A stretch of 64,000 bases of DNA. It comes from Alitta virens (taxonomy: Eukaryota; Annelida; Polychaeta; Phyllodocida; Nereididae). Under the pieces are notes generated by a model. It did no database searches. It had not been told where the DNA came from and worked only from the letters and a program-made list of their open reading frames with translations. The position numbers were made by a program, and so were the translations under genes. Below are positions 1-64,000 of the stretch, in pieces. Numbering within the stretch: position 1 is the stretch's first letter; each line of letters starts with the position of its first letter. Location: the NCBI GenBank assembly GCA_932294295.1, contig OW028582.1, forward strand, positions 36,544,704-36,608,703, read 5' to 3'.

Positions 1-148
1 GCCACCTGCCGACACTGAAACAATATAAACCTTGGTAAATGTAAGAAATTTATTTAATATATATATATCGTTTTATTGACAAGCCTGATATCAGGAATTG
101 ATACATGTGTCATACAACATTACAAAATGATATATCATAAATATGTAT

Positions 149-267
149 CCCAGATAGCATTCCAAATCGTTTCAACGTCGGCGCGATGTCGTAGATGTTA
201 ATACGATGTTGTAACAACAGTGGCCTGTATGGAAACGATGCTGGATTGATTTGGAATGCTATCTGGG
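149..267. mobile_element. MITE family A, copy 1
   Basis: A 119-bp non-coding unit with terminal inverted repeats CCCAGATAGCATTCCAAATC at the left and the complementary ATTTGGAATGCTATCTGGG at the right. It is flanked by AT on both sides (147-148 and 268-269), consistent with a 2-bp target duplication. Two further copies with the same ends lie at 6165-6262 and 10933-11041. The interiors are loosely similar, rich in CGACGTTG/ATACGATG-like words. Confidence 0.8.
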
Positions 268-914
268 ATTTACAATAGACATGCATCTTTTCAACAAAAG
301 ATTACAAATATGCATAACTTAGCATGCACTTTTAGATCTGGCTTTAAGTAGCCAGCTATAGCCAGACAGTTCCGTTTAGTGGCAGGTACCATCATATAGC
401 AGAAGTTGTCTAGCTTTGTCTAGGTTCAATTTAACAGGCTGCTTTTAATGATACTAACTGTACCTTCCAATTAAAGCCACATTTTTACCCTTGAATAGTA
501 TTATTTAAAATTGCATGATTGCTTTTAAAATTGTGTAGATTTATGTTGATAATTCAGCAAAATAAAACAAACAACAAAGTTTTGTTCTTGTCTTTTATTT
601 ATCCATTCTGTTACAAAATTGTCTGTGTATATAAAGTCCATAATTATGATATATGTACACATATTTCAATATTCATGAGTATTGGATCCAGCTGGTTTCT
701 GTGGATGTAACATATGGGCGAATGATTGTTAATTTCCATAAATGTGGACTTCGATTTGTTGTTAATTTAATTATTAAATTAATTCGACATTACAAGTTGT
801 ATTATGACGTACCAAGAAAATCTTCAGAATTTCTTTTTTAATTTATCGATAAAAAAATTATCATTGCACATTTACTAAATATAAAACTGTTATTATACCT
901 AATGGCAAGGAATA

Positions 915-1010
915 TCAGCCCAACATTTGCCCAACACTTGCCCTACATTTACCCAACATTTGCCTAACATTTTCCCAACAATGGGCCAACATTTGGCCGA
1001 TTAGTGCCAA
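915..1010. repeat. Degenerate ~11-bp tandem repeat
   Basis: About seven loosely repeated units resembling TTGCCCAACAT, each changed by one or a few bases. It is non-coding and may be a decayed minisatellite or the interior of an old MITE. Confidence 0.6.
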
Positions 1011-2715
1011 TGCGAAAGTGCCAACGCTTAGGTAACGTTGCACCAATTTTGCATGATATCTATTTTGTATGTACTAATAGCACCACCTTCCGAAATACGA
1101 AATGTTACCAATACATTTGGTCTATTATATTACTGAAACAAAGACAGTGCTAAAAAAAAATGAAAAAATGAAATATATTTCCCTTTCTCTTACAATTCAT
1201 TTGACATAAGACAAAAAATATTTAACCTAAAAAAAAAGAAAAAGATATGTGGTATGCATATTTCATGAGACAGTTCAATCACGTGACAAATGACGTCACA
1301 ACACATCAAACAAAAACTGACCAATCAGAAGCCAGTATGCTTCTGCAGTCAAAAACATCTGATTCACTAGTACTTATCAAACATAACAATGTTTTTCTTT
1401 TTTACAATATTTTTCTTTTTTACAATGTTTTTCTTTTTTACAAAATATACTTGTTTACATAACACTACAAACTAATAAGCAAAGCTAGAAGCTAAATAAT
1501 AACTCAATCCAACTAGTTTCTCAAAAGATCATGATTTACAATATAAAGTTTTAATCTGATTATCATTCTTAGATTATCCATGTTAGTATTATAAGTAATA
1601 GCATCAATATTTATAGCACCATATTCATTTATTTTTAACAATGACAGCAAATAAAATAAACAATAAAAATAAGTTCACATAACTCATAATTAATAACAGC
1701 AATAGCAGCCATTGCCACACAATGACAGCATTTTTTTTAATGACAAATTCCATCTGACAAAAGTACAATTTTTCTTTATTTCAATAAAACTGACAATCCT
1801 TCATTCAAGGCAGTCACACGACACGAATACTGTTCATTACATGATTATATTACATGATTATATCACATGATTAATAATGCATAAAACATAATTATGTTAC
1901 AGTAAGAAAAACTTCATAAACAAGTGCACTGTCATTCAAAACTTTTAAAATACATTGTCTATTTCACTTACTGTTCTAATTACGATATACCCTAATAATA
2001 ATTACTTGCAATTAATAACCACTAAAATAGTTCCTTAAAATCACTTAATATTAACTCTAATGTCCTTCATAATATAAAATAGCATTCTAACAACATTCTG
2101 ACATTGTGTTTTTCTAAACTGACAATGGTTGTAATGAAGCGTTTGTAACTGCAATTGCATATCTTGGTCATCAGAGATTGCACTTGGATGGTTTAATAAT
2201 TTCACTAGATTGCAATTGAAACTCTCAGTATTCATAAATCATATCTAAATATCACCAACAATTCTAAAATCTTCCTGCTAAGTACAAAGTGACTATTTGT
2301 AATGCTATTGTATTGCACATTACTATATTTCTACCTCAATTTCATAGATTTTAATTTTATTGCAACTGTAGTCGTACAGAAGCGTAAGCTTAAAAATTTC
2401 ATTATTTTACTTGACTTTTTAGATTGAAAACGACTTTAAATAAATTATACTTACATACATGTATACTAAAATAATACTGATCCGTCATATACTATAACTA
2501 ATCTGACTTTAACATCTTTTTTTTAATAATTATTGTTGTTATTTGACACTTTATTTTTGGTGACAGCAAAATATTTACAAAAATACAACTGATAATTTTA
2601 CAATATCCGTCCTTAAAAATAAGTTTTACTCTTTGGTGAGCAGCTTGACTAAAAATAAGTTCAATATCCCTGGAACCCCTTTCGTCACATGGTGTTTGTA
2701 AATCCCGTGACTTTA

Positions 2716-5700
2716 TTACATTTCATTGACCTTGATATGTGCACTTCCCGCGAGGTCGGACAGTTCTTTGGAGTCGAAATTCACGATGATCTCCTTCTCG
2801 CCAGGGGTGAGAGCCGTGAGTTTGACGGAGCCTTTGGCTTCAGCGTGAGGACCAACAGAACTGTAAAAAGAAAGTTATTAGAAATGGTGTTATCGTGATT
2901 GATCCTTTCTCCTGGTTTTTCATGGTCAATTATAAATATGTTTTCACTGGAGACTTATATCTAATGGTCATCTTCAGCAGACTGACCTCTATCAACAGCC
3001 AGAGATATAGTTTCCAGAGAAATAATCTGATTTGCAATGGTTTCATCCAGTTTACTTGCTCAGAAACAGGACGTAGCCATTGCAGTCTGACTTCCAAGAC
3101 TCGGAGACTAGCCATATTGGATGCAGGACTTTTTACTCATGCCATGCATTTACTAAATAGTCAATATAATTAATTAAATTTGAACCACACAATGGCACAA
3201 GTGTTCCAGTTTAAATATACATTGTCGATCGATCTCAAAACAGACAGAAAAGGAATGTCGATTGCAACTTGGGACATTAAATTAAATCAAAAATATAATG
3301 GGACTCACTTGTGTTTGAGTTGTCGTGGCCTCTGCAGACAAGCCCCCTCCACCTCGAACATGCATTTGGTGAGCGACCGAGGAAGTGGATTCTTGAACGA
3401 GTATTCCACCTCGTACTCCTCTCCCACCTTCAATTCTTGTGGAACCTGCAAAGCGGAAAACAGACATAATGGAAGGTACTTGAAGAGGCTTAATATCTAC
3501 GTACACAGCTACTGTATATTGTGCAATATTTGTGTTTCAAAAGCAATACTATAACAAAATAGTCCACTGCCACCAGAACTTGATAACAAGGGTAGAATGT
3601 TTTCTCCTCTCGATTCCAACAAGCACAAGGTTACCAAATTTCTTTGATTTGTCCAACCACTTCTTTTACATGATATATGATAAACACAAGAAAGAAAGAC
3701 AGCTAGAATGAAAGACAGACAGCTAGACAGTGAATGCGACTAACCTTGATCATGATGTCAGGCTTGAGGAGTCGGAAGTCGTCTGCTTCGCAATGGAACT
3801 GGTTGGTCTCTTCCACTCTCACCATGGCGGAGATCTTGATGAGACACATGTCCACCAGTTTGCTAATGTACTCCTCAGGTTTTACACTCATTGTGACTTC
3901 CCCAGCTGAACAAAGAAAAGATAATTTGCAGGTACCTCTGTAAGATCTTCCTCATGTAGAATTGCCAAAGAAAATTCTAATCCTACATTTCGAGTTTTGT
4001 GATAGAGGTAGTACATTTTTACAAGTTTGGCAGTTGATATTGTGTTCATTACTTAGTATTCCCATGAAGGTGATGACATATATAAATATCAAACAAATTT
4101 TATATCAGAAATACTAGCTTTAAGGCCATTGCTTATCACCACTATTCATCGTTATCAGTTATGGTTCGTAAAGTTCTACCAAAACATTTCCATGCTATCT
4201 GATGCTGTTGGTAGCATCTACGTTTCATTCTTTCGAATACTCTATACTTCCATCCTAGACTTTTCTACTAATTCTAAAGCAATAGTTATGATATTGTGAG
4301 TCCTTAGTTAGCCTCAGTTATAATTTATGATACTGACATGCTTTGGCAGGACAACGGCAGCTGAAAGACTGAGTCTTGATATCTCGGACAGGGACGCCGG
4401 TGTAGTAGACAACGCTCGCAGTCAGTGTAATTTTGACATTGCGTTCCTGTGATGATGTGTTGTTGCACTTGAGCTTCACATCAAACGCTTTGCCAAGTAG
4501 GGTGTCTTCCTCCTCGATGAGGTCAAAGTTCATGTCCTGCAAAGGTCAAAGGTCAGACATTGAATACTGTAAAATCTCATCAGCAGGGTGAAGTTTTATC
4601 TTCTTAATCTTTAGGCTCTCTCATTCAAGAAACTACAAAATACAAAAATATGTAACTACCTCCACATCCACAGTGTAAACATCCTGTCTTGAGGACCCTT
4701 CTTTGATCGCCCGCCAGACTGCAGTTCGCTCCATCTGACTTCCTGTAGAAAACATCTTGGTTAATATAACTTGTTATGTTTACTGTAAGAGACAAACAGT
4801 ATAAGTATGGGCTTATTTTAGAAGTGAGATAAAGTGGTATCTTACCCTCTGGGAACTTGTACATAAAACTGACATCCATACGATCGTCACCTCGTGGGCT
4901 CTTCGTGCTGAGATTCTTGCCGATACTGCATAAAAATGAAGTAAGGAAATTTCAGGATTATTCTACCTAATTAGGCTGTCAATCAACCAATTCTAACAAC
5001 TACAAGCCATATTACACTGCACCTGTGTTTCTCCTTCGTATTATTCCAATTATCCCCATCCTTAATCCAGTGCAATCTGTCTGCGTTAACTTCAGCAAAG
5101 AGGAAGGGACCATCATAAGGGAGGTTGACCAGGCCGTTCTTGATGGCTTCAATGGACACCGGTCCACAGCAGTAGACACCTATGGAGAAGACAAGTGTTA
5201 TAGCGGGTTTCATGGTTATATGATGTCATTGCAATTCGAAGGCACAAGCAATGTTCGCAACGTCTTTGCTGTTGGGCTGTTTTCTCGGGCTGTTTGATAC
5301 CTGTATACTGTCAGCTTATGCAGACCTCTCATAAGAGCAGCCCAAAACAGTTCATAAAAACAACACATTTTTAAATGTAATGCATAGAAAAAATGTGAAG
5401 AACATTGACACGACCAAAATGTAGGTTAAACAAGGCACCGAAGATCAGAAAGTTACCTTACCATTTGCTTCTCGGACTATCTTTTTTATTTTGGTAGGTC
5501 TATTTTGCATATTCTAGCTAAGAGTCTCCTATTATGTGTCATTTATTGTTTGCCAGGCTCTATTCATTTTATTTCTCTCTACTTTTATCTTTGCCATGCA
5601 CTTGCCTTCACTGGTTTCCTGAGGTGTAGCATCAATCGCTTGCCATCCTCCGAATCCAGAAGGAAGGTCGGATCTGGACATCCAGACGTCATTCCATACA

Positions 5701-8700
5701 TGGAAGTTCCTGTATATAAAGAGTTTTATTTATGTTGAGTATATTTAAACAATGGCATACACATCTGTCCAATTAGACCGTTTATCCTGTGGTCCAGTAA
5801 AAATAATGAAATAAAATAAAATCAAGTAACAGCAGTGTTGGCACCTTCTCATCTAAGACCTTTACATAATCATTTGAAACTCTCATCATTATCAGCATTG
5901 TGCATCTCATGGAGCAAACTTTTCCATGTTTTAGAAGCTCTATATATATATATATGCTTTTATTGACAGAGTAATATCATACATGATACATTTTTCCAAA
6001 ATAACAGATAAAAACGTGTACTTAGTCTACTTCTACTCACTATTTCTATATTCAATATATATATACATGATATAAAAGTTAAAGGTATACATTATCAATG
6101 GATTAACTATACATCCATGGTCCCAGTTGCTGAACAATAGCACGATAATATATAAAATAGACTTTCTAGATAGCATTCGAAATCGGGCCAGCGTCGTTTC
6201 TACATCGTTTTGACGTCACCGACATCACGCCGACGTTGATACGATTTGGAATGCTATCTGGGTTTCTGTTTCTAGAATATCACATTCACTGGTATTATAT
6301 AATGATCTTATCAATCCTACCAGACAGAATCCATGGAAAGACCATCATCAGGAGTTCCATCCTCTTTCCAATAGCAGTCGATCGTGATGGAAGCATCGCA
6401 GTCGTGCGCCGAAGCAAAGTTTGTGACACTGCGGCAAGGAATACCCAGAGCCCGACATACTGTAAATTAAGTAATTATTTTGATGAAAAGGTTAAACTTG
6501 TGAATATGTTTGATCGTAGGTAATGTTGATATCAGCAAGATGGAAATTGCACATGTCGGTGACCTTAATTATTGTTCTAAATATGGAAATGAGCTACACT
6601 TAACTAGACCAGAAAAGAAGGTCACCCGTTAATTTCAATGTAGACTGCCATAGAGGCGAACCAAGTAGTTCTTGATATGGTTGATTTAAATAGAAAGTGT
6701 TAAAATCCTTGCTCCTCCACCAGAATCGTCGCACTGTCGGAAATCTGGCAGACCCTCAGGGCTATTTTTAAACTAATGCAGCTACAGGATGATATCTGAT
6801 TATATGCCTTGGGTTCAATAAAAAGAGCCTTTAGAAAGGAAATACTGACTCTATTACTGTTAAAACTGAATAAAAGGTCAAGCCACACCCCTCTGAGTGG
6901 CTGGTATTAAAGGTCTAACAAAGAAATTACAGAATAACTGGAATTTCATGTGCTGAGTTTACACAATCCTTGTTCTGAAAAGCAGGCAATTCAGAAAAAT
7001 TGCCCAAACTAAAAAAATAAGAATCCATTTCTCTGGTTTTTAAGAGAAGATTTCTTAAGTCTATACTCAGGCGACGAATCTGATGACACACAGTGTTCAG
7101 TTCTATGGACACAAATAAGCAGATAAATTTACTTTTGTAATACCTACTATTACATAAGACTGCACACAAACAAACACTGCTACCAGAAGGTATAATATGT
7201 TGTCTGCATGAACTGAGTGCCCTGCAGTTATGGGGGAACCAGACAGTAAGTTTATCTTTCTTTAGTAACGTGACCTCTGAGTCATGTCTGTCCGTCCGTC
7301 CAGAGTTGATCTTGGCCCCCAAACAATCAACAATAGTCTGTGGAAACAACACATATGTCAGCTGACCTATCATGTGACCAGGTCGGTTACCATGGTAAAC
7401 AAGGCTGAGCTTAGATTCCTGAGTCTGACATGAGATGCCATCACATGTATGTACTTGTTCTAAATATTATATACATGCTATAAATATTATCCATGTGAAG
7501 CATCACACATTAAACAATGCGTGGGCAGGCATTGTATAGTGAGTATTAAATTTCAGAAGCTCTAGCAGATCCAGGGGGGGGGGGGGAAGGTGGCATTGGG
7601 GTCATGCCCCCCCCCATACTAACCTTAATGCCCATGAAATGACTGAGAGGGACATATATATTATTCATGCTTTGCCCCCCCCCCCCCCGTAGACTCCCAG
7701 CTGGATCCGCCAGTGTTCAGAAGTATGCACCACTATGTATGCACTTTGAACAAAATGTAGACCAAATGTCTACAAAATCAAAATGCGCACTTTTTTACGG
7801 TGAAAAACTGCCACTGACTGAAGGAAATATATACACTGTATCATAAAAAACGTATCAGGATTGCTAGATTCAGGATTGTGTGGCTTAATGCCAAATTGAA
7901 ATACGTTTGTTTGTGATATATAATATCCCAGTTCCTTGGGCTACGCCTAAAGAACACTAATCTTTTATTTGTGAGGATACCCAAGCAGACAAATTCCTGT
8001 ACAACAGTAAAACAGCTCACAGTCTTGGGATCTAGAACCTTCTGGTTGGCAAATTAATTTCAATGGCATCTAAAAAAATAGAAGACTTACCAGTGACAAC
8101 GACACCAGAAAAGACCCAGCACTGGCCATATTTGACGGGACGTTTTGTCTTCCAGAACTGTTCCAAGATGGCCACGCTTCCTGCCCACGACAAGGGCGAC
8201 CGGCCGCCCGCGTAATCACCAGACCAATTGCCCACCAAGACGCCCTTGTCATCACAGTCATTCACCTGGAATCAAGGACAAATAAGATGAAAAACTAACT
8301 GGTTTATCAAAAATATAAAAAGAAAGAAATCTAGTTTTATTAATTGTTAAGATTTGGAAACAAAGTTTTGGAACGTCATTGTTACAATCTTGCTAGTTAG
8401 TAACCCACTGCTGGAGTCTCAGAATAAATAGTCTTTCTTTTTGCCTCAGCATGGATGCCAAGTGAAAGGCACTGCCAAATTCAACATTGGAAACGAGTGT
8501 TGGCTCCTTTCGGAAGAGTTAACCAGTGAATAATTATTTCTTAGATCACAAATGATGTCAAAATATTGCACAAATTAATCAAATAGCCATAAATGTAACT
8601 CACAAGAGCGGAAACCTTGCGGACAACATGAACGGGATCTGCTCTGACGCGGTAGTTCATCATAGACTGATCGAGGAGCCACATCACGCATTCCAGGACA

Positions 8701-11700
8701 AAATCTTCAAACTGTAAAAGAGAAAAGCTCAAAAATTAAAAACCATGAAAAACGAGTGAGGTAACCTTAATAGCGATGAAAAACAGTAGGACTGGGACTC
8801 ACCTGACCGAAGTTCCAAGGTTTGGCAAAGATCTGTTTTGTGGTTCCGCGGTACAGTCTACCAGTGTCGTTCAGGATATATTCTTGTCTGGAAGTCTCAT
8901 CGTCCATGTAAACCTGATCATCTGAAGAAATTACAATGAAAAACTGCATTTTACCATCCTAAACCAAAATAACCGATACCACATCCCTAAATTTTAAATA
9001 CTGCAATTGCCATATTTCTGGCATGTGCTTAACTCAGGAAAACAAATGGGCCAAGTTGACTAAGGTAGTGATCTTACAACAATGAACTGATCGAAGCAGT
9101 TTTTCAGTACATTTTGACAAATTTATGCCATTTCCGCTTTACACTCTCATAAGTTTTTTTATAAAAGGGAAGAACTATGGAATTGTGACCCTCGTGATAT
9201 ATGGAAGTTCTTGAATCGTGCTCTCAAAATCCTATCTCATTTTGATTATCATAGCATGACATCATTACTTCTCTATGCCATTGTTCTTGCACTCTGTGAC
9301 CTCACCATGGCCATTGTCTACTGATGATGTCACAATACTATATCTGAGTACAAAGAGATGTCAATGAGGCAAAAATGCCAACATGGCTGCTCTGTGAAAA
9401 GAGTGTACGATCCAGAATCAAATCTCTCATAAACACATGTGTTGAGAGTTCCAGAAGAAATATGTTACTCACTTTTACACCAAGCATTGAAGAGCACATA
9501 GATGGGCTGAGGATGAGTATATCTAAACTTCTTTTCTGCAGTTCCTTTCTTCAAGATGGTATCGAAGGAAAAGTTCCATTTGGAAACAAATGCGTTGGGC
9601 GGTGTGAATATCCGGATGCTCAGCATCTGAAAACAACGTAGTAAAATGTCATTCGGATTTAAAATAATCCTTTCTTTTGATATCACTCAATACATTTAGC
9701 CAGGTCATCATTATGTCTGCCTCTGGCAGCTTGTCAGATACTTTTACCAAGTTTCAAAACATTAGTTATTGAGAATACAATGCAATAGAGAAATCTTGGC
9801 CAGAAATTTGAAATTACAACTTGGCATGAGTGATGATCATTCAGTTTCAGTTGCAATACATCACTATTAAGAAATTTATTACAACATAAGGCACTTGTGT
9901 AGTGTTTTTATTGATACCTACATAACCAAATGCGCTAAGTGCCTTTTCCATGCATTTGGATAAATGCATGGTTTTCACCTCATTTTAATTAGGCAAAAAC
10001 CATGCGTTTTCCTCTTTCTCATGGAAAACGCATGAGGCACATTTGGCCATGTTAACATAGCTTTTTAATGTTTATCACACTTTCAATTTTTTCCAAGTTT
10101 ATCCGACAGTAATTCAAGGCACTACTATCTTCTATGTTTTTTGTTTTAGTTAGATAATCAGGGACTGTAAACAAGCAGGAGAGTAGGAGATGAAGCAAAC
10201 TGAATTTGCAAAACTTTGGTGGAAGAGTTCAGCTAGCACACAAATTGATTAACTGAAAATTAAGCTACTTTAAGCCGAACAACTGCTACAATAGACAACA
10301 CCAGGAAACTGTCTTGTGCACAGGGAACAGTGTATTGATTTTAACATTCACACCTCCTGCTTTTACCACTAATTGGTGAGATACTGCTCAGTAAAGCTGG
10401 GAGTCCACACCATGATGGCTTCATTCACTTGCTCTGATGTTGTCCCATATAACGACCCCTATTTTAAATCCCATTTTTGAGGGACATGGAATGCAGTTAC
10501 CATTTTACCTGCTTGGCTGCCCAGCCTCATATGTTATGCATAAATATGGGTACTCAGTACAAAGAAGTGAGATACTATCTTCTTGTTTTTCTATCCTTAT
10601 CGCTTAATACATAGAGCGATTGATCACATCTCTAGATACACACTGCACCTCTTGGGCATTGTAGGCATAGTTATTCCACCATATTGCCAACATAGACATG
10701 TCAGTTACAGGGAAGAAGCTCCCCCATTGACTCCATTTTGTATACTTGTATGGCCATAAGATAGTCTTTTACATACCTGTCCATCAGACTTGAGCGTCTG
10801 GGCTCCCCACTCCAGAGGTTTGTCCACATCACTCAGCAACAGGGTCACCATGGTCCCTTTGCTCTCTATGGGCTTCGAACCTGGGACCCACAAAAATATC
10901 ATGATTGACTGTAACAATCAAGCCAACTAATACCCAGATAGAAATCCAAATCGGCCCAGCATGGTTTCCACTTTCGTTACAACATCGTATTAACATCGCC
11001 GACATCAACCGACGTTGTAACGATTTGGAATGCTATCTGGGTAACAGTTGTAATGAAACTTGTACTGTCTCTCAGTAGGTACCCCCACTCACAAAACATT
11101 CTTCTTTAACATATTTTCATAATCATAATGCTTTAGTCGAGAATTTAAATTTACAAGATACAATTAAGTCACTAATGCACAAAATTCGGCAAGCATGATT
11201 GCATGAATCAGTTTTTTTTTTTCCAGTGGAGATCAGGAGCAGTGTGCATATATAAATTTACACGAATAACATAATGTCTGGATCCCCTTTTTAAGTTTTT
11301 ACACACAGACCCAAGATTTGAAGTCTCTTGCCAACAATTTTCTATGAACTAATTTTGCTCAGCATATAGGCTACCATAACACATTGCAAATACATCAGAC
11401 AATATATTTTTTATCCATTGTAGAAAGAGGAACTGACCAACAGTGAAGATGATACGAAGGTCATCCTTGGAGGAGTCAAAAGGTCGGTCAAAGGTCACAT
11501 CAAGGTCAAAGGGCTGACCTCTGCGGATGACTAGCTGGGCCGGAAGTTTCTTCTCCCCTTCCGTCCGGTCGGTTGTCAGTTCATATTTGTCCGTTCTTTG
11601 GGTAAAAATGGGGATAAATACTTATATATCTAAGCTCTGAATCCTATCTAAAGCTACAATTAAACATCTTAATATATGACAATAAATCAAAAAAACTACC

Positions 11701-13653
11701 AAATTCTTTATTCAATTTTAATGCAGCACTTACATCCTCCATATCTGTGTCAGCGTGCAAAATACAATGAAAAAATTCATCGTCAAATATTGTTTGCTGT
11801 ATAAATGAAATTCCTAGTTGATATTTGGATAATTAAGCAAGAAGTACCTGTGGAATCGAGTATTTTCTGTGATTTTGAGATCCACAGAAGCCACCTTAAG
11901 GACCTGTTTTTCTTCCTCTGTTTTTCCATCTGAAATTAAAGAATCAAATATATATTTCTAAAAAAGTGGCAGATGTAATGATGAGATGACAGGAAAGTTG
12001 GTCGAGGCTATGTTTATACAGTAGAAGCCAGTTATATACCAATTAAAGACCTAAGCCAAGTAAAACATTTGGGTAAAGTGTGACCCCAAGCCTTGCACAT
12101 CTCATCTTTGTTGACCCTAGTGGTTTAAACTGGTAAAAGCAGAAACTTAACAACCTTAACAAGCCTAAAGTAGCCAGGTGTACAACTTATACATTTTTTC
12201 GTTGAAGAGTTTAAAGTATTTATCTGACTGCTAACTGAAGAAACTTTCGGATTTGGTACATAGCGAGACAGTATGGTGCCCTGAATCACTCCAAACATTT
12301 TGTGATAAACTTGCAAGCTTTTGAAAGGGTTATCCCTAATAAACCTTAAAAGTACATGTTTACATTTTTAATTGTTTATCGAGAGTAAATAGGAATAAAT
12401 GTCAATAAAAACACCACACAAGTGTACCTTTCTTTTATAGTGGCAGGTATTTTCAATTAAATTTGAATGATAACAAGTTGTGTAACTTGCAATTTTCTGG
12501 ATTTCACTCTCTTGTATTGCATTGCGTTCTCACTGGCACTATTCATTCATTCATTCATCCATTCATTCCATCGTTCATTCAATTCATTCTATGTTGCCTC
12601 TGTCATACCCTAAACCAGTTCAAAGTGACCCCCTGGCAGACACCCTTACACTGATCATGTAGACAATTTGTGTTTTTTATGATATGAGAAACAACCCCCT
12701 CTTATCCGGTGTCGTTATTTGTAAACTGACCAATTTGTCTGACATAAAGATGTTTATGTCTTAAGAACCCCTCTATTTCCTGGCGTTACAACCCCTTCTC
12801 ACTAGGTGGTGCCTCAAAGGGGAGGTACTTAGCACCCTCATTATGTAACCCTAGGCAGGGGGTTATGGGGTCATGGTAGGGGATTTCTAGGGATGGTGAT
12901 TTGGGGTATCAAGTGCGCTAATGTATACAGCTGTACAGTAGAACCCTGGCTAATATCATAGCATGAAACCTTTTCGCCAAGCCCTCTTCTAACAAACTTA
13001 CATTATAACATCACTTTGATAGTGAGAACACTTCTAGTCATCTAGCTAGGCTGAGGCAGAAAGTCCTTTTTTATTGGACGCTAAAAAGAGTTGATAAAAA
13101 CTAATTTTCAGAATAAATTTGATTATTGGATAGAAATACACCTCCTCTACTTCAAAGGTCTGGGTAAAGCACCACCATTTAGATTATTCTAACTGATGTC
13201 AGATGGTCTTCACTGCTTGTATTAAAAAGGCAGTTTTAGGTAGATATATCGGTAGAAAGTGTTGCCCCTTGCCATACAACTTTCAAACCATGTATGTATC
13301 TATGTATGAATGCCTATCTATGTATCTATCTATGTATCTATGCAGCAATCTATGCATCAATCTATGCAACAATCTATGTATCTATCTATGTATCTATGTA
13401 TCTATATATGCATCTATCTATCTGTCTATCTATCTATCTATCTATCTATCTCTTGAAAATTCCACCAGATCCAGGCACCACAAACGTTGCTAATAGAAAA
13501 AGTTGCAAAGTGGACAATAAATCGTCCCACAACCTGGAGAAGACTGTTACAGGCAAAAATAGACATGGGAAACAAAAACCTGAAGCTACAAAGATATTAA
13601 ATGTCTCTTTTTTTTTGTTTTCTTTTTGTTTTCCTGTGCATCATTTTCACTTG

Positions 13654-13684
<31 letters not shown>

Positions 13685-16600
13685 TGATACCATCCAAATT
13701 ATGAAGAAATCATGCAGTATTTTAGGGCAACATTAAGTGACAAGGTGGTGTGTATACATAGCATAAGTTATGACATTTAATCCAGCAAAATGGTGAATAC
13801 CTGTCTTTACCACAGGAAACCACTGGGGTTATGACTGTACGATGATGGAGCATGAGGGATGAGAAATGGTGATGGTAAGACAAGGGTGGGATGGGTGCGT
13901 GGATTAGGGCTTTACGTCATCTATTTCTGCACCTGATGGGCTAATTAGGACAAGCAGGGACCATGGCAATGAGAGGATGGATGAAACAGCCATCCAACTT
14001 AGGGGTGACCGAGGGATTGAACTTGGACCCAAGTGGTTGGAAACCCAGCGCACTACCACTGAGCTAGGCCCCAACGCTCAATGATAGACAAGGGAGTGGG
14101 GGGGGGGGGGGGGGGGAATAAAAAATAAATGGAAAAGAAAACCCAAATTTAAAAAAAGAATTAGAAACACACTAAACCCAGACAGAAACTTTTTTCTCAG
14201 TTTTACTAACTATCAGTTTTAGTGTTTTGTTTTCCACCAGGTCATTCACAGTGGAAACTCACTATTAAGATTACCTTTCAACCAATATTCCTTTTAGAAG
14301 TGGCCTTTATTGTGAGGGATTCAAGTGTGGGGAATATAATACAGTTAGATCCAAGCCTCAGTTTTCTTCGGAATAATGCAAAGTGGTTTTAATTGTTAGG
14401 TGGCCTAAGTAGTGAGGTGGTCTTGTGAGTTGGAAATGGTCTAATTTCTGGGTAATTACACAATTTATATAACATATGGTTGTATCATTATCTAGGGCCT
14501 GGGGGGGGGGCGGTCTTAATATGATCTGGGGCCGGGGGTCTTAATATGATCTGGGGCCGGGGGGGGGGGGGGGTTCTCAATAGTGATGTGGTCGTATAAT
14601 GAAGTTCTACTGTGGTGTAAATTCCAAAGCCCCTAGGTTATAGCCCCATTTTCCATTTTCCCTTTTTTTTCATTTTTACTGTCTAACTATAATAAGAACA
14701 AGTAACTATGCATGGGGCAACATTGAACAACATCGAAATAGGCCAGACAGGCATATAGGAGTGCACTTAGAAAAAGGTCAATGATGGATTATGAGTATGA
14801 CTTACAATGATCAAGTTCTGTGAATGCACTAGTATAGGATCTAAAGGGATCTAAAGGGGGTAAACAACATCTTCAGTTAAATGTAACTTCAACAATTCCA
14901 AGGAATTTATTGTTTACTTTATTTTTTATTTAACATCAGTAATTTCTTGGAAAGGCAACATATATTAATCTAAAGTAATTTTTTGCATTAAATATGGGAA
15001 ATGCAAATATTTATCACTAAATAAATCAGCAGTAGAGTGCGGTTAGTACATTATAAAAAACATATCGACTTTTTTCATTATTGCCATATCACTACACAAC
15101 TGGCCATATCACTACACAACTGGCCATGTGGTATACAATCATGTTACATAACCTGATGATTGGTTTCTATTACTCTTAACTACCTCTTAATAATTTCCAT
15201 CTGTTTTGTTTTTAGAAGGTCAACTTGCCAATTGTACTCTTTAACTTTAAGGCGCTGATGCAGAGTTAAGTCCTACATCAGCAACATTTTCTTTTCTGTT
15301 TTTAAGAAAGAAAAAACTTATTTTGAAGTAAAGGCGAAAGTACCAGAGCCATTACATTTGGACTGGAAGGTCTTTGAAGTTTTAAAGTCAGCGGAAAAAG
15401 CTGGGAGTGCCACTTGGTACTGAGTATTAGAAGTCCAAAAATAGGATAGGCGTATTTTTAAAAGCATTTAGGAGCAGTTGAGAGCAAAAGCTGTTTTTTT
15501 ATGTGAAGAACACTCTATTTAATTTGTACAAATTGTAAAACAAGGTTTTATAGAAATTTTGTTATTTCATGCTGTATTGTCTGATGTAATGATGATATGA
15601 ACAGTAGATTTTCACGGAATGTTTCCGTATTTCCACCAGGTGGCTAAAACAGAATACTGCAATTCTATTGGCTGAAAAAGTTCCCGCCCTTGACTGTGAT
15701 TGGCTGAAGCAAAGTGCATCCAAGCAGCAGTATTTTTTAGTACCTTTGAATTGACATCTTATCATTTAGTTATATTTATGGAATCAATTAGTGTATTACC
15801 TAATGTGTCTCAAAAGCAAAATGAGTAATAAGAGGAGAGGAAAGACTTATGTCTTGCTGAATTCAGGGCTGTTCATTGAAAAGACTCTATTGGAGTTCAC
15901 CCTCTGATACATAAACATAATTATGTGTAACATGGTGTGGACTCCAATCCTTATCATCTCATATTTGAACTTAACCGCCAGACCACCCTAGCTGCTACTA
16001 TCAAAACATGTAGGTACAGATACTGCTAATAAAGACAAATGAAAGAAATATGAGATAAATTGCTGTTTAGTCTGTTGTTCTTGAACCCCCACCATAATCA
16101 TGTCTGCCAAGACAGATAGGTCAACCGTTTGACTAGAGACTGACTGTATAATTTGGCCAAAGACTTCGCACTCTCTTCTAGATATCCTGCTTAGCTCTGC
16201 TTCCCAGAATGTTTTGTTTCTGATGTTTGGCTTTTCAGAAAGATGCTAATAAATGCTCAAAACAAAACCTATATTATGAGTTGCAGGACTATAAAACTGT
16301 ATATTTTGTATTTTTAACTTAGGGACAGTTATTTCTTTTCATCTTCTACTTCACATTCTAATTTCATCATGTTATGACATGATTTTCATTGAACAATACT
16401 ATGTTACTAATCACCAATATAATCAAATTAAAATTACAGGGATAGATAGACAGATAGATAGATATTGAAAGTGCAGCCCTCTAAGGCAAGTTCTTGCCGC
16501 TATCGAGGGTTGATTGATGAGGTTAGATAGAGGAGAAGTCCACCCATGTTACACATTTACCCCATGGGTGGGATCTTTTACTTGCCTCAGCATAAACATC

Positions 16601-18614
16601 AAGTACAAGGGACTGCCAATTTAACATCTCATCGGAACGACATAAAAACATTGTGAGTAGCATGAAACCTTCATTCATCCTATACTACATAATTCTGAAT
16701 ACCCGAGGCAGAAGTAATGATAAATGCTAAAGCTAACAATTATGGGTCTATGAGCCCCATGGGTGGGTCAATTAGCGACCTCAGCACAGACCCAGAGTTC
16801 TAGGCAACACCAATTTAACGCCTATTTCACTCCCCACCCTGGAAATTCTTTACACTACAACTGCATAGACCTGACAAGCTGTCATTCTAACTAGAGCAGA
16901 GGCATTTCACGTGTGATGTGGGGCAGGGGCTGATAACTTATAACCTTCAAGTCTGAAATGTTTAGATTCCAAGCAAGTTGCAGAAGCAGTCAGGAGTAAA
17001 AGAATAATATGGGAGCAACTACCTGTTTGATGGTAGACCGCAATATTGAATATTGTGATCAGAACTATGATATTTCATCAGTTGTAATGTGACCATATCA
17101 AATATATAAAGTCAAGGTGCCTATAGAAAATAATATTATTTTAATAAATACAAATTATTGTTGGGTACATGTGCCACGTGCGTTTTCCATGAGAAGGATA
17201 AACGCATGGAAAACTCATTTTAATTAGGCAAAAACCATGCGTTTTCCATGCGTTTATACTTCTCATGGAAAACGCACGTGGCATGTGGTCCTTCAATTAA
17301 GTTCAATAGTGGTGACTCTATCACCTTAGAAGGATTATCAAGATCTAAACTAGCCATAAATATGTATTATTTGGATAAATAAATGTTGTCTAAGTCAGAA
17401 TCTGTCATGGAGGTGTTAAAGTAGGTTTAAAGTATGACTTTTATTTTTGAAATGCAATAAAAATTAAATGTATTCTATTAAATGTCGATAAAAAACCTAT
17501 CGTGAACATAATTCATATTTTAAATGACAGGAAATGTATTAAATTCAATTAGATAGTGAGATTAGATATAGGCCTTATACAAAAACGTCACTAAGAAATA
17601 GCAAATTATTACATGTATGCCAATAGAAAACTGAATTTCTAGAATTACAAATAAACTAAATTTGATACACAAAATATCTAAATAGGATAAAAATTTTTAG
17701 AAACACAACAATTCGGGAAATTTAAGTTTTTATATATGTGACACCAGCTTAGTCAGTGGTAATTCAATAACCTTAACACTGCATTGTTTGTAACATAATA
17801 GATTCGTTTATACTCAGAGACCTCCCATATATTGCGGTTTATCCTTGGATTGTATTTCCACTGCAGAGGCTGGGAATTCTAGGCAGATTATTCATGGTGT
17901 TACCATGCAACTGTGACCATGAAATACTCCCACTACTTGGGGTGTATACTTTGATATATTACACAGAATACCTCATAAACATGCTGTGTATAGAGTTGAA
18001 GCGCACTGGTATGACCCCACGATGTAGAGCTAAAATTCAGTGGTTTTAATGGCAAGGTGGCCCTTAAAAGGTGAGGCTGATACCTGAATCACGAGCGCTT
18101 GAATTTATTGGTAAGCCAAATGGCTAAATAGTAATATTATATATATTATATGTTATGAAAATACCGTGGGTGCAAAAATAAATTCACGAGCCCGTGGTCT
18201 GAATAGTGAGGTGGTCTCATTTGTGGGGGATTTCGATAATAGAATGAATATTTAGTTGAGGGAAATAATTTGTGGTTTTGCTGAGGTATCTCACTGATGA
18301 AAAGACCTTTTCGCAAATAGGCTCAGACAACGGCTATTCCATATGCCAGTCCAGTCATGCCCCTGAATAGACTCCCCTCTGGTTCTTGAGCCATTAAATC
18401 TTCAGTCAGTGGACAGCTAAACTTTGATACCAATATCTGGAAGCAGGTTTTCCACATGCATGCACACCTGATGTTCATTATATGCTGTAGTTATCATTTT
18501 GAGTGTTCTTAATAGTGAGGTGGTCTAATTGTGGGTCCCAGTGCAGTATGCAGACATCAAAATGATGGTAAAACTGGCAAGCACCTATCTATCTACCTAT
18601 CTATCTGTCTATTC

Positions 18615-18645
<31 letters not shown>

Positions 18646-21600
18646 CATCTATCCATCTATCTACCTATCTACCTATCTATCTATCTACCTATCTACTTAT
18701 CTATCTATCCATCTATCTACCTATCTATCTGTCTATTCATCTATCTATCTATCTATCTACCTATCTATCTATCTATCCACCTATCCATCTATCCATCTAT
18801 CTATCTTATCTACCTATCTATCTATCTTATCTATCTGTCTATCCATCTATCCATCTATCTATCTGTCTATCTATCTTATCTATCTATCTATCTATCTATC
18901 TACCTGTCTATCTATCTATCTATCTATGTATATATCTAACTATCTACCTATATATCTACCTATCTATCTATCTATCTATCTATCCAATTTGGCAGATGTT
19001 AGACAGTCTATCATCTCTCCATCTTTCCTGCATCATGTTTACATCCTCATCCATCAGTGAAGCTGGAGCAACTTTTTCTGCTTTTTTAAAAATCGCTTAG
19101 TCTGGAAGTACCAATTAGAGGTAGGTGGAGACTGTTCCAGAAGAGCTCAGAATGTCTAGAGAACAAAACCATTCTTTGAGAACTGCTTAAAACATAGTAA
19201 GATCGAAGCCTCACTTGAAAAAACAAGACTAAGTTGTGGACATGATATAATATGATATGATATGATATAGTAAATGTGCATTGAAACAAACACTTCGAAA
19301 TATTGTTTACTTGATCTTTTAATAATTGTGTTTGTGTGTGTTTTTTTTGTTGTTTCAGAGCAAACTAAAGGAGCTATAGTTAGATCTTCTTTCAAATACA
19401 AGACTATTTTTTCCATAACATCAAACAAAATCTGATGCAACTGCATCTAACTCTGCTAAGAGCACCAGATGGGATTAAACAGCAACACTTGCTCTAGGGA
19501 TAGGATCCAGATCTAAACTTATGTTTGTTATCAGTCTCAGCCCCTCAGGCAACGTAATTTAGAGCAATCAGACAGCCCCCCACCCACTCTGCATTCAGGA
19601 CTGCAGGATGTCTGAACCTGCAGCAACCAAAGCATTCTCAGCCTGCAGCTGCTGATGCAAGACTCAGATGTGGGCCACTATTCGTAAATTTAGGATTGCT
19701 TGAGGTTAAAATTAGAAGCAGCTCTTTGCAGGGGGCTGTAGTCTTGAACAAACAGCTGCTGTATATTAAAGCGATCCAGGGTACTGGATTGTGAAAATCG
19801 TTCATCATTTATCGTTTAGTTTGTTTAGTAAATGGAATGATGATTTCTGTTTTTACTGGCATGGAAAAATTTGACTTTCTGGTCAGAAAAATAAAGTCAT
19901 GAGTTTGCACTAAAATAGTTCAACTTGGACAAACTAGCTTATAAATAAGTCAGCTCATAGATTATACAATCAATTCAACAATCAAATTATTTAGACAGGG
20001 AAGCAGTTTGTCTATGTTGCCTTAGGTTTTCATGAGAAATTTTCCTGCTTCAGCAAAAAGACTCTGAGGCTTATCAGTGGGTTCTCCCACAATGTGGTTC
20101 TCGCATGAGTGTGGACATAATTTTCTTCCTATACCTGCATACTCCCTAGCCATGAACATTGCTGAGCCAGTTGGCCTGCCCAGCATGGCTGGAATTCACT
20201 ACTAACCCTCTTCCATGCTTCAAGATGCTCGTGTAAAAATGATCCATAACCCGATTTATAAATAATGATGGTCTGAGAAGCTAGGTATGAAGCTGTTGGA
20301 AACATCATCTGGTCCATAAAACCATGATAAAACTGTTACCACACCTATATAATATCTTCATTATACGTCTATAATAAGACATTATACGTCGGCGGTGCTT
20401 TGTACTAGGTGTCCATGCTGAGGCAAGTAAAACACCTCACTCATGTTACTTTCATTGTGGTAATGGGTAGCATTAGACTCGTAAGCATTATCATCTCATC
20501 ATTACGTTTGCCTCGTAGTTGACCATATCTAACCTGACTTAGCTTGAGTATTGAAAAAACAAAATGTACCAAAACACTGAAACGTGCCAAATGTTGTTGA
20601 AAAAGATTCTTCAAACAGGCATTTCCGATAACATGTTGTTTGGCTTACACTGAGTACCACAATTTTTGCATATTTTTGCGCATGCCCATAAAAACAAAAA
20701 TATGTATACAAAATTCAGTTTTGCTAATTTTTCACTAAAACCGACTGAATAGCAGAGTGTCTTGAGGAAAAATGGCAAGATGAGTACCAAATGGGTGTCA
20801 TAGCCCTCAGTAAACAAACTAAAATGAATCTAGCTGAGTGTAGTCGACTCGACTGCATTTTGAGTTGTTTTTCTGGCAATTTTTGTTTCGATTTTTAACC
20901 ACAATATCCTGGCTCAAGGCTAAAACAGAAAGTGTTCCTGTGAGATAAGTTTCAGGAGCAAAACACGACCTTCTGGTTTTGATCAGTGAGTGATAGACCT
21001 AATTGCAAGAGAAATAAGGAACATACAAAACGTATGTTATCCCAGAACTGGCAATGACATTCATAAACTAGTCAATGAAATGAGAAAGTATATAATAATT
21101 TGATAATTTAAATGAATAGAATTACTCAAGTTATATCAGACAGTCAAATGATCTTGGATGACTCAATCAATCAAACAATCAACCAATCAAACAAGCAAAC
21201 ACATACCCAACACACCCAACCAATCGAAAGATCAACAAAATTAACCCAACCAACCAATTATTCACTAGACCAATCAAACCATCAAAAAGCCACAACCAAT
21301 CAACCATGCAATGGACCGATCAATCAAATCAACCTATCTTCTTTGCCATCAATAATTATTAACAACTACAAACACCACGAGAAACACAAATATCGACTTC
21401 TGTCAGCAGCGAGAAAGCCAGCCCTATCAGTTTAGTAAGATAAGGGCAAAGTTACAAGTCTCTGGCTGCACTATTTCTTTCAGCACCTTGGAGTTGAATA
21501 GAGTGCAGAACTAGTTGCACAGCCTTTTTACTTAAGCATTTGTTAAGTCTCAACTGTATTTATACGCAGATGAGTTCAGTCTGTCTGCGAAAAATCTCAA

Positions 21601-24600
21601 AAAACACCTCCTGAATTCTGGAAAGTTTTCTTCACTTCGGATGTTTAGTTGCTTGTGTACATGTGTAACTTGTTACGAACACAGTACTTGTTAGTTGATT
21701 GTATGCTTGATTGATTGCTGCTGTCAGTACCCCATAATTGGGTACTGCTGCTGTTTATATAATTTGATTGAATGTCTTGAATGCATTGCAACTAAATTTG
21801 CTTCATTATCAATGAATCTTACACTTCATGAGTCTACATAGTCTAGTTTGCATGGTGGCTTGATTGCATGGTTGTATGTGTATCTGATCAGCTGTTTGCT
21901 TGATTGACAGTGTTTTTGATTTTATTCTTAAAACTAATCCTAACCCTCAATCGACAACCCATCTGGCCAACAACTGTAGACTATCTTACTATCTCCAATT
22001 TACTAACATACGATGCATTTTAAACCTATTTCTGTTGCCATTTTGACATTTCCTGCCAAATTCGAACCTGCTCCCCGGTTTATCATGCCAAAACAAATCC
22101 CAGTAGACGTATGTAACCTGTCTTGGCATATTACACACAACTTCCGTCTCATAAATTGACTTAACACTATAACACCAGAACTGGCGCTGAAATTTTGTCA
22201 GATATAATTCTGGTATCTGTTCAAATGTTAAGCCATTTTGTCCAATAACTTTCAATTTTATAACTTAATACACCATTTATTAACTACAACTTGAAATGCA
22301 TACAGGGTGCGGCATAAAAACCTGCACCAGCAGCTACTGCTACCTCTTTTGTTATTACTTCAATTGACTGTAATTGCATGCAGTAATAATAAGTAATAAT
22401 AGTCCTAATTATGTTTATAAATATATTTTCATTTTTCCTCAAGAATTATAGATAATATGGGTCTAAATATAGCACATGCACACTTATCACACCTTCGGGT
22501 GATTTTCACCTCGGCTTTTGCAATATAAGCATTAGATTATGTCACTGATCATACCGATTTGTTACAGACACCTTTCTTGACCTTTGCCGCCAAAAATAGG
22601 GCAAATAGATTCATTTTTAATAAGAAGGTAGAGCATTGACACTTTTGAGGCAGAAAGTGCCATTTTGGATTTTGGTCAATTTTCTGTCTTTTCTGTCTAA
22701 TTAACTGGCCAATCCTCCTGAAAATCATGTGATTATTTCGAGATTAGTTGTAAATTCAAAAAGTCCCTCTGGAATGCCATTATATTTCTCTGTTTTAATT
22801 TCATGACCTTGCTGAATCAAAACTGGAACCAACCTTCTTATCATCTTATACCTTGATATATATATGCACATATAAAAAACATTGAAGGAGGATTCTGTGC
22901 AAATATGATATTTTCTATGGCTTCAGAGGTGTAGTAACTAGGAAATATCTAATTTGTAAACTTTCTGCAACTAGAGACACCATGCAAGCAGACAGAAATT
23001 TGACTTCTGTGATGTGTGTCACTCAGAACAAGCCCTGCAGCATACACCCTCTCAATAATTCAGATACTGATATTGTCTAACATTATAAGATCAAAAATAT
23101 CACAATGACCAATTGCTTATACCCCTAACTAAATGTGGCAAAACTTTAAAAGACTTCATGAGCATTTGAGTAACCTAGAGCTATCCCGAAAGTAGAGAAT
23201 CGAGATGCCTTGTGCAAGTTTTTAGGCCGCACCCTGTACATCTTGTGTAATACTAATCTGATCATTGCTGATAATAATAGATATACTACATGTGCACAGA
23301 GCTCCTGAACAAACTTCAGGGTTAAACAAATTTACCAAAGATTGGTCCATGATGCATTTATAAACAAAATACACAAGTTACTAGTTTGCAACACTCTGCT
23401 ACGCTAACACATATTCATTTATAAGTTTTGAAGTATACTTGTCATGTTTTTAACTGTATAAAATGTTATAACGGGTTGTAAACAAAGGTCCATGACAAGA
23501 TTTAGCATTCTGATCTTCATTAGCATAGGAGATATGACATGCTATATGATAAACCAAAAATGTTAAAAAAAAAAATTCTCAAAAAAAACCTAACAGAATT
23601 TTTGAGTTTTTGCCTTAAAATGGGAGTGCAGTTTAAGGAAATATATATGAAATCTTTGGTCATTTTTTATAACCCTAAAGTTTGTTCAGGAGCACTGTGT
23701 GTGATTACTTAATTACCCCGTCTTAAGGACACTTCACTATGAAGACCACCTCACTATACTGATCAATTCATTATATATTGACTATTGAGTTTTATATTCT
23801 AAACTATATTCTATATACTACTTACCACTAAATAAGATGATACTTTTTTTACCAATAGGCCTATATGAACTAACAGTGGTCTCAGTAGCGAAATTCTACT
23901 GTATTCACTATTCTATGGTAATCTATGGATACCAAATCACCATGAAATAGTAAGACTGGACACCTGCTAAGAGCATAGCATTCTGGATACAGAAGGGCAT
24001 GCTGTTGCCCTGGCATGCTGTTGCCCTCGCAACCAGGTACCAACAGCCCGGATGTAGATTGTTTTGATTTGCCCTTTTGTTTTATCAGAGATAACAAGGG
24101 GTTAGTAAACCAATGGGGTAAAACAAGGGAGTCCTACTTGCCTACGTTTATTCTTAATGTATACTGTGTATTCTATGGTGTATTGCAGTTGTTACAAAGC
24201 TGGTTAACTTCCCAAGGTCCTCTCTGTATGTCTGTCTAGTAGTGTCTACCACTGTTTGGCTTACTTCTCTCTATCTACGTCTTTTATCTGTGTATGTCTG
24301 CACCAGTTGCCTCTTGTGTTCTGTCCGACGTTATCTCTATCTGACAGTTTCTGCTGCAAACAAAATTCTATACCAGCAAAGAAAACTTCTATTCTATTCT
24401 ATTATTTTCTACTGATAATACTGATATTCTTTTCTAATCTATTCTATTCTACTGACTGACATTCTATTCTGTTCTATTATATTCTATTGATCATCCTGAT
24501 TTACATTCTATTCTATTCTACTGACTGACATTCTATTCTGTTATATTATATTCTATTGATTATACTGATTGACATTCTATTATATTCTACTGACTTACAT

Positions 24601-26989
24601 TCTATTCTGTTCTATTATATTCTGTTGATCATCCTGATTACCATTCTATTCTACTATATTCTACTCTATTCCATTATATTCCATTCTATTCTATTCCTGA
24701 ATTTAAAAAAAACCTGGCGTGTCCAAACATTCTATCACGTCATTTGACAGACTTAAATGACTGGGAAATGTAAATGACTGAGGGTTATTTTATTTTCCAG
24801 GTCAAAAATGTGAACTTTTCAAATATTTATGTCATTGTTTACAACTGCAGCGCATGCTTTAAACATAAGTCATGCTGCATGTAATTGTTTCAAAGAGAGG
24901 GGAAATTATGGCAAATTGCCCATGATTATATAATATGTAGACTTTCACACTGTAGTCTATAAATAACATTTTGGTTACTGTGATTTTTTTTTAAATTTCA
25001 ACATCTTTATTTCACAAAAGTGAAAGTATTTATTCATCTCACAGCATTAATATGGTTATGCATGTTGTCGTGTCTGTGTGTGATAAATACATTTTACAAA
25101 TTATGATATATATGTATTCATTTCTTTTATAAATGCAAATGTTGGGGGGGGGGGGGGGTTTCAATTGATATTATTCCGTTGTTTGATTTAGTAATCTTCA
25201 GGAAACCCAATCAGTGTTTATATTTACATAAATAATGCTTTATTACATGGTAATTACAAGGATTAAATTGCTACAATAGACTTCATAAGAAAATACATAA
25301 AAATTGGCTTTTAAAGTACAATTACAATGATATAAATATATATAGGTTAAACATTTAAATACAATTTATATCAAACATGTTATGAAGATAAATTGTTATT
25401 AGATAGAGAGTTCCACCTAACTTCAGAGAGCCGCCAAGAAAATGGATGTAATTGGCCATTAATACAGGTGGTCGTTTCACAGATTAAAAAGATATACCTA
25501 GTGTCCATTTTCAACAGGTGGTCGCTCTATACAGGTGGTCATTATGGCAGGGTTGACTGTATAAACAAGTGTTTTAGGTCATCCTCTAAATGACAAAACT
25601 GGAATTTAAAATGCCCTGGGATATGGATGGGTCTCTCATGTAACCATCTATTGCATGGGATAATTCCATGGATTCATCTTACTGGCAGATAGAGAATATA
25701 GCTATAGGCTAACTTATTAAATGTTTCATAGGTCTATATTTTTGTTTGCTACCTCTTTTAATATCATGTATATCATTTATAATTTGTATGATGCAATTCT
25801 CTGCTAGCTCAGCAGATTAGTACACGCAAAGTACGTGCATGCATGTATTTTAAGCACGTGCATGCATTCCTGTAAGGTGAGCAATGATGTTTATAGCAGT
25901 CTACTCAGTCACTTCTAGGAATGCTACAAAACAAATTACGTTTTTGCCATTCTTCTGCATCTGTTTGTCTTTCAAATCTTCTTCACCAAGTATGTTTTAG
26001 GTATCAGACAGACTGACAGACAGCTCGACAGCTAAGCAGCCTGCCTGACTGACTGACTGACTGACGTGTTGACTAACTGACCAACTGACTGGCTGACTGA
26101 CTGACTGACCGACCGACCCACCAACTGACCGACTGTCTGTCTGACCGACTGACCGACCAACTGACCGACCTACTAACCAACTGACTGACGTGCTGTCTGA
26201 CTGTCTAATCGACTGACTGACTGACTGACAACTGGCTACACTGTACATGTAACTGTTTAGCTGACTAACTGGCATATTAGCTCGCTAACTGGCTGGCTGG
26301 CTGGCTGGCTGGCTAACTGGCTGGCTAACTGAGAGGGTTCACAAGTTAACAAGCTGGCTAACTGATCAGCTGTCCAACAAAAAGAGAAACTGATTATCTG
26401 ACCTGTAAGCATAGAGACGGTTCTGTTTTTTTTTTATACTAGAAACAGAAATTATAATTGGGAGGAGACATCCCGAATACATGGCCTATATCCTGGATTA
26501 AGTGTCATTGAAAAAATAAAAAACTTTAACTGCCAATAAATTAATTTTTAACAACCTAAAAATATATAATATACTATTCATGATGAATTAAAGATTGAAA
26601 ACTATCTAAAACGTCCCAGGGGTGGATCCAGTTTTATTGGGGGGGGGGGGAGGGGGGATTTCAGCATTTGATAGAAGAAGGTCATTTGGCAAATAAAAAT
26701 ATATATTATATAACAACTTGGAGACACCTAAAATTGTATATATGATCTACAATAGGAGTAACCTATGAATTATTATCCATATTATACTTATTACTGTTAA
26801 AATTACATAATTGGACTTACCCCCAGGCTTAGGTTGGGCAGGAGGTGCGGAAGTAGCTGTAGGGACAGTGTGACTATTTGTGTGACTGCTGTAATACTGG
26901 TCCCTGGTAGGTCTACTCCCCATACGACCCACCCCTCCTGCCCCTTCTCCGCTGATAGCAACACTCTTCTTGCTGTGACAGCACCCCAT
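2716..26989 (-). CDS. TGM: Transglutaminase (protein-glutamine gamma-glutamyltransferase), membrane-anchored TGM1/annulin-like
   Basis: This enzyme makes calcium-dependent isopeptide cross-links between glutamine and lysine side chains. Coding exons in transcript order: 26821-26989, 11848-11929, 11438-11595, 10777-10880, 9473-9626, 8803-8921, 8604-8711, 8091-8265, 6321-6459, 5606-5709, 5023-5179, 4846-4925, 4660-4742, 4338-4536, 3745-3905, 3309-3445, 2716-2860. They total 2274 nt in one open frame (757 residues), and every junction agrees in phase. The N-terminal beta-sandwich covers about residues 64-220 (RRGQPF motif). The papain-like core holds GNWSGDY with the transition-state Trp312, [10 protein letters not shown] with Cys347, NFHVWN with His406 and IDATPQE with Asp429. 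Two C-terminal beta-barrels follow, about 545-757. The start MGCCHSKK predicts myristoylation and palmitoylation, as in annulin or TGM1-type enzymes. The length is typical of the family. The exon 1 link is inferred; the rest is strongly supported. Confidence 0.95.
5604..5605 (-). other. Non-canonical GC splice donor of transglutaminase intron 10
   Basis: The exon carrying the active-site His and Asp ends GAAG and is followed on the minus strand by GCAAGT. No in-frame GT alternative joins correctly to the next exon, which starts GTGTCTAC after a normal AG. With the GC donor the protein reads through ETSEG into VYCCGP, the conserved order in this family. The match outside the GC (AAG|GCAAGT) is strong, as expected for GC-AG introns. 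Confidence 0.85.
6165..6262. mobile_element. MITE family A, copy 2
   Basis: A short unit whose left end (TCTAGATAGCATTCGAAATC) and right end (GATTTGGAATGCTATCTGGG) match family A, flanked by TT on both sides. It lies in a transglutaminase intron, 58 bp downstream (in transcription) of the donor of exon 9. Confidence 0.75.
7557..7713. mobile_element. Short non-autonomous element with G-tract ends
   Basis: The left end holds AGCAGATCCAG followed by a run of about 13 G. The right end holds a run of about 14 C and then CTGGATCCGCCAGTG, so the ends are inverted relative to each other. It is non-coding, in a transglutaminase intron. A similar GGTGGATCCAG plus G-run fragment lies near 26620-26655. 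The family is not determined. Confidence 0.5.
9923..10050. mobile_element. MITE family B, copy 1 (long imperfect palindrome)
   Basis: About 130 bp that can fold on itself, with arms built from variants of TGCGTTTTCCATG and its complement around a centre CATTTTAATTAGGCAAAAAC. A better preserved copy lies at 17168-17287. Non-coding, in a transglutaminase intron. Confidence 0.65.
10933..11041. mobile_element. MITE family A, copy 3
   Basis: Left end CCCAGATAGAAATCCAAATC, right end GATTTGGAATGCTATCTGGG, flanked by TA on both sides (10931-10932 and 11042-11043). It lies in a transglutaminase intron just upstream of the exon at 10777-10880. Confidence 0.8.
13290..13452. repeat. TCTA/TATG microsatellite
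   Basis: A compound tetranucleotide repeat: TATG/TATC variants passing into pure TCTA. It is open in two frames only because the repeat has no stop, giving artificial Tyr/Leu/Ser/Ile strings. Confidence 0.95.
13840..14073 (-). mobile_element. tRNA-derived SINE
   Basis: Read on the minus strand from about 14073, the sequence opens with GGGGCCTAGCTCAGTGGTAG, a tRNA-like RNA polymerase III A box (TAGCTCAGTGGTAG at 14053-14066). About 25 nt later comes a B-box-like GGTCCAAGTTCAATCCC (around 14013-14029). Spacing and order fit a tRNA head. About 150 bp of unrelated body follow, with no cloverleaf 3' half. The body end is uncertain. Confidence 0.65.
17168..17287. mobile_element. MITE family B, copy 2 (near-perfect palindrome)
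   Basis: About 120 bp with inverted arms of roughly 47 bp. The outer arms read GCCACGTGCGTTTTCCATGA and its complement, the inner arms ATAAACGCATGGAAAAC and its complement, around a short centre. The centre CATTTTAATTAGGCAAAAAC is shared with copy 1 at 9923-10050. Non-coding. Confidence 0.75.
18584..18984. repeat. Long TCTA microsatellite
   Basis: About 400 bp of TCTA/TCCA/ACCT/TGTC variants. Two frames stay open only because of the repeat. A small opposite-orientation GATA run is at about 16442-16466. Confidence 0.95.
21160..21330. repeat. Degenerate CAAT/CAAC repeat
   Basis: Repeated CAATCAAT, CAACCAAT and AACCAACC words with frequent changes. It gives an open frame rich in Asn, Gln and Thr without other protein-like features. 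Confidence 0.75.
24386..24697. repeat. ATTCT-rich satellite with higher-order units
   Basis: Runs of ATTCT/ATTATATTCT are broken at fairly regular intervals by CTGACTGACATTC or TGATCATCCTGATT spacers, making a higher-order unit of roughly 70-90 bp repeated about four times. Confidence 0.85.
26030..26345. repeat. CTGA / GGCT tetranucleotide repeat
   Basis: A degenerate CTGACTGA/CCGACCGA tract that passes into a GGCTGGCT tract near 26288-26330. The minus strand shows a Ser/Val/Gln-rich open frame that is only the repeat. Confidence 0.9.
26821..26989 (-). other. TGM: Candidate first coding exon of the transglutaminase, with acylation signal
   Basis: The frame opens at 26989 with MGCCHSKK. Gly2 is a myristoylation site and Cys3-Cys4 are palmitoylation sites. 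A Gly/Ser/Thr/Pro-rich linker follows, and the exon ends at a strong donor, GTAAGT (intron starts at 26820). It is 169 nt long and ends with a single G. The next body exon (right end 11929) starts with AT, so the joined codon is GAT and the frame stays open into the conserved VLKVASVDL stretch. No other exon is visible in the 14.9 kb between them. Assignment rests on phase, strand and the known acylated N-termini of TGM1 and annulin. It could instead belong to an unseen gene. Confidence 0.75.
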
Positions 26990-29690
26990 GATTACGTAAT
27001 CCGAAATGAAAGGGGTAAACACCCTGTGATTGTTCCACACAGCAGACGACACTGCTCAAGGGGGCTGCTGCTTCGCTTGCTGGCCACAGAGGGCGTCCTG
27101 AAATGGAACGAAAAAGCAGACGAGATTGAATTACGTAATTGGAAGGAAAGATAAAAAAAAATAACAAAACAAAAACAAAACAAAAAAACAACAGGAAAGA
27201 CCACTATTTTGTGAACTGATTTGACCAATTAAAAGCCAGAAGGAGAAATTAACAATTTATTTATCAAATGTATTTATTATATATTTTTTTTGTACCCTAT
27301 GCCACTTTTTGTTGTCTAAGAAGATAAATTTATTGAAATAGCTAGATCTATATATATTTTACAGCTGCATAATTTACAGTTTCTCTTGATATTTATAGTC
27401 TTTTTGTACAAGCTAATACAGCTACACAATTTTTTTTATTAAAAAAGCCATGCATACAAACTTCTCTGTGTTCGTCTCAGTTGAAGTTTGGTCTAATATA
27501 CACGCATAATGCATTCTAATGCTTCTTTGAAATAAAAACTACATTGCTTTTTTTCTGCTGTGAAGTTAAACATAGACCACGTTGTGTTTTGCCTTATGAG
27601 ACATTCCACTCGACCATATCCTTGAAAACGATGAATACCGCTTTGTGTGTGGGATGTCCATTATCCTTGGGTATTTGCAGGATTAATGGCTATCCCGACA
27701 CAAAAAGGGGTGGGAAAACCTTGATTTTTGTGGTTGAATTGATCAAAAATGCTAATAACTCTGTGTGATTTTGGCATACCATGCTAAAAAATGAACATTG
27801 TACTTGTCATGAGTATGAAATTTATTGGTTAATGAGGACAGTCGACCCCTATAGCATATGACCACTAATGACCCAGGTTACCATAAATAGTAAAAAATAT
27901 GATTCCATTAATTCGCTGAACACAATAAACATGATGGATAAATATATTTTAACTTCTATGGTACTTGTACCTGCAGTTGTTACACCATTGTGGCACAGTG
28001 ATAGCAAGGCCAATGGCAACTGAAAATGTACAACTTTCCGTATGGAACAGGATAAATAAATATATTAATTGTATCATTTGTTTCACAGTAGTTCTCTACG
28101 TGAAAGTAATGTCACATGCAGCACAGTCTGATTAATAATAACTTCTTCATACTAATTTTTGTATTGCCAAGGACTGAGCTCTTTCTAGATAACGGTTAAA
28201 CTATAGTTGGTGAAATACTTGCATTTAATAAACTAAAACAGTCAGGTAAATAAATAATCAGCTTAGGACCATTTTCTGTTGAAAAAATGACAGTTCTGGG
28301 ATCCTAGAAATATTGGCAATTTGCCAAGCATCAAGGCTAGCAGGAACGAAAACATTCCTTGTGTGCATGGAACTAGCCAAGTTATACTTAATCATGATTG
28401 TTTATGTTTTGCTGATGCGTATAATGATCACGTACAAAAATGTACATCTGCTAATGTCATAGAGACATCATAATATGCAAATGTGATAAATATATCAGGA
28501 GTCGGATGCAATTTTGTAAAATCGGCCTAAACCGCTAAAATTGTTTTTGAAGGTGAAATTATTTGCTGCGACAAATATGAAATATTGCAAAACTTCCAAC
28601 TGACACACTTAATTGCATAGTGGCATAATTAGTTTAAAACAATACTTATTGTATGAATATTTAGGTTGCTTAGATACTTGCTTAAAATTGTATTGTACTT
28701 TACATTTAAATATTGTGAAGTTAGGTCTTTAATATCAACGATATAAATAAATCCTGTGTGTCATAATTTAATTCATTTTCCATTATATATTAATCTTTTA
28801 AAATAAGTTCTAGTGTTGTGGATTTCAGCCGAGCACTGGGATACCAACAGTGAACATTAAAGTTCTAATATATTGTCAATCATCCTATAATTATCACAGA
28901 GTCTTTAGCAATCATGCAAAATCATTTTTTAAGCTGCTTCATAGTGTAATTTAAGAGCACCTCACCTGGTACAAACCCTGCTACTGCTGATTCTACTGTG
29001 CTCCTGAAGGGGGCGTGGCTGTCGAGTCAAAATATAGGCGGCGCCACAAGCACTTTGCTGCAGCAGCTGAACTGCCTGGTTGTAGAGTATTGCAGAATCT
29101 ACCACAAGAATGACTCTTTCAGTTGCAGTAAAGTGCAGTAAAGTGCAGTAAAGTGCAGTAAGGTGCAGTAAGGTGCAGTAAGGTGCAGAAGCAACCTGCA
29201 GTAGGCCACAAGCCAAAAACCTGTCCAAACAGCACCCCGGTGCAAGAGGCCCCCAGGCTATACATGCTGTATGTCTATTGATGCATAGTGATCAAAATAT
29301 ATGATCACAGGAGCTATCATAAATATAAAAGGGGAAAACCCCCTAGAAGAGATAGCAAGGAAGAGCACAGACATGTTGGACAGACTGAGATACTACTGAC
29401 ATGACATCATGACAAACACTCTTGTTAAATTTAAAATGTTTGTCATTTAATCAGCTAAAAACACCTTTTTCTTAATTGCTATCATTAATATATAAATTTT
29501 TTATGTTTATGGAATGCGCTATGTCAGAATAAAGTTATTATCATTATCATAGGTAAATTTAAAATCCGCCTTGATCAAGGACTATATTCTTGCTTTGGAT
29601 GATATATTCAGCATGTGCAAGCTAGTAACCTTGGAATTTGTATTCTTTTTTTGCATAACCAGATGTCAGTCCAAGAAATACACCATTTCC
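26990..29690. other. Region upstream of transglutaminase exon 1
   Basis: No gene seen. It should contain the 5' UTR and promoter of the transglutaminase if exon 1 is right, but I recognise no core promoter element. A frame on the minus strand at 28962-29228 is mostly a 10-bp tandem repeat followed by a possible splice donor (GTGAGG), so an untranslated upstream exon there is possible but unproven. Confidence 0.4.
29124..29189. repeat. 10-bp minisatellite
   Basis: Six to seven copies of GTGCAGTAAA/GTGCAGTAAG in a row. The first units carry A and the later ones G at the last position, which suggests block-wise expansion. Confidence 0.95.
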
Positions 29691-29842
29691 GACTCATTCT
29701 ATTGATGCACACACTTCCTTATTATCGTTAAGCGAGACAGACACACAGAGAAGAAACAGACAATGTGAGACAAATTGTGATAACAATGTGATAACAAAAT
29801 GTATCTCATTTAGTTTAGACATCATCAGTCTGATTTCATTAA
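29690..29842. repeat. Left remnant of the ~165-bp tandem array split by the outer Harbinger element
   Basis: This holds the words GAGACAGACACACAGAGAAG, CAGACAATGTGAGACAAA and CATCAGTCTGATTTCATT, the same order as in the array at 37055-37830 on the other side of the transposon. It ends exactly at the transposon's TTAA border. Confidence 0.75.
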
Positions 29843-29860
29843 GGGGGGTTCTCACATAGC
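29843..29860. repeat. Left terminal inverted repeat, outer element
   Basis: GGGGGGTTCTCACATAGC. It matches the complement of 37033-37050 at all 18 positions and is preceded by TTAA. Confidence 0.9.
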
Positions 29861-30348
29861 CGGTTTTCCCGGTGAAGCCGTATTGCTGTCGTAGAATTAT
29901 GTAATACCTCATTTTGACGACTTCACCACGTTGGTTGGAAGCAACAAGGGGCAGTGCTTAAAGCCCCTTCACACTTAGCCAGATCAGAGGCTGGAGTGTC
30001 CTGGAATGTAATTTCGTTGAATCCGGGGTGGTCCGGGCGAAAAAGTTGAGAAATGTCAACAAACGAAATATTTGGCGGTGTGGACACGAAGGCAAGACCG
30101 TGGCAACACGGAGCAACACGGCCATTACACAGATGTGTACGGTCACTACACGGATATGTACGGCTGAAACATGGTGGTGCCCGGTGAACCAAGGAACGAG
30201 CCACGGTTGTTGCCGGAGGTAACACGACTGGGCCGGATGAGGGCGCAGTGAACCGGATGTTACACGGGGCCTTCATGGATATACCCGATCTTTACACGAT
30301 CTTACTACGATATCACTACGGAATTTAGCGGTTTTCACCTGGATCGCT

Positions 30349-31820
30349 ATGAAATTGGTATTTAAACTGGCTGCGTTCCACTGTCCATCATTCCACTTCG
30401 GACTACCATACTGCAAAGGTGTTGCTGCTACTACAGAAGAATTGGATATGTCTTTATCACACTACGACAGGGTGGAATTGGATGTGAAGTACCTGGACAT
30501 GCAAGTCCAGCTACTTACTGCAGCTAATGATATAATTCAGCAAGAAGAACAGAGACTTCAAGATGATGCAGTGAGGGCCACAACAACAACTGATGAAGAT
30601 GACTTATTACAAAATGCTGGTGCTGCACCAAGAAGAAGAAGAAGGCGAATGTGGGTGCGACCTTGGCTCCTAAGAAGACCTCTTTATGGGCAGTATGAAA
30701 AACTGATGGCTGAATTGACTGCAGAAGATGTGGGTGGCTTCAAGAATTTCATGAGGATGGAGCCTGACTTATTTCATGAAGTTCTTGCCAGAGTGGGACC
30801 TAGGATTACAAAGCAGAATACCTTTTTGAGGAGGGCCCTTGAACCTGGATTGAAACTGGCTAATACTTTGCGCTACCTGGGTACGGGCAACAGCTACATG
30901 TCTCTGCAGTATGGATTTAGGGTAGCCTTCAATACCATTTCTATCTTTGTCATCATGGTCTGCCAGGCCATTATAGACGAGTACTCAGCAGAAGTGATGC
31001 GTTGTCCTGTAACCCCAGAAGCCTGGAAAGAAGTTGCCAATGGATTCTACCACAGATGGAACTTCCCCCACTGTGTCGGCGCCATTGATGGGAAGCACGT
31101 TGCCATCAGATGTCCAAGGAAGTCTGGATCCCTGTTCTACAACTACAAGGGATTTTTCTCTATTGTCCTACTGGCTGTAGTTGATGCTGAATACAAGTTC
31201 CTCTATGTTGACATTGGTGCCAGTGGATCAGGCTCAGATGCTGGAGTGTTTAGTCAGACAGAATTGAAGGAAGCGCTACAAAGTGGGAACATTGGATTAC
31301 CTGAACCAGATAACCTGCCTAATGATGACCAGCCAGTGCCTTACTTCATAGTTGGGGATGATGCCTTTGCACTGCAGACTTGGATGATGAAGCCTCTGCC
31401 TCACAGGAACATAACCATGCAAGACTGAATCTTCAACTACAGACTTTCAACTACAGACTTTCTAGAGCTAGACGGATGGTAGAGAATGCCTTTGGACTTT
31501 TGGCTGCCAGGTTCAGGCGTCTCCTCACAACAATGCCTCAAAGTCCTGACAGAGTGTGCACCATAACTCTTGCTTGCTGTGTGTTGCACAACCTACTGAG
31601 GATGAAGTATCCAACTGCTCAAGTGAATGCTGTGGACCAGGAAAATGCAGACATCCATGAGATCATCCCAGGTGCATGGAGGGAGAATGCCAATCTACCA
31701 GACATGGGACATGTGTACAGAGGCAACACCAACAGAGCAGGCAAGGACATGCAGCAATACTTGGTCAACTATGTGAACTCAGAAGCTGGGAGTGTACCAT
31801 GGCAACAAGACAAGATTTGA
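30349..31820 (+). pseudogene. PIF/Harbinger (HARBI1-like) transposase, broken near its 3' end
   Basis: A DDE transposase for cut-and-paste transposition, active in the nucleus. The first 359 codons are open. Markers are WVRPWLLRRP near residue 100, GAIDGKH with the first catalytic Asp (about residue 247), YVDIGASG with the second Asp (about 288), and FIVGDDAF. A TGA at 31426-31428 then interrupts, and a tandem 14-bp duplication (31432-31445 and 31446-31459) shifts the frame. After it the coding resumes with RRMVENAFGLLAARFR, which holds the catalytic Glu, and continues to a stop at 31820. The third copy at 55726-56715 lacks both lesions in the matching stretch. The start could be the ATG at 30448 instead; an upstream exon is possible. 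Confidence 0.85.
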
Positions 31821-32204
31821 AAACAACACGAATGATGTAAGTTTGAACATTTAATTATTACGAAACTTCAGACATCTGCAGCACACAAGTGCAAAAAAAT
31901 AGACAGCATTTAATTTTTGTCATGCAATACATTGTACATGAAAAAAAGTAACATAATAATACAATGACCAGTAATTGTAAATGTATCACTTGCTGGTATA
32001 ATAAAAGTTCATTGTTCATTTCCAGGTGCACATTACTCGGTTGTGGTAGTTGGAGGCGTAGGCACCAAAAAGGAGGAGTTATGGTCATCACCACCAACCA
32101 TCCCCCCACACTAGTGTTCAACAAGTAGCTGGTGAGAGAAACATCCTGCGTCGTGCTACAATCCTTTGGTGACATGGAAGGACGACCGTGCGAAGGACCT
32201 GCAG

Positions 32205-33799
32205 TCATCCATACCTGACTGATAATCGTCGAAGATGTCGCAGGAGGGGGATCGGTGCAGGCACAGACGTAGAAGGGGCAGACGACATGAGAGCCTGGGG
32301 CGAAGGGCTGGACGCAGGAGTGAACATCTGGGCAGCAGGGCTGGAAGAATGCTGTGCGAACATCTGGGCAGTAGGGCTGGAAGAATGCTGAGCGAACATC
32401 TGGGCAGTAGGGCTGGAAGAATGCTGAGCGAACATCTGCGCAGCAGGGCTAGAAGAATGCTGATGAGGGAACATCTTTGCAGCAGGGCCAGATGAACTGG
32501 CTGTAGTAGCAGGAGCAGGGAGGACGAACTGCTGCTGCTGATGAGGGACAGGCGGCACAAAGGGATGATACTGCTGTTGCAGTTGCTGTTGCTGTTGCAG
32601 TTGCTGCTGGCGCTTGCGACGATACACCTGCTTAAACTGCATCAGGTGCTGTAAGGTTTGGGCCTGGTAATCCCACCAAGTGTCCGTGTCCATCTGCATG
32701 ACCTCGTGGTATATCATGTCCGTGAAAACCCTCTTGGACAAGCTGCCTGACTCAGTCGGCTGACTCAACTTGCTCTGCATGTCCCGCTACTATGCAAAAG
32801 CTACAACTTTAAAATGCAAGATTACAATTACAACTTTAAACTGCAACATTACAATAAGATTATCTTGATTATCACGACAACTGAAGCAGTATACTTACTT
32901 GAGTGACAGTTTGTGTAGCAATTCCACCTCCACTACCTTCAAGGCTGGATGCATCACAGTCATGATGATGACGAGGCTCGTGCTGACGTCTGGACGTCTT
33001 CTTGCTTGGAGGAGGGGCCCACTTCTTCTTGTTCCTGCTGCTGCTGCTGCCCTTGTAAGGCCCACCCTTGGACCTGCTGGTATCCAAATCCCTGCCACCA
33101 TCATCTGAACTATCCACAATGACCTCATCAGCATCAGAGTCTCATCATCGTCAGTGGTAGCTCTGTTGCTGGATGCACATTTGGCCGATAAGCTGTGGGA
33201 AAGCTGCCCACCTTTTTTTCTCTTCCCAGCATCAACCCTCTTGATGTGCCGTTCAAGATACCCAAAATTTTCCATTATCCAGTTGTCCCGGATCTGTGAG
33301 GATTCTGGCGGCCCCACCAGAAGGCTTCTTGCTTGGATCCGTCAGCCTCCCCACTGAAGTCCGCATGGAGTCTATCCACGTCTTCAGCTGCTGGGCAGTG
33401 CAACTCAGCTCCTTCGCCTTCCGGGTGATTATTCGGGATTTGATGTCTGTCCGCTTGTATTGAGCTAGCCGCCGGTTGTAGAGCATCTCCTGGGAACGGT
33501 ACCAGTCAGCCACATCTTGTTCCTGGTCTTCTGTCAGGTTCAGGGGGTCTTTCTTATGCCTCTTCGCTTTTGCTGCAGGTGGTGGTGGAGCTGCAGCAGC
33601 AGTTACTGCAGGTTCATCAGCAGGTAATTCATCATCAGCAGCAGCAGGTACAACTGGCCCAGGTAAATCTGGCATGTCTTGCGGACTTTGTGGTCTTGAT
33701 GAGGTATTACTGCCTGCATCTTCTTCAACAGCAGGTGCAGGTTCCTCTGGCACAACAGTCTTCTTGGAAGCCCTTCCTTTTTCCTCTCCTAGGTGGCAT
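32205..33799 (-). pseudogene. MADF-like DNA-binding partner protein of the inner Harbinger element, frameshifted
   Basis: Harbinger elements normally pair the transposase with a Myb/SANT- or MADF-type protein that binds the element ends. Two exons: 32899-33799 (ATG at 33799 in a CACCATGCC context) and 32205-32786, joined in phase across a 112-bp intron (donor GTAAGT). The MADF-like region includes DWYRSQEMLYNRRLAQY and QLKTWIDSMRTSVGRL, followed by WIMENFGYLERHIKRV. The second exon is Gln-rich and has a 12-residue repeat containing MFAQHSSSP, about four times. Single-base shifts are needed near 33770, 33290 and 33140, while the host genes in this window are clean, so this is decay rather than general sequencing error. 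Confidence 0.75.
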
Positions 33800-34488
33800 G
33801 GTGGTTATTCACACCAATCCAGAAAGTAATATCCAGAAGAAGTGGTCGATAAAGCAATTAATTCGATGTTGATGAACGGCGTGCGTGCGGCGGAATGATG
33901 CTTCTCCCAAGAGGGCGGTTCTATATATACTAAGGCATCCGTACTCACTCCGTGTCAGGCTAATTAACACCGTGTTGACACTTTGTTCACTCCGGCCTCT
34001 CCGTATTGATAGCGAGTGACACCGTGTACATAACGGGGTTACCGGTGTCAAGCAAATGACCTGTAAACCGCTTTCCCTGTTCTCTCCGGGTTTACTCCGT
34101 GTTGCCCCTTGTTCACTGGTGTGGAACCACGTTGCTCCTTGTACTGACCGGCGAGTACTTTTCACGCCCGGTTGACGCCGGACTTAGCCGGAGATCACAC
34201 GAGGTATTCCGGAGTCAATACGGAGGTCCTCGGAGATCGACGGAGTCTACTGGGAGTCTACATGGATCAACACGAAGTGATTTACTCTGGTTCCTCCGGC
34301 ATGAAAAATTAGACATGTTTAATTTTTTCCCGGAGTCCAAGGTCTTCTCGGATAGCCCCGGACAATGCCGGACAATGCCGGACAATGCCGGACAATGCCG
34401 GACATGAACACGAGGTCTACACGGCATTACCCGGAGTATGCCGGCGTTTCCCGGATTTGTCCTCCGGTACGCTCCGGTGTCTAATCCA

Positions 34489-34506
34489 GCTAAGTGTGAA
34501 TGCGCC
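34489..34506. repeat. Right terminal inverted repeat, inner element
   Basis: GCTAAGTGTGAATGCGCC followed by TTAA. Its complement matches the left end at 29962 over TTCACACTTAGC. Confidence 0.85.
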
Positions 34507-34784
34507 TTAAGGTAACGGGTGAGTTGGCGGATCACACGTAGGATACGTACCAAAACCTAATTGATGACCAAACATTTCGAGAAAGATTTGAGTTATTTAA
34601 AGGGAGAAAAAATTGGAGAAGGGCCAAGAAGAGATATAGTTGGTGGTCAGGGACTATATATTTTTTTTATTTGTCACTCAAAATGTGTACATGGTGTGCT
34701 CTTTTGGGAGGATTTGGTGGCCTCGAAAAATTTTCTTGTTTTTTCTACTGGAACATCTACTGGAACAGGAACAGGATAAGGTGA

Positions 34785-36392
34785 TTACTTCTTAGGAGAC
34801 ATTTGAGTCATATTAAGGAAGGATGCGTTCATCAGGCTGCTCATGTTGAGCCGAGTCGAACTGGCAGGAAGGTTGTCACTGCCAGACAGCAAGGATCCCA
34901 CTGAAAGAGGGTTCAAGGAAGAAGAACCAGGCACCACTGGAGAAGGTACAGCAGAGAAGACACCCAATGAAGATGAAGGCCCAGTTCCAGAAGACTGGTA
35001 CGTACCTGCAGGCTGGAACATGGCAACTGAAGAAGCTCCTGCAGGCTGTACAGAAGCTGAAGCAGACGGCTGTGTAGACATCGTCTGGAAGGTAGTCCAT
35101 TTGTTTCTCAGGAGTAGCCTGCTGGAACTGGCTGAATGTCGGCTGAAACATCTAGGCCATCTAGGCCTGATAGAGCTGCTGCTGCTGAATAATCAACTGC
35201 TGCTGTCGCTGCTGCTGTTGCTGCTGCTGCTTGTTCCTCCTGACTTGCGCTTTCAGCTGCAGGAAGAACAACATCAGCTGGGCTTCGACGGCGTCATACA
35301 TATCCAAGTCAAACTGAAGACACTCAGAATATATGTAGTCAGTCATCTGGCGGATTCTCTTGGTCTTCGGATCTGCAGGAGGAGGAGGAGGAGGAGGAGG
35401 AGGAGGAGGAGGAGGAGGAGGAGGAGGAGGAGGCTGTGCGATGGCTTTGATGCACTGGTCAATCCTTGCAGCTATCTGCTGAGCAGTCTGGACTATGTCA
35501 GCTAATTTTGAGCTTGATGCAGAAGAATGATCATCAGTATTCTTCCTCTTCTTGAAGGGACCATGCTGGGAAGACTGGACTTGGCTCGACGTCAACTTCT
35601 TCAACTTCTTCTAGTTCTTCAAGCCCAGAATCTTCCCTGTGCTGGAGCTGTCATCCAAAGTTGGGCAGTTGCTTCTTGTTCTTCGCAATCTTCTTCTTTG
35701 GGTTGACAGCTTGACGAGAAGGCACCCTGAAGATGTGTTGCTCAAGTGCCCCAAAGTTAGCGATAATTCACTTCTCCTTCTCTGTCGGATTTCTCTTGGC
35801 TGTACCTGAAGGGCCCTGCTTGATGAGCTTCCCAGCACTGGTTCTGATAGACTCAAGCCAGGTCTTCAACTGTAGCCTAGTACAGGGGACACTGAGGGTC
35901 TGTGCCTTGTCATCGATGAGCCTCATCTTCCTCTGATGATCCTTGTAGTCACGTCTGGTCCTGTCATAGAATATGTCATTCTCCCAATACCAGTCAGCGA
36001 TGTCTTGCTCATCATTGGGAGGTAGAAAAAGCTTCTCAGTCTTTCTTCTTGGCTTCTTCTGAGATGCAGCAGGAGCAGTGGCGGAGGAGGCCTGGGTGGC
36101 AGGAAATTGACTGGCATCACTATCATCATCTTCTTCTTGGGTGTCTTTCTTCTCTTCTCCTCCTCTACATCAAAGTCTGGATCTCTGTCGCTGTCATCCA
36201 TGTCAACATAAGACTTGGCAGAGGACATGGCAAGAGACTTGGTAGGAGCGTTATAAGTAGAACTGGCAGGACTAGCAGCTGCAGGAACACTGGATTCTTC
36301 AGACTCAAATAATTCTTCCCCAGAGGCAAGTGCAAAAAGGCTCTTCTTCTGTGACTTTTCTTTCGAAGATTGCATCTCTTCTTGGGTCCCAT
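34785..36392 (-). pseudogene. MADF-like partner gene of the outer Harbinger element, broken
   Basis: The likely start is MGPKKRCN at 36392. The MADF-like part is recognisable in pieces: DEQDIADWYWENDIFYDRTR, then LQLKTWLESIRTRAGKL, then a conserved Trp codon changed to TGA, then IIANFGALEQHIFRVPSRQA. Several frame changes separate the pieces. The C-terminal half has a Pro run of about 19-20 coded by a GGA repeat (35380-35433, plus strand) and a Gln-rich tract, ending at 34785. The inner and third elements have the same arrangement of MADF-like head and low-complexity tail. Confidence 0.75.
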
Positions 36393-37032
36393 GGTGAAAA
36401 GGTAATGTTGAAACAGCAAACCGGAGCAGCAACAGCAGCAGAGAAGAGTATAGTGAGGTCGATCAGTTTCTATCAAAGGCAGAGGTGTGAATGAAGTTTG
36501 CCTCACTGTGAATAATTATATACTGCTGGCTGAGGTCACGTGACGAGCCACCCGGCCCTGCAACCGTTCTGCACCCATTGTTAACGTAGCAGCCGGTGAC
36601 TTACTCGTGGCACACGTGACTCACACGTAGCGTACGTAGGTATTGATTTTTCTATATGTAGAAACCGGTGACTTATCCCTGGTACACTTGAGTGCACACA
36701 TAGAAGCCGACGGTTTAATAGTCGCACACATACCTCTCCCGCCGGGTTCTTGACACCCACGTGTGCGACGATTAACCCGCCGGCTTCTACGAGTGTCTCA
36801 GTGTGACTTGGCATATGCCACGAGTGCCTCTACGGCAACGACGGCTTTACCACAGTTGCTCAAAATCACCGAGTTTTCTATGGAAGTTTTGAACATGAGG
36901 TTAGGGGACGACTGCGAGGAATCGAGTGTGTTCACAGTCTTCTATGACAACCTCCCGATAACCACGGTTGCAGTACGGATGCCCAATATTACATCATTCT
37001 ACGAGAGCAATATGGCTTCTCTGGAAAAACCT

Positions 37033-37050
37033 GCTATGTGAGAACCCCCC
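37033..37050. repeat. Right terminal inverted repeat, outer element
   Basis: GCTATGTGAGAACCCCCC, complementary to 29843-29860 without mismatch and followed by TTAA. Confidence 0.9.
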
Positions 37051-37054
37051 TTAA

Positions 37055-37830
37055 ATTAAACATCTCCAAGAAGTACCCAGGCTGTGAGATGTGTTTTTTT
37101 GGGTGCTCTGTAAGACAGACATCAGGACAGTGGAACACAGACAGATCGAAGAGACAGACAATCTGAGACAAATGCCAAAATATAACACATCTTTCAAATG
37201 TCATTAAGAAATCTATCGTTAGTGTTGTGTTTTTGGATGCTCTGTAAGACAGACATCAGGACAGTGCAACACAGACAGGGAGAAGAGACAGACAATGTCA
37301 GACAAATGCCAAAATATAACACATCTTTCAAATGTCAGAAAGAAATCTACCATCAGTCTGATTTCATTAATATTTCCATAAAATGATCAGGCTGTGAGAT
37401 ATTTTGGGTCCTCTGTAAGACAGACATCGGGACAATGCAACACAGACAGGGAGAAGAGACAGACAATGTCAGAAAGAAATCTACCATCAGTCTGATTTCA
37501 ATATGTCCAAGAAATGGTCAGGCTGTGAGATATTTTGGGTGCTCTGTAAGACAGACATCAGGACGGTGCAACACAGACAGGGAGAAGAGACAGTCAATCT
37601 GAGACAAATGCCAAAGTATAACACATCTTTCAAATGTAAAGAAATCAATCATCAGTGCGATTTCATTCAACATGTTCAGAATTGTCCCGACTGTAAGATG
37701 TGCTTTTTGGTGCTGCGTAACACAGACAGCGCCACAGTGAGACAGACGGACAAACACAGATACAAATTGTGCACAACTGTATCAAGTCCCTGTGTCATTC
37801 TGAAAGACAATTAGACCAATCAGTCTGATG
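37055..37830. repeat. Tandem array of a ~165-bp unit
   Basis: About five units, some shortened, each with GGCTGTGAGAT, GTAAGACAGACATCAGGACAG, CACAGACAGGGAGAAGAGAC, AAATATAACACATCTTTCAA and CATCAGTCTGATTTCATT in that order. Related sequence continues left of the transposon (29690-29842). The open frames here are by-products of the repeat. The complete units act as paralogous empty sites for the insertion. Confidence 0.85.
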
Positions 37831-40800
37831 TCTTAATTTAGAAAACCTCTAATTTACAAATGCACTTTCATGCTACAGGTTTCATTATATGTGGTGCCAG
37901 TTTGAAAGATATGCTTCATTATATTAGGAAACACGGAATATTCAGTGATCTGAGCAAAATATCCATTCCTATGACAATGACTTCCGTAAACTTGGACTTC
38001 CATACATGGTCCAACTGTATGAATAAAAGATATATATATGCATAAAAATAAAACCACTTAATTTTTTATAAGTGACACAAGTCGTTTTATTAAACACCTG
38101 AAGAAGGAGACTTATTTACAAGATCATGAAAACATTTTGATATCAATCATTATGTAATGATTCTTTGTCATAAAATTGTAACACATGTGGATAAAAAAGT
38201 ATTTGTACATGATCACTGAGGCATGTTTTGTAGGATGAATATAACTTTAACTCTCAATAAATAATAATCAGTATGTATCTACATTATCAATTATTTGATT
38301 TACTGTTGACAGTGCAGGAGGTCTCATACAAAAATACATAACAAGTTCAGCTTTCTTTTTTTAAAACAGGAATGACTAGTTAGATATATAAATAATAAAT
38401 TATAAAATATTCTCTGTAATATTAATTTCTCTTCAAGCACAGCTTGTACAAAACTATCATTGTATCACCAAGTCACTAAATGAATGTTAAAGTTCACCAA
38501 CATCAATGTTTCTTATGATAGCATCTATTGTCTTACTAAATTTATCGTCCATTTAATATTACAAATTTCTTGTAAATAGTCCTTTACTGTTACATATATT
38601 TTTTATTAAACAAAGTTACGCATTGATTGGGGTTAATGTTCCCAAATCGTTGATATTTTCTGCGGAGCTGAAATTTTTGAAAATATTAAACAATGTTAGA
38701 AATAAATAAAACTAAATCATAAGGTTAAGAATATGAATTACGCGTTATCTTTCAGAAATGTTCAAATATAATATAACAGTGTTTGTTAGGGTCTTGTAAA
38801 GATACATTCAAACCATGCTAACATGTTAATCTATGCACGAGACAAAACTTAAAACTTCAAAATTGGAACTTATCCGATAACAATCTTTCATACTAGATTG
38901 ACACATTCAATTAATGTATTACGTACCCGACTTCAAAGACTACACACTTTCATTAACCATCAGCGTTGGAAATTAACTTTGAGAAAACAAAAATTCTAGC
39001 ACTGCCATAACACACCATAAATCTTCATTAATTTAATATATACATTCTTTATCTTTTTATTTTAGGATCAGAGTTATTTATCCCGTTACTCCAACAAACC
39101 TGTTATGAAGTTACTTTCATGCTCAACATAATCATTCCACATTAGTTGGTTAAACATCACAAATAAAAATGTATTTTTCTTATGTTTCGGTGCATGAAGA
39201 GATATTCCGTACAGCATCAAATGAAGATGACTATGCAAGAAGTGACCAAATGACGTGTTAGGGTTAATAGTAGTGTGAAAATTCAAGTGTTAAAGTAGAC
39301 GAAGGATGAAGAAACACACACATGCAATGGAGCCATGTCGTTTTTGACCAAAATAGTGCAAAATGTAATTTCACTGCTCTTTGTAGTGAGGTGGACTTAA
39401 TTATGAGGTATATTACAAAGACACAAATGAAATTTGAAAAACAGTTCAATGATTAGGTGGTCTTACAGTAGAGCACCATTGTATTTCAGTATTTAGGATT
39501 TCATTTAAGTGTTAAGAAAACACAAATATTTCAGATCTAGCATCTTACTCAATATTCAGCAATTGAGACAATTTTCCAACACTCGCAGATCGATGGTTAT
39601 TTTCAACCTGATGACAAGAAAATTAAAGATTACAGATACGCCCCAAAAAATTTGGCATATTGTACAGCATATCAAATAATTTAACAAATTAATGCATATA
39701 TTGTGCACTCCACAATGGAGATTTATGTTTAAACAAATGTAAAACAAAAGAAATGTGTTAAGATACAAATTTTTGAGATGAATGAAATATGACAGAGTAC
39801 CCAAATATAGGTATATGGCAATTTTATGGCTTCTTTTGAGTTGCATGATGCTTTACGCAAGTGAATTAATACTTACTAAATAGGCATAATTATCCATTTG
39901 TGACAGCGAAGTGCATTTCATAACTGTTTTCAGCTAATTTGTGTATAAATGCACAAATCAGTTCAAACAGTTAGCTAGTTCTGTTACATTACAACAAAAT
40001 GAAAGCATATGCCAGCATCGAAATGAAAACTTCATTCATCTTAACTAATTCTAGTCACTGCCCAATTTCATGTATTCACAGAAGTTCCTCTTATCAATAA
40101 TTCAATCCTTAATATTTTCAATGCTAATTTAAGTCAGCTGACTAGATGATAATGAGGAAAGATAATCAAGATATTGGGGTTATGAGAGACAGACTGCACC
40201 ATTTTCATAATACTACAAAGTACAGACCAACTTTTTGTGATCATTCTAACATTAACAATCTGACAACAAACACAATTAAATACCCAAAAACAGTGCATTT
40301 TTTATCTACACACAGCCAATTGCAATTGTGCTTTTGTGATTAGGTTAAGAAACATAAAAGATCTTGCATCTGCGACGTAACAATTGCATCAATAAAACAA
40401 AAGACTATGACGAAGCAAAGCAAGAATACTGAAATAGTGTTGTTTCATTCAGAATACAAGTTCAGATTATTTTCACGGAGTTTAAACGATTAAGGAAAAC
40501 AACACATCAAATGCATGCGTCAACAATGACTTAACATTAAATAACTGCAAGACACATTAATATCACTCCTCAAAAATGTTCGTTCATCATCTATCACTCC
40601 ACAGACATAAGAATAAAAGCCTCCTAAATGTTACTGACCATATAATAACCTGACCAGCCAAGAATAACCATCATAGGAAAGACTTTTCACAGTAACTAAC
40701 GTATAACTGATCAGTGGTCACCCAGCATTCAAGAAAATAACACCGTCAAAAATACATTCACTCAAAATATTTCACGTTTTGTAAATACTTTAAGAAATGA

Positions 40801-42390
40801 AAATATACACAGAGTACCAACAGAGTACTATTGTCACCTTCTTACAAAAGATCCACAACCTTGAAGTCAAGTTTTCACAGAATAACTATATCTTTACATT
40901 TTGAAGTTAAGACATTATCTAAACCATCCGGTTTCCTACAGAGTCCAAACGACCCACTATAATAGAAGTTAAAAAAAAAATTTTATTAAGAAAGAAAATC
41001 ATGCACTATAACCAAGCAATCCCCTCAGACTGGGTCTCAAAGACTTGTCTTCATAAGGGAGCTTTTAATTCCAGCAATCAGCCTGTTGGACACTCCTCAA
41101 CAAGCGTCATGTGCTGAAACACCCTCTACAAACACCAGAGGGGACTACAAGCAACCCAGGTTTGACACTAGCGCTACCTGGTGTTAATGTACAACTACAG
41201 TAGAAGACTGAATATCAACGATTACTTTTTATATAAAAAGAATTGAGATGTAATCATCTCACAAGCTGCAGAAGTATTAAAAATCTCACAATGATAATTT
41301 CAATTCACCTGGTCAAGCCAAGTGACAGAGAAGTCAAGCTGCATCGAGTTAGGTTTATAATAAACGTTCATTAAACGCAGCCTTGCTGAGAATATAACGC
41401 TTTTAACAAGTTAACAAGATGTTGACCACGTACACAGGAAAATGTGAAAATCATAATTCATACAGAGAGGTATTTCTCACTTCAATTACACCAGGATCAA
41501 GACCAATTAAGCGTTTGATTAAAATGGTAGCACCTCCTTTCCACAGATTATTGGTCAGGTCTAAAATAATAGAATAAGCACACTGATCGTAAACTAACCC
41601 CAGAGCTCTGTCGTTTCAAAACATTATATGACTATTCCTAGCATCCCATTATAACCATTTTATGAATTCAAATAGTAACAGACCACACAAAAAATCATGA
41701 GAGCGTAGTTATTCTGAATGTTAGAACGTCTTCAAAGCGGAGCAGTACTCCACCATAATATTATGTCAAGGACTGCTCCAGTGCTCCTTCTAGATGACAA
41801 TCCAACAAGATAGCCCTAAAATAATTCCTTGACTTCTACTTTTACCATTTTAACGTAACGTTACTTATATATCATGCATATTGCTAAAAAAAGATGCAAT
41901 TAGGTCACTACACTGCTCAATATTGAAACTGAATGGTAAAACCAAGAAATATTCGCTCGACAATCTCGGGAACTTAATTTGTAGTATTGCTCTTCAACCA
42001 GAACTAGTCTCTTGACTCCCAACATCACTGTGTATGGATTGAGCAGACCTACATTTCCTTCCTTTTGACTTCAAACAGAGAGAGAGACTACAGATCTGAC
42101 ACACAAATCAAACTTTGCTTCGTCGATAAAAATGAGATGACGAGCCTCTAATTACATTGTACACAACGACAGACAAGAAATAAAGAGAGCATCTTATCAC
42201 AACAGCAGATTTAACAGCATAAGCTAGTGCAAAAATTGATATAGTATTACAAATATCGTTTGTTTCATCTGCTTCTTAATGTATATCATCTCTGATACAT
42301 TAGAAACAGGTAATCACAACATCAGGTTCAGATTAATCTGACTTAAAAGTAAAAAGCATATGGAAAACTTTAAAAAAGACAAAATATTCA
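37831..42390 (-). other. Probable 3' UTR / downstream flank of LPCAT
   Basis: 4.5 kb of AT-rich sequence after the LPCAT stop codon with no recognisable exon. Minus-strand AATAAA motifs occur, for example near 38086-38092, so a long 3' UTR is possible (inference). The repeat phrase GTGAGGTGG occurs near 39386. Confidence 0.4.
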
Positions 42391-45300
42391 TCATTCACTT
42401 TTGACCTTGTCATTGACATGATTGACCGTGACCTCATTCTGAACGTTGTTGTGGTTGACATTGACCTCTTTTTCAAGGTCATCGTGGTTGACCTTGACCT
42501 CTTTTTCAATGTCATTGTGGTTGACATAGACCTCCTTTTCAAGGTCGTTGTGGTTTCCCTGTCCATCTGGACATTGCAGCATTGTTTGGAGCAGGTTGTG
42601 TGTTGATTGAATCTCTTGGTATCGGCAAAATATACTTGCATACTCTGGTTTCAGTTCAGCATAGTTCTTGAATTCCTCTGAAAAACAAGAAGAAATAAAC
42701 AAAATGTGAATATGTTATCTTCTGTAACTATCGCTGTAAACCTCAACTACAGTCACACCTAGAAATATACCTGGACACTTTCAGAATTTCCTGTAAATTC
42801 AAACTGTAAGAGAATGGTTATGTTACAATGACTATTATTAGACTCAATATCAACACTGGTCGGGAGAAGCCAAAAGTCCCTAGGGACAAGCAGAAGTACT
42901 TCAGGCACTTTTCCGAATAGACAACGAAATCTAAACAGTTAAATTGTCTTGCAGTCATTCAAATCCAATTCAACACTAGCAAATGCCAAGTGGCCATAAG
43001 AGTTCTAAATTATTTTTATTTAATGACCCTATTACAATAGAAAAGTAACCTCACCATAAGTAATGCGGCCATCTTTGTCTGCATCTACACTCACAAACAA
43101 CTGGTGGGCGTCCACATCCGCAAGACCGAATGCTGTCATGAGAATGTCTTTTAACTCTTGTTCTTCTATGTATCCCTTGTTTCCATGGTCAAACAGCTGA
43201 AAATTTTGAAAAATTGAAGTCATTTTCCCAGTTGTAAGTTAATATGATAAAAAATATCAAGTTAATGTAATACAGAAGTATTTATTACTTCATTCTATGT
43301 CAGACGAGAGAAATCGATTCATCAAATTTGGGACTGAAGACTAATGCAAGAAGCTTCTAACATTTCAAGTTACAGTCAGGGTCATTGAAGTTGGCCAGGT
43401 CATCGAAATTCGCCACCCCCAACAAACACTCATCATTTACAGTGTTCTCACACTTTGACAGCCAACTCAGAAATGGTGATGGTTTATTTAGAGTAGCGAA
43501 TGTCGATAACCCTGGCCAAATTCGATGATTAAAGTTTTCAGACATCCCCCCACCACCTCTTTTTAAAATTTTTGATGACCGTCTTATTTTTTTTAATTTG
43601 AATATTAACCAAATACTGGTGATCCATCCCTCCCCTTCTTTATATATTTTGGAGAACCACCCCACCCTTCCCTGCTTTAAAAAAAAGTTTCCTGTCTGCC
43701 CCCAACCCACTTTTAAATGGTACAACCCTAAGATAGCAATACAAAAATGACAAAGCAAAGAAAACTCGCCAACAAACCTCAAATGCTAAAGTAATGGTAG
43801 AATCATTATTGGCCGGCATTGCGACTAAAGACAATCCTATGATGTATTCTCGGAAGTCTAATTTGCCCGAGCCATCCTGTAATAGAAATCATACATGAGT
43901 AAGTTTTAATCTAAATCTTATTAGCAAAACTACTTAATAACTACTTAATAAGATGCTGAGAAGATACAACTCCGCGTAAAGTCAAACTTATACATTTTGA
44001 TGCAAATTGAAAACAGGTAAGAGGTCATTTACGCATCAGCCATTTGCACATATGACCTCAGTTCAGTACAGCCGACCAGTATGACAACCGAACATCACAA
44101 AACTGACCATAGTCCACAATGGTCATTGTGACATCTTTGCATTTGTTTTAAGAATGAAATGATTGACATCATACTGGTCAACTCGACGGAAACTGATGTC
44201 ATCTGTGCAAATGGCTAAGGTGTGAATAGAGCCTACTTTTACATTTTCTTTCATTGAATTATCTATCAAGGCACATCACAAATCTAGATTATCAAAAGTA
44301 TCCTAATAATACTTGTAACGACTACAGGCACATACATGAAATTTATACTTTGTCCAAGTAATCAATGTGACATTAACAAAAGTCGATTCTGAAGAGATAA
44401 TTTCAGTCACTAACCCTGTCATATAATTCAAAGACATCCTTCAATGACTCCGACACTGGGAGATCTAAATACTTCGCAAATGTCTCGAGGTCAATTTGAC
44501 CATGACAGCTTTGCGCAATTCCTCCAAATCTCTCCATTAGTTCTTTCAGGCTGGCATAGCTCACACTGAAAACAGAACAGCCGATGTAAAACATAATGCT
44601 GCAGCAGGCGACAACCCTCAGCTGGGACTGAAGATTGCATCACACAGATGGAATTAATTAATTAGGACCCAAGAAAATAGTAATAACATTCATCCCATCA
44701 GCAAAAGCTTTAGTGCCCTTGAATCTGGTTATCTATAAGCAGTTGAAAACCCCTTTAAAAAAAATTAAAGACAAAATAAAATAAACTCTTACCCTAGCTT
44801 TTTGTTCAACTTGGAGAACTCTACTAATCCTGAAGCTGCGGGTAGATCTAACGTGGCAGCGTACTTCATTAATCGGATATCTTCGTAAGTGTGATCTGTC
44901 ATGGGAACTGCCATGGCTCTGAGATGGAAGAAAAGTCGTTTCAAATAAACAAGTTATTGACAAGCAGAAAGACTCATAGTACTCTTCACTTTCATCAATA
45001 ATTCAGATTAAAATCAACAATTGTATATATTATGATAACATTATTACATTTTGCAGTTGTAGATTACTGATCCCCAGGTCTATTACATTTAGCCATCATT
45101 ACAAACCAAATTTCAAGACAAGAACAGAGATTGAAAATGGTGTTCATACTCTTCAAGATAGAAGTTCATACATAACCAAATTGACCTACACGATAATTGA
45201 CGCTAAACCTCAAATAATTTCTGTCTTGTTCAGACACCAATCGGTATTTTTTTTACTTACTTGGCCATAATATCCCTAACATTAGAAGCAAATAATCTGC

Positions 45301-48300
45301 CATCTTCAATTTCTTCTTGACTAGGTCTATAAACTGGCAAAAACTGCAAACGAAGACAAATTATCAATCTTTATTCATAAGAACATACACATTATGCACA
45401 AATATGTATCATACTTCTCTGTGAGAGGACCTTAGCACAAAATCATTAGATTGACTCTTGTATGACACATTCAATTTGCAGTTACATGATACAAATTGCC
45501 ACTAGGGGGCGTGGCAGGTATACTGCATTAACGAGAGAACCTCTTAATATATCGCGGTTGACATTAATGTCCCCCCAGGTGTGTGAAATAGAGAGGCTCC
45601 ACTGTATTCCATTCAAATTATGCTATATAACATTTAGTTAACAGGATGAATATCATACATTTGTTGAAAATCACACAAAACTTTTTAAAATTAGAATGAC
45701 ATACCAATTTTTTTTATTTGAATGACATACCTCTATCTCAGTTTTCAGATTAAGTTGACACATGGAATACCAAAGACACTGAAAACTGGAGCAGAAGAAA
45801 AAACCACTTTATATAAATATCTCTTTAATAATTAGGCATGTGAATATATTTTTTAAAATCTTAATATCAGCTGACTCTTGGCAGGAACTCTGAAGTCAAT
45901 GTTAAAATGGAGCTGCCTTGTGCCTGATGACTGATGCTGGGGCAAGTAATAAACACCACCCACAAGCTTATAATTATGGGGTAAATAAATTACCGTAAAT
46001 TTACAACATGTGGTCTAGTCTTATCATCTGATCATTACATCTGCCGCTGGCAGCTGATCATAAAAAAATCACAGCAGCAGATAGCAGTTCAGTAACACTA
46101 GAAAACAATGAATTTGCTTATTCAAGACATGACTTACGCATCTAGCCCCTCCCAAGTCCACGTAATGGTATCTAGGCGGTTGGAGTATCGAATGCATACT
46201 GGCTGAACTGCTACACCAGGATAGAAGGCACCTGAAAAGGACAACAATCAATTAGGATTCACTCATCATTTGGAAGACATCATACAGAGACAATCTCACT
46301 GCTGTCACACCTGTGTTAAGCAGTGATCTAAGGGAACATATCAATTTGGCATTTATTAAAAATGGGCCATTTTATTACACCTAGTAGTAAGAAAATTAAT
46401 GATACAGTCTATAGGAGTTGCAAGTGGCCATTCAAAGCAGGTGAATAGTTTATACATGCTGGTAGGTCAGGCCATTAGGGCCCAGATCAAGGCATTCAGC
46501 TTCCGAGACATTTCATGAGCAAGAAGTTATTAGCTTTTACAATACTCTCAAAATATCCAGATTTAATTCATAATAAAACGTTTCAAGCTGTTATAACACT
46601 TGTTCACAAAATGCCCAGTAAATATTTGATTTAAAAAAAATTCCACAAGGTTTCAAATTGTTACAGCATAAATTCATAAACTGCCAAGTAAATATCTGAT
46701 AAAAACGTTCTAAGAAGGTTCCGTATTACTCACCTGGTTTGAATGAAATAAGACAAGAGCGATTGGTGCACGTCCCTTCAGGGAATAGCGCCACTTGCGG
46801 CCATTTTCCCGCCGACTGCGCTCGCTCTTTTATGGCCTTTATAGTGTTTTGTCGCGAGTTGGGATCTTCTCTCGATACAAAAACAGGCTGCGTGTATCTG
46901 GTTAATGCTGAAAGTCAATATAAAAACGTTTAAAATTATGCATTAGTCTGGTTCTGCTCAGCACACAAAGATCTTTCACACATTATTTTCTAACATTTTG
47001 CCTTAAATGATTTAGCATTTCTCAGACACAAACAATGCATAAGTATAGTATTATATTTATTTATCACTGAATATCTTACAAATCTAATTTATACTTAAGT
47101 GAAACATTTCTTACTCGATTTGTCTCATTATGTCTTGCTTTATTACTTCAACTTATGAATATAAAATTAAACTCTTACGAATATCTTGGAAAAAAATCCA
47201 ATGCTTAGCGATTGTTAATTGTATGTGAACAGCAGAAAGATGCAGAAATGAAGGTTAGTCACTAACTAAGTATAATCTACATAATTTCACATATACACAC
47301 AAATCCCTTTAACATTATTTAAAATGATTGATATCAGGAGTTAAAATGCAAGATCGTAGAGGTAAATGGCGTTATGACCAAAAATGTGATTAGTAACAGA
47401 TTCAAAACTGCTCTTTAAAAGTGATATCACGTAACAGGCCATAACTTCAGGACATTCATGATCTAATTTCTAATGTTAGAATAACAAATAACTCTCGAAG
47501 AAAATAATAATGGCACATTCTAATAGGAGTGTGACAGATGTATTAGAGTGCCTAGAAATGGCTAGCATATTAGTGGTTACACAGTGAGTTGGGCAAGCAC
47601 TGAAAATAACTAAATAAAATGCTCATGTGACGTAGATCATTGCTTTGTATTGTGAAACAACTATCCAAAAGCTTTTCAATTTGCTCAACCAGTCAAGAGT
47701 GCTGATCAACAGAGGGATTATCCTAAATGTTGATTACTTTGTTTTACAAACAGTCAAAGTTGGCGGGAGATATTCAATGGTCTCTCACGGCCTAAATCTA
47801 CAAACAATAACAACCAACGAGACGGTGTAACCACTTTTCTGCTAGACACTGTAAGGGTTTCAACTTGATTTTTTATATTTTTAATTACATAAGAATGGAC
47901 CCAAAGTTTTGGCCTGTAGGATGAACTGCAAAAAAAGAATATTAGTAGCAGCAATAAGAAACAGGTCCTAAACTAGCATTACCCTACTGTCTCCATTACA
48001 GACCTGGTCCAAAACGTAACATATTTTAAATTAGAAACTGGGCATAAAATTATCAGGAACACACATATCCGACATAATGTCGCTCTAAGGGCTGTTCCAT
48101 TTAAAAAAGAGAAGGGAGGGGGAGAGTGGACTTAAAATTTTTAAGACCCCCCCCCCCCCCTCCCGGCCTCCTTTTTTCTACATTAAGATAAAGAAAATAC
48201 TGGCCAACCACCCCTCCTCCCCATTTTTCTCTTTTGGAGAACCCCCTCCCTAACCCGCTTTTCAAAAACCTTCCTGTTCACCCCTCCCCTCTTTTTTAAA

Positions 48301-51300
48301 TGTAACAGCCCAATGGAACATGGTTTCTGTAATGATGAATGTTATCTCCGAAATACCATAGTGTAACCAAGTACAAGAATCACAGTAAGAGCAGTCTTCT
48401 GGAATGATGTTATCAAAAAAGTTGTTTCATCCAATATACCGAAATCAGCATCAAATAGATCTCACATAAAATAAAGGCAAAACTTCGCTCATCTGACATT
48501 ATGATATATGAATCACAAAATTTATGAAAACAATATGTCCCTCACTGCAATCTTCTCCATCAGAAAGATTTGATTCCACTCCTGGAGTTCATTAATTTAT
48601 CAATCAACTAATTTGATAACATTCCACAACTTCAGCAATATAATGGGTTATCAGAATAGTTCACAGAAATATACAACAATACAATACCAAACTCAGTGGT
48701 TAGTACAACAAATTCGAAATATATTAAGAGCAACTTTAAGGGCTGTTCCATTTTATAAAGAGGAGGGGGGTGGACAGGAACATTTTCAGAATCCCCTCCC
48801 CTTCGGCTTTTTGTTTTTGGACAGACCCCCAAGCCACTTTTTTCTATATTAAGAAAATACTGGTCAACCATCCCCTCCCTCCCCCTCCCTCCCCCTCTTT
48901 TGGAGTACCACCCCCCCCCCCCCCTTTGCACTTTTCAAAAACCTTCCGATCCACCCCCTCTTTTTCTAAATGGAACAGCCCTAACGGAGAGTTGAAAGGT
49001 CACAATACTTCAAGAAATTGTCATGGTCTCAGGGAACAACTTTGCAAATATAAATTAGGTTGGTTGAGAGGGTCGTTTTTAATGATAGCAGGACTTTAGT
49101 GTTGAATACAGGAGTTAGTGCGTTTAATATTAACATTAATTGTAAAAGCAGTGTTAAGTAGTTACAGTTTCAGTAGAGTAAGTGTGGCAGTCACTTTCAT
49201 TCAAGCTGCTTGTGAGACGCTTCATACAATTGCAAAATTTGCTGTCCGCATGAAATTTGCTGATCACAATTGCAATATCAGAGTGGATATTCAAGATAAT
49301 TATTTGCATACAAACAGAGAAACCCCAAATTAACACGATCTCTCCATTACAACCAAGTATTCAATTAAATAGATGGAGTATCATCTACTTGTGGAAGATG
49401 ACACTCCATTTATCAATTAATTAGGGGCAATTGCGATTTAACTTAAATATTTGATTGTATTGCCTCTGTGCTTTTAGTCTAAGGCTTGGTTAGCCACTGT
49501 GACCAGATGCCAGAGGCAAAGGTAAGGATGAGATGATCAAGCCACACAATGATCCATCTCTTATACAATATTTTCCAGTTAGATTCAGCACACTTTTTTA
49601 ATTCAATTTGTATGTCAAGATGGTTTTAATTGTAAGTTTTCACTGCTGTATACTTCTGCAAACAATACGTACTTCCCACAAAAGGTACTTTCAAGTTTTC
49701 CACTCGGGAAACACTGCTTGGAAAACCGCAAAGGCAGAACACAAACATGTCGAACATGCTACTATGTGGAGCAAAGACTAAAAGTGGTGCTTCCTCGGCC
49801 GTAGCTTGGGTCCCAATCTTTTCGATTCGGTAAAAACCAATTACAAAGAAAATCGCTCGGCCGAGCCCTGCGATGGCACTTCTGGTTTTCCTGGGACAAA
49901 TAATGCAAATTAATGTTGTAAATTTCAAAATAAATCAAAACAAGCATTTTTTGTTGTTGTTGAAATTCACACCCAACGATGAAACACATTCAGAAGTTCA
50001 AAGCATCAGAGGTTTGCCAGTTGAACAATGACCTTGAAAATCCTGAAACTTCTGAAACTTCTGAAATAAATGTAAGATCAATGCTTTCATTGGACACATT
50101 TTCTCAAGCTGGAAGAATATTAAAAATATCTTTAGTTAGTCAATGAGAACTCCCAAAATGTCCTTCTAATTCGCTAGACACACACTTTCTGAAATGAAGC
50201 AAGAAATATTAATCGCACTGTGGATAATCAAGTTTTGGTCAAACCGCTTCACTGAAAACGATCATACGCCACTTACCTCAAAAACTTAAAATTAGTCAAA
50301 ACTTTTGGTCATACAAAGGCTTGTGGTGATAATACTAGCAATGAAAAAGTAAAAACAATTTGTAACGAGTCCACACAGTTCTACATTTTGCATGCTTTGC
50401 TAAATCTACAAAAGAAAGAGGGAACAAACAACATCTAGAGAAGAGAATCATCATCAGGTCAATGATGGGACGAAACATACTGCCGAATATTGGGACATTT
50501 TCAACTTCAGCCTTGGCAACCACTGATGTCAGATTGAGGAAGACGATGGGGAGAGCGTCAAAAAAGGACGAGTGGGGTGAAAGAGCAAGGATGGGCGCCT
50601 CTTCTGCTGATGCCCACCGCCCTTTTGTGGTGATCCAGTGAAAGCCTCCGACGAAAAAGACTCCTCGGCAAAATAGCACGACCACAGGACGCAACCAGCT
50701 GGAAGTTCAGAGCATTAGGTTAACTTAAAACAACTATAAATACAAGTTATATAGAAGTTATGTGTTAGATGACATATTAGGACCCAACAAACAGTTGCAA
50801 AACAAGCGATCAACCCTTACTGGCTTATCTTAATTGCTTCTTAATCAGTTATATATATAATTTTTAATTTTTTTTTTCATTACAGGAAATTTTTAAACAA
50901 TTTTTCAGCACACCTTTAAAAAATTTTCTTACATGAAATAATCATCAATATCTAAAACAGACCAATATGAGACAAACAAACCTAATGGTTTATCACCAGG
51001 TCTCTTACGTATCTAAATTTGGCTGTCAAAGAAAATAATAAATGAAACCGATGAACAATAAATAAGCGACTGTACTTCTTAATCATTTTATGTTCATATC
51101 TTATATGTTATTGCAGGTTTTATTGTTATACTTTACATGTACATCTACTGTCCAATTTAACTACGCTAATATTTAATCACTGTTATCTTGACAATCAATC
51201 TATTTATAAATAATTTACAATTAGAAACTTTTTCTGGCAATACTGAAAATTTTAATTTTAACAGCTTATAATACAAACTCCATACAACTTGTGTATTTGA

Positions 51301-54300
51301 TTAACGATTTATTATTGTACGTTTGGTTATATAACAAACCTTGAAGTTTATCTTCACATATATATAGCAACATAAATGTGTAATGCATTCGGGAAATTCT
51401 AACTTACAGAGTCAAATGACATGATATCAGTCTGTATTGTTAAATGATGTTAATCCTGACGATTCTATTTAAAAGAGTTACATGTCATATTTGGTTGCAT
51501 GTCAGTAAAGACGTTAAGTAGAATAAGTGTTTGTCGATTTAGAACATTACCATCATCAATTATCATCATTTTATCTTTTTTGAAATTTCATCATTATGTT
51601 ATAAACAATGACCTATATTAAACAATGACCTATATCCTGTATATGTGATATCACTCTTTTGTAAACAGCTAAATAGCCATTCTACGCCAATACTAGATTG
51701 ATATCTGAGCAAATAAGCATCACGATCATGAGGGTGATGAGGACCTTGTATTTATTGAATAAACACAAAGAGGGTATGATGATTCACATGATAAGGTCAT
51801 AGTCCACCTATCTGCTTATATCATGTTCATCTCTACATGGTTATTCAGTGACACATGTTCGATGCAAATCACTCCAACCAAACCTCATCATTTAATCAAT
51901 AATTTTGGCCAACTCGCTACATTTTACAGACACCCAGATTGTGTTGTAAATAGTATAGTTGTCCTATTTGGCTTATACAATTTCAAACCAAAGCAGGAAC
52001 TGCTCTATGGCCTTAAATTATCATACTCCCATGCAGCTTTGACTAGTCAGGGTGTAAATTATATGATCGCATACAAACTTCATGAATAGAGCAAAAATGT
52101 TGATGCCAAGGAGTTAGTTAATCTGTTTGTATGAGTGCTTATAATATAAGTAATATATCTTTGATTGAAATAACAAGACAACTTTTACTTTCATTAAAAA
52201 ACAGTCAGTACTGTGTGGACCATGTGGACACAATATCAGTGGCGCCCCTACATATCGCACCAAGGGGGAGCTAGGGGGGCGTTTGGTCCTTTGTGACATC
52301 ACAATGATCTGTGATGCAATTTTGATTGTATTACATTGTTGTGTCATGAAGGCTGTCGACAGATACACAACTATCGGTGCCACTATTAATCCTACTGGGC
52401 TGCAGTTATTGTTTTTCTGATGTTCCCAAGGTCAGTCATTTGTATTACAGTTGTTGTACAGCTCACCCCCACCCTCACTAGAAAAAGTTACATTATTTAT
52501 ATATACATATGTAAATTATTTGCACTTGCACCCTGATAACAGATTGTCCATTTTGTCAATGCACTGGCCTGTCATACATACCCCTAATGTACATTTGTGC
52601 TATCAAAACAATGATATACAATGATAATTGTTTTTTTTGCAGATATCACATTTGAAATGATAAACTGTTTATATTTAACTCCCTGACATCTGTTTTACAC
52701 CTCATCAAATTAAAAAAAGCCACTGTTTTTAGTTCAACAATATATGATAACTGGAGCGTAGAGGTCAATATCTTTTTTTAAGCTCAACAAACATTCTATA
52801 TTTTATGATGCAGCAGTCTATGATCAAATAAAAACTCGAATTAACTTTTTTTTTAAACAATAAACAGCTGCAAAGTTATACCATCATGACCTAAATGGCG
52901 GAAGTATTTATTGTTATGATTATCACATGTTGGCAATATATTCAATTTCAACAAAATTTCACAACAATTTTTCTGAATTCGGAAACTTCCGTTAACATTA
53001 ATAACAACATGACAGTACACGGAACCCATATTTATAAACCTTCAGGTCCTAAGCATTTACAAATGTATATGTCACAATTGTTCATTTTATCTCAGCCACA
53101 TTAGAATATTCTCCATTATCATCACTGTTATTTCAATTATTATATTATATATATATTGTAATACTTTCATATGTATAAATTTAATTATATATTTCCTCTT
53201 TTGTCTTTCTTCTATTATATAAATTCTTATATTTTTGGTTGTTTTCCTCTTAATTTTTCCTTTATCAAATTTTTTTTCTTCTCTTTATAATATCTTAAGT
53301 TTTATGATTATTATTTTATTTTACTTTCACTTTACTATGCCTGTACACCAAATATGCCCTCTGGCATCCGGTATATCACGCATAAATTTGTCTTAACCAC
53401 TACTGTATACTTAGGCTGTAGGCAATAAATTAATAAAAATATGACATTGATAATAACAAAAACCCTTTTCGTACTTTGTTCGCTGAGGGTTAAAAATATC
53501 ACAACCATTGATCTGAATTCTGAACTTCCCTGTTAACATTTAAGTGGAACATAGGAAATAAAAAGATGTTTCTGGGTATAACAAGATATACATTTTAGTA
53601 TAAAATTTCTTACTTTCGCCATCCGCTCATGGGCTGTTTCTGCTCTTCTTTAGACCTGCCGAGGAGTGCGATCGTTGCGAATCCCCAGGCTATTACTAAC
53701 AGGAGACCCACTAGGAGTAGTTTGATGGGTACGATCGTCAATGACATCAACAGAATCTGCAATTATTAAACCCAACAATATCATGAATATATGTCAGATC
53801 TGATGCACAATGATTACACATATAGCCTGACTAATGCTGAGAGATTTGAATTTGTCATGAACCTAGATTGCAATGCTAGATTGGATCATTGTTGAATCAA
53901 TGTTGGATCAATGTTGGATCAACGTTAGCTAGTTGATGTTGAGCCAATATGGAATGTTATCTGGGAACATTCAACGAAGCATGTAACATAATACTAACAT
54001 TATTGAAATTATTACACAATGCCAATTGATGAGAATTTCAATCTTAAGTTCATATATTATATAATCCATATAAATTATTGGTAGTGTCCTATAACCCTCT
54101 AATATATATAAATGCCCATGATGATGTGATCATTTCAATAGCACCAGCAAAACTTCTTGAGAATGACTCATGCATATTTCTCAGGTGACCTAAGATCACC
54201 ACATGATCTGAAGATGATGTAAATCTTTACTGAAATTTCATTAAGACGAATCATAATTATGAAATAGCTCTGATTTATCACTGTCCATTTACATTGTAGA

Positions 54301-54782
54301 AATCAACATAACTACATGACATTGTTTGTATCACACTGTCTCTCAATACATAAAATGTAATAATTCCAAACAATTACTATGCATATATAGGATTTAATGA
54401 ACTTTAAAATACATGGAAGTACATAACCATATAGCAGTACTAAGATTTGAACAATCTATTCACTGATAGTGATACATGTAGATGATGTAAAATGTACAGC
54501 AATGACATGCAATGTACAGCAATTTACTTGGAAACAGTCAGCAATCAACTCTTGTAATCAGAAGTTTGATTGTGACACATGTCCCATTCAATGCAATGAA
54601 CAAATATTTTCACCAAAAATAAATTATGTTATCATGTTATAAAAGCAATCGTGAAAAATGTCTTTTGTTTACAAACAAACCTGCAACTTGTCAACCCATG
54701 TCAAACGCAGATGATGTTCAAATGGATTTTGCACTTCGGGCAGACATAGAGAGCCCTCCCTCGACAGCTTGGGTCTCGTCAT
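42391..54782 (-). CDS. LPCAT: Lysophosphatidylcholine acyltransferase (LPCAT1/2 family) with EF-hands
   Basis: A membrane enzyme of the phospholipid remodelling (Lands) cycle that transfers acyl groups from acyl-CoA to lysophosphatidylcholine or lyso-PAF at the ER or lipid droplets. Coding exons: 54681-54782, 53614-53756, then either 50481-50698 or 49673-49890, then 46734-46907, 46138-46231, 45731-45785, 45261-45343, 44793-44918, 44415-44565, 43778-43876, 43055-43196, 42391-42677. Either choice gives 1674 nt, 557 residues. Features are NPFEHHLRL near residue 19, a hydrophobic segment (about 35-62), HX4D at 124-129, SRED near 166, FPEGTCTN at 196-203, and EF-hand loops at 381-392, 418-429 (weak, Gly at position 3) and 453-464. 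The tail has an 11-residue repeat and no KKXX or KDEL signal. All phases agree. Confidence 0.96.
42424..42555 (-). repeat. 33-bp coding minisatellite at the LPCAT C-terminus
   Basis: Four in-frame units of 33 bp encode NHNDLEKEVYV, NHNDIEKEVKV, NHDDLEKEVNV and NHNNVQNEVTV, with a partial fifth before the stop. The unit is acidic and charged, likely helical or disordered, and absent from the vertebrate LPCAT tails I know. Confidence 0.9.
43535..43735. mobile_element. MITE family C, truncated copy
   Basis: It shares AAATACTGGT, ATTTTGGAGAACCACC and a right end AAATGGTACAACCCTAA with the family C copies at 48089-48311 and 48740-48981. The left inverted repeat is not recognisable. It lies in an LPCAT intron next to the EF-hand exon at 43778-43876. 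Confidence 0.6.
48089..48311. mobile_element. MITE family C, copy 1
   Basis: Inverted ends GGGCTGTTCCATTTAAAAAA and TTTTTTAAATGTAACAGCCC enclose a strongly C-rich/G-rich interior with no coding potential. It is in the LPCAT intron downstream of the alternative exons. TAA precedes it; the right flank has changed. Confidence 0.8.
48740..48981. mobile_element. MITE family C, copy 2 (Tourist-like)
   Basis: Inverted ends GGGCTGTTCCATTT and its counterpart AAATGGAACAGCCC, with TAA directly on both sides (48737-48739 and 48982-48984). TAA is the usual 3-bp target duplication of PIF/Harbinger elements, so this is probably a Harbinger-derived MITE. It lies about 430 bp from copy 1 in the same orientation. 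Confidence 0.8.
49673..49890 (-). other. LPCAT: LPCAT alternative exon 3b (HX4D = HSSMFD)
   Basis: 218 bp with acceptor TTTGTCCCAG and donor GTACGT. It enters in phase 2 and leaves in phase 1, exactly like the copy at 50481-50698. It encodes GRAIFFVIGFYRIEKIG, then APHSSMFD with the catalytic His and Asp, then FPSSVSRVENLKVPFVG. It joins correctly to the upstream exon (completing AAG, Lys) and the downstream exon (ACA, Thr). The pattern around PSSVSR...ENLKVP resembles vertebrate LPCAT2 more than LPCAT1 (comparison from memory). Confidence 0.9.
50481..50698 (-). other. LPCAT: LPCAT alternative exon 3a (HX4D = HSSFFD)
   Basis: 218 bp with acceptor GAACTTCCAG and donor GTATGT, with the same phases as 49673-49890, 590 bp away. 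It encodes FFVGGFHWITTKGRW, then SPHSSFFD with the catalytic His and Asp, then SVVAKAEVENVPIFG. About 29 of 73 residues are identical to exon 3b without gaps, and both catalytic residues are kept, so neither copy is a dead duplicate. The GGFHW...HSSFFDALP and VAKAE pattern resembles vertebrate LPCAT1 (comparison from memory). Confidence 0.9.
50699..53613 (-). other. LPCAT intron upstream of exon 3a
   Basis: 2.9 kb of AT-rich intron. No additional copy of the HX4D exon was recognised here. A G-rich fragment at about 52231-52280 looks like a piece of a dispersed element. Confidence 0.5.
53866..53967. repeat. Short repeat with a family-A-like right end
   Basis: The right end GGAATGTTATCTGGG resembles MITE family A. 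The interior has tandem TTGGATCAATG units. The left inverted repeat is not clear, so this may be a related MITE subfamily or a decayed copy. Confidence 0.4.
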
Positions 54783-54953
54783 GGCTGTTATTTTGCTCTC
54801 TACGTAATCATAACAGCATTCCTTGGTTGCTATTCCTCTAGGTATGTCACTAACTGAGAGATTACATGGCTTCTGGGTGCCTTAAGTTGACATTTCATGC
54901 ACGCATGCATGCACCGGTGACAACAACCGTCCCATTCATGGCGATTTCTCAAC

Positions 54954-54987
54954 TGCGCATGCGCGCCCACAGGAAATGACTTCCGGT
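54954..54987 (-). promoter_or_regulatory. NRF1-like plus ETS-like sites, probable LPCAT core promoter
   Basis: TGCGCATGCGCG at 54954-54965 matches the palindromic NRF1 consensus. ACTTCCGGT at 54979-54987 (ACCGGAAGT on the minus strand) matches an ETS/GABP site. They lie about 170-205 bp upstream of the LPCAT ATG in a locally GC-richer patch. Such pairs are common at housekeeping promoters. There is no transcript start data here. Confidence 0.55.
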
Positions 54988-55039
54988 CCTGTGACACTGG
55001 GATCAGAGAGCTGGATCTCCCGCCACTGAGCATAATCCA

Positions 55040-55646
55040 ACTTGGCTAGGACTAGTAGGAGGTATGTTAGCCAGGGCCAATGACGTCAGGGCTGTCTCAT
55101 TGGAAGTTGTTTTGATCCTTGCTGTAATTAATATGGCCTAAGAGACGTTTACTTCTTGGCAGGAAAATGCTTAATACATTATAGCATGTGAATTTCATAT
55201 ATCAGAGTAGAACTCCAGGTAATTACCTATTCCATTTCTAAACAAAGATGTAATATGTTGAAATGTATTTCCAATACTTTATTATTTGCAATCATCAGTG
55301 TCTTAATCACAATAACTAATTGTTTTCGAAATTCCTATAATTACTGTTCTTATGATTACACAATCATTTGCTGAGGTCTCCTGGAACCTAGGTGGGCACT
55401 CGCTAGCAATACCTGTTGCCCAAACATGATACATCTTCTTTTTTGTGTGTGAATATCTGTACCAACCATGACAGCATGTTTGTTCTGTATTGTACTTTTA
55501 ATGTATTATTGTGTATAGGCAGCAAAATAGTGTCTAGAGTCTTGAGACAAGTTGAGTCTTACTGCCAATTACTGAAGTATCAGCTGGCCATGGTTAATAA
55601 TGTTCATTCAAATTAACAGAGTTGGAAACCTGCCAAGACATAAGAT
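55040..55646. other. Intergenic region upstream of LPCAT
   Basis: I see no gene. The stretch lies between the probable LPCAT promoter and the left end of the third Harbinger remnant. Confidence 0.5.
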
Positions 55647-55725
55647 TTAAGGGTGGATCTCACATAGCCGTATAAAGTGGCGGAAAATCCGTGGTTGATA
55701 TGTAGACACAAAGTTGACGTGAATC

Positions 55726-56715
55726 GTGATGGTAAAGGAGCTTGTACAACTAGCTGAGGCGAGCATGGAATTGAATCTTCAGCTTGCTTTTGTATTGCAA
55801 GCTGTGGAAAACGAAAAACCAGAAAAGAAGAAAAAAGCGATTTTTAGCAATCAGGAGAAGGTTAATTGCCAAGAAGAGGTTTGGGTGAGGCCCTGGCTGC
55901 TCAGAAGACCTCAGATGGGCCAGCACAAACGCTTGCTGAATGAATCGAGGGATGAGGATCCAATGCATTACAAGAACTTCCTCAGAATGGACCCTGCAAT
56001 GTTTCAGGAGCTTCTTGCTAAAGTTGGTCCTAGGATAGAGAAGACAGACACTTTCTAGAGGAAAGCTTTGGAACCAGGACTGAAGCTAGCCATCACTCTT
56101 CGCTATTCTGCTATTTGGCCACTGGTAACAGCTACAAGTCCCTCATGTATGGCTTCAGAGTGGCCAGCAACACCATAAGCAGCATCATCCCAGAAGTCTG
56201 TGAAGCCATCATTGCAGAATATGCTGAAGGTCATCTCCTGTCCTACAACTCTTGATGAGTGGAAAGAACTTGCTGATCGGTTTCCTTCAAGAACTTCCCT
56301 GATTGCATCAGAGCCATAGATGGAAAGCATGTGGCCATCAAGTGTCCTCCCAAGGTGGCTCAATGTACTACAAGAACAAGAGAATCCACCCATTGTACTC
56401 ATGGCTCTTGTGGATGCTGAGTACAAGTTCATCGATGTTGATTGTGGAGCAAATGGATATGTCTCTGATGGAGGAGTTTTTGCTGCGACATCCCTGAGGG
56501 AAGCTTTAGAAGATGGCACTCTTGGATTACCTGCACTTGCACCTCTTCCTGGTGGTGACACATCTGTACCCTGCTTCATTGTTGGAGATGATGCCTTACC
56601 CTTGAGAAGTTGGCCCATGAAACCTTTGCCCCTGAGGAACATGACAAGACAGCAGAGAATCTACAACTACAGGCTTTCACGAGCAGAAAGAGTTGTGGAG
56701 AATGCTGGAAAGTGA
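55726..56715 (+). pseudogene. Harbinger transposase remnant
   Basis: It starts in an open stretch with WVRPWLLRRPQMGQHKRLL. A TAG at about 56056-56058 stops it where the inner element's transposase has FLRRALEPG. An extra segment near 56104-56115 and small shifts near 56220-56360 follow. RAIDGKHVAIK, ALVDAEYKFIDVD and FIVGDDALP are still readable. It ends in RVVENA, with the catalytic Glu, after which the C-terminus is missing and the sequence runs into the MADF-like gene's tail. Confidence 0.8.
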
Positions 56716-57142
56716 AAGACGACCCAGACAACCCAGGCTGGAAATTGCTGGCAGCTGTAGCAGAAGAGACAGGAGTTGGCATCCGCACCGGTTGCAAAGT
56801 GGTCCACTGTTTCTCAGGAGTCATCTGCGGGAAGGCCTGGTACTGTTGCTGCTGCTCTCTGGCTTTTCTTGCTTGTCTGGCTTTTCCTTTTAACTTGCAG
56901 AAGCATAGTCATAATGTCATGCTCAAACTCCTCATAGGTATCCAAATCCAAGAGAAGCCATTCAAAGTAGACATATTTGACCATTTGTCTGACTCAGGCG
57001 GCTTTTGTATCTGGAGCAAGTTGCCCAATGTGCTGCATCCTCTCATCAATGGTGGCTGCTGAGGGATGAACGTGGTTCAGCTGCAGGTGCCCACTTCTTT
57101 TTCTTGAACGGCCCTCCCACGGTACTTCTACTGACTTGACTT

Positions 57143-57869
57143 TCATGACTTTCTTGAAGTTCCTGTGGTGAGTCCTGAGTATTCAATATCCGGCATGCCT
57201 CTTCTGCTCTTCTCAATTTTCTTCTTGAGGTGGAGTGCCTGGTGAGAAGGGACCCTTTTTATGTGTTGATCCAGGAAGCCAAAGTTAGCACACACCCACT
57301 TCTCCTTCTTAGTCGGATTCCGCATTGCCGTTCCAGAAGTTCAGACCTTCATTAACTTCCCAACGTATGTTCACATTGACTCCAACCACGTCTTCAGTTG
57401 CTGGGCAGTGCAGTGGACTGACAGAGTCGCAGCCATCTCTTTCTTCCATCAGACTAGTCTTCTTTTGCTGGTCCTTGTAGTCTCTCATTGTTCTGTAGAA
57501 AAATATGGGGTCCTCCCTGTACCAGTCTGCAATCTTCTGTTCATCTTCAGCTGGGAAGCAAAGCTGGTCCCTCTTCTTCTCTGCAGCATTATCAGGAAGA
57601 ATAAGAACTTGCACAGAAGACTGGTCTTCTAGTTTGGAGTGGGAGGGCTGAACAGAAGCATCACCAGCACCAGGAGATGACTTCTTCATCCTTCATGTCT
57701 GTAGCACAGGAATATCTCCGACATCAGTGTCATATTTGTCCATATCCATGTCTGTATCCTTGGTAAGGGCAACAGAAGAAGTATTATCATCTTCGGCAGT
57801 TTCTTGCAGAACTTCAGAAGGAAGAATATTTGCAGATTTTGCTAAATTGTGTCTTTTATTCAGTCCCAT
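57143..57869 (-). pseudogene. MADF-like partner gene remnant
   Basis: Probable start MGLNKRHN (57869), similar to the outer element's MGPKKRCN. EDEQKIADWYREDPIFFYRT and QQKKTSLM match the MADF-like head, and WVCANFGFLDQHIKRVPSHQ matches the segment after it. Frame changes lie between them, including near 57690 and 57400, and a stop follows. Confidence 0.7.
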
Positions 57870-58199
57870 TTTCACTTTAAAGTCTATGCATTAAACTTTA
57901 AATCTTTCTTCTTCTTCCAGAAAGATATCATGGGCAGGTTTTATGCTTATATAGTCTAGGGCAATGTCACGGGACGCTTTTTTCGTGGTTGATACTTGGC
58001 TCTTATGCCGGATTATACGGCGCTTACGTAGACCGTACATAGCATACGTAGATATTGATTTTCCCTTCACTATATGTCACTTACGTAGAAACTTCCGTGG
58101 TATACTTGGACACTTATGGTGAATACGTGGTTGCTTACATGGCTTACTTGGCTAATCTGCCGAATGATTGAAGACGATGTAAGCCATGTTTAACCAACG

Positions 58200-61100
58200 A
58201 AAACGACTTAAGACTCGCGAAACTTCTGGCGTATGCCAAGTATGATCCGCAGACTGCGGCGTATGATCCAAGTATGAACCACAATAAAATCTTTCCAGCC
58301 CAGTATTTTCATGCATGCTTAAAAATTCCGTTGCTTCAGCCAGAATTTGCAAAACAGTAAGGAAAGGCGAAGTTGGTCTACGGAACGCTTTACGTGGCCG
58401 ATACAGCCCTTCACGTTGATGTTTCCGGCTAGCTTTAGACGCTGACCCCTTCTGGTATGACACTACAGATTGGATGACCTCTTCTGTTTGCATATTTTTT
58501 CATTTCAACAAAAACAACACAACTAATGAATTGGCTGTTTTTCTCTTTTTTTTTATTAATTTATCACAATTTTTACAGAATTCACAAATTAAACAATGTT
58601 TTTTGTCATAATGTCTTTTTTTTTTGGTTGTTTACATTTTTTTTTGTAAGTTGCACACACAAACAGTTGTAGATTGATATCTTAACCACTTATAATCTTA
58701 AACAAATTTGTAGTATTAAATATACACATATTTTTTGTTTATATCACAAATGTAATGCATTCTCACAGCACCTAATATTTCAGGCACTAAAATCATACTA
58801 CACATCCAAAAATCTACATAACATATGCATAATAATACAGAATATGTCGACGCTAACTATTCTCTATTTCCATTTGAATTTATAACCCCTGGAGCAACGA
58901 ATACAAATGAAAAATCGCCCCATTCCAAATTACTTCATATTGAATAAACATACTTGTAAATATATTACCTGTGAACGTTAAATGCAAAGTAAATATATTT
59001 CAACTGTCAACGTGATACTGAGATTGCTACATAAGTATACACTATTTTTTTTTTTCATGGGCATTCTGAATTTTTAAAACCATTAACACTAAGTTACACT
59101 TAAACCGTATCAAGCGAATTATCTGATATTGCGAAATATCTCATGAAAGCATAAAATTAAGCGTCCCTCCCCTTGGATTGGTAAGATAACAACCATAACG
59201 GATTGGTATGCATTTAACAAGATATACATCAACAAAAATTTGTTATTTTTTTTGGTGATTTCACTACCAGAGTGAGTACAAAAGCAATTCAGTTTCTACA
59301 ATCTAAGCTATAACTAATAGATAACTAATAACAAAGTACTATTCTCACAGTTGGGATAAGCTACACTAAAATTAATAATACCTGTCAGTACTGAGTAACC
59401 ACGGGGATATTTTAATACGGGTTAAATTATATTTGCTAATATACTGCAAAATATGTGAACACAAACTGCAAGTCAACTAGGAACACTGGTTTTTGATTTC
59501 GCTACAACTCAGCACTAATCAAACGAGGAAAAATTGAATGTAAAGGCATCAATAATATTTGCATCATCTGTCGGAGAGTGTAAAGTGTCATCATTAAGTA
59601 GCAGCAGCATTAATTGCTGAACTCATTACGATTCGTATTTACGCATTTTTAACACATGTAAGCTTATCGTCGGGTTCAGAGGGGGGGAGTGAGCATTGAA
59701 ACAAATCAATCACCTTTAGTAATTAGCATTAAACAAGAAACAATTTCACAATTAGCTTTTAAAATAAGAGTATTTCACATTTTCAAGCAACTAATTGCAT
59801 TTGGACGCTTGAAAATAACTAACAAATTATCCCATGAATGATGATACATCACCTGATATTGTCACTAACCTGTACTTATTATTCCGTTCAGAATGGTTTA
59901 GTTTTTATGTTGTTGTTTTTTTTCAGTGGTTTTTACAACTAGATTTTTGCTAGTTTTTACATTTCATCTAACTCTTGAGACATTTTACGATACAAGACTG
60001 ATATGAATGTGTGCTTTGTCTTTGGAATGATAGTAGAGCAATTGTAATGATTTGACGAATGACAAAAAAAAATAAAAATATGGTAATGATTAAATCTTTT
60101 TGATGAGAGAAATGTCAATTGTCTAAAATGGGCTAATTATACTCCACTACTATTGCAATTTTGAAGGCAATTTTTGCTGCAATAGCCAACTATTTATACT
60201 AAGGACTGTATAATTAAATTCTGCTGTGATAACAGCATGTAACTGCATATACTATATACTGTCATAATATATACCTATCTACATTCAACATGTATATACA
60301 TTATTATCATAACTACATGACTTTCATAACAATGTTTCTTTCAATACACACATTTCAACTTATATCCAAAACATACAACACTTGAGTGAATACTTTAAAT
60401 TGCTCATAACCACTTACAAATTCATATCCATAATATATTTACAAGATAACCATAACATTCAATCTTACATGTGACAAATTCCCTGTTAGAAACTTGCATT
60501 CAATAACCCAGTTCGCACTTGCTATAACTCACCTTAAACAAATAACAACTGGTTAAACTCATGAAAATATTGACGAGATAGGGCTGGAATTACATTGGCA
60601 AAGAATCTTATCGATGATAGCTGTCAAGAAGAGAAAGATTATGCTTAGAGAGACGACTGAACCAAATCCAAATAAGCTGTAAGATGACAATTGGAACTAA
60701 TTGGACCATATGAAGATTACTAATTCCTGAAATTACCTGTTAACTTTTCAGCAGTCTAGAACAATATCTAACTAACAGTTGGAAACAGACATAATCAACC
60801 TAGATATACTTCACGCAGCACCAAAAACAATCAAGGAAAATTAAGCAATTTTCAGAAACCAAACAGCCATAGTTTACCAAGAAGGATTTAACTACACAAA
60901 GTCGAGATCCATCTCGTCACAACAAAAATATCACAAAATGAATATTCACCTTTATATGATAAACCTGCAGTATTTGTATAATACCAAATCGAACTGTTAA
61001 ATCCAGACATTCTGTAAATAACTCATCACTCATAACGGCACACCACACCAAAGACTGTGGCAGTTATTGGCGACCTTTGAACCGGCAAATTAAAATCCGA

Positions 61101-61748
61101 AAGTGCTATATAATCCCGAAAACGAAGGTACCCAGAGAAGTCAAGACAGAAATGATACTACGGAGAGACAGAACGGTTCTACACTGGTAAAATGACACAA
61201 GAAAACCCTTAAAAATGCAGCAGGTACATAGCTGATAAATATCTGCAATACAGTGTGCGCAATAAAATATCTCCCCATCTTTCTCATCCTCTCTTTTTGC
61301 ATATTCTCTGATGAAACTATACATAATCTACGAAATGGCATCATGGTCAATCGATTTTTTTACAATGTCTTTTCAATATTTGATTTTTTTTTCTTAGCTT
61401 TTCTCTATGTTTAACAAATATATGCCACAAGTTCTTCGATCACGCTGTCTATTGAGCATCATCCTGCTAGTGTCCTCACCGAGAAGAGGCCCAGTACTCT
61501 CCTTCGCTGCGTCAAATCAACGTCTTTTGGTACGATCCTGAAGTGTTTTGCCATGAGATACTATGCATGAAGTACTCATGAAGTACTCATGAAATACTCC
61601 CTTGAAGTACTGAGTCAACTTGTCATGATGACTGGAGAACGTAACGTCTTTGCTCCATGTGTTTAGGATTACTTCAACCGGTTAAATTGCATATGACTAT
61701 GTACCGACAGGGCAGGATATAGTAACCATGGGCGGGAGAGGGCGGCAG
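58200..61748 (-). other. Probable 3' UTR / downstream flank of the TENT4 gene
   Basis: 3.5 kb of AT-rich sequence with no coding exon recognised. Minus-strand AATAAA occurs near 58551-58557. A long 3' UTR would fit TENT4 genes, but this is inference. A small 13-bp repeat (CATGAAGTACT units) is at about 61567-61610. Confidence 0.4.
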
Positions 61749-63755
<2,007 letters not shown>

Positions 63756-64000
63756 TTAAAATATACATGATCAAATGATAATATACACACTTTCACAATG
63801 CATGAAATGATCTGTTTAACAATGCAGCATTTTCATCTCAATTCAACCAGTAATGTTAATACTTTGCAATTGTATATTCAATTAAGTATCAGTACATATG
63901 ACATCCAAAAGTTATATGGCATAATTAACATATCTATTTAAGACAGGTCACAGCAAATATGATAATGCTAATATTGAACCAAGCATCTGCGCTGGCCAGT

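Follow-up and report, generated by a model that had tools for sequence, protein, structure and literature searches.

A predicted either-or pair of catalytic exons in an annelid LPCAT1/2-type gene, with counterparts in other animals

Can a single invertebrate gene, by splicing in one or the other of two exons, make two acyltransferases with different active-site surroundings? This question is raised by a 64,000-nucleotide stretch of the Alitta virens genome (contig OW028582.1; hereafter the window), whose minus strand carries a complete LPCAT1/2-type gene of 13 coding exons, two of which (exons A and B) are alternatives to each other (Table 1). In both predicted isoforms, Pfam searches detected the PF01553 acyltransferase domain (62.1/57.1 bits) and EF-hand models above cut-off. 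The order of these elements, i.e., PF01553 with its HX4D and EGTCTN motifs followed by EF-hands, is that of LPCAT1/2-type proteins, and the gene is thus an acyltransferase of the AGPAT family with EF-hands, with a predicted activity as lysophosphatidylcholine acyltransferase or lyso-PAF acetyltransferase. A 33-nt tandem repeat (42419-42550, minus strand) gives the tail of the protein an 11-residue repeat.

Table 1. Features of the A. virens LPCAT1/2-type gene, in window positions. Bit scores are to profiles of the two exon types.
Feature	Position	Strand	Remark
First coding exon (MTRPKLSREG...DKLQ)	54681..54782	-	start codon at 54782; donor GTTTGT
Constant exon 2, hydrophobic N-terminal region	53614..53756	-	exit phase 2
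Alternative exon A, 218 nt, residues 82-154, HX4D = HSSFFD	50481..50698	-	A/LPCAT1-like; A profile 126.5 vs B 58.5 bits
Intron separating A from B, 590 nt	49891..50480	-	
Alternative exon B, 218 nt, residues 82-154, HX4D = HSSMFD	49673..49890	-	B/LPCAT2-like; B profile 73.4 vs A 52.9 bits
Constant exon, FPEGTCTNR motif	46734..46907	-	single genome match
Constant exon (AFYPGVAVQPV...)	46138..46231	-	
Constant exon	45731..45785	-	
Constant exon (FLPVYRPSQEE...)	45261..45343	-	
Constant exon	44793..44918	-	
Constant exon, EF-hand region begins	44415..44565	-	
Constant exon, EF-hand	43778..43876	-	
Constant exon, EF-hand	43055..43196	-	
Last coding exon, tail with 33-nt (11-aa) tandem repeat	42391..42677	-	TGA ending 42391

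The original prediction held that A and B arose by tandem duplication of one exon, and that both copies measure 218 bp, share entry and exit phases, have good splice sites and keep the catalytic His and Asp. The observation was confirmed: the coordinates and lengths of both copies were recovered, and each exon is bounded by GT-AG sites, is entered in phase 2, is left in phase 1 and encodes an HX4D box with His and Asp in place. Its identity count of 29 of 73 residues (about 40%) came to 28 of 73 on recounting, and the claim of homology stood, being far above what shuffling yields (the best of 100,000 ungapped shuffles of B gave 17 identities). Open frames of this length are rare in the two flanking introns: of 5246 segments of 218 nt taken from them, only 64 read through without a stop in the equivalent frame. 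An exon-family profile built without the window sequences and run on all six frames of the window matched A (E 7e-33) and B (E 8e-28) and detected no third copy, the next best stretch scoring E 0.7.

The predicted frame logic, in which only one of the two exons at a time gives a full protein, also held. Splicing in A only or B only yields 557 aa ending at a common TGA; inclusion of both reaches a TAA 16 codons past exon A (170 aa), and skipping of both reaches a TGA in the next exon (124 aa). Mutually exclusive homologous exons are recognized by equal or similar length, compatible splice sites, the same frame and homology, and further by a mature transcript that carries one and only one of them (available text of PMC3228551). 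A and B agree with this description in length, splice sites, frame and homology, and their double inclusion or skipping is non-productive. We consider it very probable that A and B are a mutually exclusive exon pair. The frames and the homology predict a choice of A or B for each A. virens mRNA, of the kind that appears as isoforms in relatives.

Two exons of this kind could also belong to two separate genes, or follow alternative first exons and share the exons downstream. We searched the A. virens genome (671 Mb in 23 contigs) with a tool that scores its best first-look candidates and may miss remote relatives. Exon A as query found two places at E <= 0.001, namely A and B of the window; exon B found the same two places at E <= 0.1; and the constant exon with the FPEGTCTNR motif found a single place at E <= 0.1. 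At this sensitivity, exon queries thus revealed no second LPCAT1/2-type gene in the genome, so both exon types should come from one gene. The single match of the next constant exon argues against separate genes, as do the acceptor and phases of exon B, which are like those of A.

Isoforms of other animals bear on the same point. A protein search with isoform B returned 1212 matches, and many of the best 120 were labelled 'isoform X1/X2' of one gene. We scanned 171 proteins for pairs with an identity of 97% or more outside segment 83-155 (counted to residue 470) but of no more than 70% inside it. Twenty-one pairs showed this swap pattern, and none did at any of 10 other segments of equal length. 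Within-species pairs made up 17 of the 21 and came from 13 named species, which we take to be ten molluscs (Mizuhopecten, Biomphalaria, Gigantopelta, Saccostrea, Haliotis, Dreissena, Mya, Ruditapes, Pomacea and Crassostrea virginica), one brachiopod (Lingula) and two hemichordates (Saccoglossus and Ptychodera). The isoforms of these species are 98-100% identical outside the exon (residues 1-470) and 27-44% identical within it; in alignments they are identical to residue ~82, divergent to ~155 and identical after that, and in the Crassostrea and Pomacea pairs the C-terminal tail differs too. The agreement within pairs ahead of the exon, and after it as far as residue 470, argues further against separate genes. 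We found nothing in favour of separate genes or alternative first exons and regard them as very improbable.

The isoforms of relatives are probably computed gene models for the most part. In one further pair of the 21, P0036/P0044 (394 of 397 residues identical outside the exon, 31 of 72 inside), the source contigs are at most 1,575 and at most 3,460 nt, which suggests that both forms exist as RNA. Another three of the 21 pairs set Mytilus californianus against M. coruscus. One M. coruscus gene model (P0004) carries both exon types in series and is perhaps a prediction error. Among the isoforms of one Ptychodera flava gene (P0006, P0012, P0017) there are three exon versions, which implies a larger exon cluster in that species. 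The either-or exon is conserved and probably old, and databases already list it as 'isoform X1/X2' for many relatives. The frames, the isoforms of relatives and the single downstream exon all support the central claim of the original prediction, namely that the catalytic exons of a single LPCAT gene are mutually exclusive. A functional pair of this kind, in the sole LPCAT1/2-type gene found in the A. virens genome, is the best explanation overall, and we hold it with considerable confidence.

What would the swap change in the protein? The swapped segment is residues 82-154, and PF01553 spans residues 112-226 in isoform A and 104-226 in isoform B. A sequence search for a solved LPCAT relative gave none among the matches listed (60 of 455 chains), which cover the EF-hand part alone. 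We modelled both isoforms of Haliotis (mean pLDDT 75 for A, P0029, and 79 for B, P0022), and by fold each resembles PlsC of Thermotoga maritima (5kym; target TM-scores 0.62 and 0.65). Both models place a helix at ~81-99, strands at 104-108 and 119-123, the HX4D loop, a helix and a strand at ~141-146 in this region. The EGTCTN motif and the EF-hands are encoded by constant exons. By sequence, Pfam and the models of the mollusc pair, the swap would exchange the N-terminal half of the PlsC/AGPAT fold (strands one to three, the HX4D catalytic loop and the helix that precedes the core), while the EGTCTN motif, the remaining core and the EF-hands would be common to both forms. One gene would in this way encode two acyltransferases, each with its own active-site surroundings. 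On these models, both isoforms should be catalytic and should differ near the active site and in the preceding helix.

We infer that the isoforms probably differ in acyl-CoA or lysolipid preference. The swapped exon also takes in the modelled helix at ~81-99, ahead of the catalytic core, and the switch might instead alter membrane topology, location or calcium response while substrate choice stays the same. We consider this unlikely, though worth keeping in view, since the exon also spans the catalytic loop and the adjacent strands and since the alternative exons of coq-2 change the product that is made (PMC7434440). According to the available text of that study, coq-2a and coq-2e resemble the LPCAT pair in being alternative exons of one invertebrate lipid-pathway transferase gene whose isoform sets the product; they differ in that the enzyme is another one and its function was shown genetically in C. 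elegans, whereas the LPCAT pair is read from sequence and its two types are split over two genes in vertebrates. The gate exons of ACSL6 and ACSL1 are likewise a mutually exclusive pair in an acyl-lipid enzyme, with a motif thought to set activity (PMC1543647, in the portion available); there, however, a short fatty-acid gate motif (Phe/Tyr) is exchanged in mammals, whereas the LPCAT exons exchange 73 residues that include the catalytic box. If the proposed switch is real, phospholipid remodelling in many invertebrates would be set by splice choice at the active site instead of by gene choice.

To date the A/B split, we built two trees from 60 of 291 fetched proteins plus the window, one on the exon alone (62 rows, 74 columns) and one on the remaining protein (48 rows, 440 columns), and set them against each other. 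The rest-of-protein tree mostly tracks the host lineage: it unites LPCAT1 with LPCAT2 (99/94), echinoderms with hemichordates (100/98) and Oratosquilla with three arthropod-like rows (100/100). Exceptions are the cnidarian Pocillopora with two kin rows, and the long rows unk85/88, which fall among chordates. The exon tree is instead split into A and B across lineages (support 90/93). On the A side lie mollusc, brachiopod and nemertean A-type exons and window A, together with the three rows classed as arthropod-like on the remainder of the protein, Ptychodera X1 and X3, Saccoglossus 2, Glandiceps, Patiria X2, Antedon X2 and vertebrate LPCAT1. The B side holds mollusc and brachiopod B exons, window B, two annelid rows and Octopus, as well as amphioxus, Styela, Pocillopora and kin, Oratosquilla, two starfish X1 rows, Diadema, Anneissia, Ptychodera X2, Saccoglossus 1 and LPCAT2.

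In this tree, window B groups with the long rows unk85/88 (95/82) and stands apart from the mollusc B exons. This position would fit a faster-evolving exon B that has decayed into a relic spliced rarely or never in A. virens, as would its best match among the 120 relatives listed (~52% identical, vs 69% for A) and its low-scoring donor, although low donor scores are found in both exons (5 and 6 of 9). We nevertheless regard a relic as improbable: the 72 codons of B are open, its catalytic His and Asp, both splice sites and its phases are kept, it scores 73 bits to the B profile, and other B exons have long branches too.

Tandem exon duplications are reported to have arisen convergently in vertebrates and invertebrates (available text of PMC9741552), and the LPCAT exons could likewise have duplicated independently in each lineage (molluscs, hemichordates, arthropods), with the likeness of LPCAT1 to A arising by convergence. 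AU tests reject the full form of this history: placing the exons of every lineage in a clade of their own costs 92 log units (p 0.005). Holding the arthropod-like and vertebrate exons together gave p 0.005, and a single clade of all spiralian exons was also rejected (p 0.0185), while a single A clade was not rejected (p 0.33). The other constraints on single groups, applied to only 74 columns, were not rejected (starfish p 0.175, arthropod-like p 0.154, hemichordate p 0.21), nor was a clade of window A and window B over the same 74 columns (p 0.13). These non-significant tests, with Spiralia as the exception, leave some room for independent duplication, as do hemichordate exons that are equivocal by profile; set against the rejected constraints, we judge it unlikely but not negligible. 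A split between A and B that predates the separation of at least some of the phyla that carry them is supported by the sequence comparisons, and it probably arose before protostomes and deuterostomes separated.

We then typed the vertebrate exons with profiles whose training set was limited to ten A and ten B exons, taken from nine molluscs and Lingula. All 120 rows listed in the LPCAT1 search, a few of them nameless or misnamed, were type A (by 14.4-26.1 bits), and all 58 listed rows of vertebrate LPCAT2 were type B (by 2.5-21.5 bits). Type A was also assigned to the three arthropod-like rows (+33 to +35), two nemerteans (+27, +31) and the crinoid Antedon (+18), while six hemichordate rows and Patiria X2 (-6.3 to -0.4) were equivocal between the profiles. 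No chordate with both exons was found among the matches listed, in which 6 of 6 amphioxus rows and the tunicate row were B. A focused exon tree of 76 rows that had already been typed by profile, with ambiguous and several long rows left out, placed A with LPCAT1 and B with LPCAT2 and misplaced no row. At eight marker columns that distinguish A from B, LPCAT1 has the usual letter of A at three (Gly99, Trp103, Lys144) and lacks it at the other five in most rows; LPCAT2 has the Ser143-Arg144 of B in 11 of 11 rows. By these sequence comparisons, each vertebrate paralog carries what is classed as one exon type, A in LPCAT1 and B in LPCAT2. The A. virens gene is like them in family, EF-hand architecture and exon types, and differs in that one gene holds both exons, whereas vertebrates have two genes (LPCAT1, or LPLAT8, and LPCAT2, or LPLAT9) with one version each.

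Did the vertebrate genes divide an old splice switch between them? Derivation of the LPCAT1 exon from A over derivation from an LPCAT2-like exon was favoured by 17-27 log units, but keeping the LPCAT1 and LPCAT2 exons together was not rejected in these tests over the 74 columns (AU p 0.111, 0.175, 0.102). In the rest of the protein, a group of LPCAT2 and amphioxus without LPCAT1 was not rejected (p 0.13); placing LPCAT1 outside every bilaterian gene was borderline (p 0.054), and a group of LPCAT2, amphioxus and ambulacrarian genes without LPCAT1 was rejected (p 2e-7). The sampling of a recent phylogeny, which in its available text took only an LPLAT9 (LPCAT2) from amphioxus and sea urchin (PMC13051972), agrees with a single gene in invertebrate deuterostomes. 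We lean, by a little, towards LPCAT1 and LPCAT2 as a partition of the old switch, with common descent favoured. The fuller history is in our view evenly balanced: the ancestor of protostomes and deuterostomes would have had one LPCAT gene with both exons, and vertebrates would have exchanged splicing for LPCAT1 (A) and LPCAT2 (B), so that the surfactant-type and PAF-type enzymes stem from two splice forms, while molluscs, brachiopods, hemichordates and A. virens would still make the choice by splicing.

LPCAT2 has a role in PAF. In a competition assay described in the available text of PMC13051972, LPCAT1/LPLAT8 chiefly used palmitoyl-CoA. If the partition is correct, the 73-residue segment should carry much of the substrate difference between these two medically studied enzymes, and the origin of that difference would be explained and dated before vertebrates. 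Paralogs that each retain one alternative exon have a precedent in fish mitf and other genes (review PMC5306129, as far as its available text goes). The mitf case follows a duplication in fish, whereas the proposed LPCAT partition would be as old as vertebrate LPCAT1 and LPCAT2 themselves, and the switch older than the divergence of protostomes and deuterostomes.

The original prediction knew of no description of such a switch for LPCAT. A search of open-access full-text literature, judged by the titles and abstract starts of part of the matches, likewise found none, and a term search for 'LPCAT' in the main text of a human landscape paper (PMC5740500) had no hit, although the databases already list the isoforms as X1/X2. 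Mutually exclusive exons, splice switches in lipid enzymes and the sharing of exons between paralogs are of a known kind; what is new is the LPCAT case, which looks unusually old.

How might exclusion be enforced? The 590-nt intron between A and B makes steric exclusion unlikely. We also considered competing RNA pairing and rejected it for the stretches examined, as pairing among the middle intron (590 nt) and the 600 nt to each side did not exceed that of 60 shuffles (z +1.07, +1.40, -0.53). No known RNA family was detected in the window at gathering score. Compared with what we take to be the nine-position donor consensus, the donor of A matches at 5 of 9 positions and that of B at 6 of 9; the other ten donors match at 6 to 9. 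Doubly spliced or skipped products would be frameshifted and are presumably destroyed, and exclusion may thus combine regulated weak splice sites with the removal of frameshifted products. Ahead of the acceptor of exon B lie 140 nt without an AG (49893-50032, minus strand), compared with 23 nt for exon A, and this stretch may mark a distant branch point.

Several other features lie in the window. The intron after exon B holds two short palindromic elements (48083-48311 and 48734-48982), which are G-rich and MITE-like with inverted repeats of 32-38 nt, and a related stretch occurs near 43659-43701 in a later intron. Two DDE_Tnp_4 transposase ORFs lie on the plus strand (30241-31817 and 55723-56715), the second of which is upstream of the first LPCAT exon and looks broken. 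A MADF-domain ORF (33253-33804, minus strand) sits in a stretch of 50% GC. Finally, an ORF at 4318-4545 (minus strand) encodes a transglutaminase C-terminal domain and probably belongs to a neighbouring transglutaminase gene on the same strand as LPCAT.
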